This document shows, piece by piece, positions 1 to 64,000 of a DNA stretch of 64,000 bases (positions are counted from its first letter, which is position 1; every line of letters starts with the position of its first letter). The DNA comes from Asaia astilbis JCM 15831 (lineage in GTDB: Bacteria; Pseudomonadota; Alphaproteobacteria; Acetobacterales; Acetobacteraceae). Location of the stretch: assembly GCF_000613845.1 (NCBI RefSeq), contig NZ_BAJT01000005.1:62001-126000 (forward strand), given 5' to 3'. A program made the position numbers and the translations under genes. Under the pieces are notes generated by a model. The model did not search any database. It was not told where the DNA came from and saw only the letters and a list, made by a program, of their open reading frames with translations.

Positions 1-166
1 CGGCCCGAATACGCTGATCCATGCGGATGCAGCCGGTCTGCGTGGCGTCGCGTTCGAGACCGGCTTCACGTTATTGACCGATCCTGCCGCGTGTGAGGCA
101 ACCGCCGACCGGTTGGGACTGTTCCTCTATGGCTTGAGCCGCACCGAAATACAGGGTGCAGGCTGA
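1..166 (+). CDS. lpxI: LpxI family UDP-2,3-diacylglucosamine pyrophosphatase, C-terminal end (partial)
   Basis: Only the last 54 residues are inside the window, in the frame that ends at the TGA of 164-166. The fragment begins GPNTLIHADAAGL and continues with a GVAFETG stretch and a final GLFLYGL, which matches the conserved end of the LpxI (DUF1009) family. LpxI hydrolyses UDP-2,3-diacylglucosamine to lipid X in lipid A synthesis and replaces LpxH in most alphaproteobacteria. In that group it normally lies beside lpxA and lpxB; here the next gene is gloA, so lpxB is not downstream. The assignment rests on a short C-terminus alone. Confidence 0.65.
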   Translation, partial: GPNTLIHADAAGLRGVAFETGFTLLTDPAACEATADRLGLFLYGLSRTEIQGAG

Positions 167-190
167 GTCTTACTTTTCGGGAGAAAAATA

Positions 191-586
191 ATGGCGACCT
201 ATTTGCACACGATGATCCGCGTCTACGATCTCGACAAGAGCGTAGCCTATTACAAACTGCTCGGTATGCGCGAAATCCGCCGTCGTGAGGTTCCCGAAGG
301 CCGCTACACGCTGGTTTATCTCGGCTTCAACGACAATGCTCATGGTGAGGCGGAAGTCGAACTGACTCATAACTGGGATCAGGAAGGGCCTTACGATCTC
401 GGAAATGGTTTCGGACATTTTGCAATCGGTGTGCCGGATGCCGCTGCGACAGTTGAGCGTATCCGCGCAGGCGGCGGAAAAGTGACCCGTGAGCCGGGCC
501 CGGTGAAGTTCGGCACCACGATTATCGCCTTCGTCGAAGATCCCGATGGCTACAAGATCGAGATCATCCAGAAGGACACATTCTAA
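191..586 (+). CDS. gloA: Lactoylglutathione lyase (glyoxalase I)
   Basis: This 131-residue protein is a single-chain glyoxalase I that converts the methylglyoxal-glutathione hemithioacetal to S-lactoylglutathione in the cytoplasm. It has the two beta-alpha-beta-beta-beta modules of the VOC fold. The expected metal ligands are present: His6 in LHTMIRV, Glu57 in VELTHNW, His76 in GHFAIGV and Glu124 in YKIEII. The length is normal for bacterial GloA. The ATG at 191 follows a GGGAG sequence 7 bases upstream. The gene starts 24 bases after the lpxI stop, so the two may be co-transcribed. A glutathione synthetase gene (gshB) lies at 48332. Confidence 0.93.
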   Translation: MATYLHTMIRVYDLDKSVAYYKLLGMREIRRREVPEGRYTLVYLGFNDNAHGEAEVELTHNWDQEGPYDLGNGFGHFAIGVPDAAATVERIRAGGGKVTREPGPVKFGTTIIAFVEDPDGYKIEIIQKDTF

Positions 587-629
587 ACACTGGCTCCACC
601 CGGCGCGGCGGCAGCTGAAAGGCTGCCGG

Positions 630-842
630 TCACGCCGGCTTTTTTGAGCGCTTCAGGCGATCTGTCGCCTTTTCAAGTGCTGTTACGATGCTCGTTGCAT
701 GCCGTTTGACCGTTTCGTCCTTGTGGCTGGCCAGAAGATCAGCGGCGAGCAGGGCGGTCGCAAGGTCGTTTCGTAGGTCGTGACGAAGCGTCGAAAGGCG
801 CTTTTCTGCATCATCGACGGGTATTTCCTGTGTCTGCGTCAT
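630..842 (-). CDS. Small protein with a histidine-kinase H-box-like helix
   Basis: This is a 70-residue, highly charged protein with no signal peptide or membrane segment. The chosen ATG at 842 has GAGGAG 7 bases upstream; a further upstream in-frame start would lengthen it by 9 residues. Residues 19-36 read LRHDLRNDLATALLAADL. This resembles the H-box of HisKA dimerisation domains, where a phosphorylated His is followed by D/E-L-R-N-P; here His21 is in place but Pro is replaced by Asp26. The rest is predicted helical, with a lysine/arginine-rich tail. There is no ATPase domain. It could be an orphan two-helix phosphotransfer or dimerisation module, or the likeness may be fortuitous. It stands alone on the minus strand facing away from rpmH. 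Confidence 0.6.
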   Translation of the reverse strand: MTQTQEIPVDDAEKRLSTLRHDLRNDLATALLAADLLASHKDETVKRHATSIVTALEKATDRLKRSKKPA

Positions 843-991
843 GATCAGACTCCTCGATTTGATTGACACGGCAGTTCCGGGCTCGTAAAAGCCCGCGCAC
901 AGAGGAAGATGGCGTCAGCTTTGTGTCGTCTTCTTGTCAGGGTGGGCCTTCGCTGGCCTTGCCGTCAATCATTGCCTTGAGGAATGACGCC

Positions 992-1126
992 ATGAAGCGT
1001 ACTTATCAACCGTCCAAGCTCGTCCGCAAGCGTCGCCATGGCTTCCGCGCTCGTATGGAAACCGTCGGTGGCCGTCGCGTCATCAACAACCGTCGCGCCA
1101 AGGGCCGTAAGAAGCTTTCGGCCTAA
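992..1126 (+). CDS. rpmH: Ribosomal protein bL34
   Basis: This is the 44-residue protein of the large ribosomal subunit, with the family's MKRTYQPS start and a basic body ending in [11 protein letters not shown]. The ATG at 992 is preceded by a TTGAGGA ribosome-binding site at about 977-983. A longer in-frame reading from 863 exists but gives a protein unlike any L34 and is rejected. It heads the classic rpmH-rnpA-yidD-yidC cluster. In many bacteria this cluster lies near the chromosome origin, but I see no DnaA-box cluster here. Confidence 0.97.
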
Positions 1127-1133
1127 ATCCGAC

Positions 1134-1475
1134 TTGGCGAGCCAGCCTCAGAAGCTCCGGAAAAGGCCCGAATTTCTTCGGGTCGCCAGCCGCGGGCGTA
1201 AGGTTGCGACATCCGGTCTGGTTCTTCAGGTTCTGAAGACAGACGAGGAAGCGCCGGCTCGCGTTGGATTTACGGTGACTAAAAAAGTCGGGAACGCCGT
1301 TGTGCGTAACCGAACCCGGCGCCGCCTCAGGGCGGCGTTGCAGCGTGTAGCGCGTGACACAGAGCTTGCGTCGGTGGATCTTGTGTTGATCGGTCGCGAT
1401 TCGACCCGAAGACGTCCCTTCGGCAAGCTGATTGCCGATCTCGAGCACGCCCTCAAAAAGGGTCAGGCCCTTTGA
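1134..1475 (+). CDS. rnpA: Ribonuclease P protein component
   Basis: RnpA binds the RNase P RNA and helps mature tRNA 5' ends. The signature basic helix [10 protein letters not shown] (RNR motif) is at about residues 54-63, preceded by [17 protein letters not shown] at 1134, 7 bases after the rpmH stop, gives 113 residues starting [14 protein letters not shown], the usual length and N-terminus. The ATG further upstream at 1038 lies inside rpmH in another frame and would add 32 residues not seen in the family. The gene overlaps yidD by 4 bases. Confidence 0.92.
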
Positions 1476-1705
1476 TCAGCTTCGGCAGGAAAATACTTCT
1501 TGCCTGTCTGCTGTCTCTGCTGCGTTTCTATCGCAGCTTCATAAGCCCTCAACTTGGTACCAATTGTCGTTTTCACCCCTCCTGCAGTGTTTATGCTCAG
1601 GAAGCGCTGAGACGTCATGGCATTGTCCATGGCTTGTGGCTGACGCTCAAGCGCCTGGCGCGCTGCCACCCCTATTGCAGCGGTGGGGTCGATCCGGTGC
1701 CCTGA
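1472..1705 (+). CDS. yidD: Membrane protein insertion efficiency factor YidD
   Basis: This is a 77-residue peripheral membrane protein that assists YidC-dependent insertion. It has an amphipathic N-terminus ([18 protein letters not shown]), then the conserved [15 protein letters not shown] and [13 protein letters not shown] motifs with their three cysteine-containing blocks. It starts at a TTG whose last two bases and following A form the rnpA stop (TTGA overlap), so translation is probably coupled to rnpA. The length and gene order are typical. Confidence 0.94.
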
Positions 1706-1714
1706 GGGCCAAAA

Positions 1715-1762
1715 TGACCGAATTACGCTCTCCCCTATTGTTTTGTGGCCGAAATTCGGTCA
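1715..1762. promoter_or_regulatory. 10-bp perfect inverted repeat between yidD and yidC
   Basis: The arms TGACCGAATT (1715-1724) and AATTCGGTCA (1753-1762) are exact complements around a 28-base loop. They lie in the 140-base gap between yidD and yidC, the only sizeable gap in this cluster. There is no T-run after the right arm, so a simple intrinsic terminator is unlikely. It could be an operator, an mRNA processing hairpin or a site setting yidC levels separately. Confidence 0.4.
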
Positions 1763-1845
1763 CTTGAACCGCAACGTGTCTGGTTCAGGGTCAGGGGCGT
1801 TCCGCTATTCGTTTCACCCTCATTGGAAAGACCGGTAATCGACTG

Positions 1846-3615
1846 ATGGATATCAAGCGCATCATCGTGGCAACCAGTCTCTCGGCCGCGATTGTGGTCG
1901 GCTTCGATTATTTCGTGCCTCAGCACGCAAAGAAAGACGTTGAGACCCAGACGACCCAGCAAGCCAAGGGCCAGGCGCCCACAAATGGCGGCAAGGTCTC
2001 CGCTCTTCCTGTGGCAGCGCCCGGTGGGGCACCCGCCAACAGCCCGGCTGCCGCGGTCGGACCAGCAGGACGGATCGCGATCGAAGGCCCGGATGCAACC
2101 GGCTCTTTCAGCCTGCGTGGCGCGCGTTTCGATAACCTCGTTCTGACGCATTATCGCGAGACGCTGGATAAAGATTCGCCCCTCGTGCGACTGCTTGCGA
2201 ATGGTGAGGCCCCCGAACCCAGCTTCGTCGAACTGGGCTGGCAGGCTCCCGCCGGATCCACACTTCATCTGCCCGATGCCAATACGGAATGGTCGAGTGA
2301 GGACAAGACGCTGTCCCCAGATCATCCGGTGTCGCTGCACTGGGATAACGGGCAGGGGCTGATCTTCAAGATCGAGATCAAGCTCGATCGGCGCTACCTG
2401 TTCGCTATCACCCAAAGCGTCGAAAATCAGGCCGGGGCTCCGGTTTCCCTGACGCCTTTCCAGCGTGTCGAACGTGATTACAAGCCTGTCGAGACAGGTG
2501 GCATGATCGTTCAGGAAGGCCCGTTGTCGGTCGTCAATGACCGTCTGGACGAAGAATCCTACAAGACCATGCGCAAAGGCGCGACCCAGCCCGGAAACAC
2601 GGCTTGGTCTGCTGATGGCATTGGTGGTTGGGCCGGTATTACTGACAAATACTGGCTTACCGCTGTTATTCCAGACCAGAAGACTGCCGTCTCCGTGCGC
2701 TATCGCTTTGTGCCGAATGCAGGAGAAGGGTCTTACATTGTCGACACTCAAGCCAGTCAGCCGATCCAGATTGCACCGGGTTCGACTGTCCAGACAACGA
2801 GTATGGTTTTCACTGGTGCGAAGGAGGTCAATCTCCTCGATCAGTACACCAATGATCTGCACATCCCTTATTTCTATAAGGCGGTTGATTTCGGCTGGTT
2901 CGCCTTCCTGACGCGCCCCATGTTCCACGTGCTGCATTGGCTGTTCGACAAGGTTGGCAATTTCGGTATCGCGTTGCTGATCCTGACCCTGATCATCAAG
3001 CTGATCCTCTATCCGCTGGCGACCAAGTCTTTTGCGTCCATGGCCCGTATGCGGACATTGTCACCGCGTATTCAGGCAATTCGTGAGCGCAACAAAGGCG
3101 ATCAGCTGGCCCAGAACCAGCAGATCATGGCGCTTTACAAGGAAGAGGGCGTTAATCCTGCCGGTGGCTGTCTGCCGCTGCTGATCCAGGCGCCTGTTGC
3201 GTTCTGCCTTTACAAGGTCCTGAACATCACGATCGAGATGCGTCACGCGCCTTTCTACGGCTGGATCCGCGATCTTTCGGCACCTGATCCGACCACAATC
3301 TTCAATCTGTTCGGCCTGCTGCCCTTCAATCCGAGCTTCATGCCCGAGATGCTGCATATCGGCATCTGGCCTATTCTGTTCGGCATCACCATCTGGCTGA
3401 TGCAGCGTCAGAGCATGGTCAGCATGGATCCTGCCCAGCAGAAGATCATGCAGTTCATGCCGGTCATCTACACCATCTTTCTGGGTCGGATCTCGGCAGG
3501 CATCATCATCTACTACACCTGGAACAACGTGCTCAGCTACGGTCAGCAGAAGCTGATCCAGATGCAGATCGATCGCGGCGTAAAGAAGGGCGGCAAGGCC
3601 GTCAGCAAGTCGTGA
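1846..3615 (+). CDS. yidC: Membrane protein insertase YidC
   Basis: YidC inserts and folds inner-membrane proteins with or without SecYEG. The 589-residue protein has an N-terminal membrane anchor (about residues 5-23), a large periplasmic domain with a low-complexity Ala/Pro/Gly linker at about 45-75, and the conserved C-terminal 60-kDa inner membrane protein domain from about 350 to 575 with its five hydrophobic segments. The cytoplasmic coiled region RMRTLSPRIQAIRERNKGD is clear. The C-terminus ends in a short lysine-rich tail. The last bases overlap the GTG start of engB. Confidence 0.96.
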   Translation: MDIKRIIVATSLSAAIVVGFDYFVPQHAKKDVETQTTQQAKGQAPTNGGKVSALPVAAPGGAPANSPAAAVGPAGRIAIEGPDATGSFSLRGARFDNLVLTHYRETLDKDSPLVRLLANGEAPEPSFVELGWQAPAGSTLHLPDANTEWSSEDKTLSPDHPVSLHWDNGQGLIFKIEIKLDRRYLFAITQSVENQAGAPVSLTPFQRVERDYKPVETGGMIVQEGPLSVVNDRLDEESYKTMRKGATQPGNTAWSADGIGGWAGITDKYWLTAVIPDQKTAVSVRYRFVPNAGEGSYIVDTQASQPIQIAPGSTVQTTSMVFTGAKEVNLLDQYTNDLHIPYFYKAVDFGWFAFLTRPMFHVLHWLFDKVGNFGIALLILTLIIKLILYPLATKSFASMARMRTLSPRIQAIRERNKGDQLAQNQQIMALYKEEGVNPAGGCLPLLIQAPVAFCLYKVLNITIEMRHAPFYGWIRDLSAPDPTTIFNLFGLLPFNPSFMPEMLHIGIWPILFGITIWLMQRQSMVSMDPAQQKIMQFMPVIYTIFLGRISAGIIIYYTWNNVLSYGQQKLIQMQIDRGVKKGGKAVSKS

Positions 3616-4289
3616 CCCAGCAGGAAGATCCAACCACCTTCTCGGAAGAGCAGATCGAAGACGGTCGTCTGCTCTTTGCTTCGGAATGTGAGTTCTTCTT
3701 CGGAGCGCAGAAGCTCGATCAGCTTCCGCCTCTCGCCGGGCCGGAAGTGGCTTTCGCCGGGCGCTCCAATGTCGGTAAATCGAGCCTGATCAACGCCCTT
3801 ACCGGGCGCAACAGGCTGGCCCGTGCGTCGTCCGAGCCGGGACGCACCAAGCAGCTCAATTTCTTCGATCTGGGCGGTCGTTTGGCATTGGTCGATATGC
3901 CTGGTTACGGCTTTGCGAAAGCGGCCAAATCGGTCAAGGAAGAGTGGCAGACAATGATGTTTGCCTATCTTCGCGGGCGTCCGACGCTGACGCGCGTTTT
4001 CCTGTTGCTGGACTCACGCATCGAGCTGAAACAGGCCGATCGTGATGTCATGGAAATGCTGGACCGGGCTGCTGTCCTGTTTCAGGTGGTCCTGACCAAA
4101 GCCGATTCCATGGGGCCGAACAAGCTCAAGGCAAAAATTGCCGAGGTTCAGACGGTGCTTGCCAAGCACGCTGCAGCTTATCCTCATATCGCGACCACGA
4201 GCAGTGAGACCGGGCTCGGCATCGAGACGCTGCGCGCTGAAATTGCGCGGCTCGCAGCGGGCAAAGCCAGGGAAGGGGAGCAAGGATGA
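3612..4289 (+). CDS. engB: Ribosome biogenesis GTPase EngB/YsxC
   Basis: EngB (YihA/YsxC) is an essential TRAFAC GTPase needed for large-subunit maturation. G1 is GRSNVGKS at residues 50-57, the switch region RTKQLNFF at 78-85, G3 DMPG at 95-98 and G4 TKAD at 162-165. The 225-residue length is normal. The start is a GTG overlapping the yidC stop (GTGA), and the end overlaps argB by 4 bases (ATGA), so the three genes are translationally linked. Confidence 0.94.
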   Translation: MTQQEDPTTFSEEQIEDGRLLFASECEFFFGAQKLDQLPPLAGPEVAFAGRSNVGKSSLINALTGRNRLARASSEPGRTKQLNFFDLGGRLALVDMPGYGFAKAAKSVKEEWQTMMFAYLRGRPTLTRVFLLLDSRIELKQADRDVMEMLDRAAVLFQVVLTKADSMGPNKLKAKIAEVQTVLAKHAAAYPHIATTSSETGLGIETLRAEIARLAAGKAREGEQG

Positions 4290-5209
4290 AGAACGACATT
4301 CCGGAGTTGACGCTCCCTGACATGAATGACGAGGGTCAGCAGCAGGCCGCTCTGCTCGCCAGTGCGCTGCCTTTCCTGCGTCGATATGCCGGTGACACTA
4401 TTGTGGTCAAATATGGCGGAAACGCCATGAGCAAGGATCACCTCTCAAGCGCATTCGGACGCGATATTGCGCTCCTCAAGCTGGTCGGGATCAACCCGAT
4501 CGTTGTCCATGGGGGTGGTCCGCAGATCAGCGCCATGCTCAAGCGTCTGGAAATCGAGTCACGCTTCATCGATGGGCTTCGTGTGACGGATCAGGCGGCA
4601 ATCGACGTCATCGAGATGGTTCTCTCGGGGAGCGTGAACAAGCAGGTCGCCGATCTGATCAACCGGGCTGGCGCGCTGGCTGTTGGTATTTCGGGCAAGG
4701 ATGGCAGCCTTCTACAGGCCCGTAAATTACTGCATCGCACCCGTGATGCGCGCTCAGGTCATGAGGAAGTGCAGGATCTGGGTTTCGTGGGTGAGCCGGT
4801 CAAGGTCGATCCGCGGGTGCTTTACTCGCTGCTCGGCTCTGGCCTGATCCCCGTGATCGCGCCTGTCGGTGTGGGCGAGCAGGGCGAAACCTATAACATC
4901 AACGCTGACACGGCAGCTGGAGCCATTGCCGGCAGTGTCAACGCGTCGCGTCTTTTGATGCTGACTGATGTCGCGGGGGTTCTGGACGAGAACGGCAAGC
5001 TCATTTCCGAGCTGACTGCGGAAGAAGCTCAGCGTCGTATCGCCGATGGGTCAATCTCGGGCGGTATGATCCCCAAGGTCGAGACATGTCTCGCGGCAGT
5101 CAAGGCTGGAGCAAGTGCTGCGGTCATCCTTGATGGTCGCGTGCCTCATGCCTGCCTGCTCGAACTCTTTACACATAAAGGGTCAGGCACGCTTATCCGC
5201 GCCACCTGA
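4286..5209 (+). CDS. argB: Acetylglutamate kinase
   Basis: ArgB phosphorylates N-acetylglutamate in arginine synthesis. The protein (307 residues) has the amino-acid kinase fold with VVKYGGNAM near residue 40, the glycine-rich VVHGGGPQIS loop near 75, the NINADTAAGAIAG substrate region near 210 and the C-terminal GGMIPKVETCLAAV motif. The N-terminal extension of about 35 residues is typical of arginine-sensitive forms. It is the last gene of the rpmH cluster; its own 3' end forms half of a terminator hairpin. Confidence 0.95.
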   Translation: MKNDIPELTLPDMNDEGQQQAALLASALPFLRRYAGDTIVVKYGGNAMSKDHLSSAFGRDIALLKLVGINPIVVHGGGPQISAMLKRLEIESRFIDGLRVTDQAAIDVIEMVLSGSVNKQVADLINRAGALAVGISGKDGSLLQARKLLHRTRDARSGHEEVQDLGFVGEPVKVDPRVLYSLLGSGLIPVIAPVGVGEQGETYNINADTAAGAIAGSVNASRLLMLTDVAGVLDENGKLISELTAEEAQRRIADGSISGGMIPKVETCLAAVKAGASAAVILDGRVPHACLLELFTHKGSGTLIRAT

Positions 5210-5215
5210 CCCTTT
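5177..5215. terminator. Bidirectional terminator-like hairpin formed by the argB 3' end
   Basis: The arms AAAGGGTCAGG (5177-5187) and CCTGACCCTTT (5205-5215) pair perfectly over 11 bases around a 17-base loop. The left arm is inside argB coding sequence and the right arm spans its stop and the 6-base gap to the convergent gene. A further T at 5216 gives a short T-run on the plus strand. It can serve both converging genes. Confidence 0.6.
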
Positions 5216-6247
5216 TCAGGCGGTTTCATGGGCGAAGTACCAGTCCACATTGTCTTCGCGAGCGATTGAGTGCGCCAGACGTGCTCGCTCGAAAAATGTA
5301 TCGAGAGTATCGGTCGAATGAGGTTCTCGTGTGACGAGTCCGATCTTGACCGATATTTCCGGATTGCTTCCCGCCTCGCAGAGATATTTGCGTTTGCAGA
5401 TTAATTCCGCCCGTTCGACCGATGCAAAGCGGTCTCCCCCATCCAGCCAGAGCACGTAGCTTTCACGGTCGAGCTGACCCACCAGATCGGTCGGGCGTAT
5501 CGCGCGCTGCAGGAAGCCGATGGCATCGCGGACATGGCTAATCTGCTCTACGGCGCCTTCGGCCTTCACGCTCCCGTCCGGCGCGTTCAGCAGACCTGAG
5601 AAACAGACCAGCATAAGCGTCGCGGGCAGGTTTTCCCGATCCAGTCGCGAAAAACGTCTCTCAACCTTTTCCTTGAACAGGGACCAGATCGGCAGATGGG
5701 TCAGTGGATCATAGGGCAGGGCGCGCAGGAGCACTCGATAGCGGTGATCGACTTCGATCATCGCTGCCGCTGTCTGAATGAGTGCTTCGAGGACACGTGT
5801 GCAGGACTCCGAAGCCCGTCTGGAGAAGTTACGAGGGAAATAGACGAAGATGCCGATCTCCCCCTGATGGCGAACCTGGGTGATCGCCCGCAGGCAGAGA
5901 TTCGCACTGCTGCGACTGGCGCCCAGCCCTGACTCGGGTTCTGCCGAATCCATGGGCCAGGAGTGCAGTATATGGAGCTGGGGTTCAGAGACCGGTGGCA
6001 CCACCAGAGCACCGGCACTCATAAGAATGCCGCGCTCCGGTCGGGTTGTTGCACAGAAATGCTCGAAGGCCTGACGGAGGCCTTCCGAGACGGAAATCGA
6101 CGCTCGCAAGATCTCTATGAGACAAGCCTGAAACTCGATCTCACGTTTTTTCAAGCCATTTCTGGCCAGTCTCTGATCCATACCGAAACTCCTGGAGACG
6201 AGGCTGGGAATCGTTGAACGCATGGTGTCCAACAAGAATGCGTTCAT
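5216..6247 (-). CDS. Protein with GAF-like and degenerate GGDEF domains
   Basis: From the ATG at 6247, which has AGGAA 8 bases upstream, the protein is 343 residues. Longer in-frame starts at 6337 and 6445 lack ribosome-binding sites, and the latter would run into the dapD leader. The middle resembles a GAF-type sensor. The last 165 residues open with LPYDPLTHLPIWSLFKEKVE, the usual entry to a GGDEF domain, and continue like a diguanylate cyclase fold. At the active-site position the sequence is TDLVGQLDRESYVLWL, so GGDEF is replaced by DRESY. A GGD further on (DGGDRF) is out of register. I infer no cyclase activity. It may bind a nucleotide or a partner, or belong to c-di-GMP signalling only by descent. 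Confidence 0.7.
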   Translation of the reverse strand: MNAFLLDTMRSTIPSLVSRSFGMDQRLARNGLKKREIEFQACLIEILRASISVSEGLRQAFEHFCATTRPERGILMSAGALVVPPVSEPQLHILHSWPMDSAEPESGLGASRSSANLCLRAITQVRHQGEIGIFVYFPRNFSRRASESCTRVLEALIQTAAAMIEVDHRYRVLLRALPYDPLTHLPIWSLFKEKVERRFSRLDRENLPATLMLVCFSGLLNAPDGSVKAEGAVEQISHVRDAIGFLQRAIRPTDLVGQLDRESYVLWLDGGDRFASVERAELICKRKYLCEAGSNPEISVKIGLVTREPHSTDTLDTFFERARLAHSIAREDNVDWYFAHETA

Positions 6248-6459
6248 CTGGCTCGTTCCTGAGGGCAGAGAGGCGAGATTGGCAACGCTCTTATAAGCAG
6301 AGGTTTCGGGTAGGTCCCGTTTCTTCGTTCGTAACATAGTATAGAGGCCGGTCTTTAATTCATCCTTAACGCCCTTGCCCCGGAAGACTCGTTGACTTCC
6401 TGATGCGTCCTGAGCATGGTCCGCACACTTAAGTAACCCTGTCAAAGGACGCCCGAAAG

Positions 6460-7290
6460 ATGCCTATCTCCAATTTGCGCGCTGTGATCGACTCTCTGTG
6501 GGAGCAACGTGACACATTGAACGCGCATACGGAAGGTGAGGCGCGCGAGGCAATCGAGCAAAGTCTGACCGCTCTGGATGAGGGCAAGCTCCGTGTTGCC
6601 GAGCCCGGCGAAAACGGATGGGTTGTCCATGAGTGGCTGAAAAAGGCTGTTCTGCTCTCTTTCCGGATTACGGATAGCCGTGTTGTCGAGCGCGCATGCG
6701 GGGGCGTTCCGGGGTTTGACAAGGTTCCTTTGAAGTTCGATGGCTGGGATCAGTTCCGCTTTGCCGAGGCCGGTTTTCGCGCTGTCCCTGGGGCGATTGT
6801 GCGTCGTTCAGCTTACATCGCACCGGGTGTCGTCCTGATGCCAAGCTTTGTCAATGTCGGCGCCCGTGTCGATAGCGGTACCATGGTCGACACATGGGCC
6901 ACGGTCGGTTCCTGCGCCCAGATCGGCAAGAACGTCCATATCAGCGGTGGCGCCGGCATTGGCGGCGTTCTGGAGCCGCTGCAGGCCGCGCCGGTCATTA
7001 TTGAAGATGATTGCTTCATCGGTGCGCGCTCTGAAGTCGCAGAAGGTGTGGTGGTTGAGCGCGGTTCCGTGCTCTCCATGGGTGTCTTCATCGGTGCCTC
7101 CACGAAAATTGTCGATCGCGCGACAGGTGAGATCTTCATGGGGCGTGTTCCGGCTTACTCTGTTGTCGTTCCCGGCACTCTGCCCGGCCGTACGCCCGAT
7201 GCGCCGCATCTCGCTTGCGCGGTGATCGTCAAGCGCGTCGATGAACGCACGCGCTCGAAGACCTCGATCAACGAATTGCTGCGCGACTGA
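6460..7290 (+). CDS. dapD: 2,3,4,5-tetrahydropyridine-2,6-dicarboxylate N-succinyltransferase
   Basis: DapD succinylates tetrahydrodipicolinate in the succinylase branch of lysine and diaminopimelate synthesis. The 276-residue protein has the N-terminal helical domain (to about residue 100) and a left-handed beta-helix of hexapeptide repeats from about 110 to 230, including [20 protein letters not shown] and the [11 protein letters not shown] motif. The ATG at 6460 fits the family start. dapE follows after 2 bases, so the two steps are made from one transcript. Confidence 0.96.
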
Positions 7291-7292
7291 TC

Positions 7293-8423
7293 GTGCCCAT
7301 TAATGTCGTTAGTCTTTCTCAGCAATTAATCGGATGTCGCTCCGTCACGCCGGCCAATGACGGTGCGATGGAGCTCCTTGCGACGACTCTTTCAGAACTG
7401 GGCTTTTCCACCGAGAGAGTTGATCGTGGCCCTGCGGGTAGCGAGACGCCTAATCTGTTTGCCCGGTTGGGTGTAGATGGCCCTCATCTGTGTTTCGCGG
7501 GTCATACCGATGTCGTTCCTCCGGGAAATGGATGGAAACACGATCCGTTTCAGGGGCTCTGTGAAAACGGACGGCTTTACGGGCGTGGCATCGCTGACAT
7601 GAAAGGCGGGATCGCTGCCTTTGTGGCAGCCGTCTCCTCCCTTCAGGCAGAGCGCCCGCTCAAGGGAAGCGTCAGCCTCCTCATTACAGGCGATGAGGAA
7701 GGCCCCGCTCTTCATGGGACCAAGGAAGTGCTCCCCTGGATGGTCGAGCAGGGGCATTGTCCGGATTTCTGCCTGCTTGGCGAGCCAACCAATCCCGATC
7801 AGCTTGGCGAGGTCATCAAGATCGGCCGTCGGGGCAGTCTGAATGCCCGCCTGACGGTCAGGGGCGTGCAGGGCCACGTGGCCTACCCGCATCTTGCAGA
7901 CAACCCCATCCATCGTCTGCTTGCAGCGCTCAGCGAGCTGACGACCCGCGTGCTCGATGAGGGCAATAGCCATTTTGTCCCGTCGTCGCTTCAGGTCGTG
8001 ACTGTCGATGTGGGCAATCCGGCGACGAACGTCATCCCCGCTGAAGCCAGCGCGGTTCTCAATATCCGTTTCAATACCGAGCATCGGGGCGACTCGCTGG
8101 TTCAATGGATCCGCGATTGCGTGGAGCGTCACGCCCCCGGCGCGCAGGTTGAGGCTAGCATCAGTGGTGAGGCGTTTCTCACGGCTCCCGGTTCGGCGGT
8201 CGACGCGCTGTCACGCGTGATTGCAAAGCGCACAGGTCTCACCCCGGAACTCGATACGGGAGGCGGGACATCTGACGCGCGCTTCATTGCCAATTACTGC
8301 CCCGTTGCCGAATTCGGCCTCGTGGGTGCGACGATGCATAAGGCGGATGAATGCGCCGCCCTCGATGATTTGGAGACACTCGTGTCGATCTATCGCGATT
8401 TTCTAGAGGCATTCGGATTGTGA
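7293..8423 (+). CDS. dapE: Succinyl-diaminopimelate desuccinylase
   Basis: DapE removes succinate from N-succinyl-LL-diaminopimelate. This M20-family dizinc enzyme has CFAGHTDVVPPG near residue 70 (metal His and catalytic Asp), GRGIADMKGG near 95, DEEGPALHG near 135 (catalytic Glu pair) and GGGTSDARF near 325. Length is 376 residues. It uses a GTG start 2 bases after the dapD stop and overlaps the next gene by 4 bases. Confidence 0.95.
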   Translation: MPINVVSLSQQLIGCRSVTPANDGAMELLATTLSELGFSTERVDRGPAGSETPNLFARLGVDGPHLCFAGHTDVVPPGNGWKHDPFQGLCENGRLYGRGIADMKGGIAAFVAAVSSLQAERPLKGSVSLLITGDEEGPALHGTKEVLPWMVEQGHCPDFCLLGEPTNPDQLGEVIKIGRRGSLNARLTVRGVQGHVAYPHLADNPIHRLLAALSELTTRVLDEGNSHFVPSSLQVVTVDVGNPATNVIPAEASAVLNIRFNTEHRGDSLVQWIRDCVERHAPGAQVEASISGEAFLTAPGSAVDALSRVIAKRTGLTPELDTGGGTSDARFIANYCPVAEFGLVGATMHKADECAALDDLETLVSIYRDFLEAFGL

Positions 8424-9049
8424 AAACCGGTTCTCCCCCCCCAGCAGAGACCCCCACGGCTGCTGCCTCGCGGATCATGCAAGGCGTCTGGCAGCTCGCC
8501 CGAGGTGATGAGCAGGGCATGAATGCCTTTCGCAACACGTCTGAGGCGCTTCTGGCGGCGATCGCACCCAGTGCTGCTCTTTTTCTGGTTATGGCGGTGC
8601 CGCAGGCCCTCAAGGGTTATCATCCGACGGACATCATCAAGATCCTGATCCTGATGACCGCCTTGCTCACCCGTCTCGTCGTCTCGCAGTTTGCGGCAAC
8701 GTTCTGGGGACGGGCGGCGCTTTGGCCTCGCTACGCGACGGCTCAGCTCTGGAGCAGCTGGCTGCCGATGGTGCTCTCGCTGTTTGTGCTGGCGCTCCTG
8801 CAGATGGTGACGCCGGGGCTCGGTTCGTCTCGTGGCGCGTTTGCCGGTGTCATGCTTGGCGTTGAGCTCTACGAGCTGTGGTTGAGCTGGTTTGTGGCGC
8901 GTGCCGGTCTGCAGATCGGTGGAGGCAAGGCGGCCCTGTTGGTTGTTCTGATCAACGTCTCCATGGCGCTGCTCTATCTTCTCGCAGCGCTTTTGCCCCC
9001 GCATTACAACGCTCTGAGCGAAATCATGGCGGCCACGCCGAAATCCTGA
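8420..9049 (+). CDS. Conserved integral membrane protein, unknown function
   Basis: The 209-residue product starts at a GTG overlapping the dapE stop (GTGA). It has a soluble N-terminus of about 45 residues and then four or five hydrophobic segments, at about 45-65, 72-92, 112-132, 137-158 and 172-192. I do not recognise a characterised family; the compact multi-helix pattern resembles Yip1-like membrane proteins but no diagnostic motif is visible. Coupling to dapE suggests co-expression, not necessarily a role in lysine synthesis. Confidence 0.75.
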   Translation: MKTGSPPPAETPTAAASRIMQGVWQLARGDEQGMNAFRNTSEALLAAIAPSAALFLVMAVPQALKGYHPTDIIKILILMTALLTRLVVSQFAATFWGRAALWPRYATAQLWSSWLPMVLSLFVLALLQMVTPGLGSSRGAFAGVMLGVELYELWLSWFVARAGLQIGGGKAALLVVLINVSMALLYLLAALLPPHYNALSEIMAATPKS

Positions 9050-9064
9050 CGTCGTCAGGAGATG

Positions 9065-9856
9065 TCACCTGAACGGGTCTATCTCGTAACCGACGCCGAT
9101 CAGGCACAGACCGTCTGGCGGGGCTGTTGGCCCCGCCAGACGGCGGTCGCACGAATCGAGAACAGCGCGTAGTTTGGAGACGGGCCATTGCCCGCTTCCA
9201 ACGAGCTGAAGCGATCCAGCAAGATTACGCACCTGATGATGCAGGAAGGACCGGGCCTCGACCTCAATATGGATATGCTGCCCATCACGCGTGACATCGA
9301 GGCAATCGAGCGTGCGGATCGGGCTGTTTGCCTGACAGGCCGACGCACGGAACGATGAGAAGTCGTGCCGTCCAAGCAAGGTCTGAGCAGATTCATGCAT
9401 GGCCGTCGTATCGAGCGGTCGCCGGACATGCCAGACAAGATTGCAGTCCAGAACAGCCCGGGTCGGTCGATTCAGGATCGTATAGCGGTAGCGGCGTGAA
9501 ATTGCCGAGAAACGGGCATGCCAGCCTTCTTTGGCCTCGGCAGCCTCAAGAACCGCGACGCGGTGGGGTTTGAGGTGGTAGCTGATCCCGTCTCGTACCT
9601 GCCGGGCATCAAGGCGTTCCTGCTCGGGTAGATCGAGCTGAACAACCATCGCTGAGGCGTGCACTCCCGCATCGGTGCGACCGGCGGTTGCGCTCATGAC
9701 AGGGGCGTCGCCGACGAGGCGTGACGCCGCCTCCTCAAGAAGCTCCTGCACCGAGAGTCCGTTATTCTGTCTCTGCCAGCCGACGAGCCCTGTGCCATCA
9801 TATTCGATCTTGAGCGCCCAGCGACGATAGCCGGCCGCCGGTCCATCATGACCCAA
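9065..9856 (-). CDS. truA: tRNA pseudouridine(38-40) synthase TruA
   Basis: TruA isomerises uridines 38-40 in the tRNA anticodon arm. The catalytic aspartate is Asp62 in AGRTDAGVHA. Other family blocks are IEYDGTGLVGWQRQ near the start, RYRYTILNR near 120 and FLHHQVRNLAG near 205. Length is 263 residues from a TTG at 9856; no other start codon lies in frame before the conserved core. This start overlaps the restored end of fmt, which agrees with translational coupling of the two genes. Confidence 0.95.
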   Translation of the reverse strand: MGHDGPAAGYRRWALKIEYDGTGLVGWQRQNNGLSVQELLEEAASRLVGDAPVMSATAGRTDAGVHASAMVVQLDLPEQERLDARQVRDGISYHLKPHRVAVLEAAEAKEGWHARFSAISRRYRYTILNRPTRAVLDCNLVWHVRRPLDTTAMHESAQTLLGRHDFSSFRASACQANSPIRTLDCLDVTRDGQHIHIEVEARSFLHHQVRNLAGSLQLVGSGQWPVSKLRAVLDSCDRRLAGPTAPPDGLCLIGVGYEIDPFR

Positions 9857-10759
9857 GGCTCACCCCTTTTGATACTGGTGTGCCCCTGAGAAAGTCTGAG
9901 GCCGCCATCATGCTTTGCCCGGTCGCTGAAGCGTCAGGATCTGCAATGCGTTATTGCCGCAGGCAATTGTGAGGGCGTCGTCGAGCGTGGTGCCCGGCGT
10001 TGCGGTGTGAGCCTGGGCCACAACCCGGGCCTTGCCGATCTTGAGGACAATCCCGTCCTGTGTCGTGAAGGCACCGGGCCAGGGTGTCAGCCCCCTGATC
10101 TGTCGGTCGATGATTTCTGCTGACTTGCTCCAGTCGATCCGGCCGGTTTCCCGCGTTAGACGCTCGGCATAGGTGACGCCCTGTTCCGATTGCTGCACGG
10201 GCTTGAAAGGGTGACGAAGCGTTTTGATCAGAAGGTCGGCTCCGAGCGCGCAGAGCCGGTCGTGCAGGCTCGACGCAGTTTCGGTCTCAGTCAGATCGAC
10301 GGAGGCTTCGGCCAGAACGTCCCCGGTGTCGAGCCCGGCATCCATCTGCATGATCGCAACCCCGCTGCGCGCATCGCCTGCAAGGATGGCCGACTGGATC
10401 GGCGAGGCACCGCGCCAGCGCGGCAAAAGGCTGGCATGGATGTTCAGACAGCCGCGTGAAGGGGCATCGAGCATGCGCTGAGGCAGGATCAGCCCATAGG
10501 CGACGACGATTCCGAGATCGGCATCTAACGACTCGAAAAACGCCTGCTCTTCCTCGTTGTTCCGGATACGCAGCGGCGTTCGAACGGGGATCCCCCGGCG
10601 CTCGGCGGCATTCTGAACGGGAGAGGGACGCAAGGCCTTGCCACGCCCGGCGGGGCGAGGCGGCTGGGTATAGACCTGTACGATCTCATGCCCCTCAGCG
10701 AGAAGGGCTTCGAAAACCGGAACGGCGAAATCCGGCGTTCCCATGAAGATCAGACGCAT
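9846..10759 (-). CDS. fmt: Methionyl-tRNA formyltransferase (frame broken near the 3' end)
   Basis: Fmt formylates initiator Met-tRNA with 10-formyltetrahydrofolate. The protein shows the MGTPDFAVP start, the NIHASLLPRWRGASPIQ block with the catalytic Asn-His, and the C-terminal anticodon-side domain. The open frame stops at 9908 after RPGKA, about 20 residues short. One base added in the AAGCATG context at about 9910 (read as AAGCCATG) continues as MMAASDFLRGTPV and ends at 9846, giving 304 residues, the family norm, and overlapping the truA start. The break is best explained as a missing base in the assembly. Confidence 0.92.
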
Positions 10760-10763
10760 GGAT

Positions 10764-11309
10764 TCAGCGCCCTTTCTGTTCCTTGGCGAGACGACGCATG
10801 ATCATATTGCGCTTGAGCTTGGAGAGATGGTCGACAAACAAGATGCCGTCGAGATGGTCGATCTCGTGTTGCAGGCAGGTAGCCAGCAGATCGTCCGCTT
10901 CGATTTCCTCGATCGCGCCTTCCAGCGTGCGGTAGCGCATGCGCACGCTGAGCGGGCGGATGACTTCGGCATACTGGTTGGGCAAAGAGAGGCAGCCTTC
11001 TTCGCGTGCGGCAAGCTGCTCGGACTCTTCGATGATCTCCGGGTTGATCAGCACCATCGGATGACGCTCGCCCTCATCGGCAACATCTACGAGGGCAAAT
11101 CTCAGGCCGAGACCGATCTGGGGCGCAGCGAGACCGATGCCGGGCGCTTTGTACATCGCCGAGAACATGCCGGGCAGATGCGATTTGACCAGCGCCATGT
11201 CGTCGGGTGTCACCTCACGGGCGACAGCGCGCAAGACCGGCTGAGGAGCAACCAGAATAGGAGTGGGAGCGATGGACTCGATGTCCGAAAGAAAAGGAAG
11301 CGTCGTCAT
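10764..11309 (-). CDS. def: Peptide deformylase
   Basis: Def removes the N-formyl group from nascent proteins with a metal ion. The three motifs are clear: GIGLAAPQIG, EGCLSLP (metal Cys) and HEIDHLDG (two metal His and the catalytic Glu). The ATG at 11309 gives 181 residues beginning MTTLPFLSDIESI; the 21 extra residues of the longer open frame show no family similarity. It lies 4 bases upstream of fmt, so formylation and deformylation enzymes are co-transcribed, followed by truA. Confidence 0.95.
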   Translation of the reverse strand: MTTLPFLSDIESIAPTPILVAPQPVLRAVAREVTPDDMALVKSHLPGMFSAMYKAPGIGLAAPQIGLGLRFALVDVADEGERHPMVLINPEIIEESEQLAAREEGCLSLPNQYAEVIRPLSVRMRYRTLEGAIEEIEADDLLATCLQHEIDHLDGILFVDHLSKLKRNMIMRRLAKEQKGR

Positions 11310-11400
11310 GATGCTGGGGATGTAACGACTCGTTGTCTGGAAAACCAGTTCTAAACCGGGCGATGTGATCAAAGATCATGGCCTGAGGATGAGTCTCTGG

Positions 11401-11429
11401 CTTGCGCCCGGGCGCGAACATCACCATAT
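11401..11429 (+). promoter_or_regulatory. Candidate heat-shock (RpoH) promoter for hsp20
   Basis: CTTGCG at 11401-11406 and CCATAT at 11424-11429 are separated by 17 bases. This fits the alphaproteobacterial sigma-32 pattern (CTTG at -35 and a C-rich TAT -10). A start near 11437 would give a leader of about 60 bases carrying the ROSE-like hairpin described next. Confidence 0.45.
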
Positions 11430-11476
11430 GCGAAAGACGATCCAGTGCCGCTTTCAGGGCTCGATCGCATCAACGT

Positions 11477-11493
11477 CTCGCTCATGGAGGAGG
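11477..11493 (+). promoter_or_regulatory. ROSE-like RNA thermometer hairpin sequestering the hsp20 ribosome-binding site
   Basis: The leader has UCGCU at 11478-11482, matching the ROSE motif U(U/C)GCU, opposite the Shine-Dalgarno AGGAG at 11488-11492. Folded, C77-G93, C81-G89, U82-A88 and C83-G87 pair canonically (last two digits of position), with a wobble U78-G92 and a G80/G90 mismatch, the imperfect geometry known from ROSE elements. The loop is AUG. Such hairpins open on heating and free the ribosome-binding site of small heat-shock genes in rhizobia and other proteobacteria. Assignment is by pattern only. Confidence 0.45.
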
Positions 11494-11497
11494 CTGC

Positions 11498-11995
11498 ATG
11501 TCAGGCCGTCTATTTACATCGCCGATGTTTCTCGGCTTCGATCACCTTGAGCAGATGCTCGAACGCGCTTCCAAGACGGCGTCGGATGGGTATCCTCCCT
11601 ATAATATTGAGCAGCTCAATCAGACGACGCTGCGTATCACGCTGGCCGTCGCCGGTTTCGTGATGGATGATCTTCACATCACGCAGGAAGACAATCAGCT
11701 CGTGATTCGCGGCCGCCAGACTGACGACAGTCAGGGACGGGTATTCCTGCATCGCGGTATTGCAGCGAGACAATTCCAGAAAGCCTTCGTCCTGGCCGAG
11801 AATATCGAGATAGGGGAGGCTTGGCTCGATAACGGCCTTTTGCATATCGATCTTTTGCGTCCGCAGCCTGAAGTCCGGGTCAAGCGCATCGAGATCAGTG
11901 CGGGTCGTCGGGAACACCCCGTGTCGCGAGCGACGCATATCGAGATGCCCAAGCCCCGGCGTAGCCGTGCAATCCGCGATCTGGATGACGAATAG
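11498..11995 (+). CDS. Small heat-shock protein, Hsp20/IbpA type
   Basis: This ATP-independent holdase binds unfolding proteins. The 165-residue protein has an N-terminal arm (MSGRLFTSPMFLGFDHLEQML), the class A entry GYPPYNIEQLNQTTLRI near residue 42, and an alpha-crystallin domain through about residue 135. The tail is basic and Arg/Pro-rich; the usual I-x-I/V anchor may be the IEI at about 137-139. The ATG at 11498 sits 5 bases after GGAGGAGG. It is followed by the DUF1150 gene, a common alphaproteobacterial pairing. Confidence 0.93.
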   Translation: MSGRLFTSPMFLGFDHLEQMLERASKTASDGYPPYNIEQLNQTTLRITLAVAGFVMDDLHITQEDNQLVIRGRQTDDSQGRVFLHRGIAARQFQKAFVLAENIEIGEAWLDNGLLHIDLLRPQPEVRVKRIEISAGRREHPVSRATHIEMPKPRRSRAIRDLDDE

Positions 11996-12025
11996 GCAAC
12001 AAAGCCGAAGCGACGAGAAACAAAT

Positions 12026-12052
12026 CTATCGGGCGCTCACGAGACCCGATAG
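12026..12052. promoter_or_regulatory. 8-bp perfect hairpin between hsp20 and the DUF1150 gene
   Basis: CTATCGGG (12026-12033) and CCCGATAG (12045-12052) pair around an 11-base loop in the 127-base gap. The right arm is followed by AGAAAAGA, not a T-run, so it is more likely an mRNA stability or partial attenuation structure than a full terminator. Confidence 0.35.
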
Positions 12053-12122
12053 AGAAAAGAGACAAGGACCGCTCAGGCCGGTCGGCGCCCGCACTGCACT
12101 GACCTGACAGGAAGAAACGAGT

Positions 12123-12377
12123 ATGACCAAGACCCTTCGCAACGAAGAAACAGGTAGCCTTCAGGTGGCAGTGTCGGACCTCCGGCACATGACGCATCAG
12201 GATCTCAAGGAATTCGGCATGAGCCGTGTCGCCTATGTCAAAGCCGTGGTCTATGAGGGCGAATCAGCATTTGCCATTCATGCCGCCGATGGCACGCCGA
12301 TGGCGCTGGCTGAAGACCGCTCGAGCGCCTTCGAGGCGATTGTCGATCATGAGATGGTCCCGGCCTGGGTGCATTGA
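12123..12377 (+). CDS. DUF1150 family protein
   Basis: This 84-residue acidic protein has the family's VAYVKAV core and the strongly conserved FAIHAADGTPMALAEDR segment, ending VPAWVH. The biochemical role is not known. In alphaproteobacteria DUF1150 genes often follow hsp20, as here, which suggests stress-linked expression. The ATG at 12123 follows AGGAAGAAACGAGT. The stop is 1 base before the next gene's start. Confidence 0.85.
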   Translation: MTKTLRNEETGSLQVAVSDLRHMTHQDLKEFGMSRVAYVKAVVYEGESAFAIHAADGTPMALAEDRSSAFEAIVDHEMVPAWVH

Positions 12378-12378
12378 G

Positions 12379-12741
12379 ATGACGCAGTCTCAGACAGATA
12401 TTCAGCGCTATGCCGAGGAAACTCGCCTGAGCGGTGCTGTGCGTCATGGAAATACGCTTTACCTTGCCGGTCAGATTGCCGACGACACGTCTCTCGATAC
12501 AGAGGGGCAGACGGCAGATATCCTGCGCCAGATCGACGCTCTTCTCGTCGAGGCAGGTACGGACAAGACGAAGCTGCTTTCGGTTCAGGTCTTTCTGACC
12601 GATATCACCGAAATCGACGCCATGAACAGGGCATGGGATGCGTGGCTCGATCAGGGCCACAAGCCGGCACGAGCCACTGTAGAGGCGCGCCTTGTCGATC
12701 CGGAATGGTCGGTCGAGATCACGGCAATCGCCGCCATCTGA
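12379..12741 (+). CDS. RidA-like (YjgF/YER057c/UK114) protein
   Basis: RidA proteins hydrolyse reactive enamine/imine intermediates, such as 2-aminoacrylate from PLP enzymes. The 120-residue protein has LYLAGQIADDTS near the start, the LLSVQVFLTDI segment and the C-terminal RATVEARLVDPEWSVEITAIAAI. The arginine of RATVEA that contacts the carboxylate in RidA enzymes is present. It begins 1 base after the DUF1150 stop, overlapping ATG with TGA, so it belongs to the heat-shock transcript. The exact subfamily substrate is unknown. Confidence 0.85.
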   Translation: MTQSQTDIQRYAEETRLSGAVRHGNTLYLAGQIADDTSLDTEGQTADILRQIDALLVEAGTDKTKLLSVQVFLTDITEIDAMNRAWDAWLDQGHKPARATVEARLVDPEWSVEITAIAAI

Positions 12742-12754
12742 TCGATCGATATTT

Positions 12755-12782
12755 CACGAAGCGCTCTCCTGAGTGCTTCGTG
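12755..12782. terminator. Hairpin between convergent ridA-like and rpoN genes
   Basis: CACGAAGCGCT (12755-12765) pairs with AGTGCTTCGTG (12772-12782) over 11 bases with one G-U wobble around a 6-base loop. It is the only structure in the 44-base gap between converging genes and likely ends both transcripts, though T-runs are weak. Confidence 0.55.
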
Positions 12783-12785
12783 TTA

Positions 12786-14213
12786 TCAGCTGGCGAGCTG
12801 TGTTCTGAGCTTCTGATCCCGCCGCCGCTGTGCCGATCCTGCGATACCGAGTGCTTCCCGATATTTGGCGACAGTTCTGCGCTGGATCGCGACACCGCTT
12901 TTTTGAAGATGCTGCGTGATCGTATCGTCGGACAGGATCGCGTCAGGACTTTCCTGATTGAGCAAAGCCTTGATCCTGGCCTTGATGGCGTCCGCGCTGT
13001 TCAGCTCGCCTTCGCCATTCCCCAGACCTGTCGAGAAAAACCGTCGTAAAGGGAGGTTTCCCCGATCGGTACCGATCATTCGAGAGGCGGTGACCCGACT
13101 GACCGTGCTTTCGTGCAGGCCTGTTGCTGCAGCAATCTGGGCAAGTGTCAGGGGACGCAGGGCGGTAACGCCTTCACTCAGGAACCGGGCCTGATGTTCC
13201 GCTACTTTCTGACAGATCAGGATCAGGGAGCGCGCCCGCTGCTCGACCGCACGGAGCAGGGCAACGGCTTCCTGATGCTTTTCCTGAGCATAGCGTCGCG
13301 CATCGGGTCGGTCTGACAGGAGACGACGGTAAAGGGTCTCGTCGATGTCGAGGCTGGGCCAGGTTGCCGGGTTCAATGAAACCACCGGCCCATCGGCACC
13401 AATCCTGATGAAAAGATCCGGTTCCTGAGGCAGGGGCTGCACGTCGAGGTCCGCACCGGGTCTGGGGTTGCACTGCCTGAGCTCCCTGAGCAGATCGGCG
13501 TAATCGCTCTCATCCAGACCGCAGGCCTTGCGAAGCTTTTCATGATCGCCGCGTGCCAGCCAGTCCAGATGGTTCAGGAGGCACGCGACAGCCGGGTCGA
13601 ACCGATTGCGGGCGCGGAACTGGGCGGCCAGACATTCCGAAAGAGACAGGGCAAAGCAGCCGATCGGCTCAAAAAGAAGCATTGCGCCGCGGATTGTCTC
13701 GATGTGAGCGTGGCTGACGCTCAGGGTGTCAGCGATCTGACCGATCGAGCTGTCGAGGCGTCCGGACTCATCAAGAGCGTCGAGCAGGGCCAGAGCAATG
13801 GCGCGATCAGCTTGGCTCGTGAAATGGAGGCGGATCTGCTCGAGAAAGACATCGAGCCGGCTGGGCAAGGGAGCAGCAGGGTCGTGCTGGCTATCGTCGT
13901 CGCTGGCATGAGCGTTGGTGCGGGGAGGTGGGTCGTCCTCCCAGTCTTCGGCGCTTGTGCCGAAATCCTCAGGATCGATATCCCGAGTCAGATCATTGTC
14001 TCTGAGATCCGAGGCGTGGGAGGCGCTATCGTTGAGTCTGTCCTCTTGTCCCTCGGGTGGCCCGACGACCAGAAGAGGATTGGAGTCGGCCAGTAACGTT
14101 AGCTCAGAGAGAAGCTCCTGATTGGAGAGCTGCAACAGGCCGATAGCCTGCTGCAGTGCGCCCGTCATGACGAGTCCGGCACTCTGGCGCGTCTGAAGCG
14201 CGAGGCGCGCCAT
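12786..14213 (-). CDS. rpoN: RNA polymerase sigma-54 factor
   Basis: RpoN directs polymerase to -24/-12 promoters, activated by AAA+ enhancer proteins. The 475-residue protein has the glutamine-rich region I (LQTRQSAGLVMTGALQQAIGLLQLS), an acidic variable region II at about 55-115, the core-binding domain, the HTH (IAAATGLHESTVSRVTASR near 365) and the C-terminal RpoN box, here QRRTVAKYREALGI with Gln in place of the usual leading Ala. It lies 6 bases after lptB, the order common in proteobacteria. No activator gene is in the window. Confidence 0.93.
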   Translation of the reverse strand: MARLALQTRQSAGLVMTGALQQAIGLLQLSNQELLSELTLLADSNPLLVVGPPEGQEDRLNDSASHASDLRDNDLTRDIDPEDFGTSAEDWEDDPPPRTNAHASDDDSQHDPAAPLPSRLDVFLEQIRLHFTSQADRAIALALLDALDESGRLDSSIGQIADTLSVSHAHIETIRGAMLLFEPIGCFALSLSECLAAQFRARNRFDPAVACLLNHLDWLARGDHEKLRKACGLDESDYADLLRELRQCNPRPGADLDVQPLPQEPDLFIRIGADGPVVSLNPATWPSLDIDETLYRRLLSDRPDARRYAQEKHQEAVALLRAVEQRARSLILICQKVAEHQARFLSEGVTALRPLTLAQIAAATGLHESTVSRVTASRMIGTDRGNLPLRRFFSTGLGNGEGELNSADAIKARIKALLNQESPDAILSDDTITQHLQKSGVAIQRRTVAKYREALGIAGSAQRRRDQKLRTQLAS

Positions 14214-14219
14214 CAGGAC

Positions 14220-14995
14220 TCAGAGGGAGAAATTTTCTCCCAGATAGACGCGGCGGACGTCTTCATTGGCAACGATCTCCTCGGGGACGCCTTCCATCAG
14301 CACCTGACCGGAATGCATGATATAGGCGCGGTCGATGACCTCAAGGGTTTCGCGCACGTTATGATCGGTAATCAGCACGCCGATGCCGCGGTCCTTCAGG
14401 TGAGACACCAGATCACGGATTTCCCCCACGGCAATCGGGTCGATACCTGCCAGGGGTTCATCGAGAAGCACATAGTTCGGCTGGCTCGCCAGTGCGCGGG
14501 CGATTTCAAGTCGACGGCGTTCGCCGCCTGAAAGCGCGAGTGAGGGCGAGTGGCGCAGATGGGAGATTCCGAACTCCGCCAGCAGGCCATCGAGCATGGT
14601 CTGACGGCGGTCGTAATCGGGCTCGACCACCTCGAGGGCTGCCAGAATGTTCTGCTCGACGTTTAGTCCGCGAAAAATACTGGCTTCCTGAGGGAGATAC
14701 CCGATGCCCAGACGCGCCCGGCGATACATCGGCAGCTGGGTGATATCGGCACCGTCGAGCGTGATCGTCCCCGTATCGGCTGAACCAGCCCAACGATCAT
14801 GTAAAAGCTCGTTGTCTTGCCTGCGCCGTTCGGCCCCAGCAGGCCGACAGCTTCGCCACGCTGGACCTGAAGCGAGACGTTCTTCACCACCTGGCGTTTC
14901 TTGTAGCTCTTGCCGATACCGTGGGCGATCAGCCCCGTCTCTGCCTGTGCGTCTTCGATGGCGTCGCGCAGGATGACGGTCTCGTTATCGCTCAT
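14220..14995 (-). CDS. lptB: LPS export ABC transporter ATPase LptB (frame broken)
   Basis: LptB is the cytoplasmic ATPase that, with LptFG, extracts LPS from the inner membrane. Walker [18 protein letters not shown] lies in the upstream frame and the Q-loop [12 protein letters not shown], signature LSGGERRR, Walker [13 protein letters not shown] and the H-loop His in ITDHNVRET in the downstream frame. The break is at about 14778: adding one G after GGTTCAGCCG restores [16 protein letters not shown] and gives 258 residues. Both halves are intact otherwise, so a missing base in the assembly is likely. ATGA overlap with lptA. Confidence 0.92.
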
Positions 14996-15987
14996 GGATG
15001 CTTGTCTCCGGGCTTGCTGCTTGAGGCTTCATTGGGGATGACCATACCCTCGACACGTTGTCCCGGTGCCGGGTTCATGATCGCAACGCCCGTTTTCATA
15101 TTCACGATGGCCGAGGCGCCATTATTCTGGTTCTGTCCGCTTGTGACATGCACATGCCCGATCAGACGCGCCATCTGGGTATCGAACACATAGACGCCGC
15201 GATCGCCGGTTGCGGTCTCGTTGGGGGTCCGAAGCATGACATGACCCCAGGCATAGGCCCGGTCGAGCTTGGACGACCGCTGGGCCGTACCATCGCTGCC
15301 AGCAGCGCCTGCTGCGGGTTTGCTCGGGGCCGGTGTTGCATTGTCAGGCTTGCTGAACGCCACCAGCACATCGCCCTTGATGCGCTTGCCATCATTGGTC
15401 GTCACAGTGGCGTCGCCGCGTCCGACCGACATGCGTGTGTTGGCATGGTATTCCATCACGTCTCTTGCAGTCAGGACATCCTGCGGCGTCGTCAGCTTGA
15501 GAGCCTTGCCTGTCATGACCAGAACAGCCTGATCGATATCGTAGAGCGCCTTGTCACCCCAGGCCTGATCGGTGCTGGTATAGATATGGACGTGGCCGAT
15601 GGCCTCCATGCGATAGAGCTCCATCGAGCCCCCCATGGCGCCTTCGTCACTGTCGCTCTTCTGACCATCTGCCTTCTGATCGCTCGGCGGCGGAGGGGGA
15701 GCATTGGGATCTGGGGCCTTCTTGCGCAGAAAACCAATGAGCTGATCGGCATCGATGGTCACATCGCCCCGAACGGCGCGTGCCCGATCGACGAAGGTGA
15801 CTGTCTGCGCATCATGATCGTAGGTCTGAGGGCCAGCCGAGCTGATATTGACCTGCTCGCCATGCGACATGTCCAGCGACTGAGCCAGAGCCTGTGCGCC
15901 AGAAAGCCCCAGAAACGAGGCTCCGGGGAGGGGAAGCCCCATGAGCAGAGAGCTTAAGGTCAGGGCAGGAAGGAGGCGGCGCATCAT
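14992..15987 (-). CDS. lptA: LPS transport periplasmic protein LptA
   Basis: LptA polymerises its beta-jellyroll fold into the periplasmic bridge for LPS. The 331-residue product has a signal peptide (about residues 1-36, cleavage near AQALAQS), then the OstA/LptA domain with [21 protein letters not shown] near 65. It is longer than the E. coli protein (about 185). The additions are a Pro/Asp/Lys-rich insert at about 90-118 and an Ala/Pro linker at about 218-240, typical low-complexity inserts in this bacterial group. It overlaps both neighbours by 4 bases. Confidence 0.88.
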
Positions 15988-16751
15988 GGGGCCTTGTGTG
16001 CGGGTGAAGTAAGGGCAGGCATGGCATCCTGACGGTCATCATTGCGGATGACGCGTTGCGGTCCGACAAATTGCAGCAAATTGGCGTGTTGGTCGATAAA
16101 GTAGCCTTGAGCGTCGAGGATGCCAAATGGTCCCTCAGCATGCACCCAGTCATTCGACGCAATGACACTGCGATGCAGATCGAGATCGGCGGTCAATCCG
16201 TTGAGGAGTGTGCCGTCATCGCGATAGAGCACCACATGATCGGTCAGGTTGAGCGTCTGTTCATGCTGCATGTACACGCCCTTGTCTGCCTTGATTTCGG
16301 CCCAGCCACCGCCGGCCATATGCGTGTCGGCAACCGGATCGACCAGATCTATGCGATCCGGCCCGTTCTGATGCGCGATACGGGCCGTGATCATGTAGGG
16401 CCGGTCATGGGCATCAAGGCCGCGATAAATCGCGCCTTCCAGATTTCCGCTTTCGACGCGCATCTGGGCCATTTCCTGCATCACGGCCCGGTTGGCGCTG
16501 AGCCAGCGCGCAATTTCGGGCCAGACGGCAATCGATCCGAGCAGTAGGGCGGCTGTCAAAGGGAGCGCCCATTTGGCGGTATCGAGCAGACGACGGCGTG
16601 AGGCGAGATCGACCGAGGTCGGGATCGCGCGCTGACGATTCTGGCCTTGCTCGCGCATGGCCTCGCGCAGGGCGGCAAGCTTGGCTGCGTCGCGAGAGAA
16701 ATCTTCGCGCCGAGGGATCTTGCGTTCTTCCGGGGGAGTGTTCTGCGTCAT
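15984..16751 (-). CDS. lptC: LPS export protein LptC
   Basis: LptC is a bitopic inner-membrane protein that passes LPS from LptBFG to LptA. The 255-residue protein has a basic cytoplasmic N-terminus, one membrane segment at about 61-80 (WALPLTAALLLGSIAVWP), and a periplasmic beta-rich domain with ADKGVYMQHEQTLNLTDHVVLYRDDG, a typical LptC repeat. Position between kdsD and lptA, with ATGA overlaps on both sides, supports the call. Confidence 0.88.
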   Translation of the reverse strand: MTQNTPPEERKIPRREDFSRDAAKLAALREAMREQGQNRQRAIPTSVDLASRRRLLDTAKWALPLTAALLLGSIAVWPEIARWLSANRAVMQEMAQMRVESGNLEGAIYRGLDAHDRPYMITARIAHQNGPDRIDLVDPVADTHMAGGGWAEIKADKGVYMQHEQTLNLTDHVVLYRDDGTLLNGLTADLDLHRSVIASNDWVHAEGPFGILDAQGYFIDQHANLLQFVGPQRVIRNDDRQDAMPALTSPAHKAP

Positions 16752-17781
16752 GCGATCCCCGTGCGAAGCAGATCATGAAGGCGCACGATGCCGACGGGGC
16801 GTCGGTCGTCATCGAGAATGAAGAGACTGTTGATCGCCTTGCGTCGGGCCGTCATCAGATGGATTACCTCCTGAGCGAGAACATCTCTTTTCGTCGTGAT
16901 CGGGTCATGGTTCATGATTTCGCCAGCGGTCGCGGTATCGAGGTGACGCGTCAGGGCCGGACGGAGATCGCCGTCACTGACGAGGCCGATCAGAGCCCCG
17001 CTTTCATCGACGATCCCGATGCAGCCGAAAGCCTTGCGTGTCATTTCGATAATGACATTGGAGAGCGTCATGTCGGCTTTGCCAAGCGGCAACGCCTCGC
17101 CCTCATGCATAAGCTTCCAGACGGGCTTGAGCAGAGACCCCAGCTTGCCACCGGATGAAAGGCACCGAAATCATCGGCGGTGAAGCCCCGGCGCTCCAGA
17201 AGGGCGAGGGCCAGAGCGTCTCCCAGAGCGAGCTGCATGATGGTGCTTGTGGTGGGGGCAAGTCCCATCGGGCAGGCTTCGCGCGCGCGCGGCAGACACA
17301 GCACGACGCGGCTGGCGCGCGCCAGCGTGGAGTCCGGCGACGAGGTCACCCCGATGACGGGAAGGGCGTGACGTGCTGCATGTTCGAGCAAGGCCGCCAG
17401 TTCGCTCGTTTCGCCCGATTGAGAGAGCAGTAGAACGATATCCTGAGAGTCGATCATGCCCAGATCGCCATGCGCGGCTTCGGCAGGATGAACGAAAAAT
17501 GCCGGTGTTCCTGTCGAGGCGAGGGTCGCCTGGATCTTTCTGCCGATGTGACCGGATTTGCCGATCCCTGAGACCACAACGCGTCCCTTGACCTGCGCGA
17601 TCAGGGAGACGGCTTGAATAAAGGCGTTCCCCAGCGCTTCGGGCGCCTGCAAAGCGCTCTGGACGGCGACCAGTCCTGCAATTTCAGCAGCAAGCGTGGC
17701 GTGTGCGCTCTCAAGGGCCTGAGAAGGGCCGTCTGAAGGGGCATTTTGGGTCTGAGAGCCGGTAGGGAAAAGCTCGGTCAT
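16748..17781 (-). CDS. kdsD: D-arabinose 5-phosphate isomerase KdsD (frame broken)
   Basis: KdsD converts ribulose 5-phosphate to arabinose 5-phosphate, the first step to Kdo. The N-terminal SIS domain (VVSGIGKSGHIGRKIQATLASTG, LLSQSGETSEL) is in one frame and the C-terminal CBS pair (MTRKAFGCIGIVDESGALIGLVSDGDLRPAL, ITTKRDVLAQE) in another. The break is at about 17150: one G restored in CATCCGGTGGC gives the expected FHPGGKLGSLLKPVWKLMHEG and a 344-residue protein. The gene heads the kdsD-lptC-lptA-lptB-rpoN cluster, joining Kdo synthesis to LPS transport. Confidence 0.92.
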
Positions 17782-17907
17782 GCGTTCTCTTCCCGCTTTG
17801 CTGGTCTGAGGTCAATCATCCTTTCTCCACGTGTTGCGGCCTTATTGTGGCGCGACACCAAAGTAAGGGGGTGACAAGCGGGTCCAATCACGCGGCGCTG
17901 AGTGCCC

Positions 17908-18554
17908 TCAGGCGCGGTGCGAGAAGATATCGGGCTCTTCATAACCGAGGATGTCGAGGCGGCACCGTGCTGACAGGAAGTCATAGCAGGATTGTGCCAG
18001 CTCACGACGCCCTTCACGGATCAGAAGAGCCTCGAGCTTCTCCCAAAGGGCGTGCAGATGGAGCACGTCAGATGCCGCATAGCTGAGCTGTTCGGGGCTC
18101 AGCTTTTCAGCGCCCCAGTCCGAGCTCTGTTGCTGTTTGGCAAGATCGACACCAAGAAGCTCACGGCACAGATGGGCCAGTCCATGGCGGTCGGTGAAGG
18201 TCCGGACAAGGCGTGCTGCGATCTTGGTGCAGATCACATTCGACACGGTAATACCCAGCGCATGCTGGAGAAGGGCCACGTCGAACCGTGCAAAATGCAT
18301 CAGCTTGACGACGTCCTTATCGGCGAGGAGGGCTTTGAGGTTCGGGCAGTCCTCATAGCGACCACCGAGCGATTTTGGACGGATCTGGACAAGATGCGCT
18401 TCGCCGTCGCCCGCAGAGAGCTGTACGAGGCAAAGACGGTCGCGGTGGGGATTGAGGCCCATGGCTTCGGTATCGACAGCAACGACAGGACCAGATCGAA
18501 ATCATCGGGGAGGTCTCCATCGTGGAGATGGATGGATGCGCTCGGTGCTGCCAT
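17908..18554 (-). CDS. rnd: Ribonuclease D-like 3'-5' exonuclease (frame broken)
   Basis: This is the short alphaproteobacterial RNase D form (about 215 residues) with only the DEDDy exonuclease domain and no HRDC domain. After restoring one base near 18490 the product starts MAAPSASIHLHDGDLPDDFD and runs into VVAVDTEAMGLNPH, which holds the first Asp-Glu pair. HFARFDVALL supplies the next Asp, and YAASDVLHLHALW the Tyr and last Asp. Without the fix the two parts lie in different frames. It probably trims tRNA or other RNA 3' ends. tRNA-Leu lies just upstream on the same strand, separated by a terminator. Confidence 0.88.
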
Positions 18555-18575
18555 GATGCGTAAACCCAGGGGCTA

Positions 18576-18619
18576 GAAAAAACGGAAGCCGACGATTTCT
18601 CGTCGGCTTTTCCGTTTTT
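18576..18619. terminator. Strong bidirectional terminator after tRNA-Leu
   Basis: GCCGACGA (18588-18595) and TCGTCGGC (18600-18607) form a perfect 8-bp stem with a TTTC loop, extended by ACGGAA/TTTTCCGT with a 2-base bulge. The hairpin is flanked by A6 on the left and T5 on the right, so it works in both directions. It directly follows the 3' end of tRNA-Leu on the minus strand. Confidence 0.8.
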
Positions 18620-18623
18620 CGTA

Positions 18624-18710
18624 TGGTGCCCAGAAGAAGACTCGAACTTCCACGTCCTTGCGGACACAGGTACCTGAAACCTGCGCGTCTACCAATTCCG
18701 CCATCTGGGC
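18624..18710 (-). tRNA. tRNA-Leu (anticodon CAG)
   Basis: Read on the minus strand the gene is 87 bases including an encoded CCA. The acceptor GCCCAGA pairs with TCTGGGC. The D-arm carries AATTGGTAGACGC, the anticodon stem CAGGT/ACCTG encloses the loop TTCAGGT, giving anticodon CAG, which reads CUG. A class II variable arm (TGTCCGCAAGGACGT) and a T-arm with GTTCGAGTC follow. CUG is a major leucine codon in this GC-rich genome. A strong terminator lies 5 bases downstream. Confidence 0.95.
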
Positions 18711-18819
18711 TCAGAGGCTGTCCGGGATACTTTTTTTGGCATCCCGTTCGGTGAAGAGGCGTTTAGCGGTGTGGATCGGAGGCGTCAACACCCCTCTGAA
18801 GAAAAAGAGGATATTTTGT

Positions 18820-19770
18820 ATGGATCGCTCTGTCGTGACCGTTTTTGGCGGAAACGGATTCATTGGACGGGCTCTGGTGCGTCAGTTGGTATCGGACGGT
18901 CATCGTGTCCGAGTGGCCTCGCGTTCACCTCGAAAAGCCGCGCCGCTTGTCGCCTCTGCCCCACCGGAAACGATCATGCCTGTTTATGCCAGCGTGACGG
19001 ATGGCGTTTCGGTTCGCGCTGCGTTGAGCGGCGCGTCGGCTGCGATCAATCTCGTGTCGATCCTGACCGAGAAGGGAGACGCCACGTTTCAGCAGTTGAA
19101 TGCCGAGGCGCCCGGAATGGTGGCCCGTCTCGCCCGGGAGGAAAATGTCGGGCAGTTCGTTCAGGTTTCGGCCATTGGGGCCGCGCAGGATGCCCCTTCA
19201 GTTTATGGAAGAAGCAAGGCTGAGGGCGAACGGCGCGTTCATGACGCCTTTCCAGACGCAACCATCCTGCGGCCAAGTGTCGTTTTTGGGCCAGGCGACA
19301 GTTTCCTGACGCTTTTCGGGCTCATGGCGAGGGCTCTGCCGCTCTTGCCTGTCTATTATCCCGGCACCTTCCTTCAGCCGGTCTATGTCGAGGATGTTGC
19401 GAGAGCCGCGCGACTCTGTCTGGTTGGAGAGGGGGAAAGCTCAGCCCGGGGGCGTTCGGGTATTTATGAGCTCGGTGGGCCGGATCGTCTGACGATGGCG
19501 GAGATCATGGCTTTCGTGGCGAAGGCCGTTGGGCGGACGCCACGTCTTTTATCTGTCCCCAATGGTCTCGCTCAAATTCAGGCGCATGTCCTGGAGAACC
19601 TGCCTGGCAAATTGCTGACACGAGACCAGCTCGCCATGCTGTCGCAAGACAATATCGTGAAAGCCGGGGCGTCGACGCTCGAAACGCTGGGAGTCGTGCC
19701 TCAGAGTGTCTATGATCGGGCGCCCGAATATCTCAGCCAAATCAGGGTGTTGAGAACTCTTCTCAACTAA
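18820..19770 (+). CDS. NDUFA9-like atypical short-chain dehydrogenase (complex I-associated NAD(P)-binding protein)
   Basis: The 316-residue protein starts at an ATG with AGAGG 9 bases upstream; the longer open frame runs back through tRNA-Leu and is rejected. It has the Rossmann motif VTVFGGNGFIGRALV, SAIGAAQDAPSVYGRSKAEGE near 122 with the YGRSK of the family, and VFGPGDSFLTLF. This pattern matches NDUFA9-like extended SDRs, which bind NADP(H) and in mitochondria are a complex I accessory subunit. Its bacterial role is uncertain. A general nucleoside-sugar epimerase is less likely because the catalytic Tyr-x3-Lys context is that of the atypical group. Confidence 0.8.
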   Translation: MDRSVVTVFGGNGFIGRALVRQLVSDGHRVRVASRSPRKAAPLVASAPPETIMPVYASVTDGVSVRAALSGASAAINLVSILTEKGDATFQQLNAEAPGMVARLAREENVGQFVQVSAIGAAQDAPSVYGRSKAEGERRVHDAFPDATILRPSVVFGPGDSFLTLFGLMARALPLLPVYYPGTFLQPVYVEDVARAARLCLVGEGESSARGRSGIYELGGPDRLTMAEIMAFVAKAVGRTPRLLSVPNGLAQIQAHVLENLPGKLLTRDQLAMLSQDNIVKAGASTLETLGVVPQSVYDRAPEYLSQIRVLRTLLN

Positions 19771-19772
19771 AT

Positions 19773-19787
19773 GGTCCGATTCGGACC
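19773..19787. terminator. Short hairpin after the NDUFA9-like gene
   Basis: GGTCCG (19773-19778) and CGGACC (19782-19787) pair around ATT, directly after the stop codon and followed by TATTATTC. It is a weak intrinsic terminator candidate. Confidence 0.35.
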
Positions 19788-19823
19788 TATTATTCACGTC
19801 TAATCTCTTTTTTTAATATAAAA

Positions 19824-19881
19824 ACATCAAGAAGGTCACGAATGGGTCAGTAAAGATGACTTATCCGGTGTTTCTTGATGT
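19824..19881. promoter_or_regulatory. 10-bp inverted repeat in the gltD leader
   Basis: ACATCAAGAA (19824-19833) and TTCTTGATGT (19872-19881) are perfect complements around a 38-base loop, about 70-120 bases upstream of gltD. They lie just downstream of an AT-rich stretch (TTTTTTTAATATAAAA at 19808-19823) that probably holds the promoter. The repeat could be a split operator or a leader hairpin controlling glutamate synthase. Confidence 0.4.
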
Positions 19882-19947
19882 CTTACCTCTGCGCCATGTC
19901 TTTGAGGGGCACGTATCGTGCCTGCTCGCCCATCGGGAGAATGTGAC

Positions 19948-21406
19948 GTGGCCGAACGTATGCTGCAGTTTGTCTCAGTGCCGCAGGAGATGCCTGAAAA
20001 GCGCGCGGCCGCGGAACGACGCGAGGATTTCGGAGAGATCTACCGCGCTTTTGCGGTCGATCACGCCGAGCAGCAGGCGAGTCGCTGTTCGCAATGCGGT
20101 GTGCCGTTCTGCTCCGTCCATTGCCCGCTGGGCAACAACATCCCGGACTGGTTGAAGCTCACTGCTGAAAACCGGCTGGAAGAGGCGTACCGACTGTCCG
20201 CGGCGACCAATACCTTTCCCGAAATCTGCGGCCGGATCTGCCCGCAGGATCGCCTGTGCGAAGGCAATTGCGTCATCCAGAAGGATTTCGAGAGCGTCAC
20301 GATCGGGGCGGTCGAGAAATTCATTACCGAAACCGCCTTCGAAGAAGGATGGGTCAAGCCGCGTCAGCCTTTGAAGGAACGGTCGCAGAGCGTCGGTATC
20401 GTCGGGGCCGGTCCTGCGGGTCTGGCAGCTGCCGAGTGGCTGCGCGCTCTTGGCTATCAGGTCCATGTCTATGACCGTCATGACCGCATCGGTGGGTTGA
20501 TGGTCTATGGCATTCCGAGCTTCAAGCTCGAGAAGCATGTCATTGCGCGTCGCCACGACCTTCTCAAGTCACAGGGGATCGTTTTTCACCTCTCCACGCC
20601 CATCGGCGGGGGCGCGGGCGAAACCTCGTTCGAAAGCTGCGTGAGAAGCACGACGCGGTGTTTCTGGGCACGGGCGTCTATCGCTCGCGTGAGGTTTCCG
20701 TGCCGGGCAGCGGTCTGGGTGGTGTGGTTCAGGCGCTCGACTTTCTTACCGCTTCCAACCGCCGTGGTTACGATGAAACACCGGGCGACGATGCCGTGCT
20801 TCATGCCAGAGGCAAGCATGTCGTCGTGATCGGTGGCGGCGATACCGCCATGGATTGCGTGCGGACCTCGATCCGTCAGGGGGCCGAGAAGGTGACCTGC
20901 CTGTATCGCCGCGATCGCGCCAACATGCCCGGCTCGGTTCAGGAAGTGAAAAACGCCGAGGAAGAAGGCGTCGAGTTCGCCTGGCTTGCCGCCTCCGAGG
21001 CCTTTCTGGGCGATGGCACTATCTCGGGCGTGCGCGCTCACAAGATGCGCCTGAGCTGCCTGATGCGTCTGGCCGTCAATCGGTCGAAGCGATGCCCGAT
21101 AGCAGCTTCGTCATCCAGGCCGATCTCGTGATCAAGGCGCTGGGCTTCGACCCGGAAGACCTGCCCGGAGACTGGAAGGCGCCAGAGCTGGCCGTCACCA
21201 AATGGGGCACCCTGAAAGTCACACCGGGTCGCTTCGAGACGAGTGTGCCGGGCGTGTTTGCAGGTGGTGATATCGTGCGTGGAGCCTCACTGGTGGTCTG
21301 GGCCATCCGGGACGGGCGTGAAGCCGCTGCGGAAATGCATCAATTCCTCTCCGCAAAAGAAAACGAGACAGCAGAACAGGCCGCACGACTGGTGGCGGCG
21401 GAGTAA
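19948..21406 (+). CDS. gltD: Glutamate synthase (NADPH) small chain (two frame breaks)
   Basis: GltD passes electrons from NADPH to GltB for glutamate synthesis from glutamine and 2-oxoglutarate. A GTG at 19948 with GGGAG upstream gives the usual start (VAERMLQFVSVPQEMPEKR). The N-terminal 4Fe-4S cysteines are in CSQCGVPFCSVHCPLG and CGRICPQDRLCEGNC; the FAD motif is VGIVGAGPAGLAAAEW and the NADPH motif VVVIGGGDTAMDC. The frame breaks twice, at about 20637 and 21056, each time in AGCTGC where AGCCTGC is needed. Repair gives 486 residues, the family length. gltB follows after 5 bases. Confidence 0.93.
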
Positions 21407-21411
21407 GGGCC

Positions 21412-25931
<4,520 letters not shown>

Positions 25932-25957
25932 GTGGTCGGGTGAAGACGGTAAGTGCG

Positions 25958-25995
25958 AAAAAGGGCTCGGTATCTCACGATACCGGGCCCTTTTT
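25958..25995. terminator. Strong bidirectional terminator between gltB and the convergent ORF
   Basis: A 17-bp stem (with one G-U pair) joins 25958-25974 to 25979-25995 around the loop TCAC. The stem begins with A5 and ends with T5, so it is an intrinsic terminator in both directions for the converging genes. Confidence 0.85.
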
Positions 25996-26008
25996 AGTTG
26001 GAGTGAGG

Positions 26009-26371
26009 CTATTCCGGGGCGGCCATCGCGCCATAGCGCAGGGGCGTGGCTCCGGCTTCCCGATGTGGCAGGGGATGATGGCGCTCGATGAAGGCTTCCT
26101 GCTCCAGCCTCTCGCAATAATCCAGATAGCGGATCATGGCGCGTTCGGCGCGCGGGGTGGCACCGTGCACTCTCTTGTAGTGACGCCAGAGCATCAGCGC
26201 ATTGACCGACCAGGCGTCATAAACGTGCTCGGCCAGACGGTGACGGATCGCTTTGGGGAGCGCGTCGAATGCGGCCCAGGGATCGCCCTCATGACGACGC
26301 CAGAGATCCTTGCGACAGGTGCCATCATTATCGACAGCGACGGGGCTCAGGGAGAGTCGGGAAGTAGTCAT
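26009..26371 (-). CDS. Small hypothetical protein, DUF6525-like
   Basis: The 120-residue protein is rich in Arg, His and Trp and has no signal peptide or membrane segment. The segment LWRRHEGDPWAAFDALPKAIRHRLAEHVYDAWSVNAL resembles the D-x-F-D-x-LP...RRWLAEA pattern of DUF6525 proteins of alphaproteobacteria, of unknown function; this link is by eye. The ATG at 26371 lies 6 bases from a 12-bp palindrome that may be its operator. It is divergent from amn. Confidence 0.65.
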   Translation of the reverse strand: MTTSRLSLSPVAVDNDGTCRKDLWRRHEGDPWAAFDALPKAIRHRLAEHVYDAWSVNALMLWRHYKRVHGATPRAERAMIRYLDYCERLEQEAFIERHHPLPHREAGATPLRYGAMAAPE

Positions 26372-26377
26372 ATTGTT

Positions 26378-26389
26378 ATGTTATAACAT
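26378..26389. promoter_or_regulatory. 12-bp perfect palindrome between the DUF6525-like gene and amn
   Basis: ATGTTATAACAT is a perfect palindrome 6 bases upstream of the start of the minus-strand gene and 75 bases upstream of amn. The surrounding bases are AT-rich for this genome. This is the kind of site bound by a dimeric regulator, and could control either divergent gene. Confidence 0.4.
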
Positions 26390-26464
26390 CACTTTTCTGC
26401 TGTCTATCTCTCATGACCACAACAGGTTAGCCTGTGCCAAATAGCAGACCGCGAAAGGTGCAGC

Positions 26465-27912
26465 ATGAGCGCAGCAGAGCAGGACAAGGTTTTCGATCAG
26501 GTCGGGTCGGCGTTCTTGCCGTTCCACGATGTCGAGGCCGCACTCGCTCGCATCGAAGCTCTCTACGATGAAGGCGTGACGCGTCTGAGGGAGGCGTTTT
26601 CCGAGCGCAGGCCTGCCGAGTCATTCTATCCTTACCTCGCCTTTCCGCTGCAGCGCGGCGGTATTCCCCATGACGTCAAGCCGCGTTTCGGTGTTCTGCT
26701 TGAACCCGGATTTTATGGCACCACGCTGACGCGCCCGATTTTGTTTCGCAGCTATTGGCGCGCCCAGATCGAGAATCTGATCGAGTGCTATCGTCAGCCT
26801 GTCTATGTGGGTCTCTCGAAACGCCCCATGCCGCTTCCCTATGTCATGGAGGAGTCCGTCACGGGGCTGACCGAGGCCGATCTCAGGCGGTTGCAGGATA
26901 ATTATGCGCTGCCGGACCTGCACGCGACGGACGACACGATTGCCAATTGCGACATCATCCCCGACCCGGAAGCACCTCGGGCTCTCGCGTTATTCACGGC
27001 AGAACGCACGGATTATTCTCTGGCCCGCTTGCATCATTATGCGGGCACGTCACCGCGCCATTTCCAGCGGTTCATTCTGCTGACCAATTACCAGCGTTAT
27101 GTCGATGGGTTCCGTGATTATGCCCGCGCGCAGATCGATGCGGGGGGCGAGTATGACAGTTTTGTCGAGCCCGGCGACGCGGTCTATTCAAGGGCCGGGC
27201 AGGAGGGGCAACCCGCGACCTCCTTGCCGCAGATGCCTGCCTATCATCTGTGCCGGAAAGACGGTGACGGAATCACGCTGATCAATATTGGCGTCGGCCC
27301 GTCCAATGCGAAGACGATCACGGATCATCTGGCCGTACTGCGTCCCCATTGCTGGTTGATGGTCGGCCATTGCGCCGGGCTGCGTCGGACGCAATTGCTG
27401 GGCGATTATGTCCTCGCCCATGGCTATGTGCGTGATGACCACGTTCTGGACGATGATCTGCGACATGGGTGCCTGTGCCACCGATTGCCGAGGTGCAGGT
27501 TGCGTTGCAGCAGGCCATGCAGCGCGTCACGGGTCTGGAAGACCGCGACATCAAGACGCGCCTGCGGACTGGTACGGTCATGACCACCGATAACCGCAAC
27601 TGGGAGTTGCGGTTGCGCGCCCTTTTTACCCAGATAAATATGAGCCGATCGATTGCTGTGGACATGGAATCGGCGACAATTGCCGCAAACGGGTTTCGCT
27701 TCCGCGTGCCCTACGGCACGTTGCTCTGTGTCTCCGATAAGCCACTTCATGGTGAGCTCAAGCTGCGTGGCATGGCGAACGCCTTTTATCGCGAACGCGT
27801 CAGCCAGCATCTGATGGTCGGGATCGAGACCATGCGACTGCTGCGCGAACGCGGGGTCGATAGTCTGCATTCGCGCAAATTGCGCGGTTTCGATGAGCCC
27901 CCCTTCCGCTGA
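26465..27912 (+). CDS. amn: AMP nucleosidase (frame broken)
   Basis: Amn splits AMP to adenine and ribose 5-phosphate and balances adenylate pools. The N-terminal domain (RPAESFYPYLAFPLQRGGIPHDVKPRFG) precedes the catalytic nucleoside phosphorylase-like domain (ITLINIGVGPSNAKTITDHLAVLRP; MVGHCAGLRRTQLLGDYVLAHGYVRDDHVLD). The frame breaks at about 27461: one C restored in GATCTGCGACATGG gives DLPTWVPVPPIAEVQ and continues through VDMESATIAANGFRFRVPYG to 27912. The repaired length is 482 residues, normal for Amn. Confidence 0.93.
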
Positions 27913-28018
27913 ATGATGTTTACACGGACCAGAAGGGCGTGAGTCCTCTGGCCGTCAGGACGAGAATCCCCATTTAAGATGCGGGATTGCTTTTGAAGAA
28001 CGATAAGGACTGAAGTTT

Positions 28019-29830
28019 ATGGCCCATGCCGATAACGCCACGCTGCCGCGCTGGGATCTCTCGGATCTCTATGCAGGGCTCACCGACCCGGCGATTTCGC
28101 GTGATCTTGCAGCGTGCGAGGAAGAGGCACGGAATTTCGGCAAGAGGTGGAAAGGCGCACTCGGAGCCGCCAGCGGACCGGATCTGGCAGAAGCCATTGC
28201 CGAGTACGAGCGTATCGATCAGCGCATGGGTCGTCTTGGCGCCTTCGCACAGCTCAGCTTTGCTGCGCAGACAAGTGATCCTGAGACGGGGCGCTTTTCG
28301 CAGGGCATGACCGAACGCCTGACTGCGATTTCGTCCCATCTGTTGTTTTTCACGCTCGAGTTCAACCGTCTGGAGGAAGACGATCTTGCCCAGCGTCTGA
28401 GCACGCCTGAGCTGGCGCGCTGGACGCCCTTCCTGCGCGATCTGCGCGTCTGGCGCCCGTACCAGCTGACGGATGAGGTCGAGCAGGTTCTGGTCGAGAA
28501 ATCCGTCACCGGACGGGCCTCCTGGAACCGCCTCTTCGACGAGACGATGGCCTCGCTCACGGTCGAACTAGAGGGTGAGACCCGTCCTCTCGGCGATGCT
28601 CTCAACCAGCTTTCCAGCCCCGACCGCGAGAAGCGCCGCATTGCCGCCGGGGAGGTGAGCCGCGTGCTAGGGGCCAATCAGCGCCTGCTCGTGCTCATCA
28701 CAAACACGCTGGCCAAGGACAAGGCGATCGAAGATGGGCTGCGCGACTTCCCGCGTCCGACCTCCAGCCGCAACCGCGCGAATATGGTCGAAGACGAAGT
28801 CGTCGAGGCGCTGGTTTCTGCAGTCGATGCGGATTACGCGCGTCTGGCGCATCGCTATTACAGTCTCAAAGCCGGTTGGCTGGGGCTGGACAAGCTTCAG
28901 CATTGGGACCGCAATGCGCCGCTCCCCGGTGACGAAGATCGCCTGATCCCGTGGGACGATGCAAAGACGATCGTGCGCGATGCCTATACGCGTTTCGATC
29001 CGCGTCTGGGTGAGCTGGTCGGTCGTTTCATGGATAATGACTGGATCGATGTGCCGCCTGTTCCCGGCAAGTCGTCCGGCGCCTTCGCGCATCCGGTCAC
29101 GCCCGATACGCATCCTTACGTGCTGCTCAATTATCATGGGCGTAGCCGCGACGTCATGACGCTGGCCCATGAGCTGGGTCATGGCGCGCATCAGCTTCTG
29201 GCCGCGCGTCAGGGCTATCTGCAATCATCGACGCCGCTGACCCTGGCTGAAACCGCGTCGGTCTTCGGTGAGATGCTGACCTTTCAGGCATTACTCGATG
29301 CGGAAGAAAATCCAGCACGGCGCCGGCGTATGCTGGCCGGCAAGGTCGAGGACATGCTGAACACGGTCGTGCGTCAGATCGCGTTCTATCAGTTCGAGAC
29401 CAAGGTTCATGATGAGCGTCGGAATGGCGAACTGTCTCCTGAACGTCTGGGCGAAATTTGGCGTGAGGTTCAGCTCCGCAGCCTTGGCCCGGCATTCGAG
29501 TTCAGCCCGGATTACGATATCTACTGGTCCTACGTGCCGCATTTTGTGCACGCACCGTTTTACGTTTACGCCTATGCGTTCGGTGACTGTCTGGTGAATG
29601 CGCTTTATGGCGTCTATCAGAGCGAAGCGAACGGGCAGGGCGGAACAGCCGCGTTTCAGGATCGTTATCTAGCGATGCTGGAAGCAGGTGGGACCAAACG
29701 CCATGCCGAGCTTCTGGCACCTTTCGGACTTGATGCCACCGACCCGGGCTTCTGGCGCAAGGGGCTGGACGTGATTTCAGGTTTCATCGACGAGCTCGAA
29801 GCTCAGGAAAAACAGGATAAAAGCGTTTAA
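28019..29830 (+). CDS. Oligoendopeptidase F-type M3 metallopeptidase
   Basis: This 603-residue cytoplasmic zinc peptidase degrades short peptides. The HELGH zinc motif is at residues 384-388 with the downstream Glu in LAETASVFGEML. The N-terminal helical half begins LPRWDLSDLYAGLTDPAI, typical of PepF/M3 proteins. C-terminal YAYAFGDCLVNALY is also characteristic. It starts at an ATG about 110 bases after amn and is followed after 3 bases by the ABC1 gene. Confidence 0.92.
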   Translation: MAHADNATLPRWDLSDLYAGLTDPAISRDLAACEEEARNFGKRWKGALGAASGPDLAEAIAEYERIDQRMGRLGAFAQLSFAAQTSDPETGRFSQGMTERLTAISSHLLFFTLEFNRLEEDDLAQRLSTPELARWTPFLRDLRVWRPYQLTDEVEQVLVEKSVTGRASWNRLFDETMASLTVELEGETRPLGDALNQLSSPDREKRRIAAGEVSRVLGANQRLLVLITNTLAKDKAIEDGLRDFPRPTSSRNRANMVEDEVVEALVSAVDADYARLAHRYYSLKAGWLGLDKLQHWDRNAPLPGDEDRLIPWDDAKTIVRDAYTRFDPRLGELVGRFMDNDWIDVPPVPGKSSGAFAHPVTPDTHPYVLLNYHGRSRDVMTLAHELGHGAHQLLAARQGYLQSSTPLTLAETASVFGEMLTFQALLDAEENPARRRRMLAGKVEDMLNTVVRQIAFYQFETKVHDERRNGELSPERLGEIWREVQLRSLGPAFEFSPDYDIYWSYVPHFVHAPFYVYAYAFGDCLVNALYGVYQSEANGQGGTAAFQDRYLAMLEAGGTKRHAELLAPFGLDATDPGFWRKGLDVISGFIDELEAQEKQDKSV

Positions 29831-29833
29831 GCG

Positions 29834-31193
29834 ATGAGCACCCCTAAAGATCTGGACCAGACCGGCCTTTTTGGCGAAATCAGACGCATGGCGCGGGCTT
29901 CCAGCACCGTCGGCGGCATTGCAACCCGTGTGATTGGCAACAAGCTCGGCATCAAATCCAATCAGGCGATCCATGCCAATGATCTGCGTGCGGCTCTGGG
30001 GGGCTTGAAAGGCCCACTCATGAAGGGCGCGCAGATCCTGTCGACCATCCCCGGCGCCTTGCCCGAGGAATATGCCACTCAGCTTGCCGAGCTGCAGGCC
30101 AATGCGCCACCCATGGCATGGAGTTTCGTGCGACGCCGCATGACGACCGAGCTGGGGGCGAATTGGGAGCGTCAGTTCCGCTCTTTCTCTCACCAAGCCG
30201 TTGCGGCGGCCAGTCTGGGGCAGGTGCATCGTGCGGTGACGGCAGACGGGCAGGATGTCGCCTGCAAGCTGCAATATCCCGATATGAATGCTGCTGTTGA
30301 GTCCGATCTGCGCCAGTTTCGCGTTGTTGTCGGGCTGGTCCAGCAATTCCTGCCCGCCATCAAGCAGGACGAGGTGGTGCGCGAGCTTGAGGAACGGCTG
30401 CGCGAAGAGCTGGATTACGAGCGCGAAGCGTCACATACGCGGCTTTATCGGGACATGCTCCAGCATATTCCCGAAGTCACCGTACCCATGCCGGTTGAAG
30501 CGCTCTCGACCCGCCGCCTGCTGACCATGGAATGGGTCGCCGGGCGGGGCATTCAGAAAATTCTGGATACCAATCCGAGCCAGGAAGAGCGCAACGCCAT
30601 TGCAACCGCGCTCTTCAAATCCTGGTACACGCCTGTCTATCGTTACGGTATCATCCATGGTGATCCGCATATGGGCAATGTTACGGTTCGACCGGATTGG
30701 GGCATCAACCTGCTCGATTTCGGGGCGATCCGTATTTTCCCGCCGCATTTTATCAAGCATTATCGACCTCTTCAATGCGCTGAAGAACGACGATGAAGAG
30801 ATGGCACATGCGGCCTACGAGGCGTGGGGCTTCCACGGCATTTCGCGCGAAACGGCTGCCGTCCTTAATGAGTGGGCTAAATTCATCTACGGACCGCTCA
30901 TGGATGATCGCGAACGCTTCATTCAGGATAATGATGATCCGAATTTCGGGCGCGACATTGCCGAGAAGGTCTATGAAGGTCTCAAGCGTACGGGCGGTGT
31001 GCGTCCGTCACGCGAATTCGTTCTGGTGGATCGCTCGGCGATCGGTCTCGGCAGTGTGTTCCTTCGTCTCAAGGCCAAGCTCAACTGGCACCGCCTGTTT
31101 CAGGAACTGATTGCCGATTTCGATGAGGTTGCTCTCGCCGAGCGTCAGGAAACAGCTCTGGCCGCCGCACGTGTTCCGCCTCCGCTCGCCTGA
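29834..31193 (+). CDS. ABC1/AarF (UbiB-like) atypical kinase family protein (frame broken)
   Basis: ABC1 proteins are atypical kinase-fold ATPases; UbiB/COQ8 supports ubiquinone synthesis. The KxGQ-type motif is LMKGAQILSTIPGALPEEY, the nucleotide-binding strand VACKLQYPDMN, and the catalytic and metal sites YGIIHGDPHMGNV and INLLDFGAIR. The frame breaks at about 30757: two Gs restored in ATCAAGCATT (or one base removed) gives FIKGIIDLFNALKNDDEE and a 453-residue protein. It follows the M3 peptidase by 3 bases. Which of the several ABC1 subgroups it belongs to is not clear; a classic UbiB would carry C-terminal membrane helices, which I do not see. Confidence 0.87.
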
Positions 31194-31211
31194 TTTCGAT
31201 TAGGTGGAGGC

Positions 31212-31244
31212 TCCGCGCCCCAGTCTCGGAGGGCGCGGATTTTT
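31212..31244 (+). terminator. Intrinsic terminator after the ABC1 gene
   Basis: TCCGCGCCC (31212-31220) and GGGCGCGGA (31231-31239) form a 9-bp GC-rich stem with a 10-base loop, followed by T5 at 31240-31244. It ends the plus-strand pepF-ABC1 transcript before the convergent P450 gene. Confidence 0.8.
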
Positions 31245-31273
31245 GGGGTCACGACACGGTCGTAGTGACTCGA

Positions 31274-32639
31274 TTATTGTCTGGTCTTCACCGACATGAG
31301 CAACGGCTTTGCCGGTCGGAGCGTGATTTCCATCTTGCCCGGCGGTGTCACGCGCAGCTCAGGCGTCAGGGTGAGTTCTTTGAGCGTCATGGCCAGCACA
31401 AGGAGCGCCTCGGTTTCGGCAAAGCGGGCACCGATGCACACCCGCGGTCCCGCCCCGAAAGGCATATAGGCGTAGCGATCGTCCTGCGGACGGTCTTTGC
31501 CTTCCTGAGGAAGGAAACGTGCCGGGTCGAAGACCTCCGGGGCGTCCCATAGCGCACGGTGCCGGTGCAGAGCGTAGATCGGCACGACGAGGCGCGTTCC
31601 TTTTTCCAGCGTCACCGAATCGAGTGTGAAGGCCTCCTTGACTTCGCGAATAATGATCGGTGCTGGAGGCGTCAGACGCATGGATTCTCTGAGCACATTT
31701 CGGGTCAGCTCGAGTTTGTCGAGCTGTTCCATACCAGGGGCATCATCGGTCAGAGTGCTGTCGATCTCCTGCTGGACAGCACGCAGGATTTCCGGGTGAC
31801 GACCCAGCCGATCGAAGGTCCAGGCGAGTGCAAGAGCCGTCGTCTCGTGTCCGGCCGTCAGAAAGGTCAGAAGATTATCGACGATCTCCGAATCATGCAT
31901 CTGCCGTCCGGTCTCGGGATCCCGCGCCGATAAAAGCCGAGCAAGGAGATCGTCCGGTGCGTCAGCCGGATGTGAGTCGAGCAGTTTCCGGCGCATTCCG
32001 ATCTGGGTCAGGGCTTCGGCACGCAGGGCTTGCGCTGCGGCACGACCGCGCGCTTTTCCGGGATGGGGCAACCATTCGGGCGTTCCAAGCAGATCGCCCA
32101 GAAGGCTCCATCGGGTCTGATGCAAAAAGACACCCAGCCGCGTGCCATGGCGTCAGCATCGACGGCATCGGGTGCCGAGAGCATGGTCTCGATGATGATG
32201 CGCCCCGTCAGTCGCATCATGACGTCGTCGATAGCGACAATGCCTCCTTCAGCGGCGAGAGATGCGACGCAGTGAGCCGTCGCGCGTGTCATGGCAGGAA
32301 GAAAGGCGCCGATACCGCTGGCACGGAAGACCGGAGCCAGGGCCTGTCGCTGCCAGCGCCAATGCGCGCCCTCAGCCGTCAGCAGACCCTCACCCAGACC
32401 GGGGCCGATGGCGCGCCGGAGCCTTCGCCCTTGTCGAGTTTACTGCTTTGCGTGACCAGCGCCTCACGGATGAGATCGGGGGCACAGACATAGACGATGT
32501 GCTGCCGCGCCAGATGCCGCTCAACCAGGCGGTCGTGGAACACGGCTTCGGGAAGGGCATCGACCGGGTTGCGCAACGTGGCGTGCACGGCCTGAAACTG
32601 GGCGGGGAGGGTGGCAATCCGGCTGAGCAGGGCTGACAT
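31274..32639 (-). CDS. Cytochrome P450 (two frame breaks)
   Basis: This is a soluble class of bacterial P450 with no N-terminal anchor. The I-helix AGHETTALALAW, the ExxR pair in RESMRL, the PERF-like DPARFLP and the heme loop FGAGPRVCIGARFAETE (Cys ligand coded near 31437) are all present. Frame breaks occur at about 32422 (one C restored in GAAGGCTCC) and about 32126 (a T5 run that should be T6). Repair gives 455 residues. No ferredoxin or ferredoxin reductase gene is nearby, so electron partners must be elsewhere. Substrate unknown. It is divergent from a TetR gene with two operators between, so it is probably induced by a ligand of that regulator. Confidence 0.9.
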
Positions 32640-32658
32640 CTCGGGTAATCTCCGATAT

Positions 32659-32698
32659 CTAAGGCTTACACCTTAGACCATATAAGGTGAACACCTTA
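32659..32698. promoter_or_regulatory. Two TetR-type operators between the P450 and tetR genes
   Basis: Site 1 (32659-32676) has the arms CTAAGG and CCTTAG; site 2 (32683-32698) has TAAGGTG and CACCTTA. Both match TAAGG-N6-CCTTA closely, and ACACCTTA is identical in the two. Their centres are 23 bp apart in the 75-base divergent gap. They are the likely binding sites of the adjacent TetR protein, controlling both genes. Confidence 0.7.
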
Positions 32699-32714
32699 AA
32701 AGGCGAGCGCAAAC

Positions 32715-33392
32715 ATGGCCCGAACCGACTCAACGAGATCACGAATTCTTGAGGAGGCGCGCGGCTTCGCCAATGAGGTCGGGTTCGACCGTCTGACCAC
32801 GCGTGAACTGGCGGAACGCTGCGGGATCAATGAAGGTAATCTCTATTACTACTTCAAGACGAAAGCGCAGTTGATCGAGGCGTTGTTTACCCGGTTTGTC
32901 GAGGAGGCACGTGCGCTCTTCTCAGCGCTGCCACCGGAGGAGGCCCCCACAAGACGGGTCGAGCTGGTGGGGAGTGTGGCCCAAGGCGTCGCGTTGCTGC
33001 GCGATTGGTGCGGTCTGAGCTGGCGTTATCGCGCGCTTTTACGCGATGGAAATGCCTTGTTCCGCCTTGCCCCGGCCTTGCAGTCGCAGGCGGTCACCCT
33101 CAACGCCGAGCTCGTCGAGCGCGTGACCCTGCTCTTGCAACGCATGAAGCGTATGAAAGCACTGTCGATCAGCGATGAAGAGATCCCGGCGCTGGTCGCC
33201 AATATCTTCATCGTGTCTACGCATTGGCTGGGCTATATTATCCATCAGACAGGGGAGAGCGATCCTGATGAAAGCCATCTCGCATGGGGCTTTCAGCAAA
33301 TTCTCTCTCTGGTTGCGCCCTATCGGACCTGGCTCACGCGTTTGGTCATGAAAATACGGCCTGACGCATTCTCCTATCACGTCGTCAGATGA
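32715..33392 (+). CDS. TetR/AcrR family transcriptional regulator
   Basis: The 225-residue protein has an N-terminal HTH (SRILEEARGFANEVGFDRLTTRELAERCGINEGNLYYYFKTKAQLIEAL), with GINEGNLYYYFKTK as the recognition helix region. The larger C-terminal domain is of the type that binds ligand and dimerises; it includes RDWCGLSWRYRALLRD, seen in TetR_C regulators of lipid or membrane-stress genes. It is divergent from the P450 gene, with two palindromic sites between, so I infer it represses the P450 gene and itself. The ligand is not known. Confidence 0.9.
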   Translation: MARTDSTRSRILEEARGFANEVGFDRLTTRELAERCGINEGNLYYYFKTKAQLIEALFTRFVEEARALFSALPPEEAPTRRVELVGSVAQGVALLRDWCGLSWRYRALLRDGNALFRLAPALQSQAVTLNAELVERVTLLLQRMKRMKALSISDEEIPALVANIFIVSTHWLGYIIHQTGESDPDESHLAWGFQQILSLVAPYRTWLTRLVMKIRPDAFSYHVVR

Positions 33393-33455
33393 GACGAGCC
33401 TGATAATGAGGTCTGATAGGCCGGAGAACATGATGCTCGATATGGAGGAGAGAGG

Positions 33456-33887
33456 ATGAGCGCGAGATCGGTCCCGAAGAGCCAGAGCCGCCAAGCCTGG
33501 TTTGCAGCCAAACGCTACGGCTATGGTGCGGGTATGCCGATTGCGTGGCAGGGCTGGATTGCGTTGTTCTCGCTTATGGCTGTCGTGAGCCTACCTTTTT
33601 ACGCACTTGTCTTCCTGCCTGTGAGCCAACCCGGGCTCGTCATTTCAGCCCTGTGTGTTGTGGATCTGCTTGCGATCATCGCATTCGGCTGGATCTGTAG
33701 ATCGCGCACCGAAGGGGGGTGGCGCTGGCGATGGGGTGATGAGGGGCGAGGCGAGCTCCGCAAGAAAGCGGAAAGCCCTGAAATCGCCCTGCTGCGTGTC
33801 AGACGTGCAGGCCGGGGGCTTCCTGCCCGGTTGCGGCGACATATTCGTGATATCCGCCCTCGTAGCGATGCAGCCCTTCGGGGGTGA
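33456..33887 (+). CDS. Small membrane protein, C-terminal end uncertain
   Basis: The first 95 residues look real: FAAKRYGYGAGMPIAWQGW, two hydrophobic segments at about 32-55 and 60-80, and a TEGGWRWRWGDE tail, a pattern I associate with short conserved membrane proteins of about 90-100 residues. The remaining 50 residues are Arg-rich, unlike the start, and overlap the convergent ABC-F gene by 89 bases. I suspect another base error near 33740-33760 that hides the true stop. The function is unknown. Confidence 0.6.
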   Translation: MSARSVPKSQSRQAWFAAKRYGYGAGMPIAWQGWIALFSLMAVVSLPFYALVFLPVSQPGLVISALCVVDLLAIIAFGWICRSRTEGGWRWRWGDEGRGELRKKAESPEIALLRVRRAGRGLPARLRRHIRDIRPRSDAALRG

Positions 33888-35419
33888 CTTCCAGAACGCG
33901 GTTCGATAGCGCGCCGAGAAAATGCCGGTCATGGGAGACGAAAAGCATCGTGCCTTCATAATTACCGAGAGCGCGGATCAGCATTTCCTTGGTGTCGATA
34001 TCCAGATGGTTGGTCGGTTCGTCGAGTACGAGAAAATTCGGCGGATTATAGAGCATCACGGCCATGACGAGCCGAGCCTTTTCACCACCTGAAAGCACGC
34101 TCACATATTTATCGACGTCATCGCCAGAAAAGCCGAACCCGCCTGCAAGAGCGCGCAGGGAGCCTTGCGGTGCGAGCGGGAATTCGTGCTCGAGCGTTTC
34201 GAAAATCGTCCGACTGCCGTCGAGCAGATCCATGGCGTGCTGGGCAAAATAGCCCATTTTCACGCTCGCGCCGATGGTGACCGTACCCGTATCCGGCTCG
34301 CTCATCCCCGCGATCAGCTTGAGGAGGTCGATTTACCAGCACCGTTCACACCGAGAATACAGCAGCGTTCCTGACGGCGGATCTGGAGATCGAGCTCTTT
34401 ATAAATCGTGCGTGAGCCATAGCTTTTGCTCACTTGCTTGAGGAGCGCCACGGAGTCACCTGAGCGTGGCGCAGGCGCGAATTCGAAAGAGAGGGTCTGG
34501 CGGCGGCGCGGCGGTTCGACGCGGTCGATCTTGTCGAGCTTCTTCACCCGGCTCTGAACCTGAGCCGCATGAGAGGCACGCGCCTTGAAGCGCTCGATGA
34601 ACGCAATCTCCTTGGCCAGCATGGCCTGCTGGCGGTCGAACTGCGCCTGCTGCTGTTTTTCGTTCAGCGCGCGTTGCTGTTCGTAGATTCATAATCGCCT
34701 GAGAAGCTGGTCAGCGTGCCGCCATCGATCTCCAGAATCTTGTTGACGACGCGATTCATGAAGGCGCGATCATGCGAGGTCATGAGCAGCGCGCCGTCAT
34801 AATTTTTGAGGAACTGCTCGAGCCAGATCAGGCTCTCGAGATCAAGATGGTTGCTCGGCTCATCGAGCAGCATGACGTCGGGTTGCATGAGCAGAATGCG
34901 CGCAAGCGCCACGCGCATTTTCCAGCCGCCCGACAGCAGCGCGACATCGCCCGACATCATCTCCTGCGAGAAGCCCAGACCATGCAGCACTTCGCGCGCC
35001 TTGCTATCGAGCCCGTAGCCTCCAAGCTCCTCGAACCGGGCCTGAACATCGCCGAAGCGCTCGAGAATGGCCTCCATCTGGTCCATCTTGTCGGGGTCGC
35101 AGAGATCGGCCTCAAGCTGAGCAAGCTCGGTGGCAATCACCGAGATTTCGCCAGCGCCATCCATGACTTCCGCGACGACCGAGCGGCCCGACATCTCGCC
35201 GACATCCTGACTGAAAAACCCGATGGTGATGCCACGATCCTGAAAGACCTGCCCCTCATCAGGGGTTTCCTGCTTCGTGATCAGGCGGAACAACGTCGTC
35301 TTTCCTGCGCCATTAGGGCCAACCAGACCGATCTTTTCGCCTTTCTGGAGGGCGGCGCTCGTCTCGATAAAGATAACGCGTTGGCCGTTCTGCTTGCTGA
35401 TCGAATCAAGACGGATCAT
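33799..35419 (-). CDS. ABC-F family ATPase (two frame breaks)
   Basis: ABC-F proteins have two ABC domains and no membrane part and act on the ribosome. Domain 1 has [28 protein letters not shown] and MLLDEPSNHLD; a charged linker follows (RASHAAQVQSRVKKLDK); domain 2 has LGVNGAGKST, LSGGEKARLVMAVML and LVLDEPTNHLD. Frame breaks occur at about 34688 (one T restored in TATGAATCTACG) and about 34327 (one C restored in TCGACCTCCTC). Repair gives 540 residues ending at 33799. Uup, EttA and YbiT-type subgroups cannot be separated with confidence; a DNA-binding C-terminal extension as in Uup is lacking, and the size fits YbiT/EttA-like forms. Confidence 0.9.
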
Positions 35420-35576
35420 GGAACCTCTGGTACATCGGGGATGGAGGCGTAGATACGGGCTCGTTCCCGGTTAGGCAATTGTGATCCTCACCGCTGTCAT
35501 TTGACGTTACGGTTGGATCGCGCTTCCATAACCCCGCTGGACGCGACCGCGTCACCGTGTTTGCCGGGAAAAAAGA

Positions 35577-36645
35577 ATGAAAAAAGGGAATCGCCTGCCA
35601 GAGCGCCTTTATGCGCTCGCCATGTGGGGGGTGTCGGCGCTGTTTGCGGTCTTCCTCGTCGGGCTCGGGGGGCTTGTGATCGACGATCTGCCGCGCAGTG
35701 CCGATCGTGTTGTCTTCGCTCCGGTCTACCCCGCTGACTTGCAAAAGCGTGCCGAGAAGGTGCGAGAAGAGCGGGGTGCTCTCGATGCAGACCGCGAACT
35801 TGCCAAGATCCGGCTTGAAGCAGCCCGGAGTGCGTCCTCCAATGCCAAAGACAGTTTTCAGGCCTGGGTCGAAGCACGTCGGGCGACCACCGATCCGCGT
35901 CATGATACCGAGCTGCTGGCGCGCACCCAGACACTCGAACAGTTACAGGGCGTCGCCCATGATGCCGAACGCCAGATAGAGGATCTGGACCGGCGTCAGC
36001 TCGATAACGATCATGCCCGCGACGCCCTAGAAGAGGCTCGTCAGGCTGCAGATGAGGCTTACAAGCCAGTCTATGAGCGCCTTGTTTTCAAGGCTCAGCT
36101 CCATGTGTTTCTGCTGCGTCTTGCCTTTACCCTGCCGCTTCTCCTTGTCTCGACATGGCTGGTCCTGCGTCAGAGGCAGAGCGCATACTGGCCGCTTTAT
36201 CGCGGCTTCGTGCTCGCCTCGCTCTATGCTTTTTTTGTCGAGCTCGTGCCCTATCTGCAGCTATGGCGGGTATATTAGATATGGCGTGGGGGCACTTCTG
36301 ACCGTTCTGGTCTGCGTCGTGCTGATCAGGAACATGCAGGCTTATCTGGCGCGTCGTAAGCTCGCCGAGGCAGAGTCAGAGACGGCGCGACGCCAGAGGA
36401 TCGACCGTGAGCAGGCTTATGCGAAGATCGACCGCAAGAGCTGCCCGGATTGCGACCGTCCGCTTGTGACGGCAGAGGGGCTGGAGACGAATTTCTGCGT
36501 TCATTGCGGGCTCACGCTCTATCAGCATTGCGGGGTCTGTCAGACGCGCAACCTCGCTTTCAATCGCTTTTGCATGAGCTGTGGCAGTGAAGGCATGGGC
36601 CATGCCGAGATGGGGGCAGCCGCCCTGTCGTCGAGCGCCAGTTGA
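35577..36645 (+). CDS. Membrane protein with coiled coil and C-terminal zinc ribbon (frame broken)
   Basis: The first frame gives a membrane segment at about 14-34, a long charged helical region (about 52-160, heptad-like, rich in Ala, Arg, Glu) and two more hydrophobic segments at about 180-198 and 208-228. At about 36257 the frame breaks (CTATCTGCAGCTATGG; two Cs restored in CTGC give CTGCCCAGC). The continuation YGGYIRYGVGALLTVLVCVVLI adds a fourth membrane segment. A basic coiled region and a zinc ribbon follow with paired cysteines in CPDCDRP/CVHCG and CGVCQTR/CMSCG. Repaired length is about 356. I know no function. The topology would put both termini in the cytoplasm. Confidence 0.7.
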
Positions 36646-36658
36646 GGGGAAGGAAGTC

Positions 36659-37156
36659 ATGACAGCTCAGATCCAAATCGCCCGGATCACAACCGAAGAC
36701 TGCCTCCCGCTGCGTCGTGAGATTCTCTGGCCGGGCCTGACCGAGGATGAATGTCGGGTCCCTCAGGACCCCGAAGCGACCCATCTCGGCGCCTTCAGGG
36801 GAGAAAAGCTGGTTGGCTGTCTCTCACTTTGTCCGATCGGGCCCGACTTGATCCAGCTGCGCAAATTCGCGGTGGCGGCGGAGTGTCAGGGGCGGGGCAT
36901 CGGTGCCCAGCTCATGCGCGAGGCGATCGAAACGTGTCGATTGCTTGGGGCTGAACGTCTGGAACTCGACGCACGCAGTTCTGCGCTCGGTTTTTATGAA
37001 AAATTCGGCATGAGCCGATGGGCGCCGTATTTTTCAAAGGACCGATTGAGCATCAGCGAATGGCCCTCGCGCTTTGAGAGCAGACTTTTGGCGCGGAAAA
37101 AGCGTGTCCCGTTGGTCGGTGCGTGCAGACTGTCAGATTGCTGTTTCGTGCTTTAG
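36659..37156 (+). CDS. GNAT family N-acetyltransferase
   Basis: The 165-residue protein has the acetyl-CoA motif A as LRKFAVAAECQGRGIGAQLMREAIE (Q-x-R-G-I-G loop) and motif B around LELDARSSALGFYEKFGM. The ATG at 36659 follows GGAAG at 36650-36654. It lies 13 bases after the zinc-ribbon gene. The first part (LPLRREILWPGL) matches GNAT proteins of the general metabolite type. The substrate is unknown. Confidence 0.87.
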   Translation: MTAQIQIARITTEDCLPLRREILWPGLTEDECRVPQDPEATHLGAFRGEKLVGCLSLCPIGPDLIQLRKFAVAAECQGRGIGAQLMREAIETCRLLGAERLELDARSSALGFYEKFGMSRWAPYFSKDRLSISEWPSRFESRLLARKKRVPLVGACRLSDCCFVL

Positions 37157-37269
37157 AAAGAGGCGCGCTACAGGGGGCTTTCTCGTGATGCGGCAAGCTT
37201 GATCTTCCGAGACCTGTAGAAGCGTAATTTCAACCGGTATGATTTGCGATGAGTTTGAGAGAAACAGGA

Positions 37270-38154
37270 ATGAACCGTTACTGCGTCACGGTCACTTGTG
37301 AGGCGCGGCGCGGGATCGTCGCCGTTATTTCCGGCTTTCTCGCTGAGAAGGGCTGCAATATCAGCGATAGCGCGCAGTTCGACGATGGCGAGACCAACCG
37401 GTTCTTCATGCGGACCAGCTTCGTCGCGGAAACTGGTGCCTCTCTGGACGAACTGCGCCATGATTTCGCGCCTTTGGCGGCTCAATACGGCATGGATGCG
37501 ACGTTTTACGACGAGGCAAAGAAGCTCAACGTCGTCATTATGGTGTCCCGTTTCGGGCATTGCCTGAACGATCTGCTGTACCGCGTCCGTATTGGCGCGC
37601 TGCCGATCAATATCGTTGCGGTAATCTCGAACCACCAGGATTTCGAGAAGCTCGTGGTCAGCCACGACATTCCATATCATCACGTACCGGTGACTAAAGA
37701 GACAAAGGCAGAGGCAGAAGCGCGGCATCTGGCCATTATCAAAGAGACCGGTGCGGAGCTGGTTGTTCTTGCGCGCTACATGCAGGTGCTTTCCGACACT
37801 TTATGCCAGCAGCTTTCAGGACGAGTGATCAATATTCATCACTCCTTCCTTCCAAGCTTCAAGGGGGCTCATCCCTATCATCAGGCGCATGCGAGGGGCG
37901 TCAAACTCATCGGCGCCACCGCCCATTACGTGACCGCTGAACTGGATGAAGGGCCGATCATCGAGCAGGACATCATCCGCGTTTCCCATAACCAGTCGCC
38001 GGATGACTACGTCGCGTTGGGGCGCGATGTTGAAAGTCAGGTTCTGGCACGCGCCATCCATGCTCACGCTCATCGACGCGTGTTTTTAAGCGGGAGGAAA
38101 ACGATTGTGTTCCCCGCCAGCCCCGGCTCGTTTGCCTCTTCCCTGCGAGGGTGA
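37270..38154 (+). CDS. purU: Formyltetrahydrofolate deformylase
   Basis: PurU hydrolyses 10-formyltetrahydrofolate to formate and tetrahydrofolate and so balances one-carbon pools. It has an N-terminal ACT domain (YCVTVTCEARRGIVAVISGFLAEKGCNI) and a formyltransferase-like catalytic domain with VINIHHSFLPSFKGAHPYHQA and ATAHYVTAELDEGPIIEQD (catalytic Asn-His-Asp pattern). I prefer the ATG at 37270, giving 294 residues, over the ATG 7 codons upstream that lacks a ribosome-binding site. The tail after KTIVF is about 13 residues longer than usual. Confidence 0.94.
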   Translation: MNRYCVTVTCEARRGIVAVISGFLAEKGCNISDSAQFDDGETNRFFMRTSFVAETGASLDELRHDFAPLAAQYGMDATFYDEAKKLNVVIMVSRFGHCLNDLLYRVRIGALPINIVAVISNHQDFEKLVVSHDIPYHHVPVTKETKAEAEARHLAIIKETGAELVVLARYMQVLSDTLCQQLSGRVINIHHSFLPSFKGAHPYHQAHARGVKLIGATAHYVTAELDEGPIIEQDIIRVSHNQSPDDYVALGRDVESQVLARAIHAHAHRRVFLSGRKTIVFPASPGSFASSLRG

Positions 38155-38259
38155 CCGAAGGCGATCCGTGCCAAGAAAACTGTGGCGCAGCAGGTGAAAG
38201 GAAGTACCGAGCGCATTGCGTTGGGCGGATCGTTATTTGTTGTCGTCGAAGATCAGAGC

Positions 38260-38291
38260 AGCGCCTGAATTTCTCATGAAAGACAGGCGCT
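38260..38291. terminator. Hairpin in the gap between convergent purU and the MDR oxidoreductase gene
   Basis: AGCGCCTG (38260-38267) and CAGGCGCT (38284-38291) pair perfectly around a 16-base loop and are followed by GGTCTTTTAG on the plus strand. It may end the purU transcript. The rest of the 217-base gap (38155-38371) shows no coding or other structure that I can support. Confidence 0.45.
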
Positions 38292-38371
38292 GGTCTTTTA
38301 GAAAACGGTCCATGAGACGCGTGCCCCGACGCAAATGTCTGGGACCGCGTTTCAAGTCAGCCGTCAGACGC

Positions 38372-39379
38372 TTAGAATTCGAGGCAGATCTTGCCAAAAT
38401 GCTTGTTGCTCTCCTGATGCTGGAAAGCTTTGACAAGCTCTTCAAGCGGGAAGGAGCGGTCGAGAACCGGGCGGATCTTGTGGGCTTCCAACGCACGGAC
38501 CATCTCGGTCTGGTGTTCCCGACTACCGACCAGCACCCCTTGCAGTCGGAACTGCTTGAGCAGCATCGGCACGAGTTCCAGCTTGGCTGAGACGCCACTC
38601 AGGATACCGATAGTGGCGATATGTCCGCCAACGCGAACCGCCTCCATCGATTGGGCGAGCGATGCCGCGCCACCGACCTCGATGATATGGTCCACACCGC
38701 GTCCACCGGTGAGGTCCCACGCAGTGCGGCCCCATTCCGGGTTGCTACGATAATTGATGAGATGATCGGCCCCGAGTTCGCGCAGACGCTTCAGTTTCTC
38801 GTCGCTGGACGACGTGGCGATGACCGTAGCCCCTGCCATTTTCGCAAACTGGAGCGCGAAGATCGACACGCCGCCCGTTCCCTGAACCAGAACGGTGCTT
38901 GAGGGCGTGATGTGATCGTCGACAAACAGGGAGCGCCAGGCCGTCAGACCAGCCGTCGTCAGCGTGGCGGCCTCAGCATGGCTCCAGCCCTTGGGCGCAT
39001 GGGTGAAAGAGGTTGCCGCTGCGGTGACTTCCTCACGGGCATAGCCGTCGACACCGTCACCAGGCACGGTCTCGAAACCGATGACTTCCGCACGCCCGGA
39101 AAGCCAGCTTGGGAAGAACGTGCTGACGACGCGATCTCCGGCCTTGAACTCGGTGACACCTTCTCCGATCTCGGCAACCTCACCGGCGCCGTCGGCCATC
39201 GGGATGCGCGGCTCTGAAGGGGCCCACATGCCGCTGACAACCGCGTAATCGTGGTAGTTGAGGGAAGAAGCATGCAGCCGGACACGGATTTCGCCCGGTC
39301 CGGGCGCGCGTGTTTCCACCTGGGTGACGGAGACCTGATCGAAGCCGCCGGGTGGGGCAACAAGGAGAGCACGTGTCAT
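38372..39379 (-). CDS. Zinc-independent MDR family NAD(P)-dependent alcohol dehydrogenase/quinone oxidoreductase
   Basis: The 335-residue protein has the GroES-like N-terminal domain with SLNYHDYAVVSGMW and the Rossmann domain with VLVQGTGGVSIFALQFAK. The catalytic zinc Cys and the four structural cysteines of zinc alcohol dehydrogenases are absent, so it groups with zinc-free MDR reductases. ADHLINYRSNPEWG and GVDHIIEVGG are typical MDR blocks. It stands alone, with an upstream imperfect-loop palindrome that may be an operator. The substrate is unknown. Confidence 0.88.
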   Translation of the reverse strand: MTRALLVAPPGGFDQVSVTQVETRAPGPGEIRVRLHASSLNYHDYAVVSGMWAPSEPRIPMADGAGEVAEIGEGVTEFKAGDRVVSTFFPSWLSGRAEVIGFETVPGDGVDGYAREEVTAAATSFTHAPKGWSHAEAATLTTAGLTAWRSLFVDDHITPSSTVLVQGTGGVSIFALQFAKMAGATVIATSSSDEKLKRLRELGADHLINYRSNPEWGRTAWDLTGGRGVDHIIEVGGAASLAQSMEAVRVGGHIATIGILSGVSAKLELVPMLLKQFRLQGVLVGSREHQTEMVRALEAHKIRPVLDRSFPLEELVKAFQHQESNKHFGKICLEF

Positions 39380-39400
39380 CTGAGACGTCCTTTTCTAAAG

Positions 39401-39416
39401 TTCGATTTTGATCGAA
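39401..39416. promoter_or_regulatory. Inverted repeat upstream of the MDR oxidoreductase
   Basis: TTCGAT (39401-39406) and ATCGAA (39411-39416) are perfect complements spaced by 4 bases, 22 bases upstream of the MDR gene start. The arrangement suits a dimeric regulator such as a TetR, HxlR or MarR protein, but no regulator gene adjoins. Confidence 0.35.
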
Positions 39417-39510
39417 ATAGAGAGAGGAGCCACTCCTTTCAAGGCGAGGACCGCATTTTAAGGAGTGGATGTTCAGCTAGACCAAGCGTGGCAGGGGGCC
39501 GAAAGGTTCC

Positions 39511-41000
39511 TTAATGCGGGGTCAGTGTGCGACGCACGGCGTCCTGCCAGCCGCGGAGGAGGTCGAGACGCAGACCCGCCTCGATTTTCGGCTCGAAAAG
39601 GCGCTCCTGCTTCCAGATCGTGGCGATCTCTTCCAGTGAGCTCCAGACTCCTGTGGCGAGTCCTGCGAGGAAGGCAGCGCCAAGGGCTGTCGTCTCGAGA
39701 TCCGAGGGGCGCTGCACTTTCGTGTCCAGAATATTGGCCAGAAACTGCGAGAACCAGTCATTGGCGGCCATCCCGCCATCGATGCGCAAGGTCTGGGCCT
39801 GCATGGCGCCATCTTCTCGCATGGCATGCGCGAGATCGAAGGTCTGATACGCCACAGATTCCAGCGCTGCCCGGGCGATATGGGCTTCGGTCGAGCCAAG
39901 TGTGAGACCACAGATCAGCCCCGTGCTTCCGGGTCCCAATGCGGGGCTCCGAGGCCGACAAAGCCCGGCACCATATAAACGCCATGGCTATCGGGGACAC
40001 GTGTCGCCATATCGTCGGTCTGCGAGGCATGGGTGATGAGATGCAAGCCGTCGCGCAGCCATTTAATGGCAGCCCCCGCCACGAAGATTGAGCCTTCAAG
40101 CGCATAGGTTGTTTTGCCATTGATGCGATAACCGATGGTCGTGAGCAGCCGATGATGCGAGGTGACCGGCGTTTCTCCCGTGTTCAGTAACATGAAGCAG
40201 CCTGTGCCATAGGTTGCCTTGGCCATGCCGGGCTCGAAGCAGGCCTGCCCCACAAGCGCGGCATGCTGGTCGCCCGCCATGCCACCAATCGGAATGGAGC
40301 GGCCGAAATGCTCAGGCGCAGTCATGCCAAGATCGCCGCTATTATCGCAAAGCCTGGGTAGTAGCGCCGCCGGAACGCGGAACAGCGCCAGGAGATCGGG
40401 ATCCCAGTCCTGGGTATGGATGTTGAAAAGAGCCGTGCGACTGGCATTGGTCACGTCGGTTGCATGAACTTCCCCGCCCGTCAGACGCCAGAGCAGGAAG
40501 CAATCGATCGTGCCCATTGCGAGCTCGCCAGCCTCGGCACGGTCACGCAACCCGGCGATATTGTCGAGCAGCCATGTAATCTTGCTTGCGGAGAAATAGG
40601 GGTCGAGCAGAAGTCCGGTTCTGGCGCGGACGAGCTCCTCTGCACCTTCGCGTTTGAGTTCGGCGCAGAATTGTGCGGTGCGTCGGTCCTGCCAGACGAT
40701 GGCCCGATGCACAGGCTTACCGGTGGCGCGCTCCCAGAGAACGATGGTTTCGCGCTGGCTGGTGATACCCAGCCCTGCAATCTTGTCGACGCCCCCCGAT
40801 TGTTCGATGGCTTCGCGTGCCGTTGTCTGCGCGTCACCCCAGATATCCTCGACATCATGCTCGACCCAGCCTGGGTTGGGGTAATGCTGGGTAAACTCCC
40901 GTCGTGACAGGGCGAGGGATTTGGCTCTCGCGTCGAAAACGATGCTCCGTGTCGAGGTCGTGCCCTGATCGATGGCGAGGATATGGGTCTTTTTGGTCAT
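39511..41000 (-). CDS. glpK: Glycerol kinase (frame broken)
   Basis: GlpK phosphorylates glycerol after entry by GlpF. The start ([20 protein letters not shown]) has AAGGAG 8 bases upstream. FGGY-family motifs include [49 protein letters not shown] and the C-terminal [18 protein letters not shown]. The frame breaks at about 39920: one base restored in CACGGGGCTGATC (read CGGGGCCTG) gives [14 protein letters not shown] and a 496-residue protein, the normal length. It starts downstream of glpF in the glpD-glpF-glpK order. Confidence 0.94.
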
Positions 41001-41081
41001 AAGAAGGGCTCCTTCTGACATCCAGCGGATGAGCAGGCAGGGAAAACAGATGAAAGGAGGGGGTGAGGGCGGCGGGTTCTG

Positions 41082-41992
41082 CTAGGGCGTGGGCGCTGCG
41101 TGGCCTGCCGAGATCGTGGCGCCGTAAAGAGGGTCGCTGGCGGCTGGCGTCTCAACCTTGAGGCGTTCCACAGAGGGCACGATCGCAGTCGAAGCCGTGT
41201 TCGGGGCGTAATTCGGCATGAAGGGGCGCAGCGTAAACTGGTAGATCCCGGCGCGATCACACCACCAAGAAGCGGCCCTGCGATCGGCACCCACCAGTAA
41301 TGCTCCGGTGCAGGAAAGGCGGAAGCACCCCAGCCTGCGAAATAGGCGAAACTACGAGGCCCGAAATCGCGGGCTGGATTAATAGCCCAGGCGTCGAGAT
41401 AGCCAGAGGAAGCACCGATGGCGGCAACCAGCAAGCCGATGATCAACGCGCCGGAATTCGCCTGAGGAGCCTGCGTATTATACTGGCAGGTAATTGCGAA
41501 AATTCCGAAGACGAGAACGGCGGTCAGAACAATCTCGACCACGAATGAATGCATTGCGGTGACGGCAAGACCGGGATGGGTAAAGAAGACACCGGCTGCC
41601 CCTCCGTCACCAGCGCGGGTCAGATGATGCACCGCATTATAGTGGTCGATCACGGGATGGAAGTTGAGATAGACGATTGCCGCCCCGGAGATGCCGCCCA
41701 GCACCTGCACGACGCAATAGGGCAGAACCTTTTTCCAGGGGAAACCGCGATACAGCGCCAGAGCAAGCGTAACCGCAGGATTGGCATGCGTGCCGCTGAC
41801 AGCGCCCGTCGCATAGATGGCGAAGGTGACGCCAAGCCCCCAGACGATGGCGACGCCCCAATAGGCATTCTGATAGGGGCTGGGATCGTAGAGCACGATC
41901 ATCCCGGCGACGCTATCGCCGAAAATGATGATGATCATGACCGCGATGAATTCGGCAATGAGTTCGCCGAGATAGCGTTTTTTATCTGACAT
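41082..41992 (-). CDS. glpF: Glycerol facilitator, aquaglyceroporin (frame broken)
   Basis: GlpF lets glycerol cross the inner membrane. The two NPA half-helices are in SGTHANPAVTLALAL and AWAINPARDFGPR, where the Asp after NPAR marks a glycerol-type channel. Six membrane segments are visible. The open frame runs wrongly to 40997 over the glpK start; the break is at about 41254, where one G restored in GTGATCGCGCC gives VIGAGIYQFTLRPFMP and a stop at 41082. Repaired length is 303, with a hydrophilic tail. It lies between glpD and glpK. Confidence 0.93.
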
Positions 41993-42037
41993 GAGAGTGT
42001 ATCCGTCAGCCAGCGTGAGGGGAAAGGAGAGGGTGGG

Positions 42038-43621
42038 TCAGGCTACCGGTTCGCGCTCGGGGGCCGGGTCTGTTGCGTTACGTCGGAGGCGTTGGGCGAC
42101 ATAATCCCGCAATCGGGTCAGATCCTCGGTATCGAAACGAAGACCGAGTTTCGATCGACGCCACAGGATATCTTCTGCGCTGCGTGCCCATTCATGCGTG
42201 ATGAGATAATCGACTTCGCGCTCGTACAGATCTGCGCCGAGCCTTGCACCGAGAGGGCCCGACGGGACAGCGTCTTTGGTCAGGATGAGCGTTTCGACCA
42301 GTGTTCCGTAATTGCGGACCAGCCGCGTGGCCGTCTGGCGCGACAGGCCAGCGACGCGTTTCTGAAGAGATTTGACTCGGGCATCGAAGTCGTTGCGGCG
42401 GAAATCACCGCCGGGAAGGGGGGCTTTGGCCGTCCAGGATGTGGTGGTCAGACCCGGGACATGGGGAGCCAGCTTGTCCAGCGCGTGCTCAGCAAGCTTG
42501 CGATAGGTGGTGATCTTGCCGCCAAAAATCGACAGGACCGGGGCCGCGCTGTGATCGAGGTCGAGCACGTAATCACGGGTTACCGCTGAGGCATTGCCTG
42601 AGTGATCGTCAAAGAGGGGGCGCACGCCAGCATAGCTCCAGACAACATCGTCTTTTGTCAGAGTTCGTTTGAAATAGCGGTTCACGCTATCGCAGAGATA
42701 AGTCACCTCCTCCGCACTGATCGAAACAGAGCCGGGATCCTGCTCCCATGGAATGTCAGTAGTGCCGATCAGAGTGTAATCGTCTTCATAAGGCAGGGCG
42801 AAGACGATGCGGCGGTCTGGATTTTGCAGAATATAGGCCTGAGGCGTGTCGAAGAGCTTCTTGACGACGATGTGGCTGCCCTTGATCAGGCGCACATGGT
42901 TACGGCTCTCAACCGAAAGGCCATCTCTGAGCAGATCTGCCACCCAGGGACCGGCAGCGTTGACGAGCGCCTTTGTGATGATCTGGCGGGTTTTACCCGT
43001 CTGACGATCTTCGAGTGTCGCGACCCAGTGATCGGCATGGCGTTCTGCGGAAACCAGTTTTGTTCGGGTGCAGATCTCGGCCCCGCGCTGGGCGGCGTCC
43101 ATCGCATTGAGAACGACGAGGCGGCTGTCCTGCACCCAGCCATCTGAATATTCGAAACCACGCACATAATCGGGTCGGAGCACACGTCCTGCGGCTTCAC
43201 GCTGCAATCTGAGGCTGCGTGTTTTGGGTAGGGTCATCGTACGGCACAGATTATCGTAGATGAATAACCCGGCACGAAGCAGCCACGCGGGACGCAGCAT
43301 TTTGGAATGGGGCAGGATGAAGCGCAGAGGCCAGATGATGTGCGGCGCTATTTTCATCAGCCGCTCACGTTCGTTCAGTGCTTCGCGCACCAGACGAAAC
43401 TCGTAATATTCGAGATAGCGCAAACCGCCATGAATGAGCTTGCTGCTGGCCGATGACGTGTGACCCGCCAGATCGTCCTGCTCAACCAGCAAAACCCGGA
43501 GACCTCTACCTGACGCATCACGCGCGATCCCGGCGCCGTTGACGCCCCCGCCTATGATCAGGAGGTCGTATGTCGCATCGGCGCTGGTCTCAGGGATGTC
43601 GGTGAAAGAGGCGTTCGGCAT
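42038..43621 (-). CDS. glpD: Glycerol-3-phosphate dehydrogenase (quinone-linked)
   Basis: GlpD is a peripheral inner-membrane flavoprotein that oxidises glycerol 3-phosphate to dihydroxyacetone phosphate and reduces ubiquinone. The FAD motif is DLLIIGGGVNGAGIARDASGRG near residue 20. SSKLIHGGLRYLEYYEFRLV and the C-terminal helical domain (ITHEWARSAEDILWRRSKLGL) are typical. I use the ATG at 43621 with GAAGG upstream (527 residues); the 22-residue upstream extension lies in the promoter region. It is the first gene of the glycerol cluster. Confidence 0.95.
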   Translation of the reverse strand: MPNASFTDIPETSADATYDLLIIGGGVNGAGIARDASGRGLRVLLVEQDDLAGHTSSASSKLIHGGLRYLEYYEFRLVREALNERERLMKIAPHIIWPLRFILPHSKMLRPAWLLRAGLFIYDNLCRTMTLPKTRSLRLQREAAGRVLRPDYVRGFEYSDGWVQDSRLVVLNAMDAAQRGAEICTRTKLVSAERHADHWVATLEDRQTGKTRQIITKALVNAAGPWVADLLRDGLSVESRNHVRLIKGSHIVVKKLFDTPQAYILQNPDRRIVFALPYEDDYTLIGTTDIPWEQDPGSVSISAEEVTYLCDSVNRYFKRTLTKDDVVWSYAGVRPLFDDHSGNASAVTRDYVLDLDHSAAPVLSIFGGKITTYRKLAEHALDKLAPHVPGLTTTSWTAKAPLPGGDFRRNDFDARVKSLQKRVAGLSRQTATRLVRNYGTLVETLILTKDAVPSGPLGARLGADLYEREVDYLITHEWARSAEDILWRRSKLGLRFDTEDLTRLRDYVAQRLRRNATDPAPEREPVA

Positions 43622-43666
43622 GGCAGAAACCTTCGTGGAGAGCACTACGAAGATTTCACTAGAACC

Positions 43667-43684
43667 AAAACGAAAAAAAACGAA
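43667..43684. promoter_or_regulatory. Tandem AAAACGAA repeats upstream of glpD, candidate GlpR sites
   Basis: AAAACGAA occurs at 43667-43674 and again at 43677-43684, exactly one helical turn apart (TTCGTTTT on the glpD strand). DeoR-family GlpR regulators often bind such T-rich TTCG direct repeats. A possible promoter for glpD (TTGAGT and TATAAC, spacing about 15) lies just upstream at about 43712-43737. glpR is the next gene upstream. Confidence 0.45.
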
Positions 43685-43736
43685 CACAAAACATCAGAAG
43701 ATAACGGATTTGTGTTATATTTCGTCGGTATAGAAC

Positions 43737-44503
43737 TCAAATAACGTGAAGTGTCACATTGTTCGTCTCAAGATGTGTCTGAAATTCTTCGGAAGGGGCG
43801 CGATCTGTGACGAAGTCGTCGATCATCGAGAGATCACCCACGCGCCCTACAGGCTTGCGCGTGAATTTCGTATGATCGGCGAGAAGAATGACCCGTCGCG
43901 CGTGACGGATAATGGCGCGGGCACACTGGATTTCATCCAGATCGAAATCCAGAAGCGTGCCGTCTTCTTCAATCCCGCTAATGCCGATCACCCCGAAATC
44001 CGCACGGAAACCCGAGAGTGACTCGGTCGCGCCTGCCCCGACAATGCCGCCATCATGGGGGCGCACCAGCCCTCCGGCCAGCACGGTGCGAAAATCGCGC
44101 CGGGGGGAGAGGGCGGCAGCAACATGCAGATTATTAGTGATGACATGCAGATCGCGATGTCCGGTCAGGGCACGAGCGAATGCTTCTGTGGTGGTGCCGA
44201 TATTGATGAATAGCGAACTGCCATCCGGGATGAGAGCCGCCGCGCAGGCGCCAATCGCATCCTTGGCGCGGGAATGAAGTGTCTGGCGTTCACCATAAGC
44301 GATATTCTCGGTCGAGGATGTCGGGCTGCTCCGCCATGATACCGCGAGACATGTCCGGTCTCGGCCAGGGTATTGAGGTCTCGGCGGATTGTCTGCACGG
44401 TCACGCCCAGATGCTGGGCAAGGTCTTCATTCGACATGAAGCCATGTGCCTGAACGAGGGCAACGATCTGTCTGTGGCGTGGTGTGCTGAGAATGTCGTG
44501 CAT
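43737..44503 (-). CDS. glpR: DeoR-family glycerol regulon repressor (frame broken)
   Basis: The N-terminal winged HTH is [40 protein letters not shown], the classic DeoR start. The effector domain is in another frame and includes [30 protein letters not shown] and [10 protein letters not shown]. The break is at about 44320, where one base restored around GCCCGACATCC gives [19 protein letters not shown]. Repaired length is 255, the normal size. The second of two adjacent ATGs is better placed after AGAGG. It lies beside glpD and probably represses the glp genes, releasing in response to glycerol 3-phosphate. Confidence 0.9.
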
Positions 44504-44585
44504 CATGAACCTCTGTCTGTCATGGGGCGTTGTCGCCTACAATCCCGCTCTTGTGATGACGTTACTGAAGGCCCATTTCCAAGCC

Positions 44586-46801
44586 ATGGCGACACCGACC
44601 CGATCGACAATGGACGCAATCCCCGAGCACCGTCTTGTGGGGTTCAGGCCCGAACGCCAGCCCGTGAAGGAGAAGCTGCGTCAGCTTGTCGTCAAATCGG
44701 AATACGATCCTGCAGGAGATCAGCCGACGGCGATTGCCGAGCTGGTACAGGGCGTAAGCAATGGCGAGGTCGATCAGGTTCTGCTGGGCGTGACAGGCTC
44801 GGGCAAGACTTTCACCATGGCCAAGGTGATCGAGGCGACCCAGAAACCGGCGCTTATTCTCGCGCCGAACAAGACACTCGCGGCCCAGCTCTACGGCGAG
44901 ATGAAGCAGTTCTTTCCGGATAACGCGGTAGAGTATTTCGTCTCTTATTACGATTACTACCAGCCCGAAGCCTACGTGCCGCGCTCGGACACCTATATCG
45001 AAAAAGACAGCCAGATCAACGAGCAGATCGACCGGATGCGCCATGCCGCGACGCAGGCTCTGCTCGAGCGCAACGATGTCATTATCGTGGCCTCGGTCTC
45101 GTGCATTTACGGTATCGGCTCGGTCGAAACCTATTCGCGCATGGTCGTCAAACTTGAAGCTGGGGGCAGTATCGATCGGGAGCGGCTGATCAAGGCTCTG
45201 GTCGAATTGCAGTATCGACGCAACGATGCGGCGTTTGAGCGCGGGACGTTTCGCGTGCGGGGCGAGCAGGTCGACATCTTCCCTGTCCAGAACGAAGACC
45301 GCGCTTGGCGTGTGTCGCTCTTCGGTGACGAGATTGAAGCCATCACCGAATTCGACCCATTGACGGGTAACAAGACGGCCGACCTCACAGAAATCAGCGT
45401 CTATGCCAACTCGCATTATGTCACGCCGCGCCCGACGCTCAATCAGGCGATGATCGGGATCAAGGCGGAGCTGCGTCAACGGCTCGACGAGCTGAATGCG
45501 GCAGGGAAGCTGCTGGAAGCAGAGCGTTTACAGCAACGGACGATTTTCGATCTGGAGATGATCGAGACAACGGGCGCGTGCAAAGGCATCGAAAACTATT
45601 CGCGATATCTTTCCGGGCGTGGACCGGGCGACCCGCCACCGACTCTGTTCGAATATCTGCCAGAAGATGCCCTGCTGATTGTCGATGAAAGTCACGTTAC
45701 CGTGCCTCAGATCGGTGGCATGGCGCGCGGTGACTTTGCGCGTAAATCCGTGCTTTCCGAATACGGGTTCCGGCTGCCTTCCTGCCTCGATAACCGACCG
45801 TTGAAATTCGAAGAATGGGAAGCGCTGCGTCCTCAGAGCATCTTCGTCTCGGCCACGCCGGGCCCGTGGGAGATGGAGCGGACGAGCGGTGTGTTCGCCG
45901 AGCAGATCATTCGACCGACCGGATTGATCGACCCCGTGACCATCGTGCGACCGGTAGAAGGCAGGTGGATGATCTGCTCGCCGAGGCGCGTGAGACGATC
46001 AGTGCGGGTGGGCGCATTCTGGTGACGACGCTGACCAAGCGCATGGCAGAAGATCTGACCGAATATCTGGGCGAGGCCGGCATCAAGGTGCGGTATCTGC
46101 ATTCGGACGTGGATACGCTTGAGCGGATCGAGATCATTCGTGATCTGCGTCTCGGTGCTTTCGATGTTCTGGTCGGCATCAACCTGCTGCGAGAGGGTCT
46201 CGATATCCCCGAATGTGCTCTTGTTGCGATTCTGGATGCCGATAAGGAAGGCTTCCTGCGCAGCCGGACATCGCTGATCCAGACGATTGGACGCGCAGCA
46301 CGTAACGTCGATGGGCGTGTGCTGCTTTATGCTGACAGGATGACGGGATCGCTCGAGTTTGCGATCGACGAGACGGCCCGTCGCCGTGCGCGCCAGATTG
46401 CGTTCAACGAGGCCAATGGCATCACGCCGCAGAGCGTGCGCTCGCGTATCGGTGACGCCATGTCGTCTGTCTTTGAGCAGGACTATGTCACGGTTGGTCC
46501 GGATGCCGCAGGGGACACCCAGGAATTTGTCGGCAAGTCACTGGGCGCATCGATTCAGGATCTCGAAAAGCGGATGCGTGCGGCGGCAGCCGATCTCGAC
46601 TTCGAGCAGGCTGCGAGGCTGCGTGACGAGATCAAGCGTCTCGAGGCGATCGATCTCGGGTTGGAGCCGCCCCCCTTGCCGAGTTCGACTGCGGGGCGTA
46701 GCTCTTTCAAAAGCAAGGATAAAACTCCCCGCCCACTGGGTCCGGGGGGCGGTGGATACGATCCGTCGAAGAGGCGGGGCGGCAGGAGAAAAGCAGGATG
46801 A
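44586..46801 (+). CDS. uvrB: UvrABC system protein B (frame broken)
   Basis: UvrB verifies damage and loads UvrC in nucleotide excision repair. Walker A GVTGSGKT, the beta-hairpin [18 protein letters not shown], the DESH box in [12 protein letters not shown] and the helicase motifs [15 protein letters not shown] and QTIGRAARN are present, followed by the C-terminal UVR domain ([24 protein letters not shown]). The frame breaks at about 45962: one C restored in GAAGGCAGGTGG gives [16 protein letters not shown]. The repaired length from the ATG at 44586 is 738 residues. It overlaps the next gene by 4 bases. Confidence 0.95.
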
Positions 46802-47691
46802 TCGAACTCAAGCTTGGGGACGCCCATCTCGGATTGCTTCCTGCTTTGGGAGGAAGCGTTGCCTTCTGGCGCGCAAAGGGACGTGACCTCTTAGTGCCTG
46901 TCGCCGATCCCAATCTCGCAGCACAACGCAATACACCGGTCGCCGGTTATCCGCTCGTGCCTTATTCGAACCGGATCGGGGACGGCCGATTTACGTTCGA
47001 AGGCGTCGATTACGCTTTGACCCCGAATTTCGGGGGGGAGAACCACGCGGTCCACGGCAATGCATGGGAGCGGGAATGGACGGTCGCACAATCTGCTGAA
47101 GAGCGTGCGATCATTTTCCTCGATCATGATCCGCAAAAGGGAGACGACCCGGCCCAATGGCCTTTTGCCTATCGTGCCGTCATGTCCTTCGTCCTGCATC
47201 CGGACGGTCTGACCGTCGAGATGCTGATTGCGAACCGCGACAGCCGTTCGCAACCCGTCGGCATGGGGTTTCATCCCTTCTTCGCGCGCAGTGACGACAT
47301 GACGCTGGCATTTGCGACGCGCGCCATGTGGGAAAGCGGTCCTGATAATCTCCCGTCGGTTGAGCGCCCTTGCGACGGCGCCCTGAATTTTGCGTCTCCC
47401 CGCGCGGTTCAGGAGACCCGTCTCGATAATTGTTTTGCCGGTTGGACCGGCGAGGCGCGTCTCGACTATCCCTCCGCAGGGTATGCGGTGGAAATCGAGG
47501 CTGATCCGGTCTTCCAGCATCTCGTTGTTTTTACTTCGCCGGAAAAGCCCTTCGTGGCGCTTGAGCCGGTCACGAACATGAACAACGCGGTCAATCATCC
47601 CGACCTGCCCGAAAACGGTCTGCATATTTTGAACCCGGGTGCCAGCGTGTCTGGTCGTATTCGCTACAGGCTGGTTGAGTCGCGTGGCTGA
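46798..47691 (+). CDS. Aldose 1-epimerase family protein
   Basis: The 297-residue protein has the galactose mutarotase-like beta-sandwich. Conserved segments are [28 protein letters not shown] (substrate His), GMGFHPFF (catalytic His) and the Glu in [15 protein letters not shown]. These fit aldose 1-epimerases of the YihR/GalM-like group that equilibrate sugar anomers. It starts at an ATG overlapping the uvrB stop (ATGA). Substrate preference cannot be read from sequence. Confidence 0.85.
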
Positions 47692-48178
47692 GGCTCCCAA
47701 GACCCCTCTTTCGCATTACCTGACGCCTCAGGGGGCGGCACGGATGCGCGACGAGCTCAATACGTTGATGCAGGTGGAGCGTCCCAAGATCGTGGAGATC
47801 GTCTCCTGGGCCGCGGGTAATGGAGACCGGTCTGAAAACGGAGATTACCTCTACGGCAAGCGTCGCCTGCGCGAGATCGACCGCCGGGCGCGTTTTCTGA
47901 GCAAACGTCTGGAACACGCGCTGATCATCGATCCGGCGTCTCAGACGACGCGTGATCGGGTCTTTTTCGGCGCAAGCGTTTCCTACATCGATGAGGACGA
48001 TGTCACTCATGACGTTGTGATTGTCGGATGCGATGAAGCCGATCTGGCGCGCCGTGAAATCAGCCTTGTGTCACCCGTCGCGCGCGCGCTCATGCGCGCC
48101 CGGGTGGGAGATGAAGTCAGTCTCCAGACACCGGGCGGCGCCGTCATGCTCGAAATTACGGCAATCGCTTATCCCTGA
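47684..48178 (+). CDS. greB: Transcription elongation factor GreB
   Basis: Gre factors insert a coiled coil into RNA polymerase to rescue backtracked complexes. The 164-residue protein has the N-terminal coiled coil (LTPQGAARMRDELNTLMQVERP) with the acidic tip region, then DRSENGDYLYGKRRLREIDRRARFL, which is GreB-like rather than GreA-like, and a C-terminal FKBP-like domain ending VMLEITAIAYP. The start is a GTG at 47684, overlapping the epimerase end by 8 bases. A longer reading would go further back into the epimerase gene. Confidence 0.9.
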   Translation: MAEAPKTPLSHYLTPQGAARMRDELNTLMQVERPKIVEIVSWAAGNGDRSENGDYLYGKRRLREIDRRARFLSKRLEHALIIDPASQTTRDRVFFGASVSYIDEDDVTHDVVIVGCDEADLARREISLVSPVARALMRARVGDEVSLQTPGGAVMLEITAIAYP

Positions 48179-48331
48179 AGCGGAGCGCGATCCCGGTTGA
48201 AGCCGGGGCTGCAGCGCCAGCACTTGAATCGCACAAGGGCTCTGCTAGAGCTGAAAACACTGCCCGCCCGGATGAACCGGTGAGGGGACGATCCTCACAA
48301 CGAGGTTCTCACGACCGAAAGGACAGAGTCG

Positions 48332-49312
48332 ATGGCGCTCAGAATTGCCGTGCAGATGGACCCACTGGAACACGTCAATATTGACGGGGACTCGACATTT
48401 GCCCTGATGCTCGAGGCACAGCGCCGCGGACACGATCTTTTTGTCTATCCCGTTGACACACTCTGCCTCGGGGAAGGGGGCGCTGAAGAGGCGCTCGAGC
48501 TGGGACGTCTTTCGGCAAAGGCGCGTCCTGTCACGGTGCAGCGCGTCAAGGGAGGGCATGCGACCTTCGGTGAGGAAGCGCGCCTCGATCTCGGCACGAC
48601 AGATGTCGTGCTCATGCGGCAGGACCCCCCCTTCGACATGGGCTACATCACCGCGACCCACATGCTCGAGCATGTTCACGGTGTTGGACCGGGCAAGACA
48701 CTCGTGGTCAACGATCCGAAATCGGTGCGTGATGCGCCCGAAAAGCTTCTGGTGACGCATTACCCCGATCTGATGCCGCCGACGCTGGTCACCTGGGACC
48801 GTGAGGCTTTGGCTGATTTCCGCGCTCGTTTTGGCGATGTGATCCTCAAGCCGCTTTATGGCAACGGCGGCGCGGGGATCTTCCGCATTCGTGAGGGGGA
48901 CGAGAATTTTGCCTCCTTGCTGGAGCTGCATTTCAGCCGTTCGCGGGAGCCGCTGATGATCCAACGCTACGAGCCCCTGGTGCGTAAGGGCGACAAGCGC
49001 ATCATTCTGGTCGACGGCAAGCCGATCGGTGCGATCAATCGTGTACCGGCAACCGGAGAAGCCCGGTCGAACATGCATGTCGGCGGCAGAGCCGAAGCGG
49101 TTGCTTTGACGAAGCGCGATGAAGAGATCTGCGAGCGTATTGGGTCACATCTGCGTGACAACGGTCTGATCTTCGTCGGAATCGATGTGATCGGCGACTG
49201 GCTGACCGAAATCAACGTGACGTCGCCCACAGGTCTTCAGGAACTTGATCGCTTCAACGACATGAATAGTGCCGGCCTGATCTGGGATGCGATCGAAGCG
49301 AAGCTGGGATAA
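48332..49312 (+). CDS. gshB: Glutathione synthetase
   Basis: GshB joins gamma-glutamylcysteine and glycine with ATP. The ATP-grasp protein has 326 residues with [31 protein letters not shown] at the start, [38 protein letters not shown] (ATP Lys and glycine loop) and the metal-binding end [25 protein letters not shown]. Length and motifs are standard. It starts 153 bases after greB and probably has its own promoter. It supplies glutathione to the glyoxalase system encoded at the start of the window. Confidence 0.95.
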
Positions 49313-49326
49313 GGCGACGCAGTCGG

Positions 49327-49539
49327 TCAGTCCTTTTTCTCGGTTTCCGCTGCTGTCTGAGGGGTGTAGCGGAACGGGAGAGGGACTTCCGGGATTCCTT
49401 CTTCCGGGATCTTGGGCGGCGGAGAGGGGGCAAATCGATTGACGAGCCAGTCGCGAAGGTCGTCCTTGAATTTTACGAGGAATATCGACGCCCATAAGCC
49501 GAGAGCAAGGAAGACAAGACTGATATTCATGATCGACAT
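49327..49539 (-). CDS. Small single-pass membrane protein, unknown function
   Basis: From the ATG at 49539, preceded by AAGGGGGAC, the product is 70 residues. It has one hydrophobic segment near the N-terminus (about 4-21, ISLVFLALGLWASIFLV), then a short basic-amphipathic stretch and a Pro/Glu-rich soluble tail ending AETEKKD. The longer in-frame ATG adds 18 residues without a ribosome-binding site. It converges on gshB with a 14-base gap. I recognise no family. Confidence 0.6.
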   Translation of the reverse strand: MSIMNISLVFLALGLWASIFLVKFKDDLRDWLVNRFAPSPPPKIPEEGIPEVPLPFRYTPQTAAETEKKD

Positions 49540-49792
49540 TTCTTGTCCCCCTTCGCTGCGACCCGACCGACACTCCGGCTGTTCTTGCGTCATTTAGGCG
49601 GGACCGGATCGGAAATGCAAACCGCCTCTCGCCAGTGCTGACGAGATGGTTTAAGAGCGACCTGACATTACGACGCCTGTCCAAGAGCCTGACCATCAGG
49701 TTGATTTTGAACGGCCCTCGCCAAAAGCGGGGGTATGAAGCAGATATCAGGATGGAATTGATTACTGTGCGCGACCGAACGAACGAAGCCTG

Positions 49793-50491
49793 ATGACACT
49801 CCCGGACCCCTTGACCGAACCGACCGCCTCTCTCGACGATACCCATCCCCGCCCGCGCTCGGCTCTGGATGCCGATGCGGTGCGTGCGGCGTATCGTCGC
49901 TGGGCGAAGGTCTATGACTCCGTCTTCGGCGGTATTTCCGCCTTCGGCAGGCGTCGCGCCGTCGCTGCGGTGAACGCCCTGCCAGGGCAGCGCGTCCTTG
50001 AAGTAGGCGTTGGCACCGGACTGGCTCTGCCGCATTACAACCGCGACAAGCACATCACCGGGATCGATCTCTCCGAGGCGATGCTGGAGCGTGCGCGTCA
50101 GCGCGTCATCAGCCAGCAGCTTGGCAATGTCGATGATCTGCTTGAAATGGATGCTGAAGCGACAAGCTTCGAGACCGGAAGTTTCGACATTGCCGTCGCC
50201 ATGTTCGTCGCGTCTGTGGTGCCCAGCCCCCGTCGTCTGCTGGGTGAACTCAAGCGCGTCGTCAAACCGGGCGGGCATATCCTGTTCGTGAACCATTTTC
50301 TGGCCACGGGCGGTGTTCGCCTTGTTGTCGAACGTGGCATGGCACGCGCTTCGCGCTCGCTCGGCTGGCATCCTGATTTTGCAATTGAATCTTTGCTGCC
50401 TCCCGAAGATCTGCGTGTTGCGTCTATCGTTCCTGTGCCGCCGGCAGGGCTGTTTACGCTCGTGACATTGCCGCTCGACGGGACTAAATAA
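49793..50491 (+). CDS. Class I SAM-dependent methyltransferase, PmtA/UbiE-like
   Basis: The 232-residue protein has AYRRWAKVYDSVFGGISAFGRRRAV, followed by motif I VLEVGVGTGLALPHY, and motif II around FDIAVAMFVASVVPSP. The start pattern Y-x-R-W-A-x-V-YD-x3-G is that of phosphatidylethanolamine N-methyltransferase (PmtA) and of related UbiE-like enzymes. Acetic acid bacteria make phosphatidylcholine by this route, so PmtA is plausible, but activity cannot be proved from motifs. A proline-rich N-terminal extension of about 25 residues precedes the core. Confidence 0.85.
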   Translation: MTLPDPLTEPTASLDDTHPRPRSALDADAVRAAYRRWAKVYDSVFGGISAFGRRRAVAAVNALPGQRVLEVGVGTGLALPHYNRDKHITGIDLSEAMLERARQRVISQQLGNVDDLLEMDAEATSFETGSFDIAVAMFVASVVPSPRRLLGELKRVVKPGGHILFVNHFLATGGVRLVVERGMARASRSLGWHPDFAIESLLPPEDLRVASIVPVPPAGLFTLVTLPLDGTK

Positions 50492-50616
50492 AGACGAGAT
50501 GGCCCTGGTTGCCTGACACATACGTGCCCGACACTTGAAACCAGACTGGCCTTGATTACGGGGTCCCGCGAAGCGCTGCGTTGGTGGGACCTTCAGGACT
50601 GTATGAGGAACCGGGC

Positions 50617-51825
50617 TTGTTGAATCGATCGATCACGGGACGCTCCCACGGCCAGAAGCTTCAGGCAGATGGCGCCGCCTTTCTGGGTCTGTCCCTTGTT
50701 TGCGGCCTTGCAGGTGGTTTTCTGGGAGCGATTTCTCCGGCTCTCAGCCCTTTTCATGCTTTGAGCCACGGGCTCCTTCTGGACCTGTACGTTCTTATCC
50801 CGGCATTTCTGGGTGGGATGGGGCGTCTGGTCCTTCCCGGTGAGCTGACGACGACACCGAGTCTGATGGCGCGGTTCGATCGTTTTGCCTTCCTCTCCCT
50901 GCTCCTTGGCGCCTTCTTCGCGGTTTCAGGGGCCTGGGAGCCGCGCGTGTTCATCGGATCTCTCGCGCTCTGGTGCGCTGGCACGACCCTTCTTGCGCTC
51001 TCAACCATCGTCAAATGTCTCGAGTGCCGCGTCGTTCGGTTTCGGGATCTCTCCCCGTTTACCTGGTCGCAGCTCCTCGCTTCACTCGGCCTGATCGTTG
51101 TGACACCCGTCCTTCTGGCTGGTCTGGTTCATGATCTTGCTGCGGGTCATGCAAGCTTTTCCACGGTGCAGTATTGGCTCGGCAGGATCCAGATTCCCGT
51201 TCTGGCCCTTGTGATCCAGCTCGCTCTGGGCGCGATTGCCAATCTGGTGTCGTTCCATTCGACACGTCTCAAGATTTCCTTGCCGCTGTTCCTCGCAGTT
51301 CCCAGCCTCGGGGTCCCGGTGGTCTGGGCCCATGGCATCACCGTGCCGGGTCTCGATGACGCATGGGTGCTCGCTCTGGGCGTGGCACTCCCGAGTTCCG
51401 GTGTCATGGCGATGATCTGTGCGGCGCTCTGGCGTCGTCACTACGAATTGACTGCAGCGCTCTCCTGGAGCTTCCCGGCGTTGCTTCTGCTCTCGGCAGG
51501 CTGGGTGCTGAGCCTGTTTCCCGTCCATCCGGCGGCCTTTCATTCGGCAATGCTGTTTGGCGCCGTCTTCGCCCTGTTTGGCTGCTATTACCGCTGGCAG
51601 GAGCAGTTTCCTGCGCTCGCCGTGCCTCATTGGCTGGGACGGGTCCATCTTGTCGCGATGGGGGTTTCCGTCCTTGCCATGATGCCCTTTCTGCCGCTGC
51701 TGCGTTATGGCGGTGAGTTCGGGATGATTGTCTCGCTTTTCTGCGTCGCGGTGCTGGGAGCAAGGATGCTCGCCCCGAGGCAGGTTGCTGCCTCTGAGGC
51801 TGTCGCGAAAGCCGATTTCTCATGA
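50617..51825 (+). CDS. Degenerate heme-copper oxidase subunit I homologue (CtaD-like, no binuclear centre)
   Basis: From the TTG at 50617 (AGGA 7 bases upstream) the protein is 402 residues with about 11-12 hydrophobic segments and no frame break. It aligns with cytochrome oxidase subunit I through SHGLLLDLYVLIPAFLGGMG (helix II), the ALSTIVKCLECR stretch, TPVLLAGLVHDLAAGH (helix V), VPVVWAHGITVPG (helix VII), VALPSSGVMAMICAALW (helix VIII) and AAFHSAMLFGAVFALFGCYY (helix X). The two low-spin heme ligands are kept: His51 and His309. The high-spin heme His is Ala307, helix VI GHPEVY reads GRIQIP, the helix VII His-His is His239-Gly, and the helix VIII Lys is lost. It cannot reduce oxygen. It precedes ctaB with a 4-base overlap. 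Confidence 0.8.
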   Translation: MLNRSITGRSHGQKLQADGAAFLGLSLVCGLAGGFLGAISPALSPFHALSHGLLLDLYVLIPAFLGGMGRLVLPGELTTTPSLMARFDRFAFLSLLLGAFFAVSGAWEPRVFIGSLALWCAGTTLLALSTIVKCLECRVVRFRDLSPFTWSQLLASLGLIVVTPVLLAGLVHDLAAGHASFSTVQYWLGRIQIPVLALVIQLALGAIANLVSFHSTRLKISLPLFLAVPSLGVPVVWAHGITVPGLDDAWVLALGVALPSSGVMAMICAALWRRHYELTAALSWSFPALLLLSAGWVLSLFPVHPAAFHSAMLFGAVFALFGCYYRWQEQFPALAVPHWLGRVHLVAMGVSVLAMMPFLPLLRYGGEFGMIVSLFCVAVLGARMLAPRQVAASEAVAKADFS

Positions 51826-52763
51826 GTGCCTCCCAGTCTTTGCCGGTGGCTGAAAGTCGTTTCGACAAGGAAGAGGGGGCGACACTCAAGGACTGGCTGG
51901 CGCTTCTCAAGCCCCGCGTCATTTCGCTGGTCGTCTTTACCGGTGTGGCTGGGATGGCTGTCGCACCGCAATGGCCGTCCGTGCCTCTGGGTCTCATCGA
52001 TATGCTGTGTATCTGTGTTGGGGCCGGCGCAGCGGGCGCCATCAATATGTGGTACGATCGCGATATCGACGCGATCATGAAGCGCACGTCGGTTCGTCCT
52101 ATTCCTGACTCGCGCATGGATGCCGACGGTGCTCTGATCTACGGCATTGTCCTATCTGTGGCGTCGGTTGCGCTGCTCTGGCTGGCGAGCAATGCGCTGG
52201 CGGCTGGCATTCTGGCGTTTTCGATCTTCTTTTACGCTGTCATCTATACGATGTGGCTTAAGCGCAGCACGCCCCAGAATATCGTTATCGGGGGGGCTGC
52301 TGGTGCGTTTCCCCCCATGATCGGCTGGGCTGCTGCGACAGGCTCAATGAGCGTTTTGCCGGTTGTCATGTTTGCGATCGTCTTCCTGTGGACGCCGCCT
52401 CATTTCTGGTCGCTCTCGCTCTACGCGTGTAAGGACTACACCAAGGCGGGCATTCCGATGCTGCCTGTGGTCAAAGGGGCGCGCCACACGCGCTGGAATA
52501 TCTTCGTTTACACGCTGATCTTGCTGGCGGTCTCGCTCGTTCCGTCTTTCCTGAATTTGTGCAGCAAGACCTACACGATTAGCGCCACGGTGCTCGGGCT
52601 CGGTTTTGTGGGTTTTGCCTTGCGTGTCCTGTTCGACCGTCAGGATGAAACGGGCGTGAGCCTTACCGCCGATAAGCCTGCGCGTCATGCGTTTCGCTAT
52701 TCGCTGGCCTACCTGTTCTTTCTGTTTTCCGCCCTGCTGATCGACCGGGTGCTCTTCGCATGA
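51822..52763 (+). CDS. ctaB: Protoheme IX farnesyltransferase (heme O synthase)
   Basis: CtaB/CyoE attaches a farnesyl group to heme B, giving heme O for terminal oxidases. The 313-residue protein has the UbiA-type prenyltransferase motif NMWYDRDIDAIMKRT, the second Asp-rich region near KDYTKAGIPMLP, and about nine hydrophobic segments. The start overlaps the CtaD-like gene (ATGA) and the end overlaps a micro-ORF (ATGA). In acetic acid bacteria heme O serves the bo3 ubiquinol oxidase, so this gene would stay essential even without an aa3 oxidase. All active-site residues I can identify are intact, unlike its upstream partner. Confidence 0.94.
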   Translation: MSASQSLPVAESRFDKEEGATLKDWLALLKPRVISLVVFTGVAGMAVAPQWPSVPLGLIDMLCICVGAGAAGAINMWYDRDIDAIMKRTSVRPIPDSRMDADGALIYGIVLSVASVALLWLASNALAAGILAFSIFFYAVIYTMWLKRSTPQNIVIGGAAGAFPPMIGWAAATGSMSVLPVVMFAIVFLWTPPHFWSLSLYACKDYTKAGIPMLPVVKGARHTRWNIFVYTLILLAVSLVPSFLNLCSKTYTISATVLGLGFVGFALRVLFDRQDETGVSLTADKPARHAFRYSLAYLFFLFSALLIDRVLFA

Positions 52764-52870
52764 AGAAGGGACTTGCCTTGACTCGACGTCAGGAGCGCAT
52801 CCTTGGCCTGCTGGGAGGACTCTCCCTCGTCATGGTCTCGCTGTTTGCCCTGACGTATCTGCGCCTCTAG
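52760..52870 (+). CDS. CoxF-like micro-protein (36 residues)
   Basis: The ORF starts with an ATG overlapping the ctaB stop (ATGA) and ends at TAG 52868-52870. It has a basic N-terminus (MKKGLALTRRQERI), then one membrane segment (about 15-33, LGLLGGLSLVMVSLFALTY) and ends LRL. Small one-pass proteins of this shape (CoxF), or the start of CtaG/Cox11, follow ctaB in alphaproteobacterial cytochrome c oxidase operons. The copper-binding part of CtaG is absent. It fits the view that this operon is a reduced aa3-oxidase operon. Confidence 0.6.
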   Translation: MKKGLALTRRQERILGLLGGLSLVMVSLFALTYLRL

Positions 52871-53172
52871 AACGCGGCTCAGACGAGGGCCCCTCGCATC
52901 TTCAAGGTGATGGGGTGTGAGGGACGTTCGCCGATATGCGTCTGGGAGCTGATCAGAACGTGCCCCGTTGCGGCATTTCTCGCTAAAATGACCGTGCGAC
53001 GTTCGAATGAGGACGAGAGGCGCTATCGATGTGGCGGCTGGTCGGGTTTGACACGGCCATAAGCTTGCGACGAGTGGTCTGGAGAGGGGCTATCGCGTCA
53101 TGCGGCGAAGCGCCTTCCTAAAACCGGACATGAACAGCTCGTCTGAGAGTGCCTACCTTGCCGTTTTGCTGT
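52871..53172. other. Intergenic stretch without recognised genes
   Basis: Between the CoxF-like ORF and the hairpin at 53173 I find no ORF with a plausible start and family pattern, no tRNA and no clear terminator. It may hold decayed oxidase-operon sequence (ctaG, ctaE would be expected here in a complete operon), but translated fragments do not support that. Confidence 0.5.
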
Positions 53173-53206
53173 TTTGAAGGAGAGCCCAGATGGCCTCTCC
53201 TTCAAA
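53173..53206. terminator. 12-bp perfect hairpin after the Tim44-like gene
   Basis: TTTGAAGGAGAG (53173-53184) and CTCTCCTTCAAA (53195-53206) pair perfectly around a 10-base loop, ending 8 bases past the stop of the minus-strand Tim44-like gene. The stem alone is strong; T-runs on either side are short (TTTT before it on the plus strand). Confidence 0.6.
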
Positions 53207-53213
53207 TGCGTTC

Positions 53214-54122
53214 TCAGCCGACCTGCTGGATCGCAGAGAGGATCCAGTTGCCACGGCCATCGGCCCGGACATAGGTCCAGAGTTCCGTCACGACCTGACG
53301 TTCCGTCTTGCTTCCATCGATGACATTACCAAAGGAGTCCGTGGTGACGTCATAGAGCGAGTACTGCATGGCGACAGTCGCATAGGTCATGGAACCTTCG
53401 CGCCAGGCTTCCGAGAGATCGCCGCGCATGAACTGCACGTCGGAGACGATATTGCGTGCGCCACGGCTCGCATAATCGGCCAGCTGCTCGTTGAAATACG
53501 AGACCATCTCAGGCGTGGCCATGCTCGACAGGGCCCGCATGTTCTGCGCGCTCCAGGCGGCCTGAATATCCTGCAAAAGCTGCTGGAAATTCTGATAGTC
53601 GTTATTGTTCAGCGTGACATTGGCTGTCCCGGCACCACCCGAAAAAGCGGGGGGCTGATTGGAGGCCGATCCGCCATTACGGCGATTGCCGAGCCAGCGC
53701 AGAACCATCACGATGATAAAACCGAAAATTGCGATCTGGAACAGAAACCCGATAAACGAGGTGAATCCGCCGCCCATGCCGCCAAAGAAGCCGTGTCCCG
53801 ACAGCATGCCGAAGAGACCGGCACCGAGCAGGCCACCAGCGAAGCCGGTCAGGAAGGGACGGCGCTGGGCGAAGCTGGAAGGCTGATTCATCGGGCGGGA
53901 GAAGGGCGCGTTCATCCCAGGCGACGGAGAGCTAGGCGCATAGCTGCGTTCCATCGGACGCGCCTGATACGGGGCCGTCTGCGTCATGGGAGGCGGTGAA
54001 TAGGTACGGCTCCCACGGCTTCCCATGGAACGCCCGCCGCCTGGCCGGGCATCGGCAGGCGAAGCCAGAAGCGGGGCCAAAGCCAGAAGCAGCAGAGAGG
54101 CACGAATAAGGGGGCGGGACAT
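53214..54122 (-). CDS. Tim44-like domain protein with signal peptide/anchor
   Basis: The ATG at 54122 has AAGGAG 6 bases upstream and gives 302 residues. A signal sequence (about 1-25, ending SPADA) is followed by a Gly/Ser/Pro/Met-rich region, a Gly- and Phe-rich membrane segment pair (about 90-145) and the Tim44-like domain (about 185-302: DYQNFQQLLQDIQAAWSAQNMRALSSMATPEMVSYFNEQL). In mitochondria Tim44 tethers Hsp70 to the translocase; bacterial proteins of this kind are membrane proteins of unclear function. It ends transcription with pmbA and the M16 peptidase upstream. Confidence 0.85.
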   Translation of the reverse strand: MSRPLIRASLLLLALAPLLASPADARPGGGRSMGSRGSRTYSPPPMTQTAPYQARPMERSYAPSSPSPGMNAPFSRPMNQPSSFAQRRPFLTGFAGGLLGAGLFGMLSGHGFFGGMGGGFTSFIGFLFQIAIFGFIIVMVLRWLGNRRNGGSASNQPPAFSGGAGTANVTLNNNDYQNFQQLLQDIQAAWSAQNMRALSSMATPEMVSYFNEQLADYASRGARNIVSDVQFMRGDLSEAWREGSMTYATVAMQYSLYDVTTDSFGNVIDGSKTERQVVTELWTYVRADGRGNWILSAIQQVG

Positions 54123-54180
54123 GAAAACTCCTTGTAAGGGCGTCACCAGTTCAGACGGTGGCATCTGAGCGAAGGGTGGC

Positions 54181-55521
54181 TCAGCTTCCTGCAACGCTCA
54201 TTGTGTCAATTCTGAGTGTCGGTGCATCAACGCCGTGACGGTATTCGAGATCATCTGCCGCACGCAAAGAAGCGAACATATCGATCAGATTACCGGCAAT
54301 GGTCAGTTCGGCTACGGGCTCGGCCAGCTCGCCGTTGCGGATCATGAAGCCGGATGCGCCTCGGCTGTAGTCACCTGTAAGGCCGTTGATCGACGATCCC
54401 ATCATCTCGGTGACATAGATCCCCTCGGAGATATCGGAGAGGAGCGCCTCGCGCGAGCCGATGCCACCCGTGAGGAAGAAATTGCTGACCGAAGGGGAGG
54501 GCGGTCCGCCGACGCCGCGTGAGGCGCGGCCGTTATTGCTCAGATTAAGCTGCTTTGCAGAGCGGCTATCCAGAATCCAGTCCTGCAACACACCTTCCTG
54601 AACGAACGCAAACGGGGACGGCAGAAAGCCTTCAGCGTCGAAAGGCTTCGAGCGCAGGCCGCGACGACGGGTGGGGTCGTCGATCACGCTGAGGGCTGCG
54701 GGAAGGATGCGCTTGCCTTTGTGCGCGGAGAGGAACGACGTGCCCCGTGCGATGGAGGCCCCGTTGATCGCTCCCGCCAGATGGCCCAGCAGACTCCCTG
54801 ACACGCGGCGATCGAACACAACCGGGAAGGTGCCGGTACGGGGTTTGACGGGGTTCATGCGGGCAAGGACGCGCTCCGCAGCTTCTCGACCGAGGCTTTC
54901 GGCACTCTCGAGATCGGAGAGGTGGCGTGCAGAATGGCCCGCATAATCGCGCTGCATCGTCGGGCCATCGCCCGCCAGCACGCTGATCCCGTGGCTGTGG
55001 CTGGTCTGGGTATAATGGCCGGAAAAACCACTGCTCTCGGCGAGAGCGATATCGACCTTGCCATAGCTGGCAGAGGCGCCGTTGCTGTTGGTGATGCCTG
55101 GAAAGGCGAGGGCGATCTCTTCTGCCTCGCGGGCGCGCTGCAACAGGGTCTCGAGGCTTGGCGCCGTGTCAGGATCGACCAGATCGAGCGCCGCGATATC
55201 GTAGATCCCCTGTCTGGCGGGATCGACCTGACTGGTAAAGGCGTCTTCTGGCACGACATGCGCCATGGCAACAGCCTGTTCCGCGAGCGCAGCAAAGCGG
55301 CTGGGTTCGAGCGCTGTGGCCGAGACACTGGCGGCACGGTTACCGATAAAGACGCGCAGACCGAGCTGGATGGTTTCCGAATGTTCGAGCCCTTCAGGCA
55401 CGCCGCGACGACACATGGCCGAAACCGACCGCGAGGCGACAAAAAGGGCGTCGGCCCGATCCGCTCCAGCGCGCTTCGCCGCTTCGATCAGTTGAGTGAG
55501 GCGTTCCTGATCCTTGCTCAT
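54181..55521 (-). CDS. pmbA: TldD/PmbA family metalloprotease subunit PmbA (TldE)
   Basis: PmbA (TldE) works with TldD as a heterodimeric protease that matures modified peptides and degrades CcdA antitoxin in E. coli. The 446-residue protein has the N-terminal domain with LGLRVFIGNRAASVSAT, the central GTFPVVFDRRVSGSLLGHLAGAINGASIARG and the C-terminal SNFFLTGG and GSSINGLTGDYSRGASGFMIRNGE. It lacks the TldD HExxxH motif, as expected. No tldD is in the window. It overlaps the M16 gene by 4 bases. Confidence 0.93.
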   Translation of the reverse strand: MSKDQERLTQLIEAAKRAGADRADALFVASRSVSAMCRRGVPEGLEHSETIQLGLRVFIGNRAASVSATALEPSRFAALAEQAVAMAHVVPEDAFTSQVDPARQGIYDIAALDLVDPDTAPSLETLLQRAREAEEIALAFPGITNSNGASASYGKVDIALAESSGFSGHYTQTSHSHGISVLAGDGPTMQRDYAGHSARHLSDLESAESLGREAAERVLARMNPVKPRTGTFPVVFDRRVSGSLLGHLAGAINGASIARGTSFLSAHKGKRILPAALSVIDDPTRRRGLRSKPFDAEGFLPSPFAFVQEGVLQDWILDSRSAKQLNLSNNGRASRGVGGPPSPSVSNFFLTGGIGSREALLSDISEGIYVTEMMGSSINGLTGDYSRGASGFMIRNGELAEPVAELTIAGNLIDMFASLRAADDLEYRHGVDAPTLRIDTMSVAGS

Positions 55522-56783
55522 GCAACAAGCCTCTGGCTGATGGCGTCGAAAGACGGAATGGAGCCGACAGGCCCGATCGTGGCCAGCGTCGGGCGGGCAC
55601 GGAACAGGGTCTCTGCGGCGCGGATCATGGCAGCCTCATCGACAGCCTCGATCTTGGCGACGGTTTCGCTCGTATCGATGATGCGCCCGAAAAGCTGCAT
55701 CTGCCGGGCGATCTGCTCGCAGCGACTTCCGGTGCTCTCAAGGGACATCAGCAGAGACGATTTCACCTGAGCGCGCGCACGGGCGATCTCCTCAGCGCTG
55801 ATCCCGTCGGAAATGCGACGAAGTTCGTCGAGGAGGACCGGCACGAGTTCGGCTGCTTCCTGCTCGCCCGTTCCTGCATAGATGCCAAACAGCCCGCTAT
55901 CGAGGAAGGGCAGGGCGAAGGAATAGACCGAGTAGACCAGCCCGCGCTTTTCCCGGATTTCCTGAAACAGGCGCGAGGACATGCCGCCGCCGAGCACGGT
56001 CGAGAGCAGCATGACTGCGTGATAGGCCGGGTCGTTATAGCTCACCGAAGGAAAGCCGAGCACGAGATGAGCCTGATCGAGCTCACGGGATTCGCGATGC
56101 TCTCCCCCGAGATAGGTGCAGCCCGAACGCGCAGGAGGCTGATGGTCCGGCAGATCGCGGAAATGCTCCTGCACCAGATCGAGCACCTGATCGTGATGCA
56201 GATTGCCCGCAGCGGCAATCACCATATTGCGTGTCGTATAATGCGTCTGCATGTAGCGCATCATGGTGTCGCGCTTCATCGAGGCGATGAGAGACTCTGT
56301 GCCAAGCGTGGGGCGGCCCATGGGCTGGTCGCGAAACGCCGTTTCCTGAAAATTGTCGAAAATGATGTCGTCAGGCGTGTCGTTGGCCTGACCGATCTCC
56401 TGCAGGATGACCCCGCGCTCACGCTCAACTTCCTGCTCAAGAAAAGTGCTGTGCGTCAGGATATCGCCGATGATATCGACGCCGAGCGGCAGATCTTCCT
56501 TGAGCAGCTTGACGTAATAGGCCGTCTGCTCGCGTGCCGTGTAGGCGTTGATATGGCCGCCGACATTCTCGATTTCTTCGGCAATGCGCGCGGCACTGCG
56601 GCGCTGCGTGCCCTTGAAGGCCATATGCTCGAGAAAATGCGAGACGCCGTTCTCTTCAGCGCTTTCATTGCGGGTTCCCGTGGCGACATAGGCACCGAAC
56701 GAAACGGTTTCGACGCGCTCCATTCTCTCGGTGACGACGGTAAGGCCGTTGGGCAGTGTGGTGACGGTGATCGGATCTGTCAT
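55518..56783 (-). CDS. M16 family zinc peptidase (mitochondrial processing peptidase-like)
   Basis: The 421-residue protein has the inverted zinc motif HFLEH (His49, Glu52, His53) and the downstream Glu in EVERERGVILQEIGQ, as in active PqqL/MPP-beta-type enzymes. LDQAHLVLGFPSVSYNDPAYHAVMLLSTVLGGGMSSRLFQEIREKRGLVYSVYSF is the conserved C-terminal-half block (given here only as positions about 245-300: key residues G, R, L, K, R, G, L, Y). It is close to the mitochondrial processing peptidase beta subunit. The ATG at 56783 starts MTDPITVTTLPNGL; an upstream extension is unlikely. ATGA overlap with pmbA. Confidence 0.92.
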   Translation of the reverse strand: MTDPITVTTLPNGLTVVTERMERVETVSFGAYVATGTRNESAEENGVSHFLEHMAFKGTQRRSAARIAEEIENVGGHINAYTAREQTAYYVKLLKEDLPLGVDIIGDILTHSTFLEQEVERERGVILQEIGQANDTPDDIIFDNFQETAFRDQPMGRPTLGTESLIASMKRDTMMRYMQTHYTTRNMVIAAAGNLHHDQVLDLVQEHFRDLPDHQPPARSGCTYLGGEHRESRELDQAHLVLGFPSVSYNDPAYHAVMLLSTVLGGGMSSRLFQEIREKRGLVYSVYSFALPFLDSGLFGIYAGTGEQEAAELVPVLLDELRRISDGISAEEIARARAQVKSSLLMSLESTGSRCEQIARQMQLFGRIIDTSETVAKIEAVDEAAMIRAAETLFRARPTLATIGPVGSIPSFDAISQRLVA

Positions 56784-56881
56784 CGAGTGGTGATGGTCCT
56801 GAGAACTTAAGAATAAGGGCTGACGCAGACATGGCGCGTCGAGGGGAGGAATCCTAGCCCCCTCGCGCATTCCAGATGGGG

Positions 56882-58288
56882 TCAGCGTGTGTGCTTATGG
56901 TTGCTGACGTGACGTCGCACCGCGTCTTCAATGATGTTCAGCTCATTGGGAAGCGTGTCATAACGCTCTTCGCGCGAGAACAGATCGGCAAGATGCGGGG
57001 GCAGAGCCGGATCTATACCCGTCGCCTTGCGCACGGCATCGGGGAATTTTGCCGGATGGGCGGTGGCCGCAACAATCATTGGAACGCCCGGTTCCTGTCC
57101 CTTTCGCCCTGCGGCGAGGCCAATCGCCGTATGCGGGTCGGCGAGATAGCCAGACCGGTCATGCAGGGCTTTCATCTCGGCGAGCGTTGCCTCGTCATCG
57201 AGCATGAGTGCGCCGAAGCGTTCATTGGCCCGTGTCCACACAGCCTGATCGACCGTCATGCGTCCCGTCTGACGGAAGGTGAGCATCGTGTCACGGCAGG
57301 CTTGCGGGTCACGACCGAGCAGTTCGAAAAGCAGGCGCTCGAAATTCGAGGACACCTGAATATCCATCGAAGGCGAAAGGCTCGGTTCGACAGCGCGCAT
57401 GCTCATGTCGTTGCTGGTCAGGAATCGTGTCAGAATGTCATTGCGGTTCGACCCGATGCAGAGGCGATGCACGGGGAGCCCCATCTGGCTGGTCGCCCAG
57501 GCAGCAAGCACATTGCCGAAATTGCCGGTCGGGACAGCGAACGAGATTTCGCGGTCCGGCGCACCCATCAGCAGGGCAGCGCGCACGTAATAGGGAATCT
57601 GAGCCGCAATACGTGCCCAGTTGATCGAATTGACGGCCGAGAGGGTGACCTCGTCGCGGAACGGCGTGTCGGCAAACATCGCCTTGACCAGATCCTGGCA
57701 GTCATCGAACGTGCCTTCGACGGCGATGTTGAGGATGTTGCCTTCCTTGACCGTCGTCATCTGGCGACGCTGCACGTCGGATGTGCGCCCCATGGGATGA
57801 AGGATCGCCACGGTGAGGTGCGGGCTGCCCCGGAAGGCTTCGATGGCGGCAGACCCCGTATCGCCCGAGGTTGCGCCCACGATCGTGACCCTCTGGTTGC
57901 GCTCGGTCAGCACGTGCTCGAAGAGCTGACCCAGGAGCTGCATCGCCATGTCCTTGAAGGCAAGGGTCGGGCCGTGGAAGAGCTCCATTGAGAACAGGCC
58001 GTTTTCGACTTCGACGACCGGAGCGATGGCCGCGTGAGAGAACCCGGCATAGGCCTTGGCGCAAAGACGCTGAAGGGTCGGCAGGTCGATGCTGCCTTGC
58101 GTGAAGACCGAAAGGATCTTCGCCGAGAGCTCGGGGTAGGAGAGGCTGCGCATCTCGCGCCACTCATCGGGCGTGAACTGCGGCCAGCTCTGCGGCATGT
58201 ACAGCCCGCCATCTTCAGCCAGACCGGCGAGCAGAATGTCTGAGAAAGAGCGCGGCTGCGCGTCGCCGCGTGTGGAGCTGTACTGCAT
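56882..58288 (-). CDS. thrC: Threonine synthase
   Basis: ThrC converts O-phosphohomoserine to threonine with PLP. The Schiff-base lysine is Lys112 in FHGPTLAFKD. VGATSGDTGSAAIEAF and the phosphate-binding VPTGNFGNVLAAW are clear. The 468 residues and the N-terminal QYSSTRGDAQPRSFSDILLAGLAEDGGLYMP match the class used in proteobacteria. It starts at the ATG at 58288 and ends 98 bases before the M16 gene start. Confidence 0.95.
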   Translation of the reverse strand: MQYSSTRGDAQPRSFSDILLAGLAEDGGLYMPQSWPQFTPDEWREMRSLSYPELSAKILSVFTQGSIDLPTLQRLCAKAYAGFSHAAIAPVVEVENGLFSMELFHGPTLAFKDMAMQLLGQLFEHVLTERNQRVTIVGATSGDTGSAAIEAFRGSPHLTVAILHPMGRTSDVQRRQMTTVKEGNILNIAVEGTFDDCQDLVKAMFADTPFRDEVTLSAVNSINWARIAAQIPYYVRAALLMGAPDREISFAVPTGNFGNVLAAWATSQMGLPVHRLCIGSNRNDILTRFLTSNDMSMRAVEPSLSPSMDIQVSSNFERLLFELLGRDPQACRDTMLTFRQTGRMTVDQAVWTRANERFGALMLDDEATLAEMKALHDRSGYLADPHTAIGLAAGRKGQEPGVPMIVAATAHPAKFPDAVRKATGIDPALPPHLADLFSREERYDTLPNELNIIEDAVRRHVSNHKHTR

Positions 58289-58347
58289 GATCGCTTCATG
58301 ATTCAGGGTCGTGAGAGAAGAAAACGGGCGGCAAGAGGGCCATGGTT

Positions 58348-59432
58348 TCAGGGCAGGTCGATACGCAGCAGGGTATGTCCTGCGGGGATGTAGAGTTGCC
58401 CCGATGCGTCATCTGCGCCCTGCGGTTTCACCCAGCCGGGAAGACCTGCCTGGATGAGTTGAGGTGACGAGATCAGGATGTGTGGCAGGCGCTGCGCGTC
58501 GAAGCTCAACACCCGGCCATTTTCGATATCCGTCAGATAAAGCGTCGCCTTGTCGTCGATTGTCACCCCGCCCACGGTGGGGGTGCCGCGCCATTGGGTA
58601 ACGCCTTCCATCATCTCGGATGGTGTCACTTCAGGATCTGTCAGCAGGTCGGTCGAAAGGCGAAAGATCGGGCCGGTCGGTGTCAGCTCATACAGCCATT
58701 TGCCATTCGCCTCGAGGGCGAGGAAAGCAATATCGCGCGTCAGGGGATGCCCACCGGGGCCTGAGATCACTTTATGGTCGATCACAAGAGGCGCATGGCC
58801 GCGCGAGGTCGGATACCCTGCGAAAAAGCGCATGGCCTGATGCTTGCGAGATCGAATACTGTAAGCGAAACGCCGCCTTCGTCAGCGAGATACGCCGTCT
58901 GTCCGTGGACAACGAGGCTCGTAAACCGGCTCGTCTTCGTCACGCCTTCGGAAGGAAGCGGATACTCAGCCAGAACCTTGCCGGAGAGCGGCTCGAGGTG
59001 AATCAGACGGGGCGGGAACGCGCCGCTTGCCTGATCAATGAGCCATAATCCGCCCCGGTCGTCGGTGGACAGGGCGGTCGGGGCGAAGCTGGTTGCACCA
59101 CGTTCGCCTGTATCAATGCCGGACCAATCAGGAAGGAGAGGGACGGTTTCACTCGCGCCCGGTACCAATCTGGCCAGAAAGGGCGTGTCGTCTCCAGCAC
59201 TCTGCTCTCGCAGAAGAATGACGCTTCGATCTGCCAGCGGCACCGCCTGCCGCCAGACAGCCTTGCCGGGAAGGGCAATGGTCTGGGCGATATGCGCTGC
59301 GGGCTTGTCGGCAAGCCACGGGCGCTCATGGGCGGCTTGCGCCGGGGCAGCGTGACCGAGAACGGCCAAGGCTACGGCGACAATCAAGGAGCGTCCCGCG
59401 CTGCGGTGCAGGGTAAGAGGAAAAGCGACCAT
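58348..59432 (-). CDS. Secreted beta-propeller-like protein, MRJP/yellow-type (frame broken)
   Basis: The N-terminus is a signal peptide (about residues 1-33, ending APAQAAH). The chain then has repeated short strands with GGLWLIDQASG, VVHGQTAYLADEGG, VTIDDKATLYLTDIENGRVLSFD and PQGADDASGQLYIPAG, a pattern like the major royal jelly protein/yellow beta-propeller family found in some bacteria. The frame breaks at about 58836: one base restored in ATCAGGCCATGCGC joins SIR to AMRFFAGYPTSRG. Repaired length is about 361. A sugar- or amine-binding role is conceivable but not shown. A 5' extension to 60563 is a shadow. Confidence 0.6.
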
Positions 59433-59561
59433 GCTTCCTTGTAAGCCCATTGAGACCCCGTGCAAGATTGACGAAGGACCCAGACGCTGTTTTTGAACAG
59501 GATGACGGTTTTCATCAGCGGGATTTCCCCGCTGCAGCGCGTTTCTTGAACAAGGCTCCTC

Positions 59562-59912
59562 ATGCTTGCGCTTATTCTCAAATCCGCCCTGTCCGGCATC
59601 ATGATCGCGCTCGCCTCGACCTTGGCGCGCCGCTATCCGGGTTTTGGTGCCCTGATTGCCTCCCTGCCGCTTGTTTCGGTTCTGGGGATGATCTGGCTTT
59701 GGATCGACAAGCCGGATCCCGCCAATATGGCCGATCATGCAGGGGCGACGTTCTGGTATGTTCTGCCTTCCCTGCCGATGTTTCTGCTCATTCCGGCGTT
59801 GCTGCGACACGGTGTCGGTTTCTGGCCTGCGCTCGCGGCGGGCTGCGTCCTGACGATTGTGCTCTATCTCGGCGTCACCTGGATCGGACCGCGTTTCGGT
59901 CTCGTGCTCTGA
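59562..59912 (+). CDS. DUF3147 family membrane protein
   Basis: The 116-residue protein has four hydrophobic segments: about 1-20, 30-48, 63-82 and 92-110. Family features are LKSALSGIMIALASTLARRYPGFGALIASLPLVS, FWYVLPSLPMFLLIPALLRHGVGFWPALAAGC and the short basic end. The function of DUF3147 is unknown. The start ATG at 59562 follows a region with GGCTCCTC and no strong ribosome-binding site; it is divergent from the beta-propeller gene. Confidence 0.85.
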   Translation: MLALILKSALSGIMIALASTLARRYPGFGALIASLPLVSVLGMIWLWIDKPDPANMADHAGATFWYVLPSLPMFLLIPALLRHGVGFWPALAAGCVLTIVLYLGVTWIGPRFGLVL

Positions 59913-59960
59913 TCCTGCTACGAGGTTGTAAGCCCGGTCTCGACCCGTCATGATTGGGTC

Positions 59961-61653
59961 ATGAGTTCTTATACGTCGCGTATCGACACGGCCCTTGCCT
60001 ATCTCGCAGGAGGGGACTCCGTTCGTTCCGAGAGCCTCTTTCGGGCCGTGCTGGCTGAGGCGCCGGATTATGCGGCTGCGTGGCACGGTCTGGCCTGTGT
60101 GGCCCGTCACACCGGGCAACCCCGTCTCGCGATCGCCTCGGTTGCTCATGCGCTCGGTCTGACATCGCGTGACGACGAGAAGGCGCAGTTTCATCTCACT
60201 CTTGCGGCGGCTCTCGATGAGGCGGGGCATCTGAAAGAGGCGCTCGCAGCGTGCCAGATCACGATTCTGCTCGAACCACGCGATTTCAGGGCAAAAACGT
60301 TCAAATCGGAGCTGCTTTATCGAGCCGGGAGACCTGAAGAGGCGTCCCAGCTTTTCCGTGAAGCTGTTGCGCTTGCCTCTGACCCGATCCCGCTGCTGCT
60401 GCGTCAGGGGACATTCTTGATGGAACAGCGTCGTTTTGCCGATGCTATTCGGGTTTTCACCGATCTCGTTCGCCACTGTCCCGACAATGCGCAGGCTTTG
60501 GCCAATCTCGGTGCTGCCTGTTTCGAGCACGGAGAGATGAAGGAGGCTCAGACAAGCCTGCACAAAGCGCTCTCCCTGGGCGCGCCCAGTGCTGCCACAC
60601 TCAGTAATTATGGGCTCGTCTGTCAGGCATTGGGTGAGTTTGCTCTGGCTCTCTCCGCATTCGATCAGGCTCTTGCACTTCAGCCGGATGATCCTGTCCT
60701 GCGTGTCAATCGGGCAACGCTCCTCACCGAGATTGGCAGACAGCGTGAAGCCGAAACGGTCTTCCGGGCTGTCATGCAGGAGAGTGGCGCTGTTTCAGAC
60801 AAGGCGCGTTTCAATCTCTCCATGCTGGAGCTTGCACGAGGGGATTACGTGCAAGGCTGGGCCAATTTCGAGGCCCGTGGCGTCGTTTTGGGACTGTCAT
60901 CTGCATTACCTCTGTGGGATGGCAGTGCGACCGAGACCCCGGTGCGTATCGAGGCGGAGCAGGGATTGGGCGATATGATCCAGTTCCTGCGTTTCCTTCC
61001 TCAGGCAGCGGCGCGTGCACCGCTCGTTCTGGCTTTGCCCGACGACGTGATCGCGCTTCTCGCATTCATGCCTGCCTTGAAGCCTCATCTGGCATCTGGT
61101 CAAGTAAGGGTCGAGGGCGAGGCTGCGTTGTCCTGCTCTTTGCTCAGCCTGCCGCACAGGCTCGGCATCACAAGTCGATCCTGCTCCCTATCTCGACTTC
61201 GGGATCGCGACCCAACCCGGTCATATCGGGATCTACCACGCAGGCAGGGCGACCTACCGTTTCGATACGAGACGTTCTCTTTCACGCATGCAGATCGCGC
61301 CTCTTGAGGCTGTTCCCGGTCTGATTTTCGTGAATTTGCAGCAGGGCGAAGCATCGCCCGATATGCTGCAGGGCGTGGGCGAAACTCTGCTCGAGACAGC
61401 AAAGGCGATGGCAGGGTGCGAGCTGGTGATTGGGGTCGACACAATGCTGGCGCATCTCGCTGGCGCCAGTGGCACGGCCTTCTGGCTTTTGGACCGCGAG
61501 GGTGGCGACTGGCGCTGGCAGGGGCCGCAATGGTACGCGACAACCCGTATGTTCAGACCGGAGGGGCTCAGGACACCTGCTGAGGCCTGGCCACCCGTGA
61601 TCTCACGCGTGGCGCAGGAACTCCGCGCGTTTTCAGGCGGCGACCGGCGTTGA
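59961..61653 (+). CDS. TPR protein with C-terminal glycosyltransferase family 9-like domain (frame broken)
   Basis: Residues 1-300 are a run of about eight tetratricopeptide repeats (ALAYLAGGDSVRSESLFRAVL, ANLGAACFEHGEMKEAQTSLHKAL and so on). The C-terminus has LWDGSATETPVRIEAEQGLGDMIQFLRFLP, RRSLSRMQIAPLEAVPGLIFVNLQ, GVDTMLAHLAGASGTAFWLL and WRWQGPQWYATTRMFR, the signature of TPR-linked GT9/heptosyltransferase-like proteins. The frame breaks at about 61169: two Gs restored in ACAAGTCG (or one base removed) lead into VDPAPYLDFGIATQPGHIGIYHAG. Repaired length is about 564. It converges on glnD and overlaps its probable end. Acceptor unknown. Confidence 0.8.
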
Positions 61654-64000
61654 CGGAGAGCTTGCCCCATCGGCCTGAGTGTCGTCAGAAGGGCTGCACG
61701 GATTTCCGCCATGCGGGTTTCGGACGTCACTTTCGTCCCCACGAGATCGCGCACGTAAAACACGTCGACGGCGCGCATGCCATAGGTGGTGATGTGAGCC
61801 GATGAGATCTGAAGCGACTGGTCACTGATCGTCCGGGTGATTTCGTAAAGCAGGCCGGGGCGATCGCGGCCGTTGATCTCGATCACGGTATGGCGGTCCG
61901 ACGCGCGATTATCGATTACCACGCGAGAAGGCACATGAATGGCGCGCATCCGTCTGGCGGCCCGTTGATCGGCTACACGCTCGAGTTCCGAACCGATGGC
62001 AAGACGGCTTGAGAGCGATTGTTCGATCAGACCGTTCAGACGGGCAAGCTGAAGTGCGGTCTCGAAGGCCCGCCCGTTGCTGTCCTGAATCCAGAATGTA
62101 TCCAGCGCCATGCCGTCGCTCAGCGTGTGGATGCGCGCATCCACAATGGAAGCGCCTGCAACAGCGAGACCGCCTGCGATCTGCGAGAAGAGCCCGGAAT
62201 GATCGGCGCTGAAAACGGTGATCTCGGTGACGTCGCGCTGGGGGATGGGCGTCGCTCGATGGTGAGCGGCGACGCATGCGTCTCCGAATCCAGAACGAGG
62301 CGCGCGTGACGCAGATGGGTGTCGGCATCGAAGCCAAGCCAGTAGCCAGCATAACCCAGGCTGAGGAAATGATCGGCCTGCTCTGCAGAATTACCCTGCT
62401 GGATGAGCCCGTCTCGCACCAGTTCCTTGGCGTGGCTCACACGCTCGTCGCGCTCGGTGGCGGCCAGTCCACCCTCCAGCACTTCTGCGACGCGTGTGTA
62501 GAGCTCACGCAGCAGCGTCGCTTTCCACGCATTCCACACATTGGGGCTTACGGCGCGCATATCGGCAATGGTGAGCAGGAGCAGCAGACGCAGTCGTTCG
62601 GGTGACTGGATGATGTCTGCGAGATCGAGAATGGTCCGCGGGTCATCGATGTCGCGCCGGAATGCGGTCTGACTCAGAAGCAGATGATGTAGGATGAGCC
62701 AGGAAACGGTTTCGGTTTCCTCGGACTCCAATCCGAGTTGCGGACAGACCTTCTGGGCCACTTCCGCCCCAAGCACCGAATGATCGCCCCCGCGTCCTTT
62801 GGCGATGTCGTGCAGCAATGTCGCAACATAGAGCGCGCGGCGCGACTGCATGTCCTGAGCCAGATCGTAAACGAGCGGAATTTCGTCCGCCATCGTGCCG
62901 GCTTCAATCCAGCCCAGCATGCGCACGGCTTCGATGTTGTGCTCGTCCACTGTGTAGATGTGATAGGTGTCGAACTGCATCTGACCGACGATGCGCGACC
63001 AGTCGGGCAAGAGTGCGCCCAGAAAACCGGTATCGTTCAGGATTGTCAGCCAGTCAGCCCCGCTGGGACGGGCTTGCTCGCGGTTCATCTCCGTCGGCTG
63101 CATCAGCAGGTTGAGAAAGACGCCCATGGTCATCTTGTCGTCGCGCAGCGTGGCGATGCGCCGTTCATTGCGGATCAGTTGCTGGATGGCGGTCGGATGC
63201 AGAACCAGGTTTTCGCGAAACGCGGCGTCGAGCATCCTGACCATCAGGCGCGGTTCGTCATCGAAACAGGCACTGTCGGCAGGAGCGATCTGCTCGTTGA
63301 TCAGTCTAAAATGACGGGCATCCTCTGCGTCGAGGGTCGTGCCTTGATAGGCCGCCTCGCGGATCGGTCCCTGCAGATGCTGCATGATGCTGGGTTCGAT
63401 GATACGGCCGAGGCGCATCACCTCACGTGTCGTGAGGAAGTAGTGGCGCATGAAGCGCTCGACGCCCTGTTGTCGACCGTGTCCAGCATAGCCATACGCC
63501 CGCCGATGACGGGCTGAACATCGAAAGAGAGGCGCTCATCAGCCCGACCGGCGATGTAGTGAAGGTGGAGCCTGATGGTCCAGAGAAAATTCCAGGCACG
63601 TCGGGCGCGATTGGCTTCCTGATCGGTCAGAAGCCCCAAAGATGTGAAGGCCGGGTCGTGGAGGCGTGATCGCACAGCCGGATTGAGGCCGCTCGTATCC
63701 TGAAAAACGCGCGTCATCCAGTTCAGCGTCTGAAGGTCGCGCAGGCCGCCACGCCCTTCCTTGATGTTCGGCTCCACCATGTAGGGATTATCGCCAAAGC
63801 GCTTGTGACGCTTCTCGCGTTCGTCAATCTTGTCATGGATGAAGGAGAGCGCGCTTTCCTCTCCGTCACTGAACCGGTGGCCGAACTCGGTAAACAGCGT
63901 CTCCGTCCCGACAATGCGCCGCGCGTCCAGAAGGGTGGTGCGAATGGTCAGATCTTCACGCGCAGCTTCAAGACATCCATCGATGGAGCGTGTGGCATGC
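61633..64000 (-). CDS. glnD: PII uridylyltransferase GlnD, C-terminal three-quarters (partial; three frame breaks)
   Basis: GlnD uridylylates and de-uridylylates PII in response to glutamine. The coding strand enters the window at 64000 in frame (ATRSIDGCLEAAREDLTIR, the end of the nucleotidyltransferase domain), then NIKEGRGGLRDLQTLNWM, the HD domain (YVATLLHDIAKGRGGDHSVLGAEVA) and two ACT domains (VFSADHSGLFSQIAGGLAVAGASIVDARIHT as positions about 62100-62230; GRDRPGLLYEITRTISDQSLQ near 61840). Frame breaks are at about 63474 (CC to C), 62248 (CCCC to CCC) and probably about 61680, after which the end would be TPVAA at 61633. Without the last, the frame runs on into the convergent gene to 61254. 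The N-terminus is outside the window. Confidence 0.88.

Follow-up and report, generated by a model that had tools for sequence, protein, structure and literature searches.

The COX1-like locus of Asaia

The window, that is, the whole stretch of 64,000 nucleotides of Asaia astilbis JCM 15831 DNA analysed here, contains a COX1-like gene immediately upstream of the heme O synthase gene ctaB. The gene looks like a degenerate ctaD, the gene of subunit I of aa3-type oxidase, and is called the relic below. The following features were recorded at the locus.

49793..50491, + strand: PmtA-like methyltransferase gene, the conserved upstream neighbour (NCBIfam PmtA 149 bits, below the cut-off of 390)
50605..50610, + strand: Shine-Dalgarno-like GAGGAA, 6 nt 5' of the TTG codon of the relic (read in the sequence)
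50617..51825, + strand: COX1-like relic (degenerate CtaD), 402 aa, TTG start (open frame, COX1/CtaD homology)
50767..50769, + strand: His51 codon CAC, counterpart of the low-spin heme ligand H94 in helix II (profile alignment to 3ehb_A)
51535..51537, + strand: Ala307 codon, aligned with H411, the high-spin heme ligand that was lost (alignments to CtaD)
51541..51543, + strand: His309 codon CAT, counterpart of the low-spin heme ligand H413 in helix X (profile alignment to 3ehb_A)
51822..52763, + strand: ctaB (heme O synthase), with its ATG overlapping the TGA of the relic as ATGA (NCBIfam cyoE_ctaB 321 bits, NF003349 330.7 bits)
52760..52870, + strand: mini-ORF of 36 aa with one helix, overlapping the ctaB stop codon as ATGA (read in the window)

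The frame of the relic has no stop codon between the TTG at 50617 and the TGA at 51823-51825, and the product has 12 Kyte-Doolittle peaks above 1.3, corresponding to approximately 12 helices. The initial annotation had described a clean reading frame with retained membrane helices, and this observation on the window relic is confirmed. The TTG start is supported by the Shine-Dalgarno-like motif six nucleotides upstream. The arrangement GGAAC-GG--TTG is common to the eight Asaia loci printed and to the neighbouring genus g9.

The methyltransferase gene and the relic are separated by 126 bp, and thus there is no room for ctaC in the window. No gene of a partner or an electron donor was recognised between the methyltransferase gene and the mini-ORF. 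The latter is presumably CoxF-like, judging by its position. Among 21 loci inspected by eye, including three with true CtaD, 18 have a similar mini-ORF downstream of ctaB; comparison of the mini-ORFs with Pfam and NCBIfam yielded no family match beyond chance scores.

Two other frames of the window may be mentioned. The uvrB gene occupies two overlapping frames (44484-46025 and 45815-46801, + strand) with Pfam UvrB domains in both pieces, and this frame change may be either real or a sequencing error. An ORF of 88 aa on the - strand (49327-49593) contains one hydrophobic stretch, as judged by eye, and has no Pfam match.

Descent of the relic from CtaD

The Pfam COX1 model matches the window relic with 19.5 bits (E 5e-4; the gathering cut-off is 34.8), and matches at E 0.01 were obtained for 10 of the 17 rows of alignment A1. 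A phmmer search of PDB with the relic retrieved the CtaD protein of Paracoccus denitrificans (E 1.3e-5). The family profile built from 17 homologues matches the same protein (3ehb_A) with E 5.5e-54 and 187 bits, compared to 84 bits for CyoB of E. coli. The homology covers most of the length of the relic, in agreement with the nearly full-length alignment to aa3-type subunit I described initially. A TraD match in NCBIfam (13.6 bits against a cut-off of 366) was taken as chance.

The relic is assigned to CtaD-type subunit I by descent, since its profile matches 3ehb_A much better than CyoB. In a tree of 39 of the 103 relics, 15 CtaD and 3 CyoB proteins with CyoB as the outgroup, all relics cluster together (SH-aLRT 100) and branch with the CtaD rows; this is a quick tree with many long branches, which according to a warning of the program can produce false joins. 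Descent from CyoB was rejected on the profile scores together with the tree. Judging by the position in the locus and by the tree, the relic is what CtaD turned into.

Conservation of the heme ligand positions

Two invariant histidine columns of the family profile coincide with H94 and H413 of Paracoccus CtaD (3ehb_A; the residue numbers were counted by hand from the alignment coordinates). We take these two residues of the P. denitrificans protein to be the ligands of the low-spin heme. In the window relic these columns hold His51 and His309, and so both residues that had been named initially do fall on the ligand positions. The other sites of CtaD are degraded. Ala307 is aligned with the high-spin ligand H411, as had been stated, and helix VII carries His239-Gly240 where CtaD has the His-His pair H325/H326, again as annotated. 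The absence of the K-channel lysine also holds, the K354 column being occupied by Ile or Val in all eight Asaia rows. For helix VI, the loss of the CuB histidine and of the cross-linked tyrosine was upheld and the sequence given for it had to be revised: in the phmmer alignment, GHPEVY is opposite QIPVLA, with the proline common to both, and not opposite GRIQIP.

Homologues of the relic were sought with a profile in a sample of 397 genomes of the family. Those with short frames (mostly 400-500 aa) scored higher than true CtaD proteins, whose frames mostly span 530-590 aa. An initial set of 93 relics was extracted, and then 11 weaker ones, one of them repeating G295, which gives 103 distinct relics in 20 genera, a family-wide distribution, with the median pairwise identity of 26%. 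One duplicate (L138, identical to L058) was left out and two entries from one genome (L147 and L122) were counted once; the ligand counts are given without the split copy of G007 (L010, L022, L027, L040). Scans of viral contigs produced two relatives of CtaD and no match for the relic.

Both low-spin histidines are present in all 103 relics, both in the MAFFT and in the hmmalign alignment; such retention in two separate alignments is not a matter of chance. H276, Y280 and K354 are found in none of the 103 relics, H411 in two (L094 and L118), H325 in 46 and H326 in 10, and no relic has all three CuB histidines. Of 258 columns that are invariant in 14 true CtaD proteins, eight are unchanged throughout the 93 relics of the first set: two glycines, the two low-spin histidines, three tryptophans and one tyrosine. 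The probability that a random draw of eight columns contains both named histidines is 0.0008. Similarly, among 15 histidines invariant in the same 14 proteins, the low-spin pair alone is retained in 93 of 93 relics, and the next best one is seen in 87.

The positions of R473/R474 and of the HDTY loop are gapped in 93 of 93 relics. The two arginines of CtaD presumably hold the heme propionates, and thus the heme pocket of the relics should be at least altered; their loss speaks against an unchanged pocket. Structure prediction by AlphaFold from a six-sequence alignment of the relic gave pLDDT 44 and no usable model.

Several relics deviate from the common form. Those of G119 (L157) and G021 (L154) have longer frames, 526 and 482 aa respectively, with a CtaD-like C-terminal end and with the catalytic residues already missing; they possibly represent early stages of decay. 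The relic of G007, a draft genome of Asaia platycodi, lies in two frames split around residue 80, and is the sole broken copy found. Each of its pieces shows its histidine when read separately, and the split may be either real or an assembly error.

Selection on the relic

The relic is under purifying selection. Genus medians of dN/dS range from 0.079 to 0.309 in eight genera (counting estimates by NG86 throughout; 216 of 387 pairs were usable, with dS of 0.05-1.5). The corresponding medians for ctaB from the same genomes are 0.021-0.12, and constraint on the relic is 2.6 to 4.9 times looser than on ctaB when compared genus by genus. A relic was read in 104 genomes, and in 103 of them its frame is intact. 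The mean patristic distance is 2.98 for the relic versus 0.82 for ctaB (64 loci).

The initial annotation had suggested selection for something besides oxygen reduction, and had named dN/dS near one with stops in close relatives as the sign of a plain pseudogene. The low ratios, the intact frames and the universal presence of both histidines bear out the suggestion. The plain pseudogene was rejected on the low dN/dS together with the retention of both histidines.

Linkage to ctaB and co-occurrence

In all 103 relic loci the relic is followed directly by ctaB on the same strand. The stop codon of the relic lies within ATGA in 61 of 93 loci, and in the window the same ATGA starts ctaB. True CtaD genes are adjoined by ctaB in 11 of 14 loci. 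The linkage being thus inherited from CtaD, a joint loss of the relic and ctaB could result from one deletion. A homologue of the methyltransferase gene occurs upstream in all 64 relic loci that were fetched with flanks of about 3 kb; among the 14 loci with true CtaD, 8 contain it at some position.

Evolutionary distances of the relic covary with those of ctaB. With the methyltransferase controlled for, the partial correlation is 0.63, and none of 2000 permutations gave a value as high (64 loci, 10 genera); it is 0.28 between the relic and the methyltransferase with ctaB controlled for, and 0.37 between ctaB and the methyltransferase. With one control gene and few genera, this covariation is no more than suggestive.

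The relic was found in 104 of 105 surveyed genomes from the 20 genera (counting the G007 split copy), a ratio that is partly built in, as the genera were chosen by having the relic. The exception, G255, has no CtaB above the cut-off and no Pfam COX1 match. Four complete genomes from other genera (G037, G163, G114 and G118) similarly have neither the relic nor CtaB above the cut-off, and either no COX1 match or a weak one of 139-145 bits in a frame of 785-833 aa, which we take to be a NOR-type protein. The relic, CtaB and any CyoB-like protein are thus jointly missing from five relatives. A COX1-family match with E 1e-138 or better, taken to be of the CyoB type, was obtained in each of the 75 relic genomes searched. 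In the genome of the window this match is CyoB (E 3.3e-217 to subunit I of the E. coli bo3 oxidase).

CtaA is present in 36 of the same 75 relic genomes and missing in 39. It was found in none of the five Asaia genomes searched, and therefore heme A is an unlikely ligand of the relic in Asaia and was rejected as a candidate there. Of 30 genomes searched for SURF1, it occurs in the two that have true CtaD beside ctaB, and in none of the 28 others (26 with the relic and two with neither gene). The disappearance of SURF1 while the relic and ctaB stay points to selective retention of these two genes. Cox11 was found in none of 30 genomes, including the two with true CtaD, so its absence is uninformative.

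Six genomes contain ctaB above the cut-off with no COX1-like gene adjoining. A methyltransferase gene adjoins ctaB in four of them (G009, G101, G225, G293), and neither a methyltransferase nor a COX1-like gene does in G125 and G058. In general, therefore, CtaB needs no COX1-like protein. In the ctaB tree, five of these genomes (G293, G225, G101, G009 and G125) are on the CtaD side, and the relic genomes form one side of a branch with support 85; G058 was left out of this tree, the row of L041 has residues in 12% of its columns, and the tree is arbitrarily rooted. The genus of G293 contains two other genomes with intact CtaD: in L183 ten of ten positions are as in true CtaD, and in L179, which is truncated by the start of its contig, nine positions are. 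Within the relic genera, no genome was found that had lost the relic and kept ctaB. The place before ctaB was not judged in G039 (genus g32) and G015, where ctaB is at contig ends, and in G348 a COX1-like end of 117 aa is found at the contig start.

Relation to described genes and systems

The gene itself is already known in print. PMC10715153 describes, in Acetobacter spp., a deranged COX1-like gene lacking any conserved metal-binding residue, which is clustered with CtaB and probably stabilises it; Matsutani 2014 is cited there for the gene. In PMC5158111, ctaD (APT_01775), adjoining ctaB (APT_01774), is listed among genes conserved in three genomes of A. pasteurianus, and PMC6915089 regards the ctaB and ctaA genes of this species as functional remnants of an oxidase cluster. 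By its description, the deranged Acetobacter protein belongs to the same gene family and has the same neighbour as the relic, and clustering of the COX1-like gene with ctaB, as described for acetic acid bacteria, is seen in 103 of 103 relic loci, the window in Asaia among them. However, the Acetobacter protein is said to be without all metal ligands, whereas every one of the 103 relics has both low-spin histidines; on the alignments, the printed loss of all metal-binding residues, stated for Acetobacter spp., is contradicted by every relic read. In the portions of the literature searched, no earlier description was found of the bis-His site being kept throughout or of selection on the relic.

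The relic resembles CtaD (COX1, subunit I of the A1-type aa3 oxidase) over most of its length, in the 12 hydrophobic peaks, in the low-spin histidine pair and in having ctaB as a neighbour. It differs in the loss of the high-spin ligand, of the complete CuB site, of the cross-linked tyrosine and of the K-channel lysine, in the gaps at the HDTY loop and R473/R474, and, in the window, in leaving no room for ctaC. A likeness to CtaA (Cox15) would consist in the proposed way of working, namely that of a heme O acceptor beside CtaB. Unlike CtaA, the relic has no match to the CtaA family, and it occurs both with and without CtaA. SURF1 is a proposed heme a chaperone for COX1, and the relic may be similar to it in a heme-holding role in oxidase biogenesis. 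However, these are different proteins, and the 26 relic genomes examined yielded no SURF1.

Possible function

Of the three functions suggested in the initial annotation, the CtaB-linked one is favoured by the neighbourhood, both by the constant position of ctaB and by the five relatives devoid of the relic, CtaB and CyoB-like proteins. For a quinol-site or an electron-carrier role, nothing specifically supporting either was found.

Our preferred reading, held at a little under even confidence, is that the relic is a catalytically dead CtaD that may now bind heme in the membrane as a partner of CtaB, the heme O synthase. It starts from what was computed directly, that is, the homology to CtaD, the loss of the high-spin and CuB sites, the bis-His pair in the 103 relics read, purifying selection and constant linkage to ctaB, and it is favoured because the bis-His site is retained. 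Acetic acid bacteria would have replaced cytochrome c oxidase by quinol oxidases, and the dead CtaD would have stayed. One heme, either heme O or the substrate heme B, and in Asaia not heme A, would be held between His51 and His309. The relic would stabilise or activate CtaB and/or take up newly made heme O, which would then pass on to CyoB, and to CtaA where it is present. Heme binding, the identity of the heme, the contact with CtaB and the hand-over are all suggested by sequence comparison, and as a mechanism this is plausible. We know of no resolved route by which heme O or heme A passes from the synthase into the oxidase. A more specialised version, with the relic as a dedicated carrier that would bring heme O, at the old low-spin site, from CtaB to the replacement quinol oxidase in about 20 genera, is a tentative possibility and on balance rather unlikely.

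Support of CtaB by a COX1-like protein has a precedent, since the yeast Cox10 protein (CtaB) apparently requires freshly synthesised Cox1 for its multimerisation, according to a review (PMC7140478). Heme A synthase (CtaA/Cox15) can form a complex with CtaB that is presumed to tunnel heme O, as stated in PMC9145763. In the excerpt of a complexome study of Paracoccus (PMC5249081), neither heme A synthase nor CtaB is seen in stable contact with subunit I.

The function proposed in PMC10715153 is purely structural, the deranged protein stabilising CtaB without any metal cofactor. The constant linkage to ctaB agrees with it. However, both heme ligands would then be needless, whereas at the median identity of 26%, with eight of the 258 CtaD-invariant columns surviving, two of the eight are the low-spin histidines, and the loss of all metal ligands in print is not seen in any of the 103 relics; we regard this explanation as unlikely. 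A stand-alone bis-His cytochrome b or o, working as an electron carrier or interacting with quinol, would account for the bis-His site and the conserved tryptophans and tyrosine, and the oxidase of the COX1 family strongly matched in 75 of 75 relic genomes, CyoB in the genome of the window, is consistent with such a role. The link to ctaB would be historical only, but the absence of the relic in the five relatives coincides with that of CtaB and CyoB-like proteins, R473/R474 and the HDTY loop are gapped in 93 of 93 relics, and no gene for a partner or donor is recognised between the methyltransferase gene and the mini-ORF, all of which makes this role quite doubtful.

The same distribution of CyoB, with a match of its type in 75 of 75 relic genomes and a weak match or none in the five relatives without the relic and CtaB, could also reflect a subunit of the bo3/ba3 quinol oxidase with an accessory or assembly role, that is, a dead paralogue pairing with CyoB or holding it during heme insertion. 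Such a subunit is improbable, given that the relic is situated outside the cyo operon (on a different contig in G000). Finally, the relic might be a pseudogene or a slowly decaying leftover, its frame being kept by chance or by translational coupling to ctaB. Its evolution is indeed much faster than that of ctaB (2.98 versus 0.82), and one copy, in the draft genome of Asaia platycodi, is split; against this stand the dN/dS medians of 0.08-0.31, the intact frame in 103 of 104 genomes and both histidines in 103 of 103 relics, and decay is very hard to reconcile with them.

If a dead COX1 has been kept across 20 genera with its low-spin site only, it would be a natural separation-of-function form, capable of accepting heme without catalysis. 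The retained bis-His pair bears on the published statement of total metal-ligand loss. Should the relic indeed be a partner of CtaB, it would exemplify the conversion of an enzyme into a cofactor helper; should it be a carrier of heme O, the heme delivery step of oxidase assembly would survive in these bacteria as a separate protein.
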